A stretch of DNA of 42,408 nt from Hydrogenimonas sp. (GTDB lineage: Bacteria > Campylobacterota > Campylobacteria > Campylobacterales > Hydrogenimonadaceae): the NCBI GenBank assembly GCA_015490295.1, contig WFYC01000082.1, positions 1-42,408 of the forward strand. The letters are read 5' to 3'. Position numbers and translations under genes: made by a program. The notes below the pieces were generated by a model. That model was not told where the DNA came from, searched no databases, and saw only the letters and a list, made by a program, of their open reading frames with translations. How positions within the stretch are numbered: the stretch's first letter is position 1; every line of letters starts with the position of its first letter. Positions 1-42,408 of this stretch are shown one piece after another.

Positions 1-164
1 ATCGTTATGCCGCGCTCTTTTTCGATATCGTTGCTGTCCATGACACGCTCAGCGACCTCTTTGTGGGCTTCAAAAGTTCCCGACTGCTGCAAAAGGCCGT
101 CGACGAGTGTGGTCTTGCCGTGGTCGACATGCGCGATTACAGCTATATTTCTGATGTTTTGCAT
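1..164 (-). CDS. typA: TypA/BipA ribosome-associated GTPase, N-terminal part
   Basis: Partial gene: only the first 54 codons are in the window and the rest continues beyond base 1. The minus strand from the ATG at 164-162 reads [20 protein letters not shown], the P-loop (AHVDHGKT) of a translation-factor GTPase. It continues through a segment with the TypA-type pattern [14 protein letters not shown], which leads into the switch I region. TypA/BipA binds the ribosome and acts in stress-related translation and 50S assembly. LepA has a similar P-loop, but the [13 protein letters not shown] wording fits TypA. The gene diverges from fliK, so 165-354 holds the promoters of both. Confidence 0.85.
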
Positions 165-296
165 ATGTTCGTAGTCCTAAGTAGAAGTGTAGTATTTCGC
201 GCATTATATCCAAAATTGCTTCAGATAGCATCCGCACTATCGATACAGATCCGGCATATCAGTTTTAGCCCCCTCTCTTTATCTCTTTTATCGGAA

Positions 297-312
297 AGGA
301 ACAGATATTGCT
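297..312 (+). promoter_or_regulatory. sigma54 (RpoN) promoter of the fliK-flgD-flgE1 operon
   Basis: The bases AGGAACAGATATTGCT keep the GG-N10-GC spacing (GG 298-299, GC 310-311) and the TTGCT -12 element of the sigma54 consensus TGGCAC-N5-TTGCT. It lies 43 bases upstream of the fliK ATG. Hook genes are RpoN-dependent in Campylobacter and Helicobacter, so the assignment fits. The rest of the 165-354 gap is AT-rich with no other element I can name. Confidence 0.6.
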
Positions 313-354
313 TTTATTTCAAAAACCGAAATCTCTTCCGGAGAAAGGCCGTAG

Positions 355-1839
355 ATGACATCTATATCTCACATGCCACTTCTAATGAAGCTTGAAGATA
401 TCGATACAGATCAGGGAAGCTCCCTTATGTCCAAAAAAGAGACCTCCCTTTTCAAAGAGCTTATGCAGCTCATCCAGAGTGATGAGACCGATCCGGAAAC
501 TCTTCAATCTCTTCTCGACACACTTGAAAAAGATCTGAAAAATAGCGGTCTGAAAAAGGAGGGAGCCGTAAAACCGGAACTCCCTTTCAACTGGATAGCA
601 TCTCATCATGGAGACGATCTGGAGGCCGAAAATGAGGCCTCGGCACAGAAACAGCCCGCCGTTTCGGAATCGAAACTTTACGCTCAGGTAGCTCTAGGGC
701 AAAAAATTGCCGATGTGCCCGTAATGCAGGTTCAAGGTAATCTCTCACCCCGGGAGAGTGAGCCTGAGACTTCTGCCGCCGACAGAATCCGCCACGCCCA
801 TATCCTTTCGAGGGCCTTTTTGGAGCAGAACGTCAGGGAGCAGGAGATTGTTCACGATTTTAGAGCATCCAAAGACCTCAAAGAGCTTATCCGTACGGCC
901 GAGCGTTACGGTCTCAGACCTGTCGGAGTGGAGATCGAAAACCAAAAACCGAAAACCGAAAACCTGATCCCTGAAATAAAAAAGATACCGTTGCCGTCTC
1001 CTCGTCTCGTTGAGCAGGCAGAGCATATTTCAAAAAGTGCGGCAACGGTGCTGCAACAAATCGAACACTCTGATCAGAGATCCCGGCTGCAGGTCCAACT
1101 CCAATCCCAGCCTCAAATGGATGCTAAAAAGGCAAATAGCCGTATAGATGGGACTCTCTCGCTGCAGGAACTTTTGAGAGAACCTGAAGAGAAGCGCACA
1201 AGAACCGAAAAACATCATATTGTAAAAGAAGGGACGGGAGAGATTGATCTTTTGAAGCTGCTCTCCGGCCTCGAGAGATCTATGCACACAAAGGGGAGCA
1301 GACATTCAGACGAAAAAAGTATAGAGGCATCGATGACGCAGCAGTCGCAAACACCCGCACCGCAAAACGATACTCTACCCGATATCGAGGAGGCCTTGGA
1401 GTTTGGCGGCAGTGAACCAAAAACGAGAGCCGCAGAGCATCTGAGTCAGAAGATAGTAGATGCGAAAGTAACGGTACGAAACTTTGCCCGAACGCTCCAA
1501 GAGCAGGTAGAAAACTATAAACCCCCGTTTACACGTATGCAGATCTCCCTGGATCCAAAAGATCTCGGCAGTGTCGACGTAACGCTCGTAAGCCGTGGCA
1601 ACAACCTCCATATACAGGTAAATTCGAATCCGACCGCCATAGGAATAATGGCGACTCAGGGCAACGAACTGAAAAATCAGCTCGTATCTATGGGCTTTAC
1701 CGATGTTCAGATGCAGTTCAACATGAATCAGCAGCAGGGACGACAGCAGTGGCAAAATAGCGGTGCAAACTATACCGAGAACGAAGAGACTCCCGATTTC
1801 TACGAATCGCTAGAGCTCATAATACCCCAGTACGTCTAA
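355..1839 (+). CDS. fliK: Flagellar hook-length control protein FliK
   Basis: 494 residues. The C-terminal 110 residues or so form the Flg_hook domain (PPFTRMQISLDPKDLGSVDV, then HIQVNSNPTAIGIMATQGNEL), which contacts the export switch FlhB and stops hook export at the right length. The rest is low-complexity, rich in Gln, Glu, Lys and Ser, as expected for the secreted molecular ruler. The start at 355 is preceded by GGAGAAAGG; later Met codons at 373, 385 and 427 are possible alternatives. It is followed 11 bases later by flgD, so it is first in a hook operon behind a sigma54-like promoter. A 28-base heptanucleotide repeat lies inside the gene at 937-964. Family assignment is secure from the C-domain and the flgD-flgE context. 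Confidence 0.88.
   Translation: MTSISHMPLLMKLEDIDTDQGSSLMSKKETSLFKELMQLIQSDETDPETLQSLLDTLEKDLKNSGLKKEGAVKPELPFNWIASHHGDDLEAENEASAQKQPAVSESKLYAQVALGQKIADVPVMQVQGNLSPRESEPETSAADRIRHAHILSRAFLEQNVREQEIVHDFRASKDLKELIRTAERYGLRPVGVEIENQKPKTENLIPEIKKIPLPSPRLVEQAEHISKSAATVLQQIEHSDQRSRLQVQLQSQPQMDAKKANSRIDGTLSLQELLREPEEKRTRTEKHHIVKEGTGEIDLLKLLSGLERSMHTKGSRHSDEKSIEASMTQQSQTPAPQNDTLPDIEEALEFGGSEPKTRAAEHLSQKIVDAKVTVRNFARTLQEQVENYKPPFTRMQISLDPKDLGSVDVTLVSRGNNLHIQVNSNPTAIGIMATQGNELKNQLVSMGFTDVQMQFNMNQQQGRQQWQNSGANYTENEETPDFYESLELIIPQYV
937..964 (+). repeat. Four heptanucleotide tandem repeats inside fliK
   Basis: GAAAACC, AAAAACC, GAAAACC, GAAAACC in direct succession. The unit is not a multiple of three, so gain or loss of one copy would shift the fliK frame upstream of its essential C-domain. 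The same 7-base periodicity appears in intergenic repeats at 5690-5717, 7609-7715 and 33354-33428. Confidence 0.7.
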
Positions 1840-1850
1840 GGAGAAACAAG

Positions 1851-2516
1851 ATGGATGTAACAAGCACAATCACACCAACCCCAACTACTGAAGCCACAGA
1901 CCAGGTTTACAACCCGAATGGGATACTGGGAAAAGATGACTTTCTGCAGCTTCTGATTACCGAACTCAAATATCAGGACCCGACAGATCCGATGGATTCC
2001 GATAAGATCCTGACCCAGACCTCACAGCTGGCGACACTCGAAGCTCAGACCAATACGAACGACACGATGAAGCAGATTTCGGAAGCGTACAAAAGCTCTG
2101 CACAGTTTAGCACCATAGGCGCCATAGGGAAGATCGCGGATGTAGGAAACAGCGATATAAGGCTGGACGAAAGTGGAAAAGTCGGTTTCGAGGTCTATTT
2201 TCCAGAAGAGGCCGCTTCTGGAACACTACAGATTACCGATTCATCCGGAAACCTCGTCAAAAGTGTCGATCTGCCTTCGCTATCATCCGGTGTACACGCT
2301 TTCGAGTGGGACGGCACCGACGCATCCGGAAACCAGGTGGATGCCGGAGTCTACCAGGTATACGTCTCCTACACGACCTCTTCGGGAAAAGAACTCGATA
2401 CGAGAGTGGGGCTATACCCCATCGAATCGGTCAGGTTCGAAGACGGGGAGGCCCTTTTGAAACTCGGGTCCAACTATGTGCCTCTCGCACAGGTAAAAGA
2501 GGTCTACGGAGACTGA
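1851..2516 (+). CDS. flgD: Flagellar hook assembly scaffold FlgD
   Basis: 221 residues. The N-terminal FlgD signature is clear: ILGKDDFLQLLITELKYQDP, then PMDSDKILTQTSQLATLEAQ (residues about 25-65), the conserved part needed for export. The middle and C-terminal part forms a FlgD Ig-like/Tudor region with VDLPSLSSGVHAFEWDGTDA and SGNQVDAGVYQVYV. FlgD caps the growing hook and is discarded when the hook is finished. It has a strong Shine-Dalgarno (AAGGAG, spacing 7). It lies between fliK and flgE1 and ends one base before flgE1 begins, indicating co-translation. Confidence 0.93.
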   Translation: MDVTSTITPTPTTEATDQVYNPNGILGKDDFLQLLITELKYQDPTDPMDSDKILTQTSQLATLEAQTNTNDTMKQISEAYKSSAQFSTIGAIGKIADVGNSDIRLDESGKVGFEVYFPEEAASGTLQITDSSGNLVKSVDLPSLSSGVHAFEWDGTDASGNQVDAGVYQVYVSYTTSSGKELDTRVGLYPIESVRFEDGEALLKLGSNYVPLAQVKEVYGD

Positions 2517-2517
2517 G

Positions 2518-3816
2518 ATGAACAGATCTTTCTATAACGGAATATCGGGAACAAAGACACATCAAAGCGGTATAGACATCTGGGGAAACAATATAGCCAA
2601 CGTAAATACCGTAGGGTACAAAACCAATCTGCCGGAGTTTAGCTCCATATTTGCACAGACTCTTACGGAAGGTAACGGCTCGCCTACGAGCGACCAGATT
2701 GGACTGGGTTCCAAACTGGACTCTACAGCCATAAGCATGAACCAGGGTACACTTCAACAGAGCGACAACCCGCTCGATCTGGCCATTCAGGGCGACGGCT
2801 GGTTCGGTGTAAGCGGTATGAACAACAGACAGTTTTTTACAAGAAACGGGCTCTTCTCTACAAATGCGGACGGTTATATCATAGACGGTTACGGCAATTT
2901 CCTGCTCGGAACAAGTGCGAACAATATAGGATATGCGGCAGATCCGGAAGATCCAGCCAAAACCATCGCCGTTTTGAACAGATCTGTATCGTCGGTAGAT
3001 CTCTCATCCCCAGAAGCGCAGGGTAAACTTCAGCTTCCGGCACGCATGTACTACCCTCCCGAAGCCTCTACAAGAGCCGAATTCAAGGCAAATCTTCCTG
3101 TCGACTACCTGCCGGGGCAGAGATTCAACACCAAAGCGGGACTTATCGCACCGGACGGCTCGAAACATACTCTAACGGTAGTATATACCAAAAGTGACGT
3201 TCAGCCTGCCCTTGGAAGCGCATGGGACTATAGAGCCTTTATAGATGATGAAGCGAATCCGTACTCGGAAGTTACCGGCCGGTTGGAGTTTGATGAGCAG
3301 GGTGGGCTTAGAACAGTTCCGACTACTTTTACCATAGACAACCACGGCGGACCGGTGGAAGTGACACTCGGAACCTCGGCATACGACGGTCTGGTATCTA
3401 TAGCAGGAGCCGATATAGCTACCTCTTCCAACGCCGACGGATTTCCCGAAGGATATCTAAACGGTTATAGAATCGACCAGGAGGCAAACATCATAGCCTC
3501 TTTTAACAACGGTAGATTAAGTGCAATTGGAAAAGTGGCCGTTTTCCACTTCCAAAACGACCAGGGTCTGGAAAAGGCGGGTTCCAACATATATATGTCA
3601 TCATCAAACAGTGGCTCGGCGACATTTTTCAAAGATGCCGACGGAAACACAGTACTTGGAGCAAATGTAATAAATAATGCGCTTGAAAACAGTAATGTGA
3701 ACCTTGCAACCGCGCTTACCGAGCTTATCGTAATGCAAAAAGCATTCGATGCGAGCGCAAAAAGCATAACTACCTCAGATCAGATGATCCAGAAGGCGAT
3801 CAATATGAAAAAGTAG
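2518..3816 (+). CDS. flgE: Flagellar hook protein FlgE (shorter paralogue)
   Basis: 432 residues. It has the N-terminal rod-hook-filament helix pattern (FYNGISGTKTHQSGIDIWGN followed by NIANVNTVGYK) and the C-terminal D0 helix (NSNVNLATALTELIVMQKAF, then AKSITTSDQMIQKAINMKK), which pack together in the hook tube. The middle is the variable outer hook domain. It follows flgD by one base. A second, longer FlgE-like gene lies directly downstream behind its own promoter; paired hook-like genes are common in Campylobacterota. Which of the two is the main hook subunit cannot be read from sequence; the 600-residue one is closer in size to the long epsilon-proteobacterial hook proteins. Confidence 0.85.
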   Translation: MNRSFYNGISGTKTHQSGIDIWGNNIANVNTVGYKTNLPEFSSIFAQTLTEGNGSPTSDQIGLGSKLDSTAISMNQGTLQQSDNPLDLAIQGDGWFGVSGMNNRQFFTRNGLFSTNADGYIIDGYGNFLLGTSANNIGYAADPEDPAKTIAVLNRSVSSVDLSSPEAQGKLQLPARMYYPPEASTRAEFKANLPVDYLPGQRFNTKAGLIAPDGSKHTLTVVYTKSDVQPALGSAWDYRAFIDDEANPYSEVTGRLEFDEQGGLRTVPTTFTIDNHGGPVEVTLGTSAYDGLVSIAGADIATSSNADGFPEGYLNGYRIDQEANIIASFNNGRLSAIGKVAVFHFQNDQGLEKAGSNIYMSSSNSGSATFFKDADGNTVLGANVINNALENSNVNLATALTELIVMQKAFDASAKSITTSDQMIQKAINMKK

Positions 3817-3830
3817 GAATGGATTTTGCT
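3815..3830 (+). promoter_or_regulatory. sigma54 (RpoN) promoter of the second flgE
   Basis: AGGAATGGATTTTGCT has GG at 3816-3817 and GC at 3828-3829 (N10 spacing) with the TTGCT -12 element. It overlaps the stop codon of the first flgE and lies 57 bases before the second flgE ATG. A TATAAT at 3832-3837 overlaps downstream and could be a sigma70 element instead. Confidence 0.6.
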
Positions 3831-3886
3831 TATAATCTTAATAATAATGAAAAGAAGAATAAAAATCACTATTAAAGGATAGACTC

Positions 3887-5689
3887 ATGATGCGATCACT
3901 CTGGGCCGGCGTATCCGGACTGCAATCTCACCAAGTCGCGATGGACGTAGAGGGCAACAACATTGCCAACGTTAACACGAACGGCTTCAAATACTCCCGT
4001 GCGAACTTTGCCGACTTGCTGAGCCAGACAAGTAAAATAGCCACCGCTCCGCAGGGTGGACTCGGCGGAAAGAACCCGATGCAGATAGGACTTGGAACCT
4101 CCATACAGAACGTAAGCCACATCTTTTCACAGGGATCGGTACAGAATACGGATAAAAATACAGATGTGGCGATACAGGGTGACGGCTTCTTCATAGTAAG
4201 CGGAGACGGCGGCAAGACACAGAAGTTCACAAGAGCGGGAGACTTCAAGTTCGATGCAAATGGGAACTTCGTCGACAACAACGGCTACATTGTTCAGGGG
4301 TGGGTAAGAGATACAGATACGAACCTGATAGACTCCACCGCCCCTATTCAGGATATCAACATACCGCCGGGGCTCACTACACCCGCAAACGCCACCACGT
4401 TCATACAGCTGAAGGCCAACCTTAACTCGGGCGACACCATCGTCAACAAAGCACCTACATATCCGCTCGATTCTACCGACGGGTTGGGAGTGAACGAGAA
4501 GAGCGACGATATGGGCGTACTTTTCAACGGCAACGGAGAGGCGTTCAATCTGCAGCCTCCGGTAGGCGGAGTAGGCGGGCAGGGGGTAAGAGTATCCTTC
4601 GACAACGGTACGACCACCGTTCTTTTCAGATATACCAACGATCCGGCACAGGTTACCAACCCAACGAACCTCGCCGACGGCAGTACAAACTACTTCAGAA
4701 CCACCGAAGATCTCAGGCGTCAGCTTCAGGATCTGGCCCAGGCGCAGTCAGCGGCCGCCCAGGTCACCGTGAACGATCAGGGTAAATTCCAGTTGAGCAA
4801 CAATGGAGCGGGAAGCGACCTGACCATTTCAGTATCCAGCATTGTGGATGCCAACACTCAAGAGAACCCTCTCTTTACCCAGGCGATCGGATCGCTCGCC
4901 GGTCTGCTTCCGGCAAATACGACGAGCGTTAAACTATCGCAGCCCATCACGGCGGCGGTACACTCCTCGAGTATAGACGTATTCGACTCCCTTGGAACCA
5001 AACATACAGTACGTTTCGATTTCAGAAAAACCGGTTTCACCGCAACGGGCGGTACCTCCTGGACATATGTCGTCTCCGTACCGCAGCCCGGCACCATCGC
5101 CGGAGCCATAGCTCCCAACGAAAATATCCTCGAGGGGGGCACCATCGATTTCAACTCCGACGGCTCCCTGGCACAGTACAACCCTCCCGGTATCACCTAT
5201 ACCGCCAACAACGGCTCCGCTCCAAACCAGCAGATCGACTTCAAGTTCGGAACGATCAACGGATTCGACGGAATCACGAGCTACGACTCCGAATCTTCAA
5301 CGGCGGGTATAAGCCAGGACGGTTTTCCCGGCGGCGATCTCGTCGGTATCAGGATCGATCAGAGTGGTACACTGATCGGCTCTTTCAGCAATGGACGCTC
5401 ATTCGGCCTGGCGCAGATAGCTATGGCAAAATTCGCCAACAACGAGGGTCTAATGAGCGACGGCGGAAACATATTCATTCAGTCGGCCAACAGCGGCGAC
5501 CCGATAATAGGAAAAGCCAACAGCGGCGGACGTGGATTTATAAACTCCTCGTCGCTCGAGATGTCAAACGTCGACCTGAGCCGCTCTCTTACGCAGCTGA
5601 TTGTCGTACAAAGAGGCTACCAGGCCAACTCCAAAACGATCACCACATCCGACCAGATGCTCCAGACCCTGCTGCAGTTAAAACAGTGA
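3887..5689 (+). CDS. flgE: Flagellar hook protein FlgE (longer paralogue)
   Basis: 600 residues. N-terminal D0 helix (LWAGVSGLQSHQVAMDVEGN followed by NIANVNTNGFKYSRANF), a large variable central region, then a FlgE/FlgF-type domain (GISQDGFPGGDLVGIRIDQS, IAMAKFANNEGL) and the C-terminal helix (SNVDLSRSLTQLIVVQRGYQ followed by ANSKTITTSDQMLQTL). It is secreted by the flagellar apparatus and polymerises into the hook. The Shine-Dalgarno is AAAGGA, 9 bases before ATG. Separate transcription from fliK-flgD-flgE1 is likely because of the sigma54-like site at 3815. It is convergent with dgt across a repeat and hairpin region. Confidence 0.92.
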   Translation: MMRSLWAGVSGLQSHQVAMDVEGNNIANVNTNGFKYSRANFADLLSQTSKIATAPQGGLGGKNPMQIGLGTSIQNVSHIFSQGSVQNTDKNTDVAIQGDGFFIVSGDGGKTQKFTRAGDFKFDANGNFVDNNGYIVQGWVRDTDTNLIDSTAPIQDINIPPGLTTPANATTFIQLKANLNSGDTIVNKAPTYPLDSTDGLGVNEKSDDMGVLFNGNGEAFNLQPPVGGVGGQGVRVSFDNGTTTVLFRYTNDPAQVTNPTNLADGSTNYFRTTEDLRRQLQDLAQAQSAAAQVTVNDQGKFQLSNNGAGSDLTISVSSIVDANTQENPLFTQAIGSLAGLLPANTTSVKLSQPITAAVHSSSIDVFDSLGTKHTVRFDFRKTGFTATGGTSWTYVVSVPQPGTIAGAIAPNENILEGGTIDFNSDGSLAQYNPPGITYTANNGSAPNQQIDFKFGTINGFDGITSYDSESSTAGISQDGFPGGDLVGIRIDQSGTLIGSFSNGRSFGLAQIAMAKFANNEGLMSDGGNIFIQSANSGDPIIGKANSGGRGFINSSSLEMSNVDLSRSLTQLIVVQRGYQANSKTITTSDQMLQTLLQLKQ

Positions 5690-5795
5690 AAGTGAAAAAC
5701 TAAAAACTAAAAGTTCAGGATGGCTGCTACGCAGCCTTCCATTCTAACAATAAAGAGGGGTAAAGCCCCGTTCAAACGACGAATGACGAATAGAC
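5690..5795. repeat. Heptad repeats flanking two hairpins at a convergent junction
   Basis: Starting at the flgE stop there are about four 7-base units (AAAACTA type, 5693-5717), then a 10-bp stem with one mismatch (5718-5740, core GGCTGC-TAC-GCAGCC), a second stem (GGGG-TAAAG-CCCC, 5757-5769), and two GACGAAT units (5777-5790). It lies between the convergent flgE and dgt ends and could serve both as a transcription terminator. There is no T-run of the classical intrinsic terminator type. Confidence 0.55.
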
Positions 5796-6893
5796 TCACG
5801 ACAATCCATAGATCTCCCGATACCTCTGCAACGCGTACCTGTCGCTCATTCCGGCTATAAAATCTGCTATGACCCGGCTGCCGTTTTTGCTCTGAAGCAT
5901 CTCTTTGTACTCTTTGGGCAGAAGGTCGTTATCTTCACTCATCGCCGCATACAGCTTTTTTATGCACTCCTTTCCCGCATGCATCTTGCTCACTATCCTC
6001 TCGTGGCGATATAGTTTTTTGAACATTATCTTTTTCAACTCTTTGATCTGTGTTGCGAGCTCTTTGTTAAAAGCTATCGGGGCCGGCTCTTTTGCCGGTA
6101 TCGTTTTACAGAGAATCTTTTGGGTATCGGGTACATTTTTTCGGCTCGACTCTATGAGTTCGGTAACAAGGTGGCTTATGAGCATCCCGACAAAACGGTA
6201 TCGGTGCAGTTTGGTACCTCTTTCGAGCCCCTCTTCGCGCACCTTCTCGTCGATCATCGCGGCAAGAGGATTCTCGAGAATATCTTCGAACGCTATGAGC
6301 CCGAACTGTATGCCGTCGTCTATGTCGTGGCTTATGTAGGCGATCTCGTCTGCATGGTCGACTATCACCGCTTCCAAAGAGGGGTGGTAATCGAGCCCAA
6401 ACGTCTCATCGTACCACTCGTTTAAAAACGGTTTTCTGTAGGGGTAGGAGTGTTTCAAAATTCCTTCCAGTGTGGCAAAAGTGAGATTGAGCCCGTCGAA
6501 CTGCGCATACCTCTTCTCTAGCTTCGTCACCACTCTGAAAGATTGGAAGTTGTGGTCGAACCCATTTTCGTTTCCGCTCTCTTTCAGACAGACATCGAGC
6601 GTATCGCCGCCGACGTGACCGAACGGTGTATGCCCCAGGTCGTGCGCCAGCGCGATGGTTTCGGCAAGGGTCTCATGACACCCCAGCGCATTCGAGACGG
6701 CCCTGGCAATCTGGCTCACCTCCAGGGAGTGGGTGAGCCTCGTCCTAAAATAGTCCCCTTCGTGGTTTATGAAAACCTGCGTCTTGTACTCCAGTCTCCT
6801 GAACGAACTGGTATGGATAACCCTGTCGCGATCTCTTGCGAACGGATCCCTGAAATCGGCTATCGCCGGATTGAAACGGTCGGTACATCTCAT
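5796..6893 (-). CDS. dgt: dNTP triphosphohydrolase (dGTPase family, HD domain)
   Basis: 365 residues from the ATG at 6893-6891. It hydrolyses dGTP or other dNTPs to nucleoside and triphosphate, setting dNTP pools. Metal-binding HD residues are visible: H55 (TRLTHSLEVSQIAR), H84-D85 (ALAHDLGHTPFGH) and the later Asp in VDHADEIAYISHDIDDG. The start was chosen over an upstream one at 7040 because the longer form would run into thyX and a good Shine-Dalgarno (AAGGAA, spacing about 8) precedes the 6893 ATG. It diverges from thyX, another dNTP-pool gene. Substrate preference cannot be read from sequence. Confidence 0.9.
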   Translation of the reverse strand: MRCTDRFNPAIADFRDPFARDRDRVIHTSSFRRLEYKTQVFINHEGDYFRTRLTHSLEVSQIARAVSNALGCHETLAETIALAHDLGHTPFGHVGGDTLDVCLKESGNENGFDHNFQSFRVVTKLEKRYAQFDGLNLTFATLEGILKHSYPYRKPFLNEWYDETFGLDYHPSLEAVIVDHADEIAYISHDIDDGIQFGLIAFEDILENPLAAMIDEKVREEGLERGTKLHRYRFVGMLISHLVTELIESSRKNVPDTQKILCKTIPAKEPAPIAFNKELATQIKELKKIMFKKLYRHERIVSKMHAGKECIKKLYAAMSEDNDLLPKEYKEMLQSKNGSRVIADFIAGMSDRYALQRYREIYGLS

Positions 6894-6943
6894 ATCTATA
6901 ATTCCTTCAAAACTTCCGAATGAGCTTTTTATTTTTTTTCGAT

Positions 6944-6949
6944 TATAAT
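6944..6949 (+). promoter_or_regulatory. Candidate -10 element for thyX
   Basis: TATAAT 31 bases before the thyX ATG at 6980, downstream of a T-rich run. No clear -35, which is usual for the Campylobacterota vegetative promoter. Confidence 0.4.
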
Positions 6950-6979
6950 ATCTCAAATTCGATTCAAAAAAGGATGCGC

Positions 6980-7603
6980 ATGAAAATAACTCTGCTACAC
7001 CACACGCCACTGGAAGTTTGTGCCCATGCCATCCGCACATGCTGGCAGAGTTTCGACAAAAGCGACGGCGGCGGAGAAAAAGATAGAGAGCTGATCGACC
7101 GCGTAGGCAACAAGTTCAAGCACGCCAGTACACTCGAACATCTTGTATACACCTTCTACATACAGGGCATAAGCCGCGCCGTACTGCAGGAGCTTGCACG
7201 CCACCGAATGGCTTCGCTCAGCGTAAAGAGCACCCGCTACACACTAAAAGAGCTCAAAGAGGAGACTCCTTTTTCGACCACAGATATAGAGAGGGCCGAA
7301 AAGTACCTAGTCATGACAGAGAGCGCCCTGGTAAACGAGATGAGCATAAAAGCGCTTGAGAACCTACGGCAGCTGCTTGTAGAGGGAATCTCAAACGACA
7401 AAGCGAAATATGCGCTTCCCGAGTGTTATAAAACCGAACTAACATGGACTATAAACGCCAGGAGCCTTCAAAACTTCCTCGAACTAAGAAGCGACAAGGC
7501 GGCACTCTGGGAGATAAGAGATCTGGCGCACGCAATCTACGAGAAACTCCCCGACGAGCACAAATATCTTTTTCATATCAAGAACTACGAAGAGAGTGAA
7601 TAA
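6980..7603 (+). CDS. thyX: Flavin-dependent thymidylate synthase ThyX
   Basis: 207 residues. It makes dTMP from dUMP with FAD and NADPH, using methylene-tetrahydrofolate as carbon donor. The diagnostic ThyX motif RHRxxSxxxxSxR is present: RHRMASLSVKSTR at residues 74-86. The ATG at 6980 is preferred because AAAAAAGG ends 6 bases before it; an in-frame ATG at 6974 and a longer frame from 6920 overlap that ribosome site. It diverges from dgt, so synthesis and breakdown of dNTPs share one intergenic region. The gene is convergent with ruvC across a repeat element. Confidence 0.95.
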   Translation: MKITLLHHTPLEVCAHAIRTCWQSFDKSDGGGEKDRELIDRVGNKFKHASTLEHLVYTFYIQGISRAVLQELARHRMASLSVKSTRYTLKELKEETPFSTTDIERAEKYLVMTESALVNEMSIKALENLRQLLVEGISNDKAKYALPECYKTELTWTINARSLQNFLELRSDKAALWEIRDLAHAIYEKLPDEHKYLFHIKNYEESE

Positions 7604-7718
7604 CGAATTAAAAACTAAAAATTCAGGAAAGGTCGCTCTACTCCCTTTTATTTCAAATAAATTCCACGCCAAAGGCGTGGCATACCTAAACTTTTAACTT
7701 TTCGTTTTTAGTTTTTAG
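7604..7718. repeat. Palindromic intergenic element with heptad arms and a 7-bp hairpin
   Basis: The left arm (7609-7624) carries AAAAACT/AAAAATT units, the right arm (7686-7722) carries their reverse complement (TTTTTAG units, about four), and a perfect hairpin CCACGCC-AAA-GGCGTGG sits between them (7664-7680). It lies between convergent thyX and ruvC and may end transcription from both sides. Confidence 0.6.
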
Positions 7719-8183
7719 TTAAATTCTCTGCGCATGCGTTATCGCCACGGCCATCGCATCGGTTATGTCCAGCGGTTTTATCTCCCTCTTTATTTTCAAG
7801 ATACGTTTTACCATGAAGGCGACCTGCTCCTTGGCCGCTTTTCCGTTGCCGGTCAGAGCCTTCTTTACCTGAAGCGGCGTATACTCGGAAAAGTTTCCGA
7901 TCTCCTGCAGAATCTTCAGGCTCAGAGCGCCTCGAAACTGCGCAAGTTTCAAAACCGTTTTGGGGTTGTATGCGTAGAAGATATCCTCTATCGCCACCTC
8001 GTCTACACTGTTCGCTTTTAAAACAAGGTCGAGCCCCTCGACCAGCTCCACTATCTGGTGCTGGAGAATCTTCTGCTTTATTTTGATGAGGCCTGCCTCA
8101 ACCAGAACAATCGACCGGCCCTCTTTTTTAACTATCGCGTACCCGCAGTTTCTGCTGCCGGGGTCTATACCGAGTATATTCAA
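7719..8183 (-). CDS. ruvC: Holliday junction endonuclease RuvC
   Basis: 154 residues, normal length for the family. RuvC resolves Holliday junctions as a dimer with RuvAB. Catalytic acidic residues are visible: D7 in [13 protein letters not shown]66 in [14 protein letters not shown] and the C-terminal Asp pair in [13 protein letters not shown]. The start codon is TTG (8183-8181) after a GAGGGTG ribosome site. It diverges from dnaA, and the shared gap is the first half of the replication origin; this ruvC-dnaA neighbourhood is reported for origins of other epsilon-proteobacteria. Confidence 0.93.
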
Positions 8184-8293
8184 CTTTTCACCCTCTTATT
8201 CACAGTGTGAATAGTATACTTTTCACACTTTCGTAACCTTATTTTAACGAAGATGAGATAAAATATTCACACACTTTATTCACAGGTTGAAAA
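8184..8293. other. oriC part 1: DnaA-box cluster between ruvC and dnaA
   Basis: Two exact TTATTCACA boxes on the plus strand (8196-8204 and 8276-8284), one single-mismatch box in reverse (8206-8214) and one forward (8263-8271), plus a weaker one at 8219-8227. An AT-rich stretch lies between them (8233-8267). The last box ends just before the dnaA ribosome site, so DnaA bound there should repress its own translation start region or promoter. Box type and position fit the bipartite origins described for this phylum. The minimal origin was not tested. Confidence 0.8.
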
Positions 8294-9628
8294 ATGCTAG
8301 GTAACCAGATTCTGGAACTTCTGAAGCAGGAGATTCCGCAGATCGAGTTTGAGCGCTACATAAAGCAGCTTCAGTATGACGAAGAGGCATCGAGGTCCGA
8401 TATAGCGGTATTTTACGCACCGAATCCCATCATAGCGAAATGGGTCGACACCCGCTACGCCCAGAAGCTGTCGCACCTTTTTGAGCTCAAAACCGGCGTC
8501 AAGCCGGACGTTGTCGTAGAGGTGAAAAACAGGAAAAAAGCGGCTACCGCGCAGAAGAAGGGTGAATTGTCCGAAACCCCGGCGGCGAAGAGTTCCGCAA
8601 AAAGCACCATCTTGAACCCGTCATATACGTTTGAAAGCTTTGTAGTCGGAAGCTCGAACCAGTTTGCATATACCGCGGCACTTAGAGTGGCCGAAAAACC
8701 GGGCGAACAGTACAACCCGCTCTTCATCTACGGCGGGGCTGGCCTTGGAAAGACACACCTTCTTCACGCCATCGGGAACTTCAATCTCCAAAGAGGCAAA
8801 CAGGTTATATTCACCTCTTTGGAGCAGTTCATGAACCAGTTTACACACCACCTTAGAAACCACACCATGGACCGCTTCAGGGACAAATACAGAAGCTGCG
8901 ATATTCTTCTGCTCGATGACATACAGTTTCTAAGCCGAAAGGAGGAGACGCAAAAGGAGCTTTTCCATACATTCAACGAACTCCACGGCGCCGGTAAGCA
9001 GATAGTCATGACATCAGACCAGCACCCCAAGAAGATCGCAGGGCTTGAAGAGCGCCTCAGAAGCAGATTCGAGTGGGGTCTCATAGTAGACATACAGCCG
9101 CCGGAGCTCGAGACCAAAATCGCCATCATAAAAAAGAAGTGCGAACTAAACGGTATACATCTGGATAACGACATCGTAAACTACATCGCGGCCAACATGG
9201 GAAACAATATCCGGGAGATCGAGGGGATAATCATCCAACTGAACGCTTTCGCAAATATGATGAATCAGAACATCACACTCGAATTCGCTAAAAACGTGGT
9301 AAAAAACCAGCTCAAAGAGCGAACCGAAAATATAACGATAGACGACATAGTCAAAGTCGTCTCAAAAGAGCTGAACGTTAAACCGAGTGAGATAAAGAGC
9401 AAGAGCAGAAGCAAAAATATCGTCGCCGCAAGGCGCATTGTCATCTACCTCGCCAGATCGCTGACACCCAACTCGATGCCGAGTCTCGCACAATATTTCG
9501 GAATGAAAGACCATACCGCCGTAAGCCACGCGATGAAAAAGATAAACGGGCTCATCGACAAAGACGAGACCTTCAAGGCGAAAATAGAAGAGCTGAACCA
9601 CAAAATAACTTCGGCCACATCCGAATAG
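8294..9628 (+). CDS. dnaA: Chromosomal replication initiator DnaA
   Basis: 444 residues. Domain I (1-80, DnaB/HobA interaction), a short variable domain II (80-108), the AAA+ domain III with Walker A GGAGLGKT (147-154), Walker B ILLLDDIQF and sensor motifs, and domain IV with the DnaA signature KDHTAVSHAMKKI, which reads the DnaA boxes. It is flanked on both sides by box-containing gaps, making this the chromosomal origin. The ribosome site (AGGTTG) is weak and adjoins a DnaA box, consistent with autoregulation. Confidence 0.97.
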   Translation: MLGNQILELLKQEIPQIEFERYIKQLQYDEEASRSDIAVFYAPNPIIAKWVDTRYAQKLSHLFELKTGVKPDVVVEVKNRKKAATAQKKGELSETPAAKSSAKSTILNPSYTFESFVVGSSNQFAYTAALRVAEKPGEQYNPLFIYGGAGLGKTHLLHAIGNFNLQRGKQVIFTSLEQFMNQFTHHLRNHTMDRFRDKYRSCDILLLDDIQFLSRKEETQKELFHTFNELHGAGKQIVMTSDQHPKKIAGLEERLRSRFEWGLIVDIQPPELETKIAIIKKKCELNGIHLDNDIVNYIAANMGNNIREIEGIIIQLNAFANMMNQNITLEFAKNVVKNQLKERTENITIDDIVKVVSKELNVKPSEIKSKSRSKNIVAARRIVIYLARSLTPNSMPSLAQYFGMKDHTAVSHAMKKINGLIDKDETFKAKIEELNHKITSATSE

Positions 9629-9834
9629 CGGCTCTAACGGCCCTTGAATGGAGCGATTCTATTTATTTTGAGGAGAAAAAAAGATATAATAGATCCCAGT
9701 GAAAAAAGGTGAATAGATTTGTTTCTCTGCCCTATTTTCAATCGCCGCATTCTAGCAGTGCGAATCAGCTTTTTCACAAAAACACGGCAAACGACTACTG
9801 CTACTAAGACTATTAAAAATATAAAGGAGTTCCG
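9629..9834. other. oriC part 2 and dnaN promoter between dnaA and dnaN
   Basis: 206 bases. An AT-rich, unwinding-prone stretch at 9658-9690 is followed by DnaA-box-like sites: GGTGAATAG (9708-9716, reverse) and TTTTTCACA (9770-9778). TATAAT at 9685-9690 is a candidate dnaN -10. A good Shine-Dalgarno (AAAGGAG) precedes the dnaN ATG. The boxes are weaker than those upstream of dnaA, matching a bipartite origin with one strong and one weak cluster. Confidence 0.5.
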
Positions 9835-10902
9835 ATGAGACTTGCTGTAGCCAAAAGCACGCTCGAATCACTGCTTATCAATCTCCAGCCGTTCCTGGAG
9901 AAGAAAGATACGTCACAGATCACTTCACACATTCTGCTGACGGCGAAAGATAACGGATTGACGGCAAAAGCTACCGACCAGGAGATTGGGCTTACGATAG
10001 ATACGGAGCATGTAAGCATACAGCTCGAAGGCAAGGCTACGGCAAACGGAAAGAAGCTTCTCGATATAGTCCGTATACTAAAAGAGGGCGACATCATACT
10101 AGAAACAATCGAAGAGACGCTCCACATAAAGCAGGAGAATTCGAGATTCAAACTCCCTATGTTCAACGCAGACGAATTCCCTACATTCCCGGATATAGAC
10201 GATCTTCCCTCGATAGAACTCGACTCCATGAAACTTATACAGATGTTCAAAAAGGTCTCTCCGGCTATAGATACGAACAACCCGAAGTATGAACTCAACG
10301 GAGCCCTTTTGAATATCAAGGAGAATGAAATAGACGTAGTCGGAACCGATACGAGAAGGCTCGCCATAGGAAAGATAGAGAACAGCAGCGGTACGACTCT
10401 CTCAATGATCATTCCCAAAAAGGCGATCATAGAGATTCAGAAACTCTTCTTCGATCAGATAGAGATACACTATGACGAGACGAACCTTATCGTAACCGCT
10501 CCGGGATACTACTTCTTTACACGTCTTATAAATGGAAAGTATCCCGATTACGAACGAATCATTCCCAAAAGCGTAAAATACTCTCTTACACTTCCCAAAA
10601 GCAAAATCATCGAAGCGATAAAACAGATAACCACGATCTCCCAGGAGATCAAGATGACATTCGAACCGGACTCCATAGTATTCAAAAGCCTAGGAGACGA
10701 AAACTCCGAAGCGCAGACGGAGATCGCGGTTGAAACCGGCTTCGAAAACAAATTCGTTCTCGCTGTAAACAGCAGATATCTTCTGGACTTTCTGAGCAAC
10801 ATAGACACGGAGACCTTCACTATGGGGCTAAACGAACCCAACCTGCCGTTCATAGTAGAGAGCGGAAACTTCTCCACCGTCATAATGCCTATCATAATCT
10901 AA
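9835..10902 (+). CDS. dnaN: DNA polymerase III beta subunit (sliding clamp)
   Basis: 355 residues, typical clamp length, in the canonical dnaA-dnaN-gyrB order. Three repeats of the clamp fold are recognisable: MRLAVAKSTLESLLINLQPF at the N-terminus, the middle domain with GALLNIKENEIDVVGTDTRR, and the C-terminal domain ending NLPFIVESGNFSTVIMPI, close to the usual clamp C-terminus (YVIMPMRL in E. coli). The protein encircles DNA and tethers polymerase III. It is 12 bases from gyrB. Confidence 0.97.
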   Translation: MRLAVAKSTLESLLINLQPFLEKKDTSQITSHILLTAKDNGLTAKATDQEIGLTIDTEHVSIQLEGKATANGKKLLDIVRILKEGDIILETIEETLHIKQENSRFKLPMFNADEFPTFPDIDDLPSIELDSMKLIQMFKKVSPAIDTNNPKYELNGALLNIKENEIDVVGTDTRRLAIGKIENSSGTTLSMIIPKKAIIEIQKLFFDQIEIHYDETNLIVTAPGYYFFTRLINGKYPDYERIIPKSVKYSLTLPKSKIIEAIKQITTISQEIKMTFEPDSIVFKSLGDENSEAQTEIAVETGFENKFVLAVNSRYLLDFLSNIDTETFTMGLNEPNLPFIVESGNFSTVIMPIII

Positions 10903-13233
<2,331 letters not shown>

Positions 13234-13236
13234 CTG

Positions 13237-14679
13237 ATGCTCTACTCCGAATCTCAAGAGAGGGCCAGACGTTTCCGCCTTGCCCTGCGGATGGGGATTC
13301 CCATCCTGCTGCTTATAGGTGTCGTAATCACCTATATGGCGGTTCAAAACAGGTTCGAACTCTCCAGGTTCGACATAGTACTTGTAACCGCTGTTCTCTT
13401 CATATCTACATATTTTCTCTTTTTTCTGATAAACCTCGGACAGGCCGAAACCTATATCGACCGAATGACCGGCGCGTTCAACAGAGCTTCCCTGCTCGAA
13501 AACCTGAACTCCAAAATAGGCTCACATAAGACCTACAGCGTAATTTTGTTGCGACTGGACAACCTACCTTTTATAAACGACCACTATGGTATAGACCGTG
13601 GCGACAAGCTGCTCAGACTCTTCGTGCACCTTCTGGACGATTTTTTGAAACTGCATGATGTAAAAGAGGCGGTTATCGGTCGTTATCACGGAGGCGACTT
13701 CATAATCGGACTGCCGCTGCCTGTACAGAAGAGTCTGGAACTTATGGAAGAGTTCGAATCCACTTATCAGGAGATCGGCCACATAGCCGTCGAGTACAAA
13801 TATACCGGTATAGACAAAGAGGAGTCGACTGCGCAGACCTCTGCCGTCGTAAACCACCTCTACGATACGATTTCACAGCAGAAGAGCTCCTCTTTACCGA
13901 AGCGAAACGGTGAAAAAAAGATAAACCCCGGCACTTTAGAGCGCGAGATCGTAGACGCCGTAAAGGGTGAGAGACTTCTGCTCCACTACATCCCAACCCT
14001 GAATACCCACACCAAGACGATAGATCTCTTTGAAGTGGGAGTCAGGCTGAAAACGGAACACAACGGCATACTGCCGCCGAAGAAGTTCATACCGGTAGTC
14101 AACAGGCTCGGACTTGAGAGAAGATTTGACGAAGCTCTTTTTCATGCCGTCTGTAAAGATGCGAAGATGGTCGAAAGTGAAATCAGATTCAGTTTCAATA
14201 TATCACCGTTCTCCCTTCGCAACGAATCGTTCGTAGAGAGTATCAAAAAGATCGCCACTGAAGAGGGAGTATCTTACGACCGCATGATTATAGAGCTTTT
14301 CGAAAACAGACCGTTCAAAGACCTGAAACGCTACAGGGTCATACTCGATGAGCTAAGAGAGCTCGGCATGGAGTTCGCGCTGGACAATTTCGGAGCCCAG
14401 AATGCAAGTTTCGAGTACATAAAAAAGCTTCCCGTAGATATGGTGCAGTTCGACAGAGAGTTTACTCTGTCATACAGCAACCCTAAAATTGCCGCCCTTC
14501 TTTACGCCTACATAAACGCTTGTAAAAGTATGGAGATTAAGACATTGGTCAAATGGGTCGATAATGAAGAGAGCCTGCAGCGGTTCAGTGCTCTTGGAGT
14601 GGACTATATACAGGGTTTTGCAGTCTCGAACCGCCCTTTGGATAGCGAATCGTTGATAAAAAAATATGGAGGAGAGTAA
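13237..14679 (+). CDS. Membrane protein with degenerate GGDEF and EAL domains
   Basis: 480 residues. Two transmembrane segments near the N-terminus (about residues 20-36 and 48-67), then a GGDEF-like domain (AETYIDRMTGAFNRASLLEN) whose active-site loop reads RYHGGDFIIG instead of RYGGDEF, then an EAL-like domain where EAL is FEVGVRLK and the DDFG loop is LDNFGAQNASFEYIKKLP. Key catalytic residues of both domains are altered, so it is probably not an active cyclase or phosphodiesterase and may be a c-di-GMP sensor or structural protein. It follows gyrB by 3 bases with a poor ribosome site, and precedes queF. Confidence 0.75.
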   Translation: MLYSESQERARRFRLALRMGIPILLLIGVVITYMAVQNRFELSRFDIVLVTAVLFISTYFLFFLINLGQAETYIDRMTGAFNRASLLENLNSKIGSHKTYSVILLRLDNLPFINDHYGIDRGDKLLRLFVHLLDDFLKLHDVKEAVIGRYHGGDFIIGLPLPVQKSLELMEEFESTYQEIGHIAVEYKYTGIDKEESTAQTSAVVNHLYDTISQQKSSSLPKRNGEKKINPGTLEREIVDAVKGERLLLHYIPTLNTHTKTIDLFEVGVRLKTEHNGILPPKKFIPVVNRLGLERRFDEALFHAVCKDAKMVESEIRFSFNISPFSLRNESFVESIKKIATEEGVSYDRMIIELFENRPFKDLKRYRVILDELRELGMEFALDNFGAQNASFEYIKKLPVDMVQFDREFTLSYSNPKIAALLYAYINACKSMEIKTLVKWVDNEESLQRFSALGVDYIQGFAVSNRPLDSESLIKKYGGE

Positions 14680-14682
14680 AAG

Positions 14683-15072
14683 ATGCGCTACGGAGAGGAG
14701 ATAGTAGCCGGTTTCGATGTGGACAAAGATCTGGAAATCTGGCCCAACAAGTTTCAGAAAAACTACAAAATAACGATAACACTGCCCGAGTTCAGCTGCC
14801 TATGCCCAAGAAGCGGCTACCCTGACTACGCCACTTTCAAGCTCGAATATATTCCGGACATGTGGGTCGTGGAGCTCAAAGCGATAAAACTATACATAAA
14901 CTCGTTTAGAAATAGGCACATAAGCCACGAAGAGAGCGCCAACGAAGTCTTCGACGTACTCTACAGAAAACTCGAACCAAAATGGATGAAACTGACGGCA
15001 GATTTCAACCCGCGCGGAAATGTCCATACACTCATAGAGATAGACAGCGATCGGTTCGAAAAGGAGAAGTGA
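14683..15072 (+). CDS. queF: NADPH-dependent preQ0 reductase QueF
   Basis: 129 residues, the short (unimodular) QueF type. It reduces 7-cyano-7-deazaguanine (preQ0) to preQ1 in queuosine tRNA modification. The active-site motif is visible: Cys41 in FSCLCPRSGYPDYA forms the thioimide with the nitrile and Asp48 is the proton donor. VVELKAIKLYINSFRNR followed by HISHE is the substrate and NADPH binding segment. Shine-Dalgarno GGAGAG. It sits in a compact plus-strand run with the genes on both sides. Confidence 0.93.
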   Translation: MRYGEEIVAGFDVDKDLEIWPNKFQKNYKITITLPEFSCLCPRSGYPDYATFKLEYIPDMWVVELKAIKLYINSFRNRHISHEESANEVFDVLYRKLEPKWMKLTADFNPRGNVHTLIEIDSDRFEKEK

Positions 15073-15076
15073 GAGC

Positions 15077-15682
15077 ATGGTAAGGATGCACTTTTTCTCT
15101 CTTTTGGCGGCAGCCGTTTTAATCTTTTCAGGCTGTGAAACGACCCAGCAGAAATCGAGAATCATCGACAGGGAGCAGCATAAAATAAGCTACGCCAAAT
15201 CGATACTCGGACAAAAGAGCGAACCGGACCCAAAAGAGCTTAAAAAGATGGAGCTCGAGTCGCAAAAAGAGATAGCCAAAATCCAGATGCAAAAAGCGAT
15301 AGAGGTAGAGAGGGTAAAAGCCGAGGTAAAAAAGGCTGAACTTCAAAGCCGAAAAGAGATAGCGCTAAAAGAGGCCGAGATAAAAAAGAGCCGAATCGAA
15401 AACGAAAAGAGCAGCGACAACTGGTTCATAATACTCTCCATACTCTTCTTCTCCATCTTCACCATACTGCTATACAGACTCTTCAGAGAGCACCAGAGAA
15501 CGAAACTCCAACTCCACAAAGAGAGAATGGCGCACGAAGCGAACATGAAAGAGAAAGAGCTGCAGGCGCAGATAGTACAAAAACTGATAGACGCTGCCGG
15601 CAGCGGAAAACTGACCCCCGAACAGCACGAACGCCTTCTCGACTCCCTGAACAGTTCCAGACGCCTCCCCTACGGCAGGTAG
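15077..15682 (+). CDS. Lipoprotein with coiled coil and one membrane segment
   Basis: 201 residues; family not recognised. The N-terminus is a signal peptide ending in a lipobox (LIFSGC; Cys after about residue 19), followed by a long charged coiled coil rich in Lys and Glu (about 30-110), a transmembrane segment (NWFIILSILFFSIFTILLY, about 116-134), and a cytoplasmic or periplasmic Lys/Gln-rich tail (ELQAQIVQKLIDAAGSGKL). A lipid anchor and a membrane span in one protein is unusual. ATG at 15086 is an alternative start. It lies 4 bases after queF and is the last gene before the strand switch to the CRISPR locus. Confidence 0.6.
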   Translation: MVRMHFFSLLAAAVLIFSGCETTQQKSRIIDREQHKISYAKSILGQKSEPDPKELKKMELESQKEIAKIQMQKAIEVERVKAEVKKAELQSRKEIALKEAEIKKSRIENEKSSDNWFIILSILFFSIFTILLYRLFREHQRTKLQLHKERMAHEANMKEKELQAQIVQKLIDAAGSGKLTPEQHERLLDSLNSSRRLPYGR

Positions 15683-15708
15683 GGATGCGTAGGCGGACTC
15701 TGTTTTAG

Positions 15709-16722
15709 TCATTCGCCGTTATCGTTTCGGGAGAGGAATCTTTTTAGATCGTCATTTATGATCTTTGCAAGTTCCGGCGGCTCCAAGACACTTATGTCGG
15801 GAAGCCACCGTTTTATAAAGGGTGTAATCTCGATAGGCTGAGTATAATCTACAGTAAACTCAATAGCGCCGTCTTCGTGTCTCTTTTTGAACCGCTGGGT
15901 AGGGAAGAACGGCTTCATACCTTTCTCGAAATAGATCGATACATCGGCCGAAGCGAGCAGGCGCGCCGTCTTGAACGGCAGATTCAACGTCATGGCGTTT
16001 TGCACTTTCTCGAAAAATCTGACGTACTTTCGCAAAACTTCCGGTCTGTAGCACGATTTTTTGGAGTATCTCACATTCGTTATGAAAGCGAGTCTTAAAA
16101 GCCTCAACTCTCCTGCCGCCGTTTCGGCCGCCAGGTACCAGTTGTCGTTCATATGCATCAGTTTAAGACACTTGATATCTTCGAGGATCTCGGAGTCGTA
16201 TCTGCAATACTCCACGGTTCTGTACTCATGCAGTTTCACGGCACGCCTAAATTCGATGAATCTCTCTTTCAAACTCCCCTCTTCAAGATTTTCGAACGGT
16301 GTCCCTACAAATTGGAAAGTCCCTTCGTCCTCTTTTAGAGCTCTCTTCAGACTCTCTTTTGCCACGCTGGAGTACTCTTTTAGTAAAGATAGGTCGTTTT
16401 CGTGGATAAGCTGCAAAAGCCATCCCAAATCGTCCCCTGACTCGATAAAAAAGCGGAAAATTTCGCGAACGTCCTTTTTTTTGTCCACCACGCGGTAGAC
16501 CGTTACTCGACGTCCGCTGCGTTCTGTCTGCCTCTTTTCGGTTATTACGATATCTCCGTATTTTTCATGGATATCTTCGAGGTATCGGCGGAGCGTCCGC
16601 TCGTTTATACCCAGTTCAAGCTGTATGCGCTCGTTTTGAGCATATATCTCTTCTCCTTTGGCCAGCTTTTCCATCAGGATCAGCAGGTTGTCTATCTTTT
16701 TTCGTATAGCGGTTTCAGCCAT
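15709..16722 (-). CDS. WYL-domain transcriptional regulator next to the CRISPR array
   Basis: 337 residues. N-terminal helix-turn-helix (about 25-60, INERTLRRYLEDIHEKYG), linker, central WYL domain (residues about 165-230, with the NWYLAA motif that names the family) and a C-terminal WCX-like domain ending RWLPDISVLEPPELAKIIND. WYL domains bind nucleic acid or nucleotide-like ligands, and WYL regulators are repeatedly found with CRISPR and phage-defence loci. ATG at 16722 is chosen because AAGGAG sits 5 bases before it; a GTG at 16728 overlaps that site. It is downstream of the array on the same strand, so array transcripts could run into it. Confidence 0.8.
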   Translation of the reverse strand: MAETAIRKKIDNLLILMEKLAKGEEIYAQNERIQLELGINERTLRRYLEDIHEKYGDIVITEKRQTERSGRRVTVYRVVDKKKDVREIFRFFIESGDDLGWLLQLIHENDLSLLKEYSSVAKESLKRALKEDEGTFQFVGTPFENLEEGSLKERFIEFRRAVKLHEYRTVEYCRYDSEILEDIKCLKLMHMNDNWYLAAETAAGELRLLRLAFITNVRYSKKSCYRPEVLRKYVRFFEKVQNAMTLNLPFKTARLLASADVSIYFEKGMKPFFPTQRFKKRHEDGAIEFTVDYTQPIEITPFIKRWLPDISVLEPPELAKIINDDLKRFLSRNDNGE

Positions 16723-16732
16723 TGTCACTCCT

Positions 16733-16840
16733 TCAACCGATCTGCATTTCGGTTATGAGGTAAACAGGTTTCTGCTCTATCCGGTCTCTATGAGCCGATA
16801 TGACTTTTGCGTACTCCTTCGCCATACCTGATTTTACCAT
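16733..16840 (-). CDS. Possible 35-residue small protein upstream of the WYL gene
   Basis: An open frame beginning MVKSGMAKEYAKVISAHRDR and ending TEMQIG, with its stop overlapping the Shine-Dalgarno of the WYL regulator (stop 16735-16733, AAGGAG 16733-16728). The first ATG has no good ribosome site at normal spacing (an AAGGAG is about 18 bases away). It could be a leader peptide or chance. No family recognised. Confidence 0.25.
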   Translation of the reverse strand: MVKSGMAKEYAKVISAHRDRIEQKPVYLITEMQIG

Positions 16841-16868
16841 TTTTTAAGTATATGCGGTTACTCCTTGT

Positions 16869-16922
16869 TTGAAAATATCTTTCAACCGGAATATAACTAT
16901 ACCTGTTTGCTATGGCAAACAG
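16869..16922. promoter_or_regulatory. Two perfect palindromes between the array end and the WYL gene
   Basis: TTGAAA-ATATC-TTTCAA (16869-16885) and CTGTTTGC-TATG-GCAAACAG (16903-16922), only 17 bases apart. On the minus strand they lie after the last array repeat and before the WYL gene. The second could end or pause the array transcript (no T-run follows), and the first looks like a dimeric operator, perhaps for the WYL protein itself. Confidence 0.45.
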
Positions 16923-16941
16923 ATTCAGAAACAATAACGGC

Positions 16942-17594
16942 TTAAAAATCCCCTTCAAATCGGGTCTGACTGTAATTGTATAGAGTTACATACGATAAAG
17001 GGGTGATAGTCTCAATCCCCTTCAAATCGGGTCTGACTGTAATACAAAAGGAGGAATCATGGAAGAGAAAGACATTGCTTGTCTCAATCCCCTTCAAATC
17101 GGGTCTGACTGTAATTAATAACAGAGATTGTCGCAAGCAAAGATATTGTCTCAATCCCCTTCAAATCGGGTCTGACTGTAATCTCAATGAAAAAATAAAA
17201 GGAGATTGGAAATGAGTCTCAATCCCCTTCAAATCGGGTCTGACTGTAATTTAAAGCGATCCGTTTTCAAACACGCCGGATTCGTCTCAATCCCCTTCAA
17301 ATCGGGTCTGACTGTAATGCTGGAGACTTGGTGCGCGATGTTACGATCTGCGGGAGTCTCAATCCCCTTCAAATCGGGTCTGACTGTAATAAACATGGAA
17401 AGGAAAATACAGATGAGTAAAAGGTCTCAATCCCCTTCAAATCGGGTCTGACTGTAATAAATGAAAAAGATAGCTTCGATAAACGGCTTTGAGTCTCAAT
17501 CCCCTTCAAATCGGGTCTGACTGTAATAGCACCGTTTTTCATGGCACCGTTGGCCGAGGGTCTCAATCCCCTTCAAATCGGGTCTGACTGTAAT
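16942..17594 (-). CRISPR. CRISPR array: 10 repeats of 35 bases, 9 spacers of 32-37 bases
   Basis: On the plus strand each repeat begins GTCTCAATCC and ends TCTGACTGTAAT. Repeats start at 16942, 17009, 17081, 17148, 17216, 17284, 17356, 17424, 17493 and 17560. Nine are identical; the leftmost (16942-16976) differs at four of its first five bases. Read on the minus strand the repeat ends in ATTGAGAC, close to the common ATTGAAAC crRNA 5' handle, and the degenerate repeat is then the distal one. The array is therefore transcribed leftward, away from the cas genes, with its leader at 17595-17738. Spacer lengths from left to right are 32, 37, 32, 33, 33, 37, 33, 34, 32. Repeat and handle suit the type III-A genes and Cas6 upstream. 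Confidence 0.98.
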
Positions 17595-17738
17595 GGCAAC
17601 ACATGGGCTGCAAACACCATAAAATCGGTAGTTCCAAGATTTGTTGATTTCTTAAATATTGCTGATAAAGCAAAAATCGAGCTTTCTGCCACTCTTGAAC
17701 CCCCTCTTTTCGGTTAAATCAAATCTTAAACCATACTT
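17595..17738 (-). promoter_or_regulatory. CRISPR leader between cas2 and the first repeat
   Basis: 144 bases between the downstream cas2 stop and the leader-proximal repeat. It contains an inverted repeat AAAGC-N9-GCTTT (17667-17685). No clear -10 element was found. Unusually, it is open for about 40 codons on each strand; on the plus strand the frame following the repeat runs to a stop at 17716-17718. Confidence 0.6.
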
Positions 17739-18011
17739 TCAAGTCAAAATCGCCGTATCCGACAGGTCGATAGCCTGTCCCAGACGGATTCCGACCCCCA
17801 AAACCGTATAGATTCGCACGTCGTCTTCGAACGGATCGATGATTTCGTCTATCGTGTCTATTATAACAAAAAGATCGTCTTGGGATGCTGACGGCATGAA
17901 AAAGACGGAGTACTGTATACGTATGGCCGCTTTGCACAGCTCCTTGGTGAGATGCCGCAGACGTTTCGCATCGGAGATATCGTAACAGATCAGATAGTCG
18001 GCCTTTTTCAC
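17739..18011 (-). CDS. cas2: Cas2 (second copy, leader-proximal)
   Basis: 90 residues. Cas2 ferredoxin-like fold with the beta1 motif YLICYDISDAKRLRHL carrying the conserved Asp, and the core IRIQYSVFFMPSASQDDL followed by IIDTIDEIIDPFEDDVRIY. It serves with Cas1 as the spacer integrase scaffold. The GTG at 18011 overlaps the preceding stop in a GTGA and has AAGGTGG before it; a GTG at 18020 is an alternative. The other Cas2 in the locus (19110-19388) is clearly different in sequence, so this is not a recent duplication. Confidence 0.88.
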   Translation of the reverse strand: MKKADYLICYDISDAKRLRHLTKELCKAAIRIQYSVFFMPSASQDDLFVIIDTIDEIIDPFEDDVRIYTVLGVGIRLGQAIDLSDTAILT

Positions 18012-18250
18012 CGGGACCACCTTACTATTTTTCCTATGATGTTGCGATGTGCGTCTATGAAATAGACCGGAAAGTGTCCAGAGAGATAATATGCATCCGA
18101 TATACTCATCCTGACACCCTTGTTGATATAGAGGGCCTCTATCTGCATGAATCCTACATACTGCTTTTCGTACACTGTTTCATACTCTATCCAGCTCTCT
18201 TTCACCAATATTTTGGCGCGTCTATTTGTCACGATGAGTGCACGTTTCAC
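18008..18250 (-). CDS. Stand-alone Cas1 N-terminal beta-domain (80 residues)
   Basis: 80 residues from a GTG at 18250. The sequence RALIVTNRRAKILVKESWIE, then LYINKGVRMSISDAYYLSGH and FPVYFIDAHRNIIGKIV, is the beta-domain of Cas1 (strands plus the dimer helix), but the frame stops where the alpha-helical catalytic domain should begin: no Glu, His or Asp active-site motif follows. It is coupled at both ends: its GTG overlaps the full cas1 stop (GTGA) and its own stop overlaps the next cas2 GTG (GTGA), with GGAG 9 bases upstream. It could be a remnant of a second cas1, but the intact frame and precise coupling argue that it is translated. No function is known to me for an isolated Cas1 N-domain. 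Confidence 0.75.
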   Translation of the reverse strand: MKRALIVTNRRAKILVKESWIEYETVYEKQYVGFMQIEALYINKGVRMSISDAYYLSGHFPVYFIDAHRNIIGKIVRWSR

Positions 18251-19113
18251 GATATGGCGCTCCGAAGCAGTGCTATTTCGCCGTCGATATCGGACATCCG
18301 GTCGTTTAGGAACTCTTTCACTTCCGGCCATAGCTTTTTGCGAGATTCGTAACGGAGCCATACACCGCCTTTTTTGGTAAAATCTGTCGTCTCGAGACAC
18401 TTTTGCGTGAACCACTCGGCGACCTGCCGGTTGGCCGCGGCACGGAACTTTTCCAGTATATCCGAAGCGAGAGCGAAATGGGAGCGGAACGGTTCGTGCA
18501 GATAGCTTAACGAAGGGTCGAACCCGAACATCGCAAGACGTGCGGTAATGAGATGGTACAACAGCGAATATAGGTAGGAGAGCATCGCGTTTACAGGGTC
18601 TTGAGGCGGCCTTTTGGTGCGTCTTCCTTTATGTAGTGCGGGAGGAAGTAGCGAAAAAAAGCGGTCAAAATAGAGTCTTGCGAAACTCCCTTCGATGCCT
18701 AACAGTTCCGAAATTGTTGTCACTTTCGATATCTTTTCGAGCCATATACGCTCGTCGATTCCGATGCCCATGCTTCTAAGATGGGCGCAGTGGCTCTTTA
18801 TCTTCTCTTCCAGAAAGTAGGAAGCGAAAGGGAGCCTCCGATTGGCTACACTTTCATACTGTTTAAGTTTCAGGTCGCCGTTTTTCGCCTCTAACGGGAG
18901 TGTAAGAGAGAAGTGTCTGCTCTCTTTCGAGATTATCAGCACGGGAATCCGCTTTTCGGAGAGCTTTAAGAGCGTCTTTGTGGAGAGTGATGCCGGTGCC
19001 GCCACTACAAGGATCTCTACGAGCCTGTAAGGGATGTGCCGGTCGTCCACCGTTATACCGCTTCTATCTGCCGACAATAGCGTAACTTTTCTGTCTACGA
19101 TAAGCTGTCTCAT
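18247..19113 (-). CDS. cas1: Cas1 spacer-acquisition integrase (full length)
   Basis: 288 residues. Its own N-terminal beta-domain (MRQLIVDRKVTLLSADRSGI, then TLLKLSEKRIPVLIISKES) is followed by the helical domain with the metal-binding triad: Glu in LLGIEGSFARLYF, His in SLSYLHEPFRS, Asp in ALASDILEKFRAA. Cas1 integrates prespacers at the leader-repeat junction with Cas2. The ATG overlaps the upstream cas2 stop (ATGA). No reverse transcriptase domain is fused to it and none is found nearby. Confidence 0.95.
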   Translation of the reverse strand: MRQLIVDRKVTLLSADRSGITVDDRHIPYRLVEILVVAAPASLSTKTLLKLSEKRIPVLIISKESRHFSLTLPLEAKNGDLKLKQYESVANRRLPFASYFLEEKIKSHCAHLRSMGIGIDERIWLEKISKVTTISELLGIEGSFARLYFDRFFSLLPPALHKGRRTKRPPQDPVNAMLSYLYSLLYHLITARLAMFGFDPSLSYLHEPFRSHFALASDILEKFRAAANRQVAEWFTQKCLETTDFTKKGGVWLRYESRKKLWPEVKEFLNDRMSDIDGEIALLRSAIS

Positions 19114-19388
19114 AGCAGTATCGTACCTTTGTCATACTCCAAACGGCACGCTTTCCCGAACATAAGGGCGTCGGGTTTTACCTCCACTACGTGTATCCGG
19201 TCTTCATCGGGGTCTATAGAGTCGAGCAGTTCGTCGTGCAGTACCGTCAACTCCCGTTTGGGCAAAACAGTCTCAAGTACGCTCTTCTGTCCACCCAGCG
19301 CATAGGAGTAGGCGACCTTCGCACACACTCTTCTGCGCCTGTTGTCTGCAACGTCGTAGGCTATGACGTAGTGATACTCCCTCTCCAT
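19110..19388 (-). CDS. cas2: Cas2 (first copy, upstream of cas1)
   Basis: 92 residues. Cas2 pattern YHYVIAYDVADNRRRRVCAK, then GGQKSVLETVLPKRELTVLH and SIDPDEDRIHVVEV. The active-site-like Asp is in IAYDVAD. The C-terminal tail (KPDALMFGKACRLEYDKGTI) is longer than the minimal fold and could bind Cas1. A strong GAGGAG lies 5 bases before ATG. It starts the adaptation operon after the hairpin cluster. With the second cas2 at 17739-18011, the locus holds two divergent Cas2 proteins. Confidence 0.9.
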   Translation of the reverse strand: MEREYHYVIAYDVADNRRRRVCAKVAYSYALGGQKSVLETVLPKRELTVLHDELLDSIDPDEDRIHVVEVKPDALMFGKACRLEYDKGTILL

Positions 19389-19419
19389 CGCAACTCCTCA
19401 GTCGAAATTCATATACTGG

Positions 19420-19524
19420 TTTTACGCAGAATGCGTAAAATCATCTCGAAATCTTGGATTTCGAAGCTTTAGGGGGTTGTAGGGCCGTAAAGGCCCTGCC
19501 AAATTGCGGGCTTTGCCCGGAATT
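19420..19524. repeat. Four consecutive small-loop hairpins between effector and adaptation genes
   Basis: TTTTACGCA-GAA-TGCGTAAAA (19420-19440), TCGAAATC-TTG-GATTTCGA (19446-19464), AGGGCC-GTAAA-GGCCCT (19481-19497) and CGGGC-TTT-GCCCG with extra AATT pairs (19502-19524). All stems are perfect or nearly so. The 192-base gap is the only large break in an otherwise overlapping cas operon and probably reduces read-through from the csm genes into cas2-cas1, or marks an old insertion point. Confidence 0.65.
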
Positions 19525-19580
19525 TGCGTAACATCAGTTATATTTTAGAGAGACTGAGTGACAGTACTTGTCATTTATGA

Positions 19581-20681
19581 TCAGAGATGTTCGCCGACTT
19601 CGTCCACTACTATCCGCCCGACTTCGTAGTGGCAGTATATCCGCTCCGCGACGTCGGAATTGAGGTAGCATTCGTGAGTGGACTCCCCTTTTCGGTTCCC
19701 CGCTATCTTTTTGAAAGTACTCGATTTCAGAGGTTTCCCCTTCTCAACCAGTAGCGCCAAATCGTCCATCGTCTCGTTGAACTCCAACTTCCTCTTCCGG
19801 TCAAGCTGTTTGTTCAGCTCTTTCAGTTTTTCGGAAGAGATCACTATCTTTTCGGAAGGGGCCTTGTAGATCGAGCGTCCGTATATCTCACTTTTCGCCT
19901 TGGAGAAAGAGAGTGTCCCCCACTCGTTCAGAGAGTAGTCCCCCTCGACCTCCCACCGGTAAATCGGCGGAACCTTTTCAACCTCATCCCTCTCCACTTC
20001 CAGCCCTATCGCCAACCTTCTGAAGGTTCCGAGATTATCCTCTATGATTCCTATATCGTTTTGAATAACGGGCATAACCGGAATTTCAAGCAGTTTTTCC
20101 CCGCTTTCGAAAATATATACGGTACGGTCGGCATAAAAAGGGGCAAGACTCTGCAGAAAACCCTGTATGCTTTTGAATCCTCCCGTAAGATTGAAGACGA
20201 TTTCGTAGCCGGACTCTTTGTAGCCGGGCAGGGTGCTGTCTGCCCATTTGACCAGGTCTGCGAGCGCAAGGCGGAACTCCTGCAACTCCAGGGTGCGAAG
20301 CCCGCCGATTTTCAGGGGTTGAACGTTTAAAACACCGTCGCTTCCCAATATCTTCCCTATTATGTCGGCCGTGGCGTCTCCTAAAAAGGTATCGGTCTTG
20401 AGCAGGATGTGTAGAGTCTCTTTCGACAACCTGTCATTTTCGAGCGTATAGAGGGCATTGAGTTCGGCAGACCGCTGTTTACGCTCTTCGATCTTTGAAG
20501 AGAGCATCGATTTTTCTATCTCTTTCAATGCCTTTTTCAGAATTTCGACTCTATCTTTGTCGATATCCTGCTCTTTCAGATTCGTCAGTTCCGAGAGGCT
20601 GACCGAATCGAAATATGATCTATAAAATTTGCTGTTTAAAAGACTTGTCCCGCAAGGGGACAAAATCAGACGTTTGCGCAT
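19581..20681 (-). CDS. CARF-RelE fusion, Cami1-like cyclic-oligoadenylate-activated mRNA interferase
   Basis: 366 residues. Residues 1 to about 225 are a CARF sensor: MRKRLILSPCGTSLLN opens the fold and NLTGGFKSIQGFL (164-176) is the conserved nucleotide-binding loop of the APE2256/Csx1-type family. After a linker, residues about 285-366 resemble a RelE toxin: LVEKGKPLKSSTFKKIAGNR, then ERIYCHYEVGRIVVDEVGEH, with candidate catalytic residues R347, Y349, H351 and H365. CARF-RelE proteins of the Cami1 type are known to be turned on by cyclic oligoadenylate and cut mRNA on the ribosome. It stands last in the csm operon, where Csm6 is usual; no HEPN motif (RxxxxH) of Csm6 type is evident. The RelE call is by pattern only. 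Confidence 0.7.
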   Translation of the reverse strand: MRKRLILSPCGTSLLNSKFYRSYFDSVSLSELTNLKEQDIDKDRVEILKKALKEIEKSMLSSKIEERKQRSAELNALYTLENDRLSKETLHILLKTDTFLGDATADIIGKILGSDGVLNVQPLKIGGLRTLELQEFRLALADLVKWADSTLPGYKESGYEIVFNLTGGFKSIQGFLQSLAPFYADRTVYIFESGEKLLEIPVMPVIQNDIGIIEDNLGTFRRLAIGLEVERDEVEKVPPIYRWEVEGDYSLNEWGTLSFSKAKSEIYGRSIYKAPSEKIVISSEKLKELNKQLDRKRKLEFNETMDDLALLVEKGKPLKSSTFKKIAGNRKGESTHECYLNSDVAERIYCHYEVGRIVVDEVGEHL

Positions 20682-20695
20682 GATGACTCCTCATT

Positions 20696-21811
20696 TTAAA
20701 AAATTTCGTGGAATTCGGCATATATCCAGCCCATAAACGATGCATCTTTACCGTTTTTCGTTTCGGATGTAAGCCAGTATGTATACGGCTCGTCGACCCA
20801 TTTTCGCGCTTGCGGGATCTCAATTTTACGTACGCCCTCGAGTGTCATGGCTTCAGCGCCGCTGTGCATCCCGACTTTGAAAACGAAACCCTTTTTAGCC
20901 GCGGTGTCGTTGAATGCTCGAACCATGCGGTTTCTTGTTTTGAGTGGAATGAGGTTTTCGTTTTCCTTGGCCCATTCTATCTCTTTTTTCAGTAGCGGAA
21001 GATAGAAATTTTTCACGATAATACGAAATTCATCCGTATCGAAAGGAAACGCTTTGAAATTTTTACCCAATTTTCGGTTTTCACCGCTTTTCAGTAGTGT
21101 CGCAGCCCCGATAAATTCACTATCGGGCACGAGGGTTTCGATGCGCTGAGAAAGGGTGCTGTTGTCTTCTTCACCCTTTTTTCTCTTTTTGTTGATCGCC
21201 CAGACGACGCGGCTTTCGGGGTTTTCGGCATAAAAATCGTCTATTTTGAATTTGGAGAAGATGTCGTTTTCAAAGGTGCCGAACCAGTCGTTGGAAAATT
21301 TCGGATTGCCTCTGCGATCTTTTTTTATGGCGACGTATTTGTCCTCTTTTTTATTCAGGTAGTATTGGAAAAAGGCGGTTTTAAGCGCCCCTTTGACGCT
21401 GCTGCCCGGAATATAGAGTCTGCCGTTACCTTCTCGAATATGAGCCATGAAGGACAAGGCGTTGATGACGTCCGAGCCGCCTCTGCCTTCGAAATTGACG
21501 ATCTTGCCTATCTTTTGACGGAAATCCTCCGCTATCGACGGCGTTACCTGTATCTTGGTGTGGGCGGCTTTCATTGCTTCGTTTTTGATCTCTTTGAAAA
21601 AGTTTTGGAGTCTCAAGACATTGTCAGCAGCATTGAGCCATCTTTGACGCTGCTGCGCCGAAAGGCTTTGGGCCAGTCGCATGGGATCAAAAACATGGAT
21701 AGTGTTGCCATCGACGGTATAGCATGACGGATCCAGCACCTCCCCGTTGCCGATATGTACGGGTGAAACGATTTTGAGGCGGAGTTTGTACTTTTGCAAA
21801 AAAGGTTTCAT
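20696..21811 (-). CDS. csm5: Type III-A effector subunit Csm5
   Basis: 371 residues. A RAMP protein with the N-terminal KLRLKIVSPVHIGNGEVLDP and the conserved RLYIPGSSVKGALKTAFFQY segment typical of Csm5, which caps the crRNA 3' end of the Csm complex and aids its maturation. The C-terminal glycine-rich loop is weaker than in Csm3. It overlaps the csm4 stop by one base and is followed 14 bases later by the CARF-RelE gene. Confidence 0.88.
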   Translation of the reverse strand: MKPFLQKYKLRLKIVSPVHIGNGEVLDPSCYTVDGNTIHVFDPMRLAQSLSAQQRQRWLNAADNVLRLQNFFKEIKNEAMKAAHTKIQVTPSIAEDFRQKIGKIVNFEGRGGSDVINALSFMAHIREGNGRLYIPGSSVKGALKTAFFQYYLNKKEDKYVAIKKDRRGNPKFSNDWFGTFENDIFSKFKIDDFYAENPESRVVWAINKKRKKGEEDNSTLSQRIETLVPDSEFIGAATLLKSGENRKLGKNFKAFPFDTDEFRIIVKNFYLPLLKKEIEWAKENENLIPLKTRNRMVRAFNDTAAKKGFVFKVGMHSGAEAMTLEGVRKIEIPQARKWVDEPYTYWLTSETKNGKDASFMGWIYAEFHEIF

Positions 21812-22731
21812 TATTTTCCCTCCAGTCGTACCGGTATTACAGGGGCATACCCCTGATGGACCGTTTGGGGCATTCGTACGGAAACGGTACCGTCGCCGCC
21901 GAGCCCTACGCCGATGAACGATCGGGGTGTTCGGGCGTACACAAGCGCGAAGGTATCGGCCATAAGCACAGGGTTTTTCCAGGGCATACCGTGGGCCAGT
22001 AGACCGCCGTGTTTGCCGAAACGGGTAAAGGGCTCGTAATAGGCCTCTTCGAATCCTTGGCCGGCCAGAACGGAAGGGGCCAAGGTCAGCATGGCGTTGG
22101 GTTCGGAAGCCGAGAAGGAGAAAGGTTCACAGGAGACAACGGCAAAACGACCCCGCCCGACGGTGGCGTCTTTGCCAAACCCAGCGGCTCCCAACGCTTC
22201 GAAGGCTTCTTCTATGAGAGTTATGTCGACGACTCTATTATCTACAAGGAGATAGAGCATCGCCTCGGCAGTCGACAAATCGCTACGCAAAGAGGCGAAA
22301 GGATCGAAGCCCTCGCCTGTGGTACCGCCGATACGGTCGATACTGTTGCGTATCTGAATCGTCTCCGCCCATCGAGACGATTCGATCGGCATACAGGCCT
22401 CTTTCAGTGCAGCATCGATTCGACCTCCGTTTTCCTGCAACCGTGCCATCGAAAAGGAGCGACGGCGTTTGATCTCTTTGCGCCTTTCAGGATCGAAGGC
22501 CATACCGAGGTGAGAAAGCGGAACCGGGGGAAAGAGTAGTGTATCGCCGGGGAGCATATCCCCCACCACCGCGAAGGGTCGGCCTTCGGTATAGCCTGCC
22601 AGCAGCTCTTCGAGCCTTTTTGCGCCTTCCATTTCGGCGATTTGCCAGCAGAGCTGACCGAAAAGGGTATCGCCCTTGGGCGGTGTGGCGAAAGCCGAAC
22701 GCACCTCGATTTGGAGTCTGAAAAGTGTCAT
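21811..22731 (-). CDS. csm4: Type III-A effector subunit Csm4
   Basis: 306 residues. RAMP fold: FRLQIEVRSAFATPPKGDTL followed by FGQLCWQIAE near the N-terminus, and a glycine-rich C-terminal FIGVGLGGDGTVSV. Csm4 binds the crRNA 5' handle (here ATTGAGAC) and contacts Cas10. The order cas10-csm2-csm3-csm4-csm5 is that of canonical III-A loci. It starts 3 bases after csm3 ends. Sequence conservation is low, as usual for Csm4; position supports the call. Confidence 0.85.
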   Translation of the reverse strand: MTLFRLQIEVRSAFATPPKGDTLFGQLCWQIAEMEGAKRLEELLAGYTEGRPFAVVGDMLPGDTLLFPPVPLSHLGMAFDPERRKEIKRRRSFSMARLQENGGRIDAALKEACMPIESSRWAETIQIRNSIDRIGGTTGEGFDPFASLRSDLSTAEAMLYLLVDNRVVDITLIEEAFEALGAAGFGKDATVGRGRFAVVSCEPFSFSASEPNAMLTLAPSVLAGQGFEEAYYEPFTRFGKHGGLLAHGMPWKNPVLMADTFALVYARTPRSFIGVGLGGDGTVSVRMPQTVHQGYAPVIPVRLEGK

Positions 22732-22734
22732 CTT

Positions 22735-23460
22735 CTATCCTTCAAAAGGTTCGATCGCCTCGAAACGGGGCTGAATACTTTCACCGTCCATCGTGAGTTT
22801 TTCGAATTTCACGCGGCCGTACCCCCTCGATCCGCTTCCTCCCAGGGCGTCCATCTCCAGAAGCCTTAGGCCGCGCAAAAGCAGCTCCACCAGCTCGTCA
22901 CCGTCTCCCTCGAACCGTTTTAGGGTGATTTCGAAATCGAAGACGGTACCGCCGGGAACCCGTTCGGTCTGGCGGGGATTGTCGGCGCGGGATGTGATAC
23001 GGTCTATGCTGTTTTCGAATTTCACTTCACTTAGCTCCGAACGGGGCTTGTTTTCAAACTCCGGTGTCAATACGGCGTCGGCGAAACGTACGCGGGTGAC
23101 ACCGAGCTCTTTGGCCATCTTTTCATCTTCGACGGTTTTGCCGTTGCCGAAGAGTTTGGCGATGCGAACGGCTCTTTGTCTGGCCTCTTCGTTGGCATCG
23201 TAGTCACGGGTCGCATCCGTCGGTCGGCCTTTGCCTTTTGCGTCAATATTGTAACCGACCAATCCTTCACGCCATTCCAACAGTGAACGTACTTTTCCCT
23301 TGAGGCTTGAGCCGGGAATGTAGGGCTTGCCCGTAACAGGGTGTTTTATAACCTCCCGGTCGATACCACCGATCTTCATGGCCACGTCGCCGCCGCCGAT
23401 ATGAAGGCCGCTTAGAAGCCGGATGTTGCCGCTGATGGTGACGATCTTTTCGAGTTTCAT
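22735..23460 (-). CDS. csm3: Type III-A backbone subunit and target RNase Csm3
   Basis: 241 residues. Csm3 forms the helical backbone on the crRNA and cuts target RNA every 6 bases. The catalytic Asp is D34 in MKIGGIDREVIKHP, followed by the highly conserved TGKPYIPGSSLKGKVRSLLE and the C-terminal glycine-rich GGSGSRGYGRVKFEKLT. The catalytic residue is intact, so RNA cleavage is expected. The ATG overlaps the csm2 stop by 4 bases. Confidence 0.95.
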   Translation of the reverse strand: MKLEKIVTISGNIRLLSGLHIGGGDVAMKIGGIDREVIKHPVTGKPYIPGSSLKGKVRSLLEWREGLVGYNIDAKGKGRPTDATRDYDANEEARQRAVRIAKLFGNGKTVEDEKMAKELGVTRVRFADAVLTPEFENKPRSELSEVKFENSIDRITSRADNPRQTERVPGGTVFDFEITLKRFEGDGDELVELLLRGLRLLEMDALGGSGSRGYGRVKFEKLTMDGESIQPRFEAIEPFEG

Positions 23461-23939
23461 GATTTTGCTCCTTTTTTGGTTGCTTTGTAAAATCCCATGA
23501 CCGCTTCGAAGAAGGTCTTGAAGATGTGCAGATCTTTTGCCGTTTTGATCTGACCGATAGAGGTTTTAATGAACTTGACAAAATTTTCATCGACCTTTTT
23601 ACGCCCTTTTGCGTAAGCGGCTTTGGCGTTGAGCATCCGTATCACCGGCAGTAGTTCGCCAAAAGCGTTAGGGTTCTCCTCTATTCGGTCCTGCAGATCT
23701 ACCACTTCATCGTAAAAACGGCGCAGTTGGGTGTAGGAGTTGGCATCTTTGGGCGCCTCGTCGAAGGTTTCAGCAATTTTTTGGGCGTTTGTGTCGAAAA
23801 GCTCCGGACGCACTTCTCCTTCACTGTCGTAAAAGCGCATCAAAGCTTCGTCCAATGAGGGCGTCTGCTGTCGATGTCCGCCGCTTTGGGGGTGACCGCC
23901 ATAGCGGCCATAGGATCGGTTTCTTTGGTTGTTAGGCAT
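23457..23939 (-). CDS. csm2: Type III-A small subunit Csm2
   Basis: 160 residues. The C-terminal 110 residues form the Csm2 helical bundle (AETFDEAPKDANSYTQLRRF, then VIRMLNAKAAYAKGRKK, then FVKFIKTSIGQIKTAKDLHI). The N-terminal 35 residues are Arg/Gly/Gln-rich and disordered (NQRNRSYGRYGGHPQSGGH), possibly extra RNA-binding. Csm2 subunits line the target RNA in the complex. It overlaps cas10 by 8 bases and csm3 by 4. Confidence 0.88.
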   Translation of the reverse strand: MPNNQRNRSYGRYGGHPQSGGHRQQTPSLDEALMRFYDSEGEVRPELFDTNAQKIAETFDEAPKDANSYTQLRRFYDEVVDLQDRIEENPNAFGELLPVIRMLNAKAAYAKGRKKVDENFVKFIKTSIGQIKTAKDLHIFKTFFEAVMGFYKATKKGAKS

Positions 23940-26298
23940 TGTTTCTCTCCTTGTATAGATGTGTGAATACGGCTACTTCGAACTTTTTGCCGTAGTTTTC
24001 TATGTTTCTGGCGATCGTATCTATGAAACGTAAAGCCTCCTCTTTCTCTTTTTTGTTCTTCTCGACCACGTTGCGATAACCGCTGTAGCGTAGTTTAGAG
24101 CGCCAGATGGCGTTTTCCGGATTCCGGCTGATCTCCTCTTTCATGCGTGCATACTCCGGCAGAACATAGATGAAACCGGTCGAAAGTCCAAACCGTTTGC
24201 GATAGTGTGAAAACTTATCTGCAAGCTCCATTAGATCGATGAAATCGACATATGTGACATCGTTTCCAAAAATGTGTACGCCGTTTTTTCCGCTGCTCTT
24301 CATGCTCTCCAAAGCCTCTTCGCTTTTATGGGCCATGAAGTTTACGGGTGTCTTGTCGTGTACCATCACAACCCCGGCGCTGAAGCTCATACAGCTCTTT
24401 TGGGTGATGAAATATTTATCGAAACGCTGTTTGAGCTCAATGGCGAAACTCTGCACTTCGTTCCATGGCCCTACCACGAAAAGGTCGTCTCCTCCTGCGA
24501 AGATCGTATAGATAAGGGGGAATTTCATTGCTAAAAGATGGGCCGTTTCCACACTGAAGAAGTGGTCGATTAGTCTGGCGGTCATGTTGTACCGGGCGAA
24601 GCTGTAATCCTTTTTCGGCAGTTTTTCGATAAAGAGCGCACCAAGATCGTCGATATCCGCCTTGAAGGCACTGATAGCGCTCTCTCCTTCTCCCAGTTCG
24701 GCAAGTCGGGAAAACTCCAGCGGCTTGCCTATTTCATCCGTGGGAATGTAGGCTTTGAGTGTGCGTATCGGGAGACCTTCGAAGCGTTTTTCCGCATCGT
24801 CGGGCAGTGCGATGTCCCACTTGCTTATCAGATCTCCGCTTTCATCGAATTTGAAATCGACTTCGTAACCGAACAGGTCGAATCCTCCACGATGGCGGTA
24901 TATATACAGGTGGCGCGTCCGGGCCGAGGTGAGTTTCTGTCCGAAATGTGTAAAGAAGCTGCACATATCGCACTCACCCTCCTCTTTTGCGGGATGGATG
25001 GAGCAGACGCTGCAGGGCGTTGTGCCCGCCATTTTTTCCAGATAGCCGGTAAATATGGGATTCTCATGATGAAGGAGGTCGAATTTCCGGCTTTTTGCAA
25101 GCTCGTTTTCTCCTGCCAGCTCTTTCATTAGTGTGGCAAGTTTGTGTTGAGTGAAGTCGCTGCAAGAGGCTGTTACCGTCGCGAAGACGATGCCGGCCCT
25201 GGCGTAGCTTTGTCTCATGAACCATGAGTCGATCTCTTCGCGTACCTCTTCAAGCGCTTTGCGGTTCCCTTCGGTATTGGCCGCGACTATCAGAAATTTG
25301 CCGGCGATGTTCTGCACCATGCTCATGCGGCTCAGGCCCAGCGCTTCGATCACTTTGAGTGCGGCCAGTTCTGTCATGAGCGAAACGGCCGCCGATTTAC
25401 CGCGCAACTGTTTGGCCACGTGGCGGCTGTTCTCTTCGGAACAGGAAAAGATGAACTTCTGAATACCGAAAAAGTCGCCCGAAATCAGGAGGAATTTTTT
25501 CTCTTCCCACGCCCGGGCGGAGTTGAGATCCGCTTCGTCATCGTTTTGGTGGTACTGCCACAATGCCGCGGCGAATGCGGCGGTGGAGCGCGAGTGGTCG
25601 TATAGAGAGACGGTCGGTTTGGTGCCCATGGCCGTAGCCGACGGAATGGCGAAGGTGTAGCGTAGCCATGCCGAATCGAACGCTTCGAGAATACGCTCGC
25701 CGTTTTCGCTCTCTTTTATCGTTTCAAGCGCCTCTTCAAATTCGTCGTAGAGCCTGCGGTATTCGTTTTTTGCCGACTCTTTGTTCTCCGGAACCGCTTC
25801 CTTCTCCGTTACCGGGCCGAAGAGCTCGTCGAAAGGTCGAAGAGGGTATCGATAGTCGTAGCTTTTCGAACTATTTTCGGTCAACGTTTCGAATACGGGA
25901 ATAAGCCTGGCCTGCAGATAGTTTGGAGACTCCTCTTTGACGTTGTACCCCTCTTCGAACTGCTCCCTCTCGAATCCGCTGGAGACCCTGTCGGCGATCG
26001 CCACGATCCATTGGAGTTCGGTTTCCGGTTTATGGTGCATTGCCGCGGCATTGATGAAAGAGTCGTCCTTCTTAAAAATCGGATGTTCCACGAATGGCCG
26101 CAACCAGCGGTTCTTTCGGGAAATCCGGTCGATCGCCTGAGCGGTATAGAGGGCATGATGGTGCGTCAGATACCCTTCGGGGTTGCGTTTACAGTAAAGA
26201 TGCATGTTGCCCTCGTCGGCTTCTACCCCCGTACGCTGGTAGAATTTTCCGATGTCGTGCATCAAGGCGGCCATAGCGATGGCGTCGGTCGGTCTCAT
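23932..26298 (-). CDS. cas10: Cas10/Csm1, signalling and DNase subunit of the type III-A complex
   Basis: 788 residues. An HD nuclease domain at the N-terminus (H14-D15 in ALMHDIGKFYQ, later H88-H89), a first palm-like region, a zinc finger (C429, C432, C443, C446) and the cyclase Palm with GGDD at residues 602-605 (IFAGGDDLFVVGPW), which makes cyclic oligoadenylate from ATP. Both active sites are intact, so target-activated ssDNA cleavage and second-messenger production are predicted; the CARF-RelE protein in the same operon is the obvious receiver. It overlaps cas6 (ATGA) and csm2. Confidence 0.96.
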   Translation of the reverse strand: MRPTDAIAMAALMHDIGKFYQRTGVEADEGNMHLYCKRNPEGYLTHHHALYTAQAIDRISRKNRWLRPFVEHPIFKKDDSFINAAAMHHKPETELQWIVAIADRVSSGFEREQFEEGYNVKEESPNYLQARLIPVFETLTENSSKSYDYRYPLRPFDELFGPVTEKEAVPENKESAKNEYRRLYDEFEEALETIKESENGERILEAFDSAWLRYTFAIPSATAMGTKPTVSLYDHSRSTAAFAAALWQYHQNDDEADLNSARAWEEKKFLLISGDFFGIQKFIFSCSEENSRHVAKQLRGKSAAVSLMTELAALKVIEALGLSRMSMVQNIAGKFLIVAANTEGNRKALEEVREEIDSWFMRQSYARAGIVFATVTASCSDFTQHKLATLMKELAGENELAKSRKFDLLHHENPIFTGYLEKMAGTTPCSVCSIHPAKEEGECDMCSFFTHFGQKLTSARTRHLYIYRHRGGFDLFGYEVDFKFDESGDLISKWDIALPDDAEKRFEGLPIRTLKAYIPTDEIGKPLEFSRLAELGEGESAISAFKADIDDLGALFIEKLPKKDYSFARYNMTARLIDHFFSVETAHLLAMKFPLIYTIFAGGDDLFVVGPWNEVQSFAIELKQRFDKYFITQKSCMSFSAGVVMVHDKTPVNFMAHKSEEALESMKSSGKNGVHIFGNDVTYVDFIDLMELADKFSHYRKRFGLSTGFIYVLPEYARMKEEISRNPENAIWRSKLRYSGYRNVVEKNKKEKEEALRFIDTIARNIENYGKKFEVAVFTHLYKERNNA

Positions 26299-27134
26299 TT
26301 CGTCTCCTTCAATGGGGTAAGAGTGTAGCTTCCCAGACCGAAAACCGTCTGTTTGCCTGCCCCCAGGATCTCTCCGGCTTTCAGGTAGAAGCTGCTCTGC
26401 TTGTCCAATCCGCGGATCGTCATGCTGCCAATAAGGCCGCCCAGTTTCATCGGGCTGCGTTGGCGGTTGGAGTAGCGGTGAAGATCCAGGTGCCGTAGAC
26501 GGCTGTACGCTATCTCTCCATGTACTTTGTATCCGAGTTTTTGGGGTTCGAGCCCTTTGACCTGCCGCAGTCGATAGTGGATGTTGTTAACAAGTGTATG
26601 CAATCGAATCTCTTTAGCGAGCCGGTTCTGCTGTTTGATGCGAAGTGGAAGCCTGAACTCCAATCTGGCGTCACGAAAGAAGCCTCCGATCTCCAGCTCT
26701 CGAGGTGTAATACCCTCCAGAGACAAAAAACGTTCACCGTCATAGACGATCCTGCCGCCGACCTTAATCATGGCTACCTTTACAGCACGCTTCTCCCGGC
26801 CAAGGCCGATCTCCTCCATCGCTTTCCTGATGGCCGAAAGCATATAGGGCAGCTCTTTGGCCGCATCCTCGTACAGGTAGACAGAAAATTCCAGCCGCTC
26901 CATCCCCAACGGTGCGACGATACGGTAAGGGTGAAAGCTGTTTTGCTCTTCATAAAAGCGGCAATAGAGACATTCAGTCGCGGCAAAACAGCCTTCACAT
27001 CGATATGAGGGGTTGACGCAGACTACCCGTTTGAGTGCTACGCCGATGGCGCCTCTCAACATGGAACCTGAAAAAAACGGCGGTCTGTACCCTTTTGGGG
27101 CCGTTACGTCGATACGCAGCCAATGGAGTCTCAT
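26295..27134 (-). CDS. cas6: Cas6-type CRISPR RNA endonuclease with Cys cluster
   Basis: 279 residues. Cas6 family by the N-terminal PPFFSGSMLRGAIGVALKRV fold, the tail ILGAGKQTVFGLGSYTL (glycine-rich RNA-binding loop) and its position first in the operon. It cuts pre-crRNA at the repeat to leave the 8-base 5' handle. A zinc-binding cluster (C39, C46, C49, C55, C58) lies in the first third, seen in a subset of Cas6 proteins. No single catalytic His can be assigned confidently. Shine-Dalgarno AAAGGA, spacing 5; the operon promoter should lie in 27140-27200. Confidence 0.8.
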   Translation of the reverse strand: MRLHWLRIDVTAPKGYRPPFFSGSMLRGAIGVALKRVVCVNPSYRCEGCFAATECLYCRFYEEQNSFHPYRIVAPLGMERLEFSVYLYEDAAKELPYMLSAIRKAMEEIGLGREKRAVKVAMIKVGGRIVYDGERFLSLEGITPRELEIGGFFRDARLEFRLPLRIKQQNRLAKEIRLHTLVNNIHYRLRQVKGLEPQKLGYKVHGEIAYSRLRHLDLHRYSNRQRSPMKLGGLIGSMTIRGLDKQSSFYLKAGEILGAGKQTVFGLGSYTLTPLKETK

Positions 27135-27451
27135 AGGTATCCTTTCTTTGCGATATGATCAATTCTATCCTACCGAAAATTACAAAAAAATATTATGATC
27201 GAATCTCTGCCGTTGCCAAACGTCGGCGTGACACCTGTTTCGTAAAATGTTGATCCGAATACGCCATTGTTTAGTAAAAACTTTACAGCCGGAAACGGAA
27301 ATTCGGCACCATATTAAACTGTTTAAATGTCAAAACGAGTCAATATGCAATGGCCATTGTGTACGAGAAATTTTTTTGGAGAAAAGTTGTATACAAAATA
27401 CAGAGCACAGATCGTATCGATCGTTCTGAATTTTACAGGAGGAATTTATCG
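27135..27451. promoter_or_regulatory. Divergent control region of the cas operon and the AT-rich gene
   Basis: 317 bases without a convincing gene. The leftward cas promoter is likely near 27152-27157 (TAGAAT on the minus strand) or at the CATAAT further up, about 27192-27197; neither has a good -35. ATGATC occurs twice (27146-27151 and 27195-27200). Base composition becomes AT-rich from here rightward. Short open frames in this stretch lack ribosome sites. Confidence 0.3.
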
Positions 27452-27964
27452 ATGAGGAACGAAAAAAGTCTGCTGGAAGGCCTTACAGAAGAGATGACCG
27501 GATTGATTGAAGAGAAGGCTTTGACAAAAGAGGATGCCACCTGTATAAAAAATCTTTTGGACAGCAAAATTTACAATCTTGAAGTCGTATCGAGCTGGCA
27601 CGATATAGAAGATTCTCGATATCAAGAGAGTTACTACTTTCCGGCCGATATAAAAGAGGTGCTCGAAGATTCGTGTTCGCTTGTTTTTTATTATATGTAC
27701 AGTATTGAAGAGATAGAAGCTGCTTTTTCGGGTAAAAAGATAAGAAATTTCATCTGTTTCGCTGTATTGAAACCTGAGAATTGGGGCGAAGAGATTTGTA
27801 AATGGACAGAAAAAATTATAGAATCGACCGAAAACCTCGGCCTTATAGGCTGGAGAGCGGCCACGGATATAACGAGTCCGAATATAGTCTGTATATTTGA
27901 TGAATTCATTTCAGAATCAGATGATACATATAAAGATAAAGATATCGACAAAAAGCGGATCTGA
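27452..27964 (+). CDS. Unknown acidic protein in the defence island
   Basis: 170 residues, not recognised. ATG at 27452 is set by a strong AGGAGG 9 bases upstream; upstream in-frame codons to 27350 are not needed. About 36 acidic against 20 basic residues give a strong net negative charge (around -16), concentrated in a C-terminal run SESDDTYKDKDIDKKRI. The N-terminal half is helical and the middle (SYYFPADIKEVLEDSCSLVF, KWTEKIIESTENLGLIGWRA) looks globular. High negative charge is seen in DNA-mimic proteins, but that is only a possibility. The AT-rich composition differs from the cas genes, suggesting separate acquisition. Confidence 0.55.
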   Translation: MRNEKSLLEGLTEEMTGLIEEKALTKEDATCIKNLLDSKIYNLEVVSSWHDIEDSRYQESYYFPADIKEVLEDSCSLVFYYMYSIEEIEAAFSGKKIRNFICFAVLKPENWGEEICKWTEKIIESTENLGLIGWRAATDITSPNIVCIFDEFISESDDTYKDKDIDKKRI

Positions 27965-27976
27965 AAAATACTTACC

Positions 27977-27994
27977 GTTTAAAATAGTTTAAAC
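27977..27994. promoter_or_regulatory. Perfect palindrome upstream of the nuclease-like gene
   Basis: GTTTAAA-ATAG-TTTAAAC, 7-base arms and a 4-base spacer, 83 bases before the next ATG. It looks like a dimer-binding operator; the following TATATAAT-rich stretch (28000-28020) could be the promoter it controls. Confidence 0.4.
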
Positions 27995-28076
27995 AAGATT
28001 GATATATAATTAAATAATAATGAATTATGTGAATGTTGGCGCCCCTGCTGATTAAACTTCGTGCAAAGGGAGAGAA

Positions 28077-28787
28077 ATGGGACAGAAGTATCGAATTAAA
28101 GTAGTTGAAAAGGTCAAGGATGGGAAGGGTAGCAGAAATACAAACACCTTCTTAAAAGACTTATTTGAAGAGTTTGCAAAAAGAAGTGATTATATTTTTG
28201 AAATCACTGATGGCGATTTGCCCTATGCCTACCGAGAGAAACAACTGCATTCAGTTTTGGTGCCCAGTATAGATTATATATCTGATGCACTAATTGTAGA
28301 GTATCCGACCGACAGAAAGCAAAGAGGCCGGCAGATGCCGTCTCATGGCTGGATCGATTATTGGGTTAAATATGGGAATACAGTTTTTTTAATTGAACTC
28401 AAACATGATTACTTTGGTCTGAAAGTCAGCCGGTCCGGTAATGAAAATAATAAAAAATTAAGGAAAAAAACTCGAAAAGAGTGGTTATGTGCTATAAAAC
28501 ATTTGGAGCAGATTCCAAAATGTGATATCGAGTTTTTTAAATGTAAAGATACAAAGAGTGTTGTAAAAATCGCTCTGCAATTTATTACATCATATACTTC
28601 GAGTGAAGATGGCAGATACTCTCATGATGAATGTGATAGCATTACCAAAATAATTCAAGATAGTAAACATCCTGATGCTTTAAAGCCTAATTATATTGCA
28701 TCTTGGTTTGTGCCGAAAAAAATGCAAAAAATGTATGAAAATGGTGAAAGTTATCCATATGTACATATGGTTGCTCAAGTTCAATGA
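28077..28787 (+). CDS. Probable PD-(D/E)XK nuclease-like protein
   Basis: 236 residues, very AT-rich. The segment GWIDYWVKYGNTVFLIELKH has Asp, a beta strand and E-x-K at the spacing of the PD-(D/E)XK active site; SDALIVEYPTD precedes it and a Lys/Arg-rich helix (NNKKLRKKTRKEWLCAIKHL) follows. That pattern suggests a restriction-like or defence nuclease but is not a full family match. Start set by GGGAG before the ATG. The frame ends at VAQVQ; the next frame, one base over, stays open to 28902 and reads DVDSRFNGNQYKSIGKLVNP, so a one-base insertion may have cut off about 40 C-terminal residues. Confidence 0.55.
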   Translation: MGQKYRIKVVEKVKDGKGSRNTNTFLKDLFEEFAKRSDYIFEITDGDLPYAYREKQLHSVLVPSIDYISDALIVEYPTDRKQRGRQMPSHGWIDYWVKYGNTVFLIELKHDYFGLKVSRSGNENNKKLRKKTRKEWLCAIKHLEQIPKCDIEFFKCKDTKSVVKIALQFITSYTSSEDGRYSHDECDSITKIIQDSKHPDALKPNYIASWFVPKKMQKMYENGESYPYVHMVAQVQ

Positions 28788-28914
28788 TGTTGATTCCCGA
28801 TTCAATGGAAATCAATATAAATCTATCGGAAAGTTAGTGAATCCAAGAACTCCTCATATCGATACTAAATCCACTATTTATGGATTAACTATAAATAAAT
28901 AAGCTTAAATTTGA

Positions 28915-28920
28915 TATAAT
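28915..28920 (+). promoter_or_regulatory. -10 element of abiEi, predicting a leaderless mRNA
   Basis: TATAAT ends 6 bases before the abiEi ATG at 28927 and no Shine-Dalgarno lies between or nearby. Transcription would start at or next to the ATG. Upstream, 28788-28914 is AT-rich and holds no other signal I can name apart from the possible frame-shifted tail of the preceding gene. Confidence 0.5.
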
Positions 28921-28926
28921 CAATCC

Positions 28927-29580
28927 ATGAATGCCATACAGATCAAGAAAAGTTTATCATTAAGTGTTTTTACCCACGATATGCTGGCTGCTATTCTCAG
29001 GGGAAAAGTCAGCAACATCAATGAGAAGATCAGCAAAATGGTCAAAAAAGGTGAGTTGATTCGCCTTAAAAGGGGTGTTTATGCATGGGGCGAGCTCTAC
29101 CGTGACGGTCCGGTCGACAAAATCGCGGCGGCCAACAGGCTGCTTTCGCCTTCGTATGTCTCTTTCGAATATGCGCTCTCTTACCATGGGCTGATTCCTG
29201 AACGTGTATACGAGGTGACATCGGCTACGACGAAGCCGAAAAAGACGTTTGAGACTCCATTAGGGAGGTTCAGCTACAGGACGGTACCGGTTCAAGCCTT
29301 CTCTTTTGGCCTTCAATGGCTTTATGACGAGAAGGAGGGTGGGCGGCTCGTCGCTACGATGGAAAAGGCGCTATGCGACACATTACGTGCCCAAAAAGGG
29401 CTCAGCAGTATGTCTCAAAAGAGGCTGCTTGAATATTTGACCGACGATCTGCGTATCGAAGAGACCGAACTTTTCAAGCTGGATGCAGAATTGATCCGCC
29501 GGATCGCCGTGGCCTATAGATCGACGGTTCTTAGAGAACTTGGCGCGATGATAGCCAAAGAGAGGAGACGCAGTGCCTGA
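28927..29580 (+). CDS. abiEi: AbiEi family antitoxin / transcriptional repressor
   Basis: 217 residues. N-terminal winged helix (SLSVFTHDMLAAILRGKVSN followed by INEKISKMVKKGELIRLKRG, YAWGE), then the AbiEi C-terminal region (LLSPSYVSFEYALSYHGLIP). AbiEi represses its operon and neutralises the AbiEii nucleotidyltransferase toxin of the type IV system. Its stop overlaps the abiEii GTG, giving translational coupling. GC content returns to the level of the chromosome here, unlike the two genes before it. Confidence 0.88.
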   Translation: MNAIQIKKSLSLSVFTHDMLAAILRGKVSNINEKISKMVKKGELIRLKRGVYAWGELYRDGPVDKIAAANRLLSPSYVSFEYALSYHGLIPERVYEVTSATTKPKKTFETPLGRFSYRTVPVQAFSFGLQWLYDEKEGGRLVATMEKALCDTLRAQKGLSSMSQKRLLEYLTDDLRIEETELFKLDAELIRRIAVAYRSTVLRELGAMIAKERRRSA

Positions 29581-30487
29581 AAATACCCATCCACATATTC
29601 GGGCGATGCTCGAACGGTACGATTTTATAACCGACGATCCTTATGAAGCCTTGCGGGAGATTATGCAGGAGATCGTTCTATACGCTCTCTATGATGCCGG
29701 GTTTTTCTATCGTGCCGTTTTTTACGGAGGAACGGCGCTTCGAATGCTCTATGGGCTGCCGAGGTTTTCGGAGGATCTCGATTTTTCTCTGCTCGAAGCG
29801 GATGAAAATTTTGACCTGGCAGTATATAATGAAGCGTTGAGCAGACGCCTTATGGAATATGGTTTCGATGTGCGGATCGAAACGAAAGGCAAAGAGCGGG
29901 CGGTACAATCCGGATTTGTCAAGGGCAATACGCTCAAATGTCTCTTGATGATCGAAGCTCCCGAAAGCTTGATACGTCAATACCACCCGGACAAACTGGT
30001 CAGAATCAAATTCGAGGTCGATACCCGGCCGCCGCCGGGATTTGATTGGGAAGAGAAGCTCTATCGGCGACCTGTACCCTATATGCTTAAATCTATGACA
30101 CTGCCCTCGCTTTTTGCCAGGAAGGTTCATGCGTTGCTCTGTAGAGGGTGGCAGGATTGTCCGAAGGGGAGAGACTGGTATGACCTGGTCTGGTATGTGT
30201 CGAGGGAAACGCCTTTGGATCTTCATCATTTGGAGCAGCGGTTGCGGCAGAGCTGCAGCGTTCTCGAAAAACAGGGGTTGGCCATTCCCGAGCATATGGA
30301 CCCTGAAACCGTTGTGCAGATGCTGAAAAACCGTATCGAAACTCTCGATATCGAACGAGCCAAGGAAGATGTTTCGCGATTTGTGGCCGAAAAAAACGAG
30401 CTTAAACCGTGGAGTAGACCTTTTTTTCAGGCGATTGTCGAAAATATAGTTATGACGGGAACTGGCGATAGAATGGGAGCGGTTTAG
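29573..30487 (+). CDS. abiEii: AbiEii nucleotidyltransferase toxin
   Basis: 304 residues. Nucleotidyltransferase fold with the motif FYGGTALRMLYGLPRFSEDL-DFSL: the GG and the DxD of the active site are intact. LARKVHALLCR and KGRDWYDLVWYV are conserved AbiEii C-terminal motifs. AbiE toxins transfer nucleotides to tRNA or related targets and cause abortive infection. Start is GTG after AGGAG (spacing 5), overlapping the antitoxin stop. Its proximity to a type III system suggests a shared defence island. The following 30488-30586 holds no other gene. Confidence 0.9.
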   Translation: MPENTHPHIRAMLERYDFITDDPYEALREIMQEIVLYALYDAGFFYRAVFYGGTALRMLYGLPRFSEDLDFSLLEADENFDLAVYNEALSRRLMEYGFDVRIETKGKERAVQSGFVKGNTLKCLLMIEAPESLIRQYHPDKLVRIKFEVDTRPPPGFDWEEKLYRRPVPYMLKSMTLPSLFARKVHALLCRGWQDCPKGRDWYDLVWYVSRETPLDLHHLEQRLRQSCSVLEKQGLAIPEHMDPETVVQMLKNRIETLDIERAKEDVSRFVAEKNELKPWSRPFFQAIVENIVMTGTGDRMGAV

Positions 30488-30586
30488 TTTTCTTCTCGAA
30501 GATGCTCAGAGAGCCGGATAAAGTGTCGGCTTGAATTGCACTTACGGGTTGAATGGGCGAGTTGATTGTAGCGCATGAGAGTCGAA

Positions 30587-30662
30587 TGGTGGAGCATAGC
30601 GGGCTCGAACCGCTGACCTCCTCGCTGCCAGCGAGGCGCTCTCCCAGCTGAGCTAATGCCCC
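30587..30662 (-). tRNA. tRNA-Ala (anticodon GGC)
   Basis: 76 bases with CCA encoded. The acceptor stem GGGGCAT pairs with ATGCTCC (one G-T), the anticodon stem is CCTCG-CTGGCAG-CGAGG giving anticodon GGC, and the T-arm contains GGTTCGAGCC. Discriminator A then CCA. Confidence 0.97.
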
Positions 30663-30699
30663 ACACGCCTGTGAGAGTCGAATTTTAGTTCAACTCTGC

Positions 30700-31680
30700 T
30701 TAAGCATTGATAAAATATTTCTGCGCGGGTGCTTTGGAGTCGTACGGTTTTACGCTTATGACTTCGTCACCTACGGCCACTTCGTAGCTCTCTTCGGGCT
30801 TTGTCTTTCCGTAGGTCGCCGTAAGTTTGGCGGCGAGCTCTTTGTCTGCGTCCGTCGCGTTCGCGCTTATCGCCGATACGGGGCCGATGGCGTTTAGCAG
30901 CTTTATCTTTCTGTATTTGGGCGTTATGGCTGCCTCTATCATATCGTTGTCCTCTTTGTGGCGCCCGATTACGAGTTTCGCGCCGTCGGGCAGTCTGAGG
31001 TGCCTGCCGTATTTGAGCAGTTGGATATCTGCGACTTCAAGGGTATCGTACTTTATGAACTCTCTTATCTTTTTGGAGAAGTTTTCGTCCGTCAAAAGGC
31101 AGCCGCCACCCGGCTTTTCGAAATCTTTCAGCCCGATCTCTTCGGCCATTTTGAGCTGTGCTTCACGATTTCTGCCTGAAATTCCGAGGAGCTTCTCTCT
31201 ATCTACCCACCCCTCCCGTTCGGGAAGCGTGGGCGGCAGCAGCTTGGCGCTCATGGGTCTAAGGAGCAGATCCTGGGTTTCGGAGAGGTTTGTAACCAGG
31301 TCGAGCGCTTCGCGACGCTGACTCATCGGTCTTTGACCCACCACTTCGCCGCTTATGAGAAAGCTTGCACCCCACTCCTCCATCAGGTCCCTTGCGATTC
31401 TGAACATATTTCCGTGGCAGTCTATGCAGGGGTTGAAGTTTTTGCCGTATCCGTACTTCGGGTCGAAAAGTATGTCGCGCAGGTACTGGTCTTTAATGTC
31501 CAGAATCCTCAGCTCCGCACCCACCTGGTCGCACATGTTCTGCATGTGCTCCTTTCTGCTTTTGGTGCTGCCGAAACCAATGTCGAGATTGAGCGCGATC
31601 ACGTCGATCCCCTGATCGATTATGAGCTTCATCGAAAGGGTGCTGTCGAGCCCGCCGCTAAAGAGTGCTATGGCTTTCAT
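30700..31680 (-). CDS. PP-loop ATPase, MnmA/ThiI-like, with NFACT-like C-domain
   Basis: 326 residues. N-type ATP pyrophosphatase motif SGGLDSTLS at the start (IALFSGGLDS), then NPCIDCHGNMF and LISGEVVGQRPMSQ, the arrangement of TrmU/MnmA and ThiI-type sulfurtransferases. The middle GGGCLLTDENFSKKIREF and a C-terminal part (YGRHLRLPDGAKLVIGRHKE) resemble the NFACT RNA-binding domain. Conserved Cys residues (CIDC) could take part in thiolation. The exact substrate is not known to me; a tRNA or other RNA thiolation role is inferred. The first bases overlap the end of dnaG by 23. Confidence 0.7.
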   Translation of the reverse strand: MKAIALFSGGLDSTLSMKLIIDQGIDVIALNLDIGFGSTKSRKEHMQNMCDQVGAELRILDIKDQYLRDILFDPKYGYGKNFNPCIDCHGNMFRIARDLMEEWGASFLISGEVVGQRPMSQRREALDLVTNLSETQDLLLRPMSAKLLPPTLPEREGWVDREKLLGISGRNREAQLKMAEEIGLKDFEKPGGGCLLTDENFSKKIREFIKYDTLEVADIQLLKYGRHLRLPDGAKLVIGRHKEDNDMIEAAITPKYRKIKLLNAIGPVSAISANATDADKELAAKLTATYGKTKPEESYEVAVGDEVISVKPYDSKAPAQKYFINA

Positions 31681-33313
31681 AAGGTACCAGTTCTCCTCGT
31701 TTGAGCTTGTTTATGTAGTCTTTGTATTTCCTAAGATAGAACATCTTTTTTTCGAGGGGAAGTTTATCATATTTTTTTATAATGTCAAGTGCCTTTTCGT
31801 AGTATCTTCTCAAAAAGTAGATCAGCTGTTTTTTCAGCTCCTCCTCGCTGTAGATCTTTACGGAGTCGTCAAAATCTATCTGGAGCAGCTCACTGTTTTC
31901 ACGCCCCTGCACAAGCGCCTCGAAGGCGTCCCTGTGGGTAAGGAACATCGAGCTGTCCATTACATCCAGAACCATGTCGGTGAGGCTCGGAGTCTTGAGA
32001 AGGGTCTTTATGATGCTCTTTTCGGCTATGTCCGAAAGTGTCAGTATGGAGTGCCCGGATGTTTCGCTCTCTCTTTTGTGCGTACTCTTCAGTCTGGCGC
32101 CGCTTATGCCGAGTATGGAGGCGGCGTATGGAACATACTCCTCCTGCAAAAAAGGTGAGAGCGAACCGAGATAGCTTTTGATACTGTTGAAGGCCCCCTC
32201 TTTTCCTTTTGGCGTGTGTATATCGTACGACGATACCATCCTGTCTATGACAAACCTCGCAAAAGGGATGGGCGATGCGAAAAGCGCCTCTATGGCATTG
32301 GCGTTGCCCGCATTTACCATATCCGCCGGGTCCATTCCACCCTCAAAGAGTATGACCCCGCCGTCGAAGTTGTGGCGGCTAAGAAGCAGTGCCGCCTTCA
32401 TCGCCGCATTTACTCCCGCTTCGTCTCCGTCGTAGGCTACGATCACCTCCGGCTCCCCCTTTTTAAGAAGGGGAAGGTGGTCGTTGGTCAAAGATGTGCC
32501 CAGTGTCGCAACCGCCGTGCCGAAGCCGGCCTGATGGAGCATTATGACATCCATGTACCCCTCCACCACTATGAGCCGCTTTTTGCGGTAGATCTGCTCC
32601 TTCGCCAGGTGGTAGCCGTAGAGGAGCCTCGATTTGTTGAAAAGCTTCGTTTGAGGCGAGTTTATATATTTTGCCGGGTGGTTCGTAAGCGTACGGCCGC
32701 CGAACCCCACGGGCATTCCCGACGGCGAAAATATCGGAAAGATGAGCCGCTCTATGAGTCTTGCGTAGTAGCGTCCCCGCTCTTGGCCCAGAACTCCAAC
32801 CTCTTCCGCTCTGCCCAGGGGTATCATGCTCTTTTGAAAAAAGGCGAGAGTCTCTTCGCTCGAGGGGGCATAGCCGAGGCCGAACTTCTCTATGCTTGCC
32901 AGCGATACGCCCCTTTTCGCCAGATACTCTTTCGCGCTTTCGTTGTGCTCGAGGTTGGCGCGGTACCAGCGGCCTATCGTCTCCAAAATCCTGCGCTCAG
33001 TGTTTCCGCCGCTTTCGCCTTTCGTGTATCGGAGCGTGAAGTTGTACTGGCTTGCAAGTTTCTCAATCGCTTCGGGGTAGCTGAGCTTTTCGAACTCCAT
33101 CAGGAACTTTATAGCATCGCCCCCGGCTCCGCATCCAAAACATTTGTAGAGCTGTCTGGAGGGGCTCACTATGAAGCTCGGGGTCTTTTCGTCGTGAAAG
33201 GGGCACAACCCCTTGAAGTTGGAGCCGTTTTTCTTCAGTTCGACATAGTTTCCCACCACGTCCACTATGTCTATCGTCTGTTTCAGCTGCTCTATGGAGT
33301 TGTTATCTATCAT
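31658..33313 (-). CDS. dnaG: DNA primase DnaG
   Basis: 551 residues. N-terminal zinc-binding domain (C37, H40, C58, C61: LCPFHDEKTPSFIVSPSR), RNA polymerase and TOPRIM domain (RLIVVEGYMDVIMLHQAGFG, VIVAYDGDEAGVNAAMKAAL) and a C-terminal DnaB-interacting part that is short for the family. The start is well placed because M1 matches the usual DnaG beginning, yet no Shine-Dalgarno precedes it: TATAAT on the minus strand ends 6 bases before the ATG, so the mRNA may be leaderless. It diverges from the TPR gene and is read toward tRNA-Ala. Confidence 0.95.
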   Translation of the reverse strand: MIDNNSIEQLKQTIDIVDVVGNYVELKKNGSNFKGLCPFHDEKTPSFIVSPSRQLYKCFGCGAGGDAIKFLMEFEKLSYPEAIEKLASQYNFTLRYTKGESGGNTERRILETIGRWYRANLEHNESAKEYLAKRGVSLASIEKFGLGYAPSSEETLAFFQKSMIPLGRAEEVGVLGQERGRYYARLIERLIFPIFSPSGMPVGFGGRTLTNHPAKYINSPQTKLFNKSRLLYGYHLAKEQIYRKKRLIVVEGYMDVIMLHQAGFGTAVATLGTSLTNDHLPLLKKGEPEVIVAYDGDEAGVNAAMKAALLLSRHNFDGGVILFEGGMDPADMVNAGNANAIEALFASPIPFARFVIDRMVSSYDIHTPKGKEGAFNSIKSYLGSLSPFLQEEYVPYAASILGISGARLKSTHKRESETSGHSILTLSDIAEKSIIKTLLKTPSLTDMVLDVMDSSMFLTHRDAFEALVQGRENSELLQIDFDDSVKIYSEEELKKQLIYFLRRYYEKALDIIKKYDKLPLEKKMFYLRKYKDYINKLKRGELVPYESHSTL

Positions 33314-33319
33314 TGTTTT

Positions 33320-33325
33320 ATTATA
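33320..33325 (-). promoter_or_regulatory. -10 element of dnaG, predicting a leaderless mRNA
   Basis: TATAAT (minus strand) followed by AAAACA and the dnaG ATG at 33313. No purine-rich ribosome site is present. This is the same 6-base spacing as at abiEi. Confidence 0.5.
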
Positions 33326-33353
33326 TAATAAATAGCCATATAATTATATGGCG

Positions 33354-33428
33354 GTGAGCATTGAGCAGTGAGCAGAAAAAAGATGAAACGGATTTTACTC
33401 TACTCACTGCCCACTGCCCACTACCTGA
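33354..33428. repeat. Inverted heptad repeats between dnaG and the TPR gene
   Basis: Left arm GTGAGCA, TTGAGCA, GTGAGCA (33354-33374) and right arm TACTCAC, TGCCCAC, TGCCCAC (33401-33421) are inverted copies made of 7-base units, around a 26-base AT-rich core. It can form a long imperfect stem in the divergent promoter region. Confidence 0.65.
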
Positions 33429-33446
33429 TTTCGAAAAGGCCGGTAT

Positions 33447-34487
33447 GTGGATGCCCTGCTGATAAACTACCGCGATCCGCTCTTTGCTGTACTGCTGATA
33501 GCCGGAATGGTGTTTGTCATAGCCCTCGTCAGCTACTGGTGGGGCGTCTATGTAAAGAGCCGGAAGTCCCGCCGCCTTCAGAGATTTCTGCGCAGGTTCG
33601 AGACGCAGGGGGTGAAAAAGAGCCTCGAGTCGATGCCCTATTCGCCTACCATAACCCAGCCGCTTGTTCTTTTGGCCAAAGCGTACGAGAAGAGCGGCGA
33701 GTACAATAACGCTATCGAAATAGGGCTCTACCTGCTGAAACACTGCGAAGACGAAGCGCTCACATACGAGCTTATGGAGCTTGTAGGCACCACATATATG
33801 CACGCCGGTTTTTTGGAGAGGGCGCGGACGACGTTTCTGCAGATCCTGCGCTCGAATCCGCGCAACAGGAGGGTGTTGAACGACCTGATGGTGGTGTATG
33901 AGCGCCTGCAGGATTTCAAAAGGGCCAAAGAGGTTATAGAGCCGCTCGAGACGATGGGTGCCGATGTGGCCGATTTGAAGCTCTACCTCGAGCTAAAAAG
34001 CGTACTGGCCGATTCGCAGCTCGAGCACGACGAGAAGGTTCAAAAGGTCGTATCGCTCTACGAAAAGAGCGGGAAGTTCGAAAGGATAGTCTTCGAATAT
34101 CTCCTCAAGAACGAGCCGCGGCGCGCCTGGGAGATGGTGAAGGAGGAGGATATAGAGCGCCTGATAGATATATTCTGGTTCCTTCCGGCATCCTACCTCG
34201 ACTACGATAGGATAAAAGAGAGCCCGAGGCTTTCGGCGATATTCGGCGCGAGGGGCGACATAGAGCCCTCCAGGCCGATAGGGTGGTTCCTTATTGATAT
34301 GCTCGGACATCTCAGAAAGACCGGATTCGACAAAGCGACCCTGCAGTTCGCGTATCTGTGCGACTGCTGCAAACAGCAGTTTCCGGTACCTTTCGAGAGG
34401 TGTCCCCGGTGCCTTGCGCTCGATAGCGTAGTGGTGGAGAGAGAAATTACAAAGGCTGACGGTGAAACAGGTTACAATCTTCTCTGA
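33447..34487 (+). CDS. LapB-like TPR protein with C-terminal zinc ribbon
   Basis: 346 residues from a GTG with AAAGG 7 bases upstream; an ATG two bases earlier leads to a stop after five codons. One N-terminal transmembrane helix (FAVLLIAGMVFVIALVSYWW), TPR repeats (about 60-215, with LAKAYEKSGEYNNAIEIGLY and TTFLQILRSNPRNRRVLNDL) and a rubredoxin-like C-terminal zinc site (CDCC ... CPRC). This is the LapB/YciM plan, in which the TPRs control LpxC stability in lipopolysaccharide synthesis. That role here is inferred. It overlaps rnhA by 26 bases. Confidence 0.7.
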   Translation: MDALLINYRDPLFAVLLIAGMVFVIALVSYWWGVYVKSRKSRRLQRFLRRFETQGVKKSLESMPYSPTITQPLVLLAKAYEKSGEYNNAIEIGLYLLKHCEDEALTYELMELVGTTYMHAGFLERARTTFLQILRSNPRNRRVLNDLMVVYERLQDFKRAKEVIEPLETMGADVADLKLYLELKSVLADSQLEHDEKVQKVVSLYEKSGKFERIVFEYLLKNEPRRAWEMVKEEDIERLIDIFWFLPASYLDYDRIKESPRLSAIFGARGDIEPSRPIGWFLIDMLGHLRKTGFDKATLQFAYLCDCCKQQFPVPFERCPRCLALDSVVVEREITKADGETGYNLL

Positions 34488-34896
34488 CGGCTCGAGCCTG
34501 GGCAATCCGGGCCCCGGCGGGTGGGGCACGATACTGCGCTACGGAAATCGCGAAAAAGAGCTAAGCGGCGCGGAGCCCATGACTACCAATAACCGGATGG
34601 AGCTTACGGCGGTCATAGAGGGGCTCAAAGCCCTCAAAGAGCCGTGCGACGTTACGATATACAGCGACTCCAGCTATGTGGTAAAGGCGATAAACGAATG
34701 GCTTGAGGATTGGATAAAGAGAGATTTCAAAAAGGTGAAAAACCCGGATCTTTGGAAGGAATACATAGAGGCTGCAAAGCCGCACAGGGTAAAAGCGGTC
34801 TGGGTGAGGGGGCATAACGGCCATGTCGAGAACGAAAGGTGTGACGAACTGGCGCGAAAGAGTGCTGAAAAATTGAAGGAGCGGATCGATGCGTAG
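34462..34896 (+). CDS. rnhA: Ribonuclease HI
   Basis: 144 residues, GTG start inside the end of the TPR gene. Active-site acids D9 (FSDGSS), E47 (RMELTA), D69 (YSDSSY) and D128 (NERCDELA) are all present, as is H118 (RGHNGH). It removes RNA from RNA-DNA hybrids, such as Okazaki primers. The basic handle (WIKRDFKKVKN) that helps hybrid binding is present. It belongs to the lapB-rnhA-rnc-aroC run. Confidence 0.95.
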   Translation: MKQVTIFSDGSSLGNPGPGGWGTILRYGNREKELSGAEPMTTNNRMELTAVIEGLKALKEPCDVTIYSDSSYVVKAINEWLEDWIKRDFKKVKNPDLWKEYIEAAKPHRVKAVWVRGHNGHVENERCDELARKSAEKLKERIDA

Positions 34897-34978
34897 AGCA
34901 GAAACGGGCTCTTTTGCCGAAGTGGGCTATGCAGCCATATCGGCCGAGAAGGAAGGAAAAAAGATATGGATGAGCTAA
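34889..34978 (+). CDS. Possible 29-residue small ORF between rnhA and rnc
   Basis: ATG overlaps the end of rnhA with AAGGAG 7 bases upstream, and the frame ([20 protein letters not shown]...) ends at 34978 inside rnc. The ribosome site is better than that of many real genes, but the frame is short and no family is recognised; it may only couple rnhA and rnc translation. Confidence 0.25.
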
Positions 34979-35646
34979 GACCGCTGGAAAACCAGCTTGG
35001 TTACAGATTCAAAGATAGGCGGAAACTGGTAGAGGCGCTTACGCACAAAAGCTACAAAAAACCATATAACAACGAGAGGCTCGAATTTCTGGGCGATGCG
35101 GTGCTCGATCTTATAGTCGGCGAGTATCTGTACAGTCGTTTCCCGAACGCCAGGGAGGGAGAGCTGAGCAAGATGAGAGCCTCTTTGGTCAACGAAGCGG
35201 GCTTTAAGAAGCTGGCCGACGCGCTCCGTTTGGGAGACTACATCTACATATCGGCCGCCGAAGAGAACAACAGGGGCCGGCAGAAGCCCTCCCTGCTCTC
35301 CAACGCCTTCGAAGCGCTGATGGGTGCCATATATCTGGAAGCTGGTCTGGATGAGGTAAGGCGTATAGCGATAAACCTCATAGAGGCGTGCTACCCGAAA
35401 ATAGATCTCGGCTCGCTCTTCAAAGACTACAAAACGACGCTGCAGGAGCTTACACAGGCAAAATTCGGCGTCATTCCCGACTACGTATTGAAGGACTCTT
35501 TCGGGCCGGACCACAACAAAGAGTTCGAGGTGCAGGTATACGTAAACGACAGGCTGCTTGCCACGGCGAAGGGAAAAAGCAAAAAGTCGGCCCAGCAGGA
35601 GGCGGCCCGTGCGGCGCTGAAGCTCCTTAAAGGGGAGCCGAAATGA
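34966..35646 (+). CDS. rnc: Ribonuclease III
   Basis: 226 residues. Signature [20 protein letters not shown] (residues 36-55) with the catalytic acids, second acidic site in [17 protein letters not shown], and a C-terminal double-stranded RNA-binding domain (about 155-225, [20 protein letters not shown]). It processes rRNA precursors and double-stranded RNA. Strong GAAGGAA ribosome site. The stop overlaps the aroC ATG (ATGA). Confidence 0.96.
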
Positions 35647-36725
35647 GTAATACCTTCGGCAAGCGTTTCTGCATGACCACCTTCGGTGAGTCGCACGGCA
35701 AGGCTATCGGCTGTGTGCTCGACGGCGTTCCGGCGGGGTTGGAGATCGACGAAGCGTTCATACAGGCGGAGCTCGACCGCCGCCGCCCCGGCAAAAACGC
35801 CTACGCCACCGCCCGAAAAGAGCCGGACAGGGTAGAGATTTTGAGTGGAGTCTTCGAGGGCAGAAGCACGGGGACTCCGATAGCGATGGTGATCTTCAAC
35901 ACCAACCAGAAATCGAAAGATTACGGAAATGTGAAAGATCTATTCCGCCCTGGCCACGCAGACTACACATACTGGGAGAAGTACGGCATACGTGACTACC
36001 GCGGCGGCGGGCGAAGCAGCGCGCGCGAGACGGCTGCGAGAGTGGCGGCAGGTGCGGTCGCGAAACTGATGCTCAAGGATCTTGGCATAACGGTGAGAAG
36101 CGGGATATTCAAAATCGGCGGGATAGAGGCGCGAAACTACGACTACGACTACGCCGAGCGAAGCGAAATATTCGCCCTCGATCCCGATATGGAAGAGAAA
36201 CAGAAAGAGGCGGTGCTAAGAGCCAAAGAGGAACACGACAGCATCGGCGGTGCGGCGCTGGTGAGGGCATCAAACGTGCCTGTAGGTCTCGGCGAGCCTA
36301 TATACTATAAACTCGACGCCGTACTTGCCGAGGCGATGATGGGTATAAATGCGGTAAAAGGTGTGGAGATAGGAGAGGGTATGCACAGTGCGGAGCTGCT
36401 CGGCAGCCAGAACAACGATGAGATGGGCAAAGAGGGCTTTTTGAGCCACCATGCCGGCGGGACTCTCGGAGGCATAAGCAGCGGCGATACACTCGAAATC
36501 AAAGTCTATTTCAAGCCGACCCCGTCCATCTTCAAGCCTCTCAAAACCCTCGACATCCACGGAAACGAAACGGTCTGCGAGCTAAAAGGGCGCCACGACC
36601 CGTGCGTGGCGATTAGAGGTAGCGTAGTGGCGGAAGCGATGACCGCACTCGTTCTGGCCGATATGGTACTTTTGAATATGGGGCGAAAAATGGTTGACGT
36701 AGCCCGTTATTACGGTAAAGGGTAG
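35643..36725 (+). CDS. aroC: Chorismate synthase
   Basis: 360 residues. Removes phosphate from EPSP to give chorismate, the last shared step of aromatic synthesis; needs reduced FMN. Family blocks are visible: [20 protein letters not shown] at the N-terminus, [20 protein letters not shown] followed by [20 protein letters not shown] in the FMN-binding centre, and [20 protein letters not shown] near the C-terminus. It overlaps rnc by 4 bases, and znuA follows after 3. Confidence 0.97.
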
Positions 36726-36728
36726 AGT

Positions 36729-37598
36729 TTGAAACGAACGATCGTTCTTATAATTGCACTCCTTTTTCCGGCAATTCTGTCGGCGAAAACGGTTGTAATC
36801 GTCAGCATAGTGCCGCAGAAATATTTCTTAGAAAAGATCGCGGGTGATCTTGCCGACGTGACGGTAATGGTGCCGCCGGGAGCCAGCCCAACCTCCTATG
36901 AGCCGAAGCCGTCACAGATGAAAAAGATCGCGAAAGCGAAGCTCTATTTCTCCATAGGTGTTCCGTTCGAAAAGGCGTGGCTGCCGCGTTTTGCGGCGCA
37001 GAACCGAAAAATGAGAGTCGTCGATACGACGGCAGGGATAGCGAAACGGCCGATGCAGAGCCACCGCCACGAACATGAACACGGCTCTTCCGGCGATGAG
37101 GTCCATACACACTCTTTGGACCCCCATGTCTGGCTCTCACCGCCGCTTGTGAAGATTCTGGCCAAAAATATAGCCGAAGCACTCGTGAAGAGCGACCCGG
37201 TCCATGCGGCAGAGTACAGGAAAAATCTCCAACTGTTCGAGCGCGAAATAGATGATCTGGACAGGAGATTGAAAAGCATGCTCAAGCCGTGCAGAGGCAT
37301 GGCAATGATGGTCTTTCACCCGTCGTGGGGATACTTCGCCCGCGAGTATGGCCTGAAGCAGATTCCGATAGAGGCGGAGGGGAAAGAGCCGAAGTCCAGA
37401 GAGCTTGTGGAGCTGGTTCGAGAGGCGAAAGAGGAGGGGGTCAGAGCGCTTTTCGTTCAGCCGCAGTTCTCCAGGCGGGCCGCGGAGGCCGTCGCCTCTT
37501 CGATAGGCGCCAAGATCGTCATAGCCGACCCTCTGGCCGCAGAGTGGGCGCAAAACCTGCTCGAAGTGGCAAAAAGAGTGTGTGAAGCGTCCAGATGA
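36729..37598 (+). CDS. znuA: Zinc ABC transporter substrate-binding protein
   Basis: 289 residues from a TTG with AAGGG 5 bases upstream. The signal peptide is MKRTIVLIIALLFPAILSA with cleavage near residue 19. Cluster A-1 metal-binding fold: SIVPQKYFLEKIAGD, the His-rich loop HRHEHEHGSSGDEVHTHSLD (diagnostic of zinc rather than manganese), DPHVWLSPP, and VFHPSWGYFAREYGL. It captures Zn2+ in the periplasm for ZnuB and ZnuC, the next two genes. The coding ends overlap by 4 bases. Confidence 0.88.
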   Translation: MKRTIVLIIALLFPAILSAKTVVIVSIVPQKYFLEKIAGDLADVTVMVPPGASPTSYEPKPSQMKKIAKAKLYFSIGVPFEKAWLPRFAAQNRKMRVVDTTAGIAKRPMQSHRHEHEHGSSGDEVHTHSLDPHVWLSPPLVKILAKNIAEALVKSDPVHAAEYRKNLQLFEREIDDLDRRLKSMLKPCRGMAMMVFHPSWGYFAREYGLKQIPIEAEGKEPKSRELVELVREAKEEGVRALFVQPQFSRRAAEAVASSIGAKIVIADPLAAEWAQNLLEVAKRVCEASR

Positions 37599-38377
37599 GC
37601 GGGTATGCGGTAGAACTGAAGGGGGTATCTTTCTCGTACGACGGCGATACGGTTTTGCGCGATATCTCCATGCGAGTCGAAAAGGGGGATTTTCTGGCGA
37701 TCATAGGTCCAAACGGCGGAGGCAAGAGTACGCTTCTCAAGCTTATGATGGGAATTTTGGAGCCGGAGCGTGGAGAGGTGAGGCTTTTTGGAAAAGAACC
37801 TGGCCGAAACGGCGCTTCGATCGGTTACGTTCCGCAGGAGACCGGTCACAACCTCGATTTTCCGATAACGGTGATGGATGTGGTCTTGATGGGAGTTTTG
37901 CACAAGAGAAACATCTTCAGACGCTACGATGCGGCTTTGAGGACAAAGGCGAAAGAGGCTCTGAAGCGTGTGAAAATGGATAGCCTGTCGGGCAGGAAGA
38001 TCTCCGAACTGTCGGGCGGAGAGCGCCAGAGGGTACTGATAGCCAGGGCACTTTGCGGCGATCCTGACATACTTATGCTCGACGAGCCCACTGCAAGCAT
38101 AGATTTCAGCGGCCAGTGGGAGATATTCGAACTGCTCGAAGAGCTGAACCGTAAAATGACGGTCATCGTAGTAAGCCACGATATGAGCATGGTTATGGGT
38201 TTTGCCAAACATGCGGCATATGTGAACAGAAGCGTCGTAATGCACACGATAGATGCACATACGCGCTACCAGATAAAACGGCAGCTGGGAGGCCACGAAG
38301 GCCACTACTGCGGCGCGGAGTTCTGGCGGGATATGGGCAAAAAGATCGAATGCAACGAGGAGTGCAGGCATGCTTGA
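37595..38377 (+). CDS. znuC: Zinc ABC transporter ATP-binding protein
   Basis: 260 residues. Walker A GPNGGGKST (38-46), ABC signature LSGGERQRV, Walker B DILMLDEP, and H-loop VVSHD. The C-terminus is Cys and His rich (GGHEGHYCGAEFW, ECNEECRHA), a possible metal-sensing tail. It energises uptake through ZnuB. It overlaps znuA and znuB by 4 and 8 bases. Confidence 0.92.
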   Translation: MSGYAVELKGVSFSYDGDTVLRDISMRVEKGDFLAIIGPNGGGKSTLLKLMMGILEPERGEVRLFGKEPGRNGASIGYVPQETGHNLDFPITVMDVVLMGVLHKRNIFRRYDAALRTKAKEALKRVKMDSLSGRKISELSGGERQRVLIARALCGDPDILMLDEPTASIDFSGQWEIFELLEELNRKMTVIVVSHDMSMVMGFAKHAAYVNRSVVMHTIDAHTRYQIKRQLGGHEGHYCGAEFWRDMGKKIECNEECRHA

Positions 38378-39188
38378 AGCGCTTGAGATGCCATTTTTTT
38401 TGCATGCGCTGACCGCTGGCGTGCTGATTGCGGCGGCGATCGGTCTGATAGGTCCCCTTACTATGGCCAACAGGATGACCTTCATGAGCGGCGGAATAGC
38501 CCACGCCACATACGGCGGTGTGGGGGCGGCCATATTTTTCGGCTTCTCCGTTCTGGCGGGCGCGGCTGCCGCGGCGATCGTAGCGGCGGCGATCATCTCT
38601 TTCATAGCCTACCGCTATGCACATCGCGCCGATACCGCCATAGGAATCGTCTGGGCTGTAGGAATGGCCGCCGGCGTTATTTTCAGCGACCTTGCACCGG
38701 GCTACAATGTCGATCTTATGAGTTTTCTCTTCGGCTCGATCCTTGCGGTAAACGTTACGGATCTCTGGATAATGGCCGCCTTCGATCTGATAGCGTTGGC
38801 GGTGGTGTGGTTCTACTACTACGATTTCACCGCTCTCAGCTTCGACCCCGTATTCGCCAAGCTTCAGGGTGTCAAAACCCAGTTTCTGCACTTTCTTCTT
38901 CTGGGCCTTGTGGCTATGACCGTGGTTCTATCGATGCGCCTTGTGGGGCTTATAATGGTCATTGCCCTGCTCACGATGCCCAGCTTTTCGAGCGAAAGAT
39001 TCGCAAACTCGCTGGGGCGCATGATGCTTCTTTCGATCGCACTTTCGATCATCTACATAATTACGGGCCTCTTTCTGGCATATATGTACGACCTCTCATC
39101 CGGCGCTTCAGTCATAATCGTGGCGGCGTTTGGTACAATTGCACTGCTTTTAATAGAGTCAATGAAGATCAAAGGTTTTTCAAGATGA
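38370..39188 (+). CDS. znuB: Zinc ABC transporter permease
   Basis: 272 residues, membrane protein with seven or eight hydrophobic segments (such as HALTAGVLIAAAIGLIGPLT and GSAAIVAAAIISFIAYR-type runs). Contains the ABC-3 family pattern GGIAHATYGGVGAAIFFGF, the loop that contacts the ATPase. It overlaps galU by 4 bases. The znuABC order is canonical. Confidence 0.92.
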   Translation: MLEALEMPFFLHALTAGVLIAAAIGLIGPLTMANRMTFMSGGIAHATYGGVGAAIFFGFSVLAGAAAAAIVAAAIISFIAYRYAHRADTAIGIVWAVGMAAGVIFSDLAPGYNVDLMSFLFGSILAVNVTDLWIMAAFDLIALAVVWFYYYDFTALSFDPVFAKLQGVKTQFLHFLLLGLVAMTVVLSMRLVGLIMVIALLTMPSFSSERFANSLGRMMLLSIALSIIYIITGLFLAYMYDLSSGASVIIVAAFGTIALLLIESMKIKGFSR

Positions 39189-40015
39189 TAAAAAAATGTC
39201 TATTTCCGGCTGCAGGTTACGGTACGAGATTTCTTCCGGCTACAAAGGCTATGCCTAAAGAGATGCTTCCCGTTATGGCGAAGCCGCTCATCCAGTACGG
39301 GGTCGAGGAGGCGGTAGAGGCCGGAATGGACGTTATGGCTATCATTACCGGGCGCGGAAAGCGGGCCATAGAGGATCACTTCGACATAAGCTACGAGCTG
39401 GAGCATCAGATCAAAGGGAGCTCCAAAGAGTATCTGCTGCAGGAGATCAGAGCCCTCATAAACCGCTGTACCTTCACATACACAAGACAGATAGAGATGA
39501 AGGGGCTCGGAGATGCGATCTACAAAGGGCGCACACTGATCGGCAGCGAACCGTTCGCAGTGCTGCTTGCGGACGATCTGTGCACACATACGGACGGTGA
39601 CGGCGTGCTCTCCCAAATGGTCAAAGTGTATGAAAAGTACAGATGCTCTGTCGTAGCGGTACAGGAGGTGCCGATGGACCAGGTAAGCAAATACGGGGTG
39701 ATCGCCGGAAAAGAGATAGGTGAAGGGCTCTATATGGTAGATACGATGGTTGAGAAGCCGGATCGCGACGAGGCACCTTCGAATCTTGCCATTATAGGAC
39801 GCTACATTCTTACACCCGATATTTTCGATCTCATAGAGAAGACGGAGCCGGGCAAAGGAGGAGAGATCCAGATTACCGATGCTCTGATGGCCCAGGCGAA
39901 AAAGGGGATGGTCATAGCATACAGATTCAGGGGGAGGCGCTTTGACTGCGGAAGTATCGACGGTTTTGTCGAAGCGACCAACTTCTTTTACGAGCAGAGC
40001 AAAAAGGAGGGGTGA
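39185..40015 (+). CDS. galU: UTP-glucose-1-phosphate uridylyltransferase
   Basis: 276 residues from ATG at 39185 (ORF runs open further upstream, but the longer version has no family match there and would overlap znuB). Makes UDP-glucose. The nucleotide-binding motif GYGTRFLPATKAMPKEMLP is at residues 11-29; later blocks include AVLLADDLCTH with the metal-binding Asp and VEKPDRDEAPSNLAIIGRYI. It overlaps the dehydrogenase start by one base. Supplies precursors for glycans and lipopolysaccharide. Confidence 0.95.
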   Translation: MIKKCLFPAAGYGTRFLPATKAMPKEMLPVMAKPLIQYGVEEAVEAGMDVMAIITGRGKRAIEDHFDISYELEHQIKGSSKEYLLQEIRALINRCTFTYTRQIEMKGLGDAIYKGRTLIGSEPFAVLLADDLCTHTDGDGVLSQMVKVYEKYRCSVVAVQEVPMDQVSKYGVIAGKEIGEGLYMVDTMVEKPDRDEAPSNLAIIGRYILTPDIFDLIEKTEPGKGGEIQITDALMAQAKKGMVIAYRFRGRRFDCGSIDGFVEATNFFYEQSKKEG

Positions 40016-40956
40016 TGAAACTGGTATTCCTGGATGCGAAAACCCTGGGTGAAGATATAGATCTGGATATATTCGAAACTTTCGGAGAGGTTGTAGTATA
40101 CGGCACCACTTCTGCCGAAGAGCGCGTGGAGCGATGCAGGGATGCCGATATCGTAATTACCAACAAAGTGGTCATAGACCGAAAAGTGATAGACGAATCC
40201 CCTTCGCTGAAGCTGATATGCGTCGCGGCGACCGGAATGAACAATGTGGACTTGGAGTATGCGGCCCAAAAGGGGATAGAGGTTAAAAACGTGGCCGGAT
40301 ACTCCACTCACAGCGTAGTACAGCATACGTTCGCGATGCTCTTTTACCTGATGGAGAAGCTTCCGTTTTACGACAACCATGTAAAGTCGAAAGAGTGGAG
40401 CCGCTCAGGTATATTTACATGTGTCGAGCGCCCGTTTCACGAACTGCGCGGCAAACAGTGGGGGATAATCGGACTCGGAACGATAGGCAAAGAGGTCGCC
40501 AAGGTGGCCGAAGCTTTCGGAGCTACGGTCGTATACTACTCTACGAGCGGAAAAAACGACGACCCCTTCTACCCGCGAATGGAGCTCGATACGCTTCTTA
40601 GCACCTCTCATATAATATCTATACACGCTCCGCTGAACGAGAGCACGAAAAATCTGCTCGACTTTGCGAAGCTTCAAAAAATCGAAGCGGGCTCCATCCT
40701 TCTGAATCTGGGCCGAGGCGGTATAATAAATGAAAAAGATCTTGTCCACGTAATGGACGACAAAGAGCTCTATGTTGGCTTGGATGTAACCGAAACCGAA
40801 CCGCTCCCTGAAGATTCGGTTCTATTCGAAGTTGCCAATCCGGAACGCTTGCTCATTACTCCGCATATAGCGTGGACGAGCGTAGAGGCCAGAAGAGAGC
40901 TGGTTAAAGGGGTATTCGAAAATATAGCCCGCTTTTTAAAGGTGCATACGATTTAG
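40015..40956 (+). CDS. D-2-hydroxyacid dehydrogenase (glycerate/hydroxypyruvate type)
   Basis: 313 residues from ATG 40015 (AGGAGG 4 bases upstream; a GTG at 40012 is too close to it). NAD-binding GLGTIGKEVAKVAEAFGA and the catalytic set Arg (NLGRGGIINE), Glu (VTETEPLPED) and His (ITPHIAWTS) are present. It reduces 2-keto acids to D-2-hydroxy acids. Substrate, whether hydroxypyruvate, pyruvate or another, is uncertain. Convergent with the ThiD2-like gene across 15 bases. Confidence 0.88.
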   Translation: MKLVFLDAKTLGEDIDLDIFETFGEVVVYGTTSAEERVERCRDADIVITNKVVIDRKVIDESPSLKLICVAATGMNNVDLEYAAQKGIEVKNVAGYSTHSVVQHTFAMLFYLMEKLPFYDNHVKSKEWSRSGIFTCVERPFHELRGKQWGIIGLGTIGKEVAKVAEAFGATVVYYSTSGKNDDPFYPRMELDTLLSTSHIISIHAPLNESTKNLLDFAKLQKIEAGSILLNLGRGGIINEKDLVHVMDDKELYVGLDVTETEPLPEDSVLFEVANPERLLITPHIAWTSVEARRELVKGVFENIARFLKVHTI

Positions 40957-40971
40957 CTGTGCGGACTCGGA

Positions 40972-41364
40972 TCAGACGGTCAGGTTTGTCTGCTCCAGCG
41001 AGTAGAGTTGATAGCGAATCTTTTTGAAATCTTCGGACTTTTCAGGGTCTATCAGCTTGAAGCTCTCTTCGAGAACTCTTGCGGCTTCTTGGGAGCGTTT
41101 GTAGTTTGCAAGCAGTATACCGCCGATATTTTCTCTCTCCATTTCGGATTTCACACTCTCTTTGAGGACATCGTTTTGAATGTCTCTATGCGGAAGCAGA
41201 TCTAGGTAGTTCTCTATTTTGGCAAGATGTCTGAGAGATTTTAGTTTCGAAGCGACCTCTTTATTGTCGTAGAGGTAGCGGTTTATATCTTCTATAACGC
41301 GAATCCCCTCCTTGAGGCGGTTGAGATTCGCGTCTATCAGCCGAAAAAGCTTCGACTGTTCCAT
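40972..41364 (-). CDS. ThiD2-like protein (thiamine-phosphate-synthase-associated domain)
   Basis: 130 residues from ATG 41364; a GTG at 41382 would add six residues. The N-terminal LFRLIDANLNRLKEGIRVIE followed by DINRYLYDN is the ThiD2 domain usually fused to ThiE, here a separate helical protein (NYLDLLPHRDIQNDV, RSQEAARVLEESFKLI). The role in thiamine salvage is inferred from the fusion partner. Downstream of, and slightly separated from, the Bax inhibitor-1 gene. Confidence 0.7.
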   Translation of the reverse strand: MEQSKLFRLIDANLNRLKEGIRVIEDINRYLYDNKEVASKLKSLRHLAKIENYLDLLPHRDIQNDVLKESVKSEMERENIGGILLANYKRSQEAARVLEESFKLIDPEKSEDFKKIRYQLYSLEQTNLTV

Positions 41365-41371
41365 ATCTTTG

Positions 41372-42088
41372 TTAATCTTCACGTCCGAAGATGCCGAGGA
41401 TCTGAAGCAATGAGATGAATAGGTTCAGAACATCGAGATAGATCGATATGGCTGCTTCGACCGGTGTGGCGAATGCACCCTGAATGATCTTTTGGGTGTC
41501 GTATATGATCATAAAGCTGAACAGCAGCGCACCGGCACTAGCTATCAGAACCTGCAGAAGAGGGCTTCCCAAAAAGAGGTTTATAACAGAACCGACTACA
41601 AGAATAATCAGAGCTATAAACAGCGGTTTGCCCCAGCTGCTGAAATCACGTGTGGACTGCATGGCGTAGAGGCTGAGGCCTCCCGCAATCACGGCAGTCA
41701 TAAAGAAAGCTTGTGCTACCACCGCACTTCCTACGGCTGCAAGCAGAGGCACCAGTGTGATTCCCGTGAGGAACGTGAAACCGAAAAGCATAACCATGTT
41801 TATGCCGGGTTTTTTCCTTGTGAACATAAGGCCGAAAAGCATGGCGAACTCCAAAACGACCAGCCCTATATACCATTGTGAAATGGTGGCGGCCATTCCC
41901 ATGCCCGCATATGCACCGGCGGCGCCGGCGATACACGATGCGGCAAAGAGTTGATAGGTCGTTTTTATAAACTGTGCCAGCTCGGCCTCGCTTCTTGCGG
42001 GCTGCTCTTCAAAAGCACTCTGCTCGTATCGTTCTTCCTGGCGGTGTGCACTCTGGTTCCGTATATACTCACGATTATATAGTGACAC
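41372..42088 (-). CDS. Bax inhibitor-1/YccA family membrane protein
   Basis: 238 residues, seven predicted transmembrane segments after a charged cytoplasmic N-terminus of about 45 residues. The TMBIM pattern is clear: DTQKIIQGAFATPVEAAISI followed by YLDVLNLFISLLQILG. YccA-type members inhibit or modulate the FtsH protease; others act as leaky calcium channels. Start is GTG (42088), 5 bases after GGAG; an overlapping ATG two bases upstream is in another frame. Divergent from the rRNA promoter. Confidence 0.9.
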   Translation of the reverse strand: MSLYNREYIRNQSAHRQEERYEQSAFEEQPARSEAELAQFIKTTYQLFAASCIAGAAGAYAGMGMAATISQWYIGLVVLEFAMLFGLMFTRKKPGINMVMLFGFTFLTGITLVPLLAAVGSAVVAQAFFMTAVIAGGLSLYAMQSTRDFSSWGKPLFIALIILVVGSVINLFLGSPLLQVLIASAGALLFSFMIIYDTQKIIQGAFATPVEAAISIYLDVLNLFISLLQILGIFGRED

Positions 42089-42268
42089 ATCGTCTCCTTT
42101 TATTTTTGTTTAAGATTTTTGTGCAGTGGATTATAGCTTATGTTCTTTTGAAAATCAACTACTTCAGATACATTAATATATATAGATGAGGTAAGATTTA
42201 AAAAAATGAATAGTTTGTGAGAGTTTTTGAAATTGTTCTATTTTTTAGAAAAACATACCCGATTTCTC

Positions 42269-42297
42269 TTGACAACCGGTTTCTATGGTGCTATAAT
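42269..42297 (+). promoter_or_regulatory. Strong sigma70 promoter of an rRNA operon
   Basis: TTGACA (42269-42274), 17-base spacer, TATAAT (42292-42297): both hexamers perfect. The A/T-rich run upstream (42225-42255) can act as an UP element. Expected start near 42304. Confidence 0.85.
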
Positions 42298-42408
42298 TCC
42301 CGTCCACAAACAGAGAGGCCTCGAGTTGAGGTTGAGTGAGAGTTTGTCGGCGTTATTTAAGATAGCGAGATCTTTGACAACCGAGTAATAGATAAGTAAC
42401 GACCTTTG
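42298..42408 (+). other. rRNA operon leader with boxA-like antitermination site
   Basis: After the promoter the leader contains the short inverted match CCTCGAGTTGAGG (42321-42333) and GATCTTTGACAA (42369-42380), close to the boxA element and to the sequence commonly found before 16S rRNA. The 16S gene itself is beyond the window. Confidence 0.7.

Follow-up and report, generated by a model that had tools for sequence, protein, structure and literature searches.

The Cas1-Cas2 integrases described in the available sections of PMC9048733, PMC10011333 and PMC6620040 contain a single kind each of Cas1 and Cas2, and the complexes known from the available part of PMC10011333 set two asymmetric Cas1 dimers on one Cas2 dimer. 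In type II-A structures, according to the accessible text of PMC6620040, Cas2 extends the N-terminal-domain beta-sheet of Cas1B with its C-terminal strand, and type III adaptation is described, in the accessible part of PMC9048733, as PAM-independent. A full-length, diverged second Cas1 is already known as the label of a PADLOC profile (PDLC01185, "Cas1, diverged variant, second in the loci"). In the accessible portions of the mostly open-access literature, a search partly blurred by Cas12 and Cas13 turned up neither a free-standing Cas1 beta-domain nor a cassette with two Cas1-type and two Cas2-type genes. The locus analyzed here lies in a 42,408-nucleotide stretch of Hydrogenimonas sp. DNA (contig WFYC01000082.1), the whole of which is referred to as the window, and has a short gene, cas1N, between cas1 and the second of two cas2 genes. 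On balance, we favor the view that its product functions in a hetero-subunit integrase as a Cas1 subunit without catalytic activity.

The CRISPR locus of the window is of type III-A, and its components follow on the minus strand in the order cas6, cas10/csm1, csm2-csm5, CARF-RelE, cas2A, cas1, cas1N, cas2B, array and WYL-type regulator (Table 1). The cas1N frame (minus strand, 18250-18008) runs from GTG to TGA over 80 codons, its GTG sharing a GTGA with the cas1 stop (18250-18247) and its TGA sharing another with the GTG of the downstream cas2B (18011-18008). An intact 80-codon gene with a GTGA overlap at both ends and a GGAG of its own is what an earlier note on this DNA had claimed, and all of these elements are present in the sequence. 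The list of open reading frames places the cas1N start at an upstream GTG (18415, giving 135 aa) and the cas2B start 9 nt earlier (18020); the starts used here, 18250 and 18011, are backed by homologues. In 11 of the 32 loci with an intact Cas1N (see below), the Cas1N start lies 76-127 nt inside cas1, giving about 20-28 extra residues, and the cas2B start codon nearest to the cas1N stop, as picked by script, is at most 23 nt away in 31 of the 32 (exception L052).

Table 1. Features of the CRISPR locus in the window, with the basis of each assignment.
Feature	Position	Strand	Basis
cas6	26295..27134	minus	Pfam CRISPR_Cas6 1.4e-10
Type III-A effector genes cas10/csm1, csm2, csm3, csm4, csm5	20696..26298	minus	NCBIfam
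CARF-RelE signalling effector	19581..20681	minus	PADLOC CARF7--CARF_RelE 1.9e-99
cas2A, first Cas2, 92 aa, ATGA overlap with cas1	19110..19388	minus	Pfam CRISPR_Cas2 1.3e-10; Cas2A and Cas2B form separate groups
cas1, full length, 288 aa, active-site E141, H206, D218, E221 kept	18247..19113	minus	Pfam Cas_Cas1 3.5e-53; invariant columns
GGAG, candidate ribosome-binding site 9 nt upstream of the cas1N GTG	18260..18263	minus	Sequence
cas1N, stand-alone Cas1 N-terminal beta-domain, 80 aa	18008..18250	minus	Sequence, homologues, fold model
cas2B, second Cas2, 90 aa, GTGA overlap with cas1N	17739..18011	minus	Pfam CRISPR_Cas2 3.2e-15; Cas2 profiles and tree
CRISPR array with 10 repeats, the far-end copy degenerate	16917..17595	minus	Minus-strand repeat ending in ...GGGGATTGAGAC
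WYL-type regulator, beyond the array	15709..16728	minus	Pfam, PADLOC

In the array copy farthest from cas2B (16917-16977), the end of the repeat is degenerate, as is typical of trailers, and because of the repeat end and this degenerate far copy the leader end of the array probably lies next to cas2B. Translations at 7719-13233 of the window resemble, by eye, RuvC, DnaA, DnaN and GyrB; these genes are a few kb from the CRISPR locus, which may therefore be located near the replication origin.

The Cas1N protein of the window has no match in Pfam or NCBIfam, reaches Cas1 in PADLOC at E = 0.02 only, and returned nothing when used as a single-sequence query against the PDB. Of 27 family members, none was matched by Pfam at E = 0.01, Cas1 (PF01867) included, and six PADLOC families matched any of them at 0.01, the Cas1 model PDLC01449 matching five members. 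With a profile of the family, the top two PDB matches, both weak, are Cas1 (4wj0 residues 14-72, E = 0.046, and 7ei1, E = 0.084), and profile-profile comparison aligns the family to Cas1 residues 3-69 (probability 54, E = 1.3e-4), the probability rising to 86 with domain-only profiles. The AlphaFold2 model of Cas1N, based on a 27-row alignment, has a pLDDT of 95.5 and a pTM of 0.83. A Foldseek search with this model gave 715 matches, 63 of them at E ≤ 0.001, the best being Cas1 5xvn_B (TM 0.83, rmsd 1.8 over 80 columns). Among the best 50 of the 715, 43 titles refer to Cas1 or to one of its complexes, three to a CRISPR integrase complex (9vj8, 9vjb, 9vja), two to a CRISPR-associated protein (4zkj) and two to an uncharacterised Aquifex protein (2yzs); the 4zkj and 2yzs entries are older structures of Cas1 as well. 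The C-terminal helical domain carrying the Glu-His-Asp site is absent from Cas1N, which stops after the beta-domain. As modeled, Cas1N is a complete Cas1 N-terminal beta-domain and nothing else, so that the structural comparison suggested in the earlier note bears out its claim of a Cas1 beta-domain ending before the catalytic helical domain. Since that domain is lacking, we do not file Cas1N as a Cas1 enzyme.

Searches with the 80-aa protein or a profile detected Cas1N in 10 of 100 relatives, 13 of 397 genomes of the phylum sample, 2 of 16 of one genus and 5 of 22 of one family, altogether 19 different genomes with that of the window included. A genome collection was also scanned with the cognate Cas1, a query that does not favor Cas1N; the best 80 of 182 confirmed stretches were kept, and the first 30 (L034-L063), which precede an E-value jump from 6e-46 to 5e-29, were taken as Campylobacterota-type loci. 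The short frame that the earlier note had proposed to look for in Campylobacterota is present between cas1 and cas2B in 21 of these 30. In seven (L039, L050, L053, L054, L055, L058, L060), cas1 runs straight into cas2B, Cas1N being gone without trace and cas2B persisting; the remaining two are L061, which ends in cas1, and L063, which has a damaged cas1 and no Cas1N. The 50 non-Campylobacterota loci among the best 80 of 182 contain no match to Cas1N better than E = 0.19, and in plasmids, phages and IMG/VR the best matches to the cognate Cas1 reached no more than about 32% across most of its length and 33-38% over parts. Combining all searches and dropping eight presumed duplicates (same scores and spacing) left 41 non-redundant loci, 32 of which have Cas1N intact and in place. 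Sixteen of the 41, window included, came from Cas1N searches (five of these also from the Cas1 scan), and 21/30, not 32/41, is the unbiased presence figure. The gene cas2A precedes cas1 in 40 of the 41 loci (exception L007, where cas1 lacks its first part), cas2B follows cas1 in 40 (exception L061), and two different Cas2 genes flank Cas1N in 31 of 32.

A chance frame is excluded, since frame and place are kept in 32 of the 41 loci. A full-length second cas1, which in close relatives would mark Cas1N as a young deletion and by the earlier note's own standard refute its reading, was seen at the locus in none of the 41 Campylobacterota-type loci, and this candidate origin was rejected. Fusions of Cas1N with Cas1 or Cas2 were likewise not seen among the Campylobacterota-type loci examined. 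Since csm-like genes were detected in the available flanks of 11 of 39 related loci, many contigs being short, the type III setting is shown for part of them.

Several loci have particular features. Locus L043 is titled Gracilibacteria and its cas1N product differs by 1 of 78 residues from that of the Campylobacterales bin L040, likely through mis-binning, or else through recent transfer. In L052 (2785-3681), cas1 is in two open pieces of one frame upstream of an intact cas1N, and L016 (G036) has two Cas1 matches on one strand about 2 kb apart (8275-9102 and 11075-11281), the main one without its N-terminal part, so that this cas1 may have been split by an insertion. Further Cas1 frames outside the cassette occur in 9 of 15 Cas1N genomes (G002, G003, G031, G034, G057, G065, G069, G242, G437); two of these, in G034 and G065, are open frames of 725-735 aa and may be fusions. 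An unclassified protein of 120-129 aa (M.VY.QIE.IF...) is encoded after cas2B in L039 (4179-4568), L050, L054, L058 and L010/L047, with or without Cas1N, and a phmmer search with the L039 copy matched 17 of 39 loci, L039 among them.

In a Cas1 tree of 37 Campylobacterota-type rows and seven outgroup rows (the partial L007, L052, L061 and L063 left out), Cas1N carriers stand on each of four deep branches, and Cas1N presence requires five changes, at least four of them by well supported branches. Most simply, Cas1N would have been present in the ancestor and lost four or five times thereafter; both cas2 genes stay through these clean losses, and Cas1N is therefore dispensable. For the Ka/Ks comparison advocated in the earlier note, the ratio could be computed by NG86 in 10 of 17 cas1N pairs (0.010-0.301) and by YN00 in five (0.019-0.456), the only unsaturated pair being L040/L043 (77 of 78 residues identical, dS 0.32-0.55, dN/dS 0.01-0.02). 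Third codon positions change most in all 17 pairs, and the cas1N sequences thus present a pattern of purifying selection. A decaying fragment of a second cas1 that persists by chance might be suspected from the short length of Cas1N and from its protein identity, which is below that of the cas1 product in 14 of 17 pairs (38% against 58% between the window and L034), yet we regard such a remnant as very improbable: the gene is old, its domain complete and its frame intact in 32 of 41 loci, third positions behave as described, and where Cas1N is missing, in the seven clean loci, it has gone without trace. With intact frames, the third-position pattern and a complete fold, a pseudogene was ruled out, and the assertion of the earlier note that the gene is not a decaying remnant holds across the 19 genomes.

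Beyond the Campylobacterota-type loci, one of the 50 remaining Cas1 loci of the scan, L064, carries a cas2 gene on either side of cas1, and a 270-aa protein, here termed Cas1', is encoded between cas1 and the second of these. This protein has no match in Pfam or PADLOC (in the latter, no family at E = 1), and is homologous (E = 2.4e-9) to the 258-aa Cas1' of a Nitrospira locus, L108, which matches Pfam Cas1 (4e-10) and PDLC01185 (E = 9.7e-5) and gave no match when searched on plasmids. A search for Cas1' retrieved 29 of 245 genomes of the phylum of L108 and two of three of that of L064, starting genomes counted, and the order cas2A, cas1, cas1', cas2B on one strand recurs in 27 of 30 further loci (L143-L172, of which L171 repeats the L064 locus). 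Among the 30, L143 has no cas2A found, L168 is partial, L169 lacks cas1' and in L170 cas1' is a weak match. The same four-gene order was recognized by eye in a Chromatiaceae locus (L173), in whose phylum 7 of 398 genomes match at E ≤ 1e-6, not all checked to be Cas1'. Cas1' proteins are 258-282 aa long, and with start codons picked by script their genes overlap cas1 in 27 of 29 loci and cas2B in 22 of 29. In an alignment in which Glu, His and Asp are invariant across the 66 Cas1 rows, these residues are found in 4, 13 and 28, respectively, of 29 Cas1' rows (L168, L169 and L171 dropped), and the R..PP segment is missing in 27-28 of the 29; the alignment of the active site is uncertain because Cas1' is shorter. 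Cas1' thus seems mostly to be without the catalytic glutamate.

The presence, at the same place in distant lineages, of a full-length, conserved Cas1' without a full active site strengthens the reading of Cas1N as a non-catalytic partner. The suggestion of a non-catalytic Cas1 domain made in the earlier note is supported, and two unlike Cas2 genes belong to the set. The same finding weighs on a different proposal, in which Cas1N caps or titrates Cas1 (or Cas2) via the beta-domain interface and acts as a dominant-negative regulator that keeps spacer acquisition low. The Cas1 beta-domain fold perhaps offers that same interface, translational coupling would tie the dose of Cas1N to that of Cas1, and clean losses come easily to a regulator. 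A brake of this kind is nevertheless unlikely in our estimation, since the Cas1' of the same slot, with its own conserved columns and broken active site, looks like a subunit, and since the two paralogous Cas2 genes of the same cassette would be left unexplained.

The Cas2 genes are paralogous and hold a fixed order around cas1 in both the Campylobacterota and the Cas1' lineages. When Campylobacterota-only Cas2 profiles are applied to the Cas1' loci, the upstream Cas2 is matched best by the cas2A profile in 27 of 27 cases and the downstream one by the cas2B profile in 29 of 29. In a Cas2 tree (94 columns), all A rows fall on one side of a branch with SH-aLRT 94, and the B rows need two changes. 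A free quick Cas1 tree does not join the two lineages; constraining them to group raises the log-likelihood by 9.5 (p = 0.677). From these Cas2 and Cas1 results, the Cas2 pair and the four-gene layout probably predate the divergence of the lineages. In the window and its relatives, Cas2A has a GGQKS-like motif at the place where IQYSVF-like residues are kept in Cas2B, and it ends in a hydrophobic strand that is largely conserved, a candidate docking tail for a Cas1 beta-sheet.

The origin of the gene in the slot can be read in two ways. By profile, Cas1N is nearest to the beta-domain of its own Cas1, not to Cas1', in 32 of 32 cases, and in a tree of 75 of 126 domain rows, from which five long or aberrant ones were excluded, Cas1N and the own-Cas1 beta-domain share a branch with support 96/92.7; a tree joining Cas1N with Cas1' is not rejected (p-AU 0.239). 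Cas1N may descend from Cas1' or from its own Cas1, with sequence leaning to the latter, and given this proximity it may have arisen in an independent duplication and come to occupy the same slot. On one route Cas1' was truncated and then diverged, on the other a copy of the Cas1 beta-domain took its place; in either case a non-catalytic Cas1 domain would now stand where a dead Cas1 had been.

In the integrase favored here, Cas1 would be the catalytic subunit and Cas1N (or Cas1') its dedicated structural partner, pairing with Cas1 through the beta-domain and accepting a Cas2 tail, with Cas2A and Cas2B as the unlike halves of the bridge. Scaffolding would not need the catalytic helical half, which is absent in Campylobacterota. 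Given the asymmetry of Cas1 dimers and the Cas2 strand that joins the Cas1B sheet in the structural accounts available, a bare beta-domain could offer both a dimer face and an acceptor sheet for Cas2. The likely gain would be a built-in asymmetry marking the two prespacer ends in a PAM-independent type III system; as the accessible literature describes type III adaptation as PAM-independent, subunit asymmetry could, speculatively, set orientation. An AlphaFold2 model of the L040 cas1-to-cas1N read-through with a linker, with Cas1 as the only partner, was folded once, from six full Cas1 and 12 Cas1N rows beside the query; a first alignment had put the Cas1N rows on the Cas1 N-domain, and row sets were varied until they fell on Cas1N. 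Both parts are folded, and at a pTM of 0.61 the model does not dock Cas1 and Cas1N with confidence.

A change of the Cas2B tail upon loss of Cas1N was not found: tails follow clade, not Cas1N presence, and so lend the integrase model no support. This unchanged tail also speaks against the second idea of the earlier note, an assembly helper or chaperone that, translated just before Cas2B, would hold the nascent Cas2B until Cas1 arrives, as does the persistence of Cas2B in the seven clean loci without Cas1N. Although the position of cas1N directly before cas2B, with the cas2B start so near the cas1N stop in 31 of 32 loci, is what a helper would require, we give this explanation little credence. 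Taking the hetero-subunit integrase a step further, one might tentatively picture an integrase lineage of ancient origin, with a Cas2A-Cas2B heterodimer bearing Cas1 and a dead partner dedicated to it (Cas1' or Cas1N), in which subunits, not a PAM, tell the prespacer ends apart and so fix type III spacer orientation.

Compared with described systems, Cas1N resembles PDLC01185 (a 246-aa profile) in being a second Cas1-type gene directly after cas1; PDLC01185 differs in being full length and has no profile match to any of the 27 Cas1N members at 0.01, and its label is silent on two Cas2 genes and on role. With canonical Cas1 (PF01867; 5xvn, 6qxf, 4wj0), Cas1N shares the whole beta-domain fold at the TM given above, but it has no helical catalytic domain, is encoded by a separate gene and is beyond the reach of the Pfam and NCBIfam models. 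Cas4, Csn2 and RT-Cas1 are of other folds or are fusions, whereas Cas1N is itself a Cas1 domain. As proposed, it would be, like them, an extra partner of Cas1-Cas2, to judge from the accessible parts of PMC6452270 and PMC6620040. A cassette with two kinds of each subunit would show which Cas1 half is scaffold and which is enzyme, and would provide a direct genetic handle on spacer orientation in PAM-free type III systems. The cassette encodes Cas1 and Cas2 as does the Cas1-Cas2 integrase of four Cas1 and two Cas2, whose known complexes, in the sources available, hold asymmetric Cas1 dimers; unlike that integrase, the cassette has two Cas1-type and two Cas2-type genes. It would be a hetero-subunit form of the Cas1-Cas2 adaptation module, in which one Cas1 would be reduced to a bare beta-domain.
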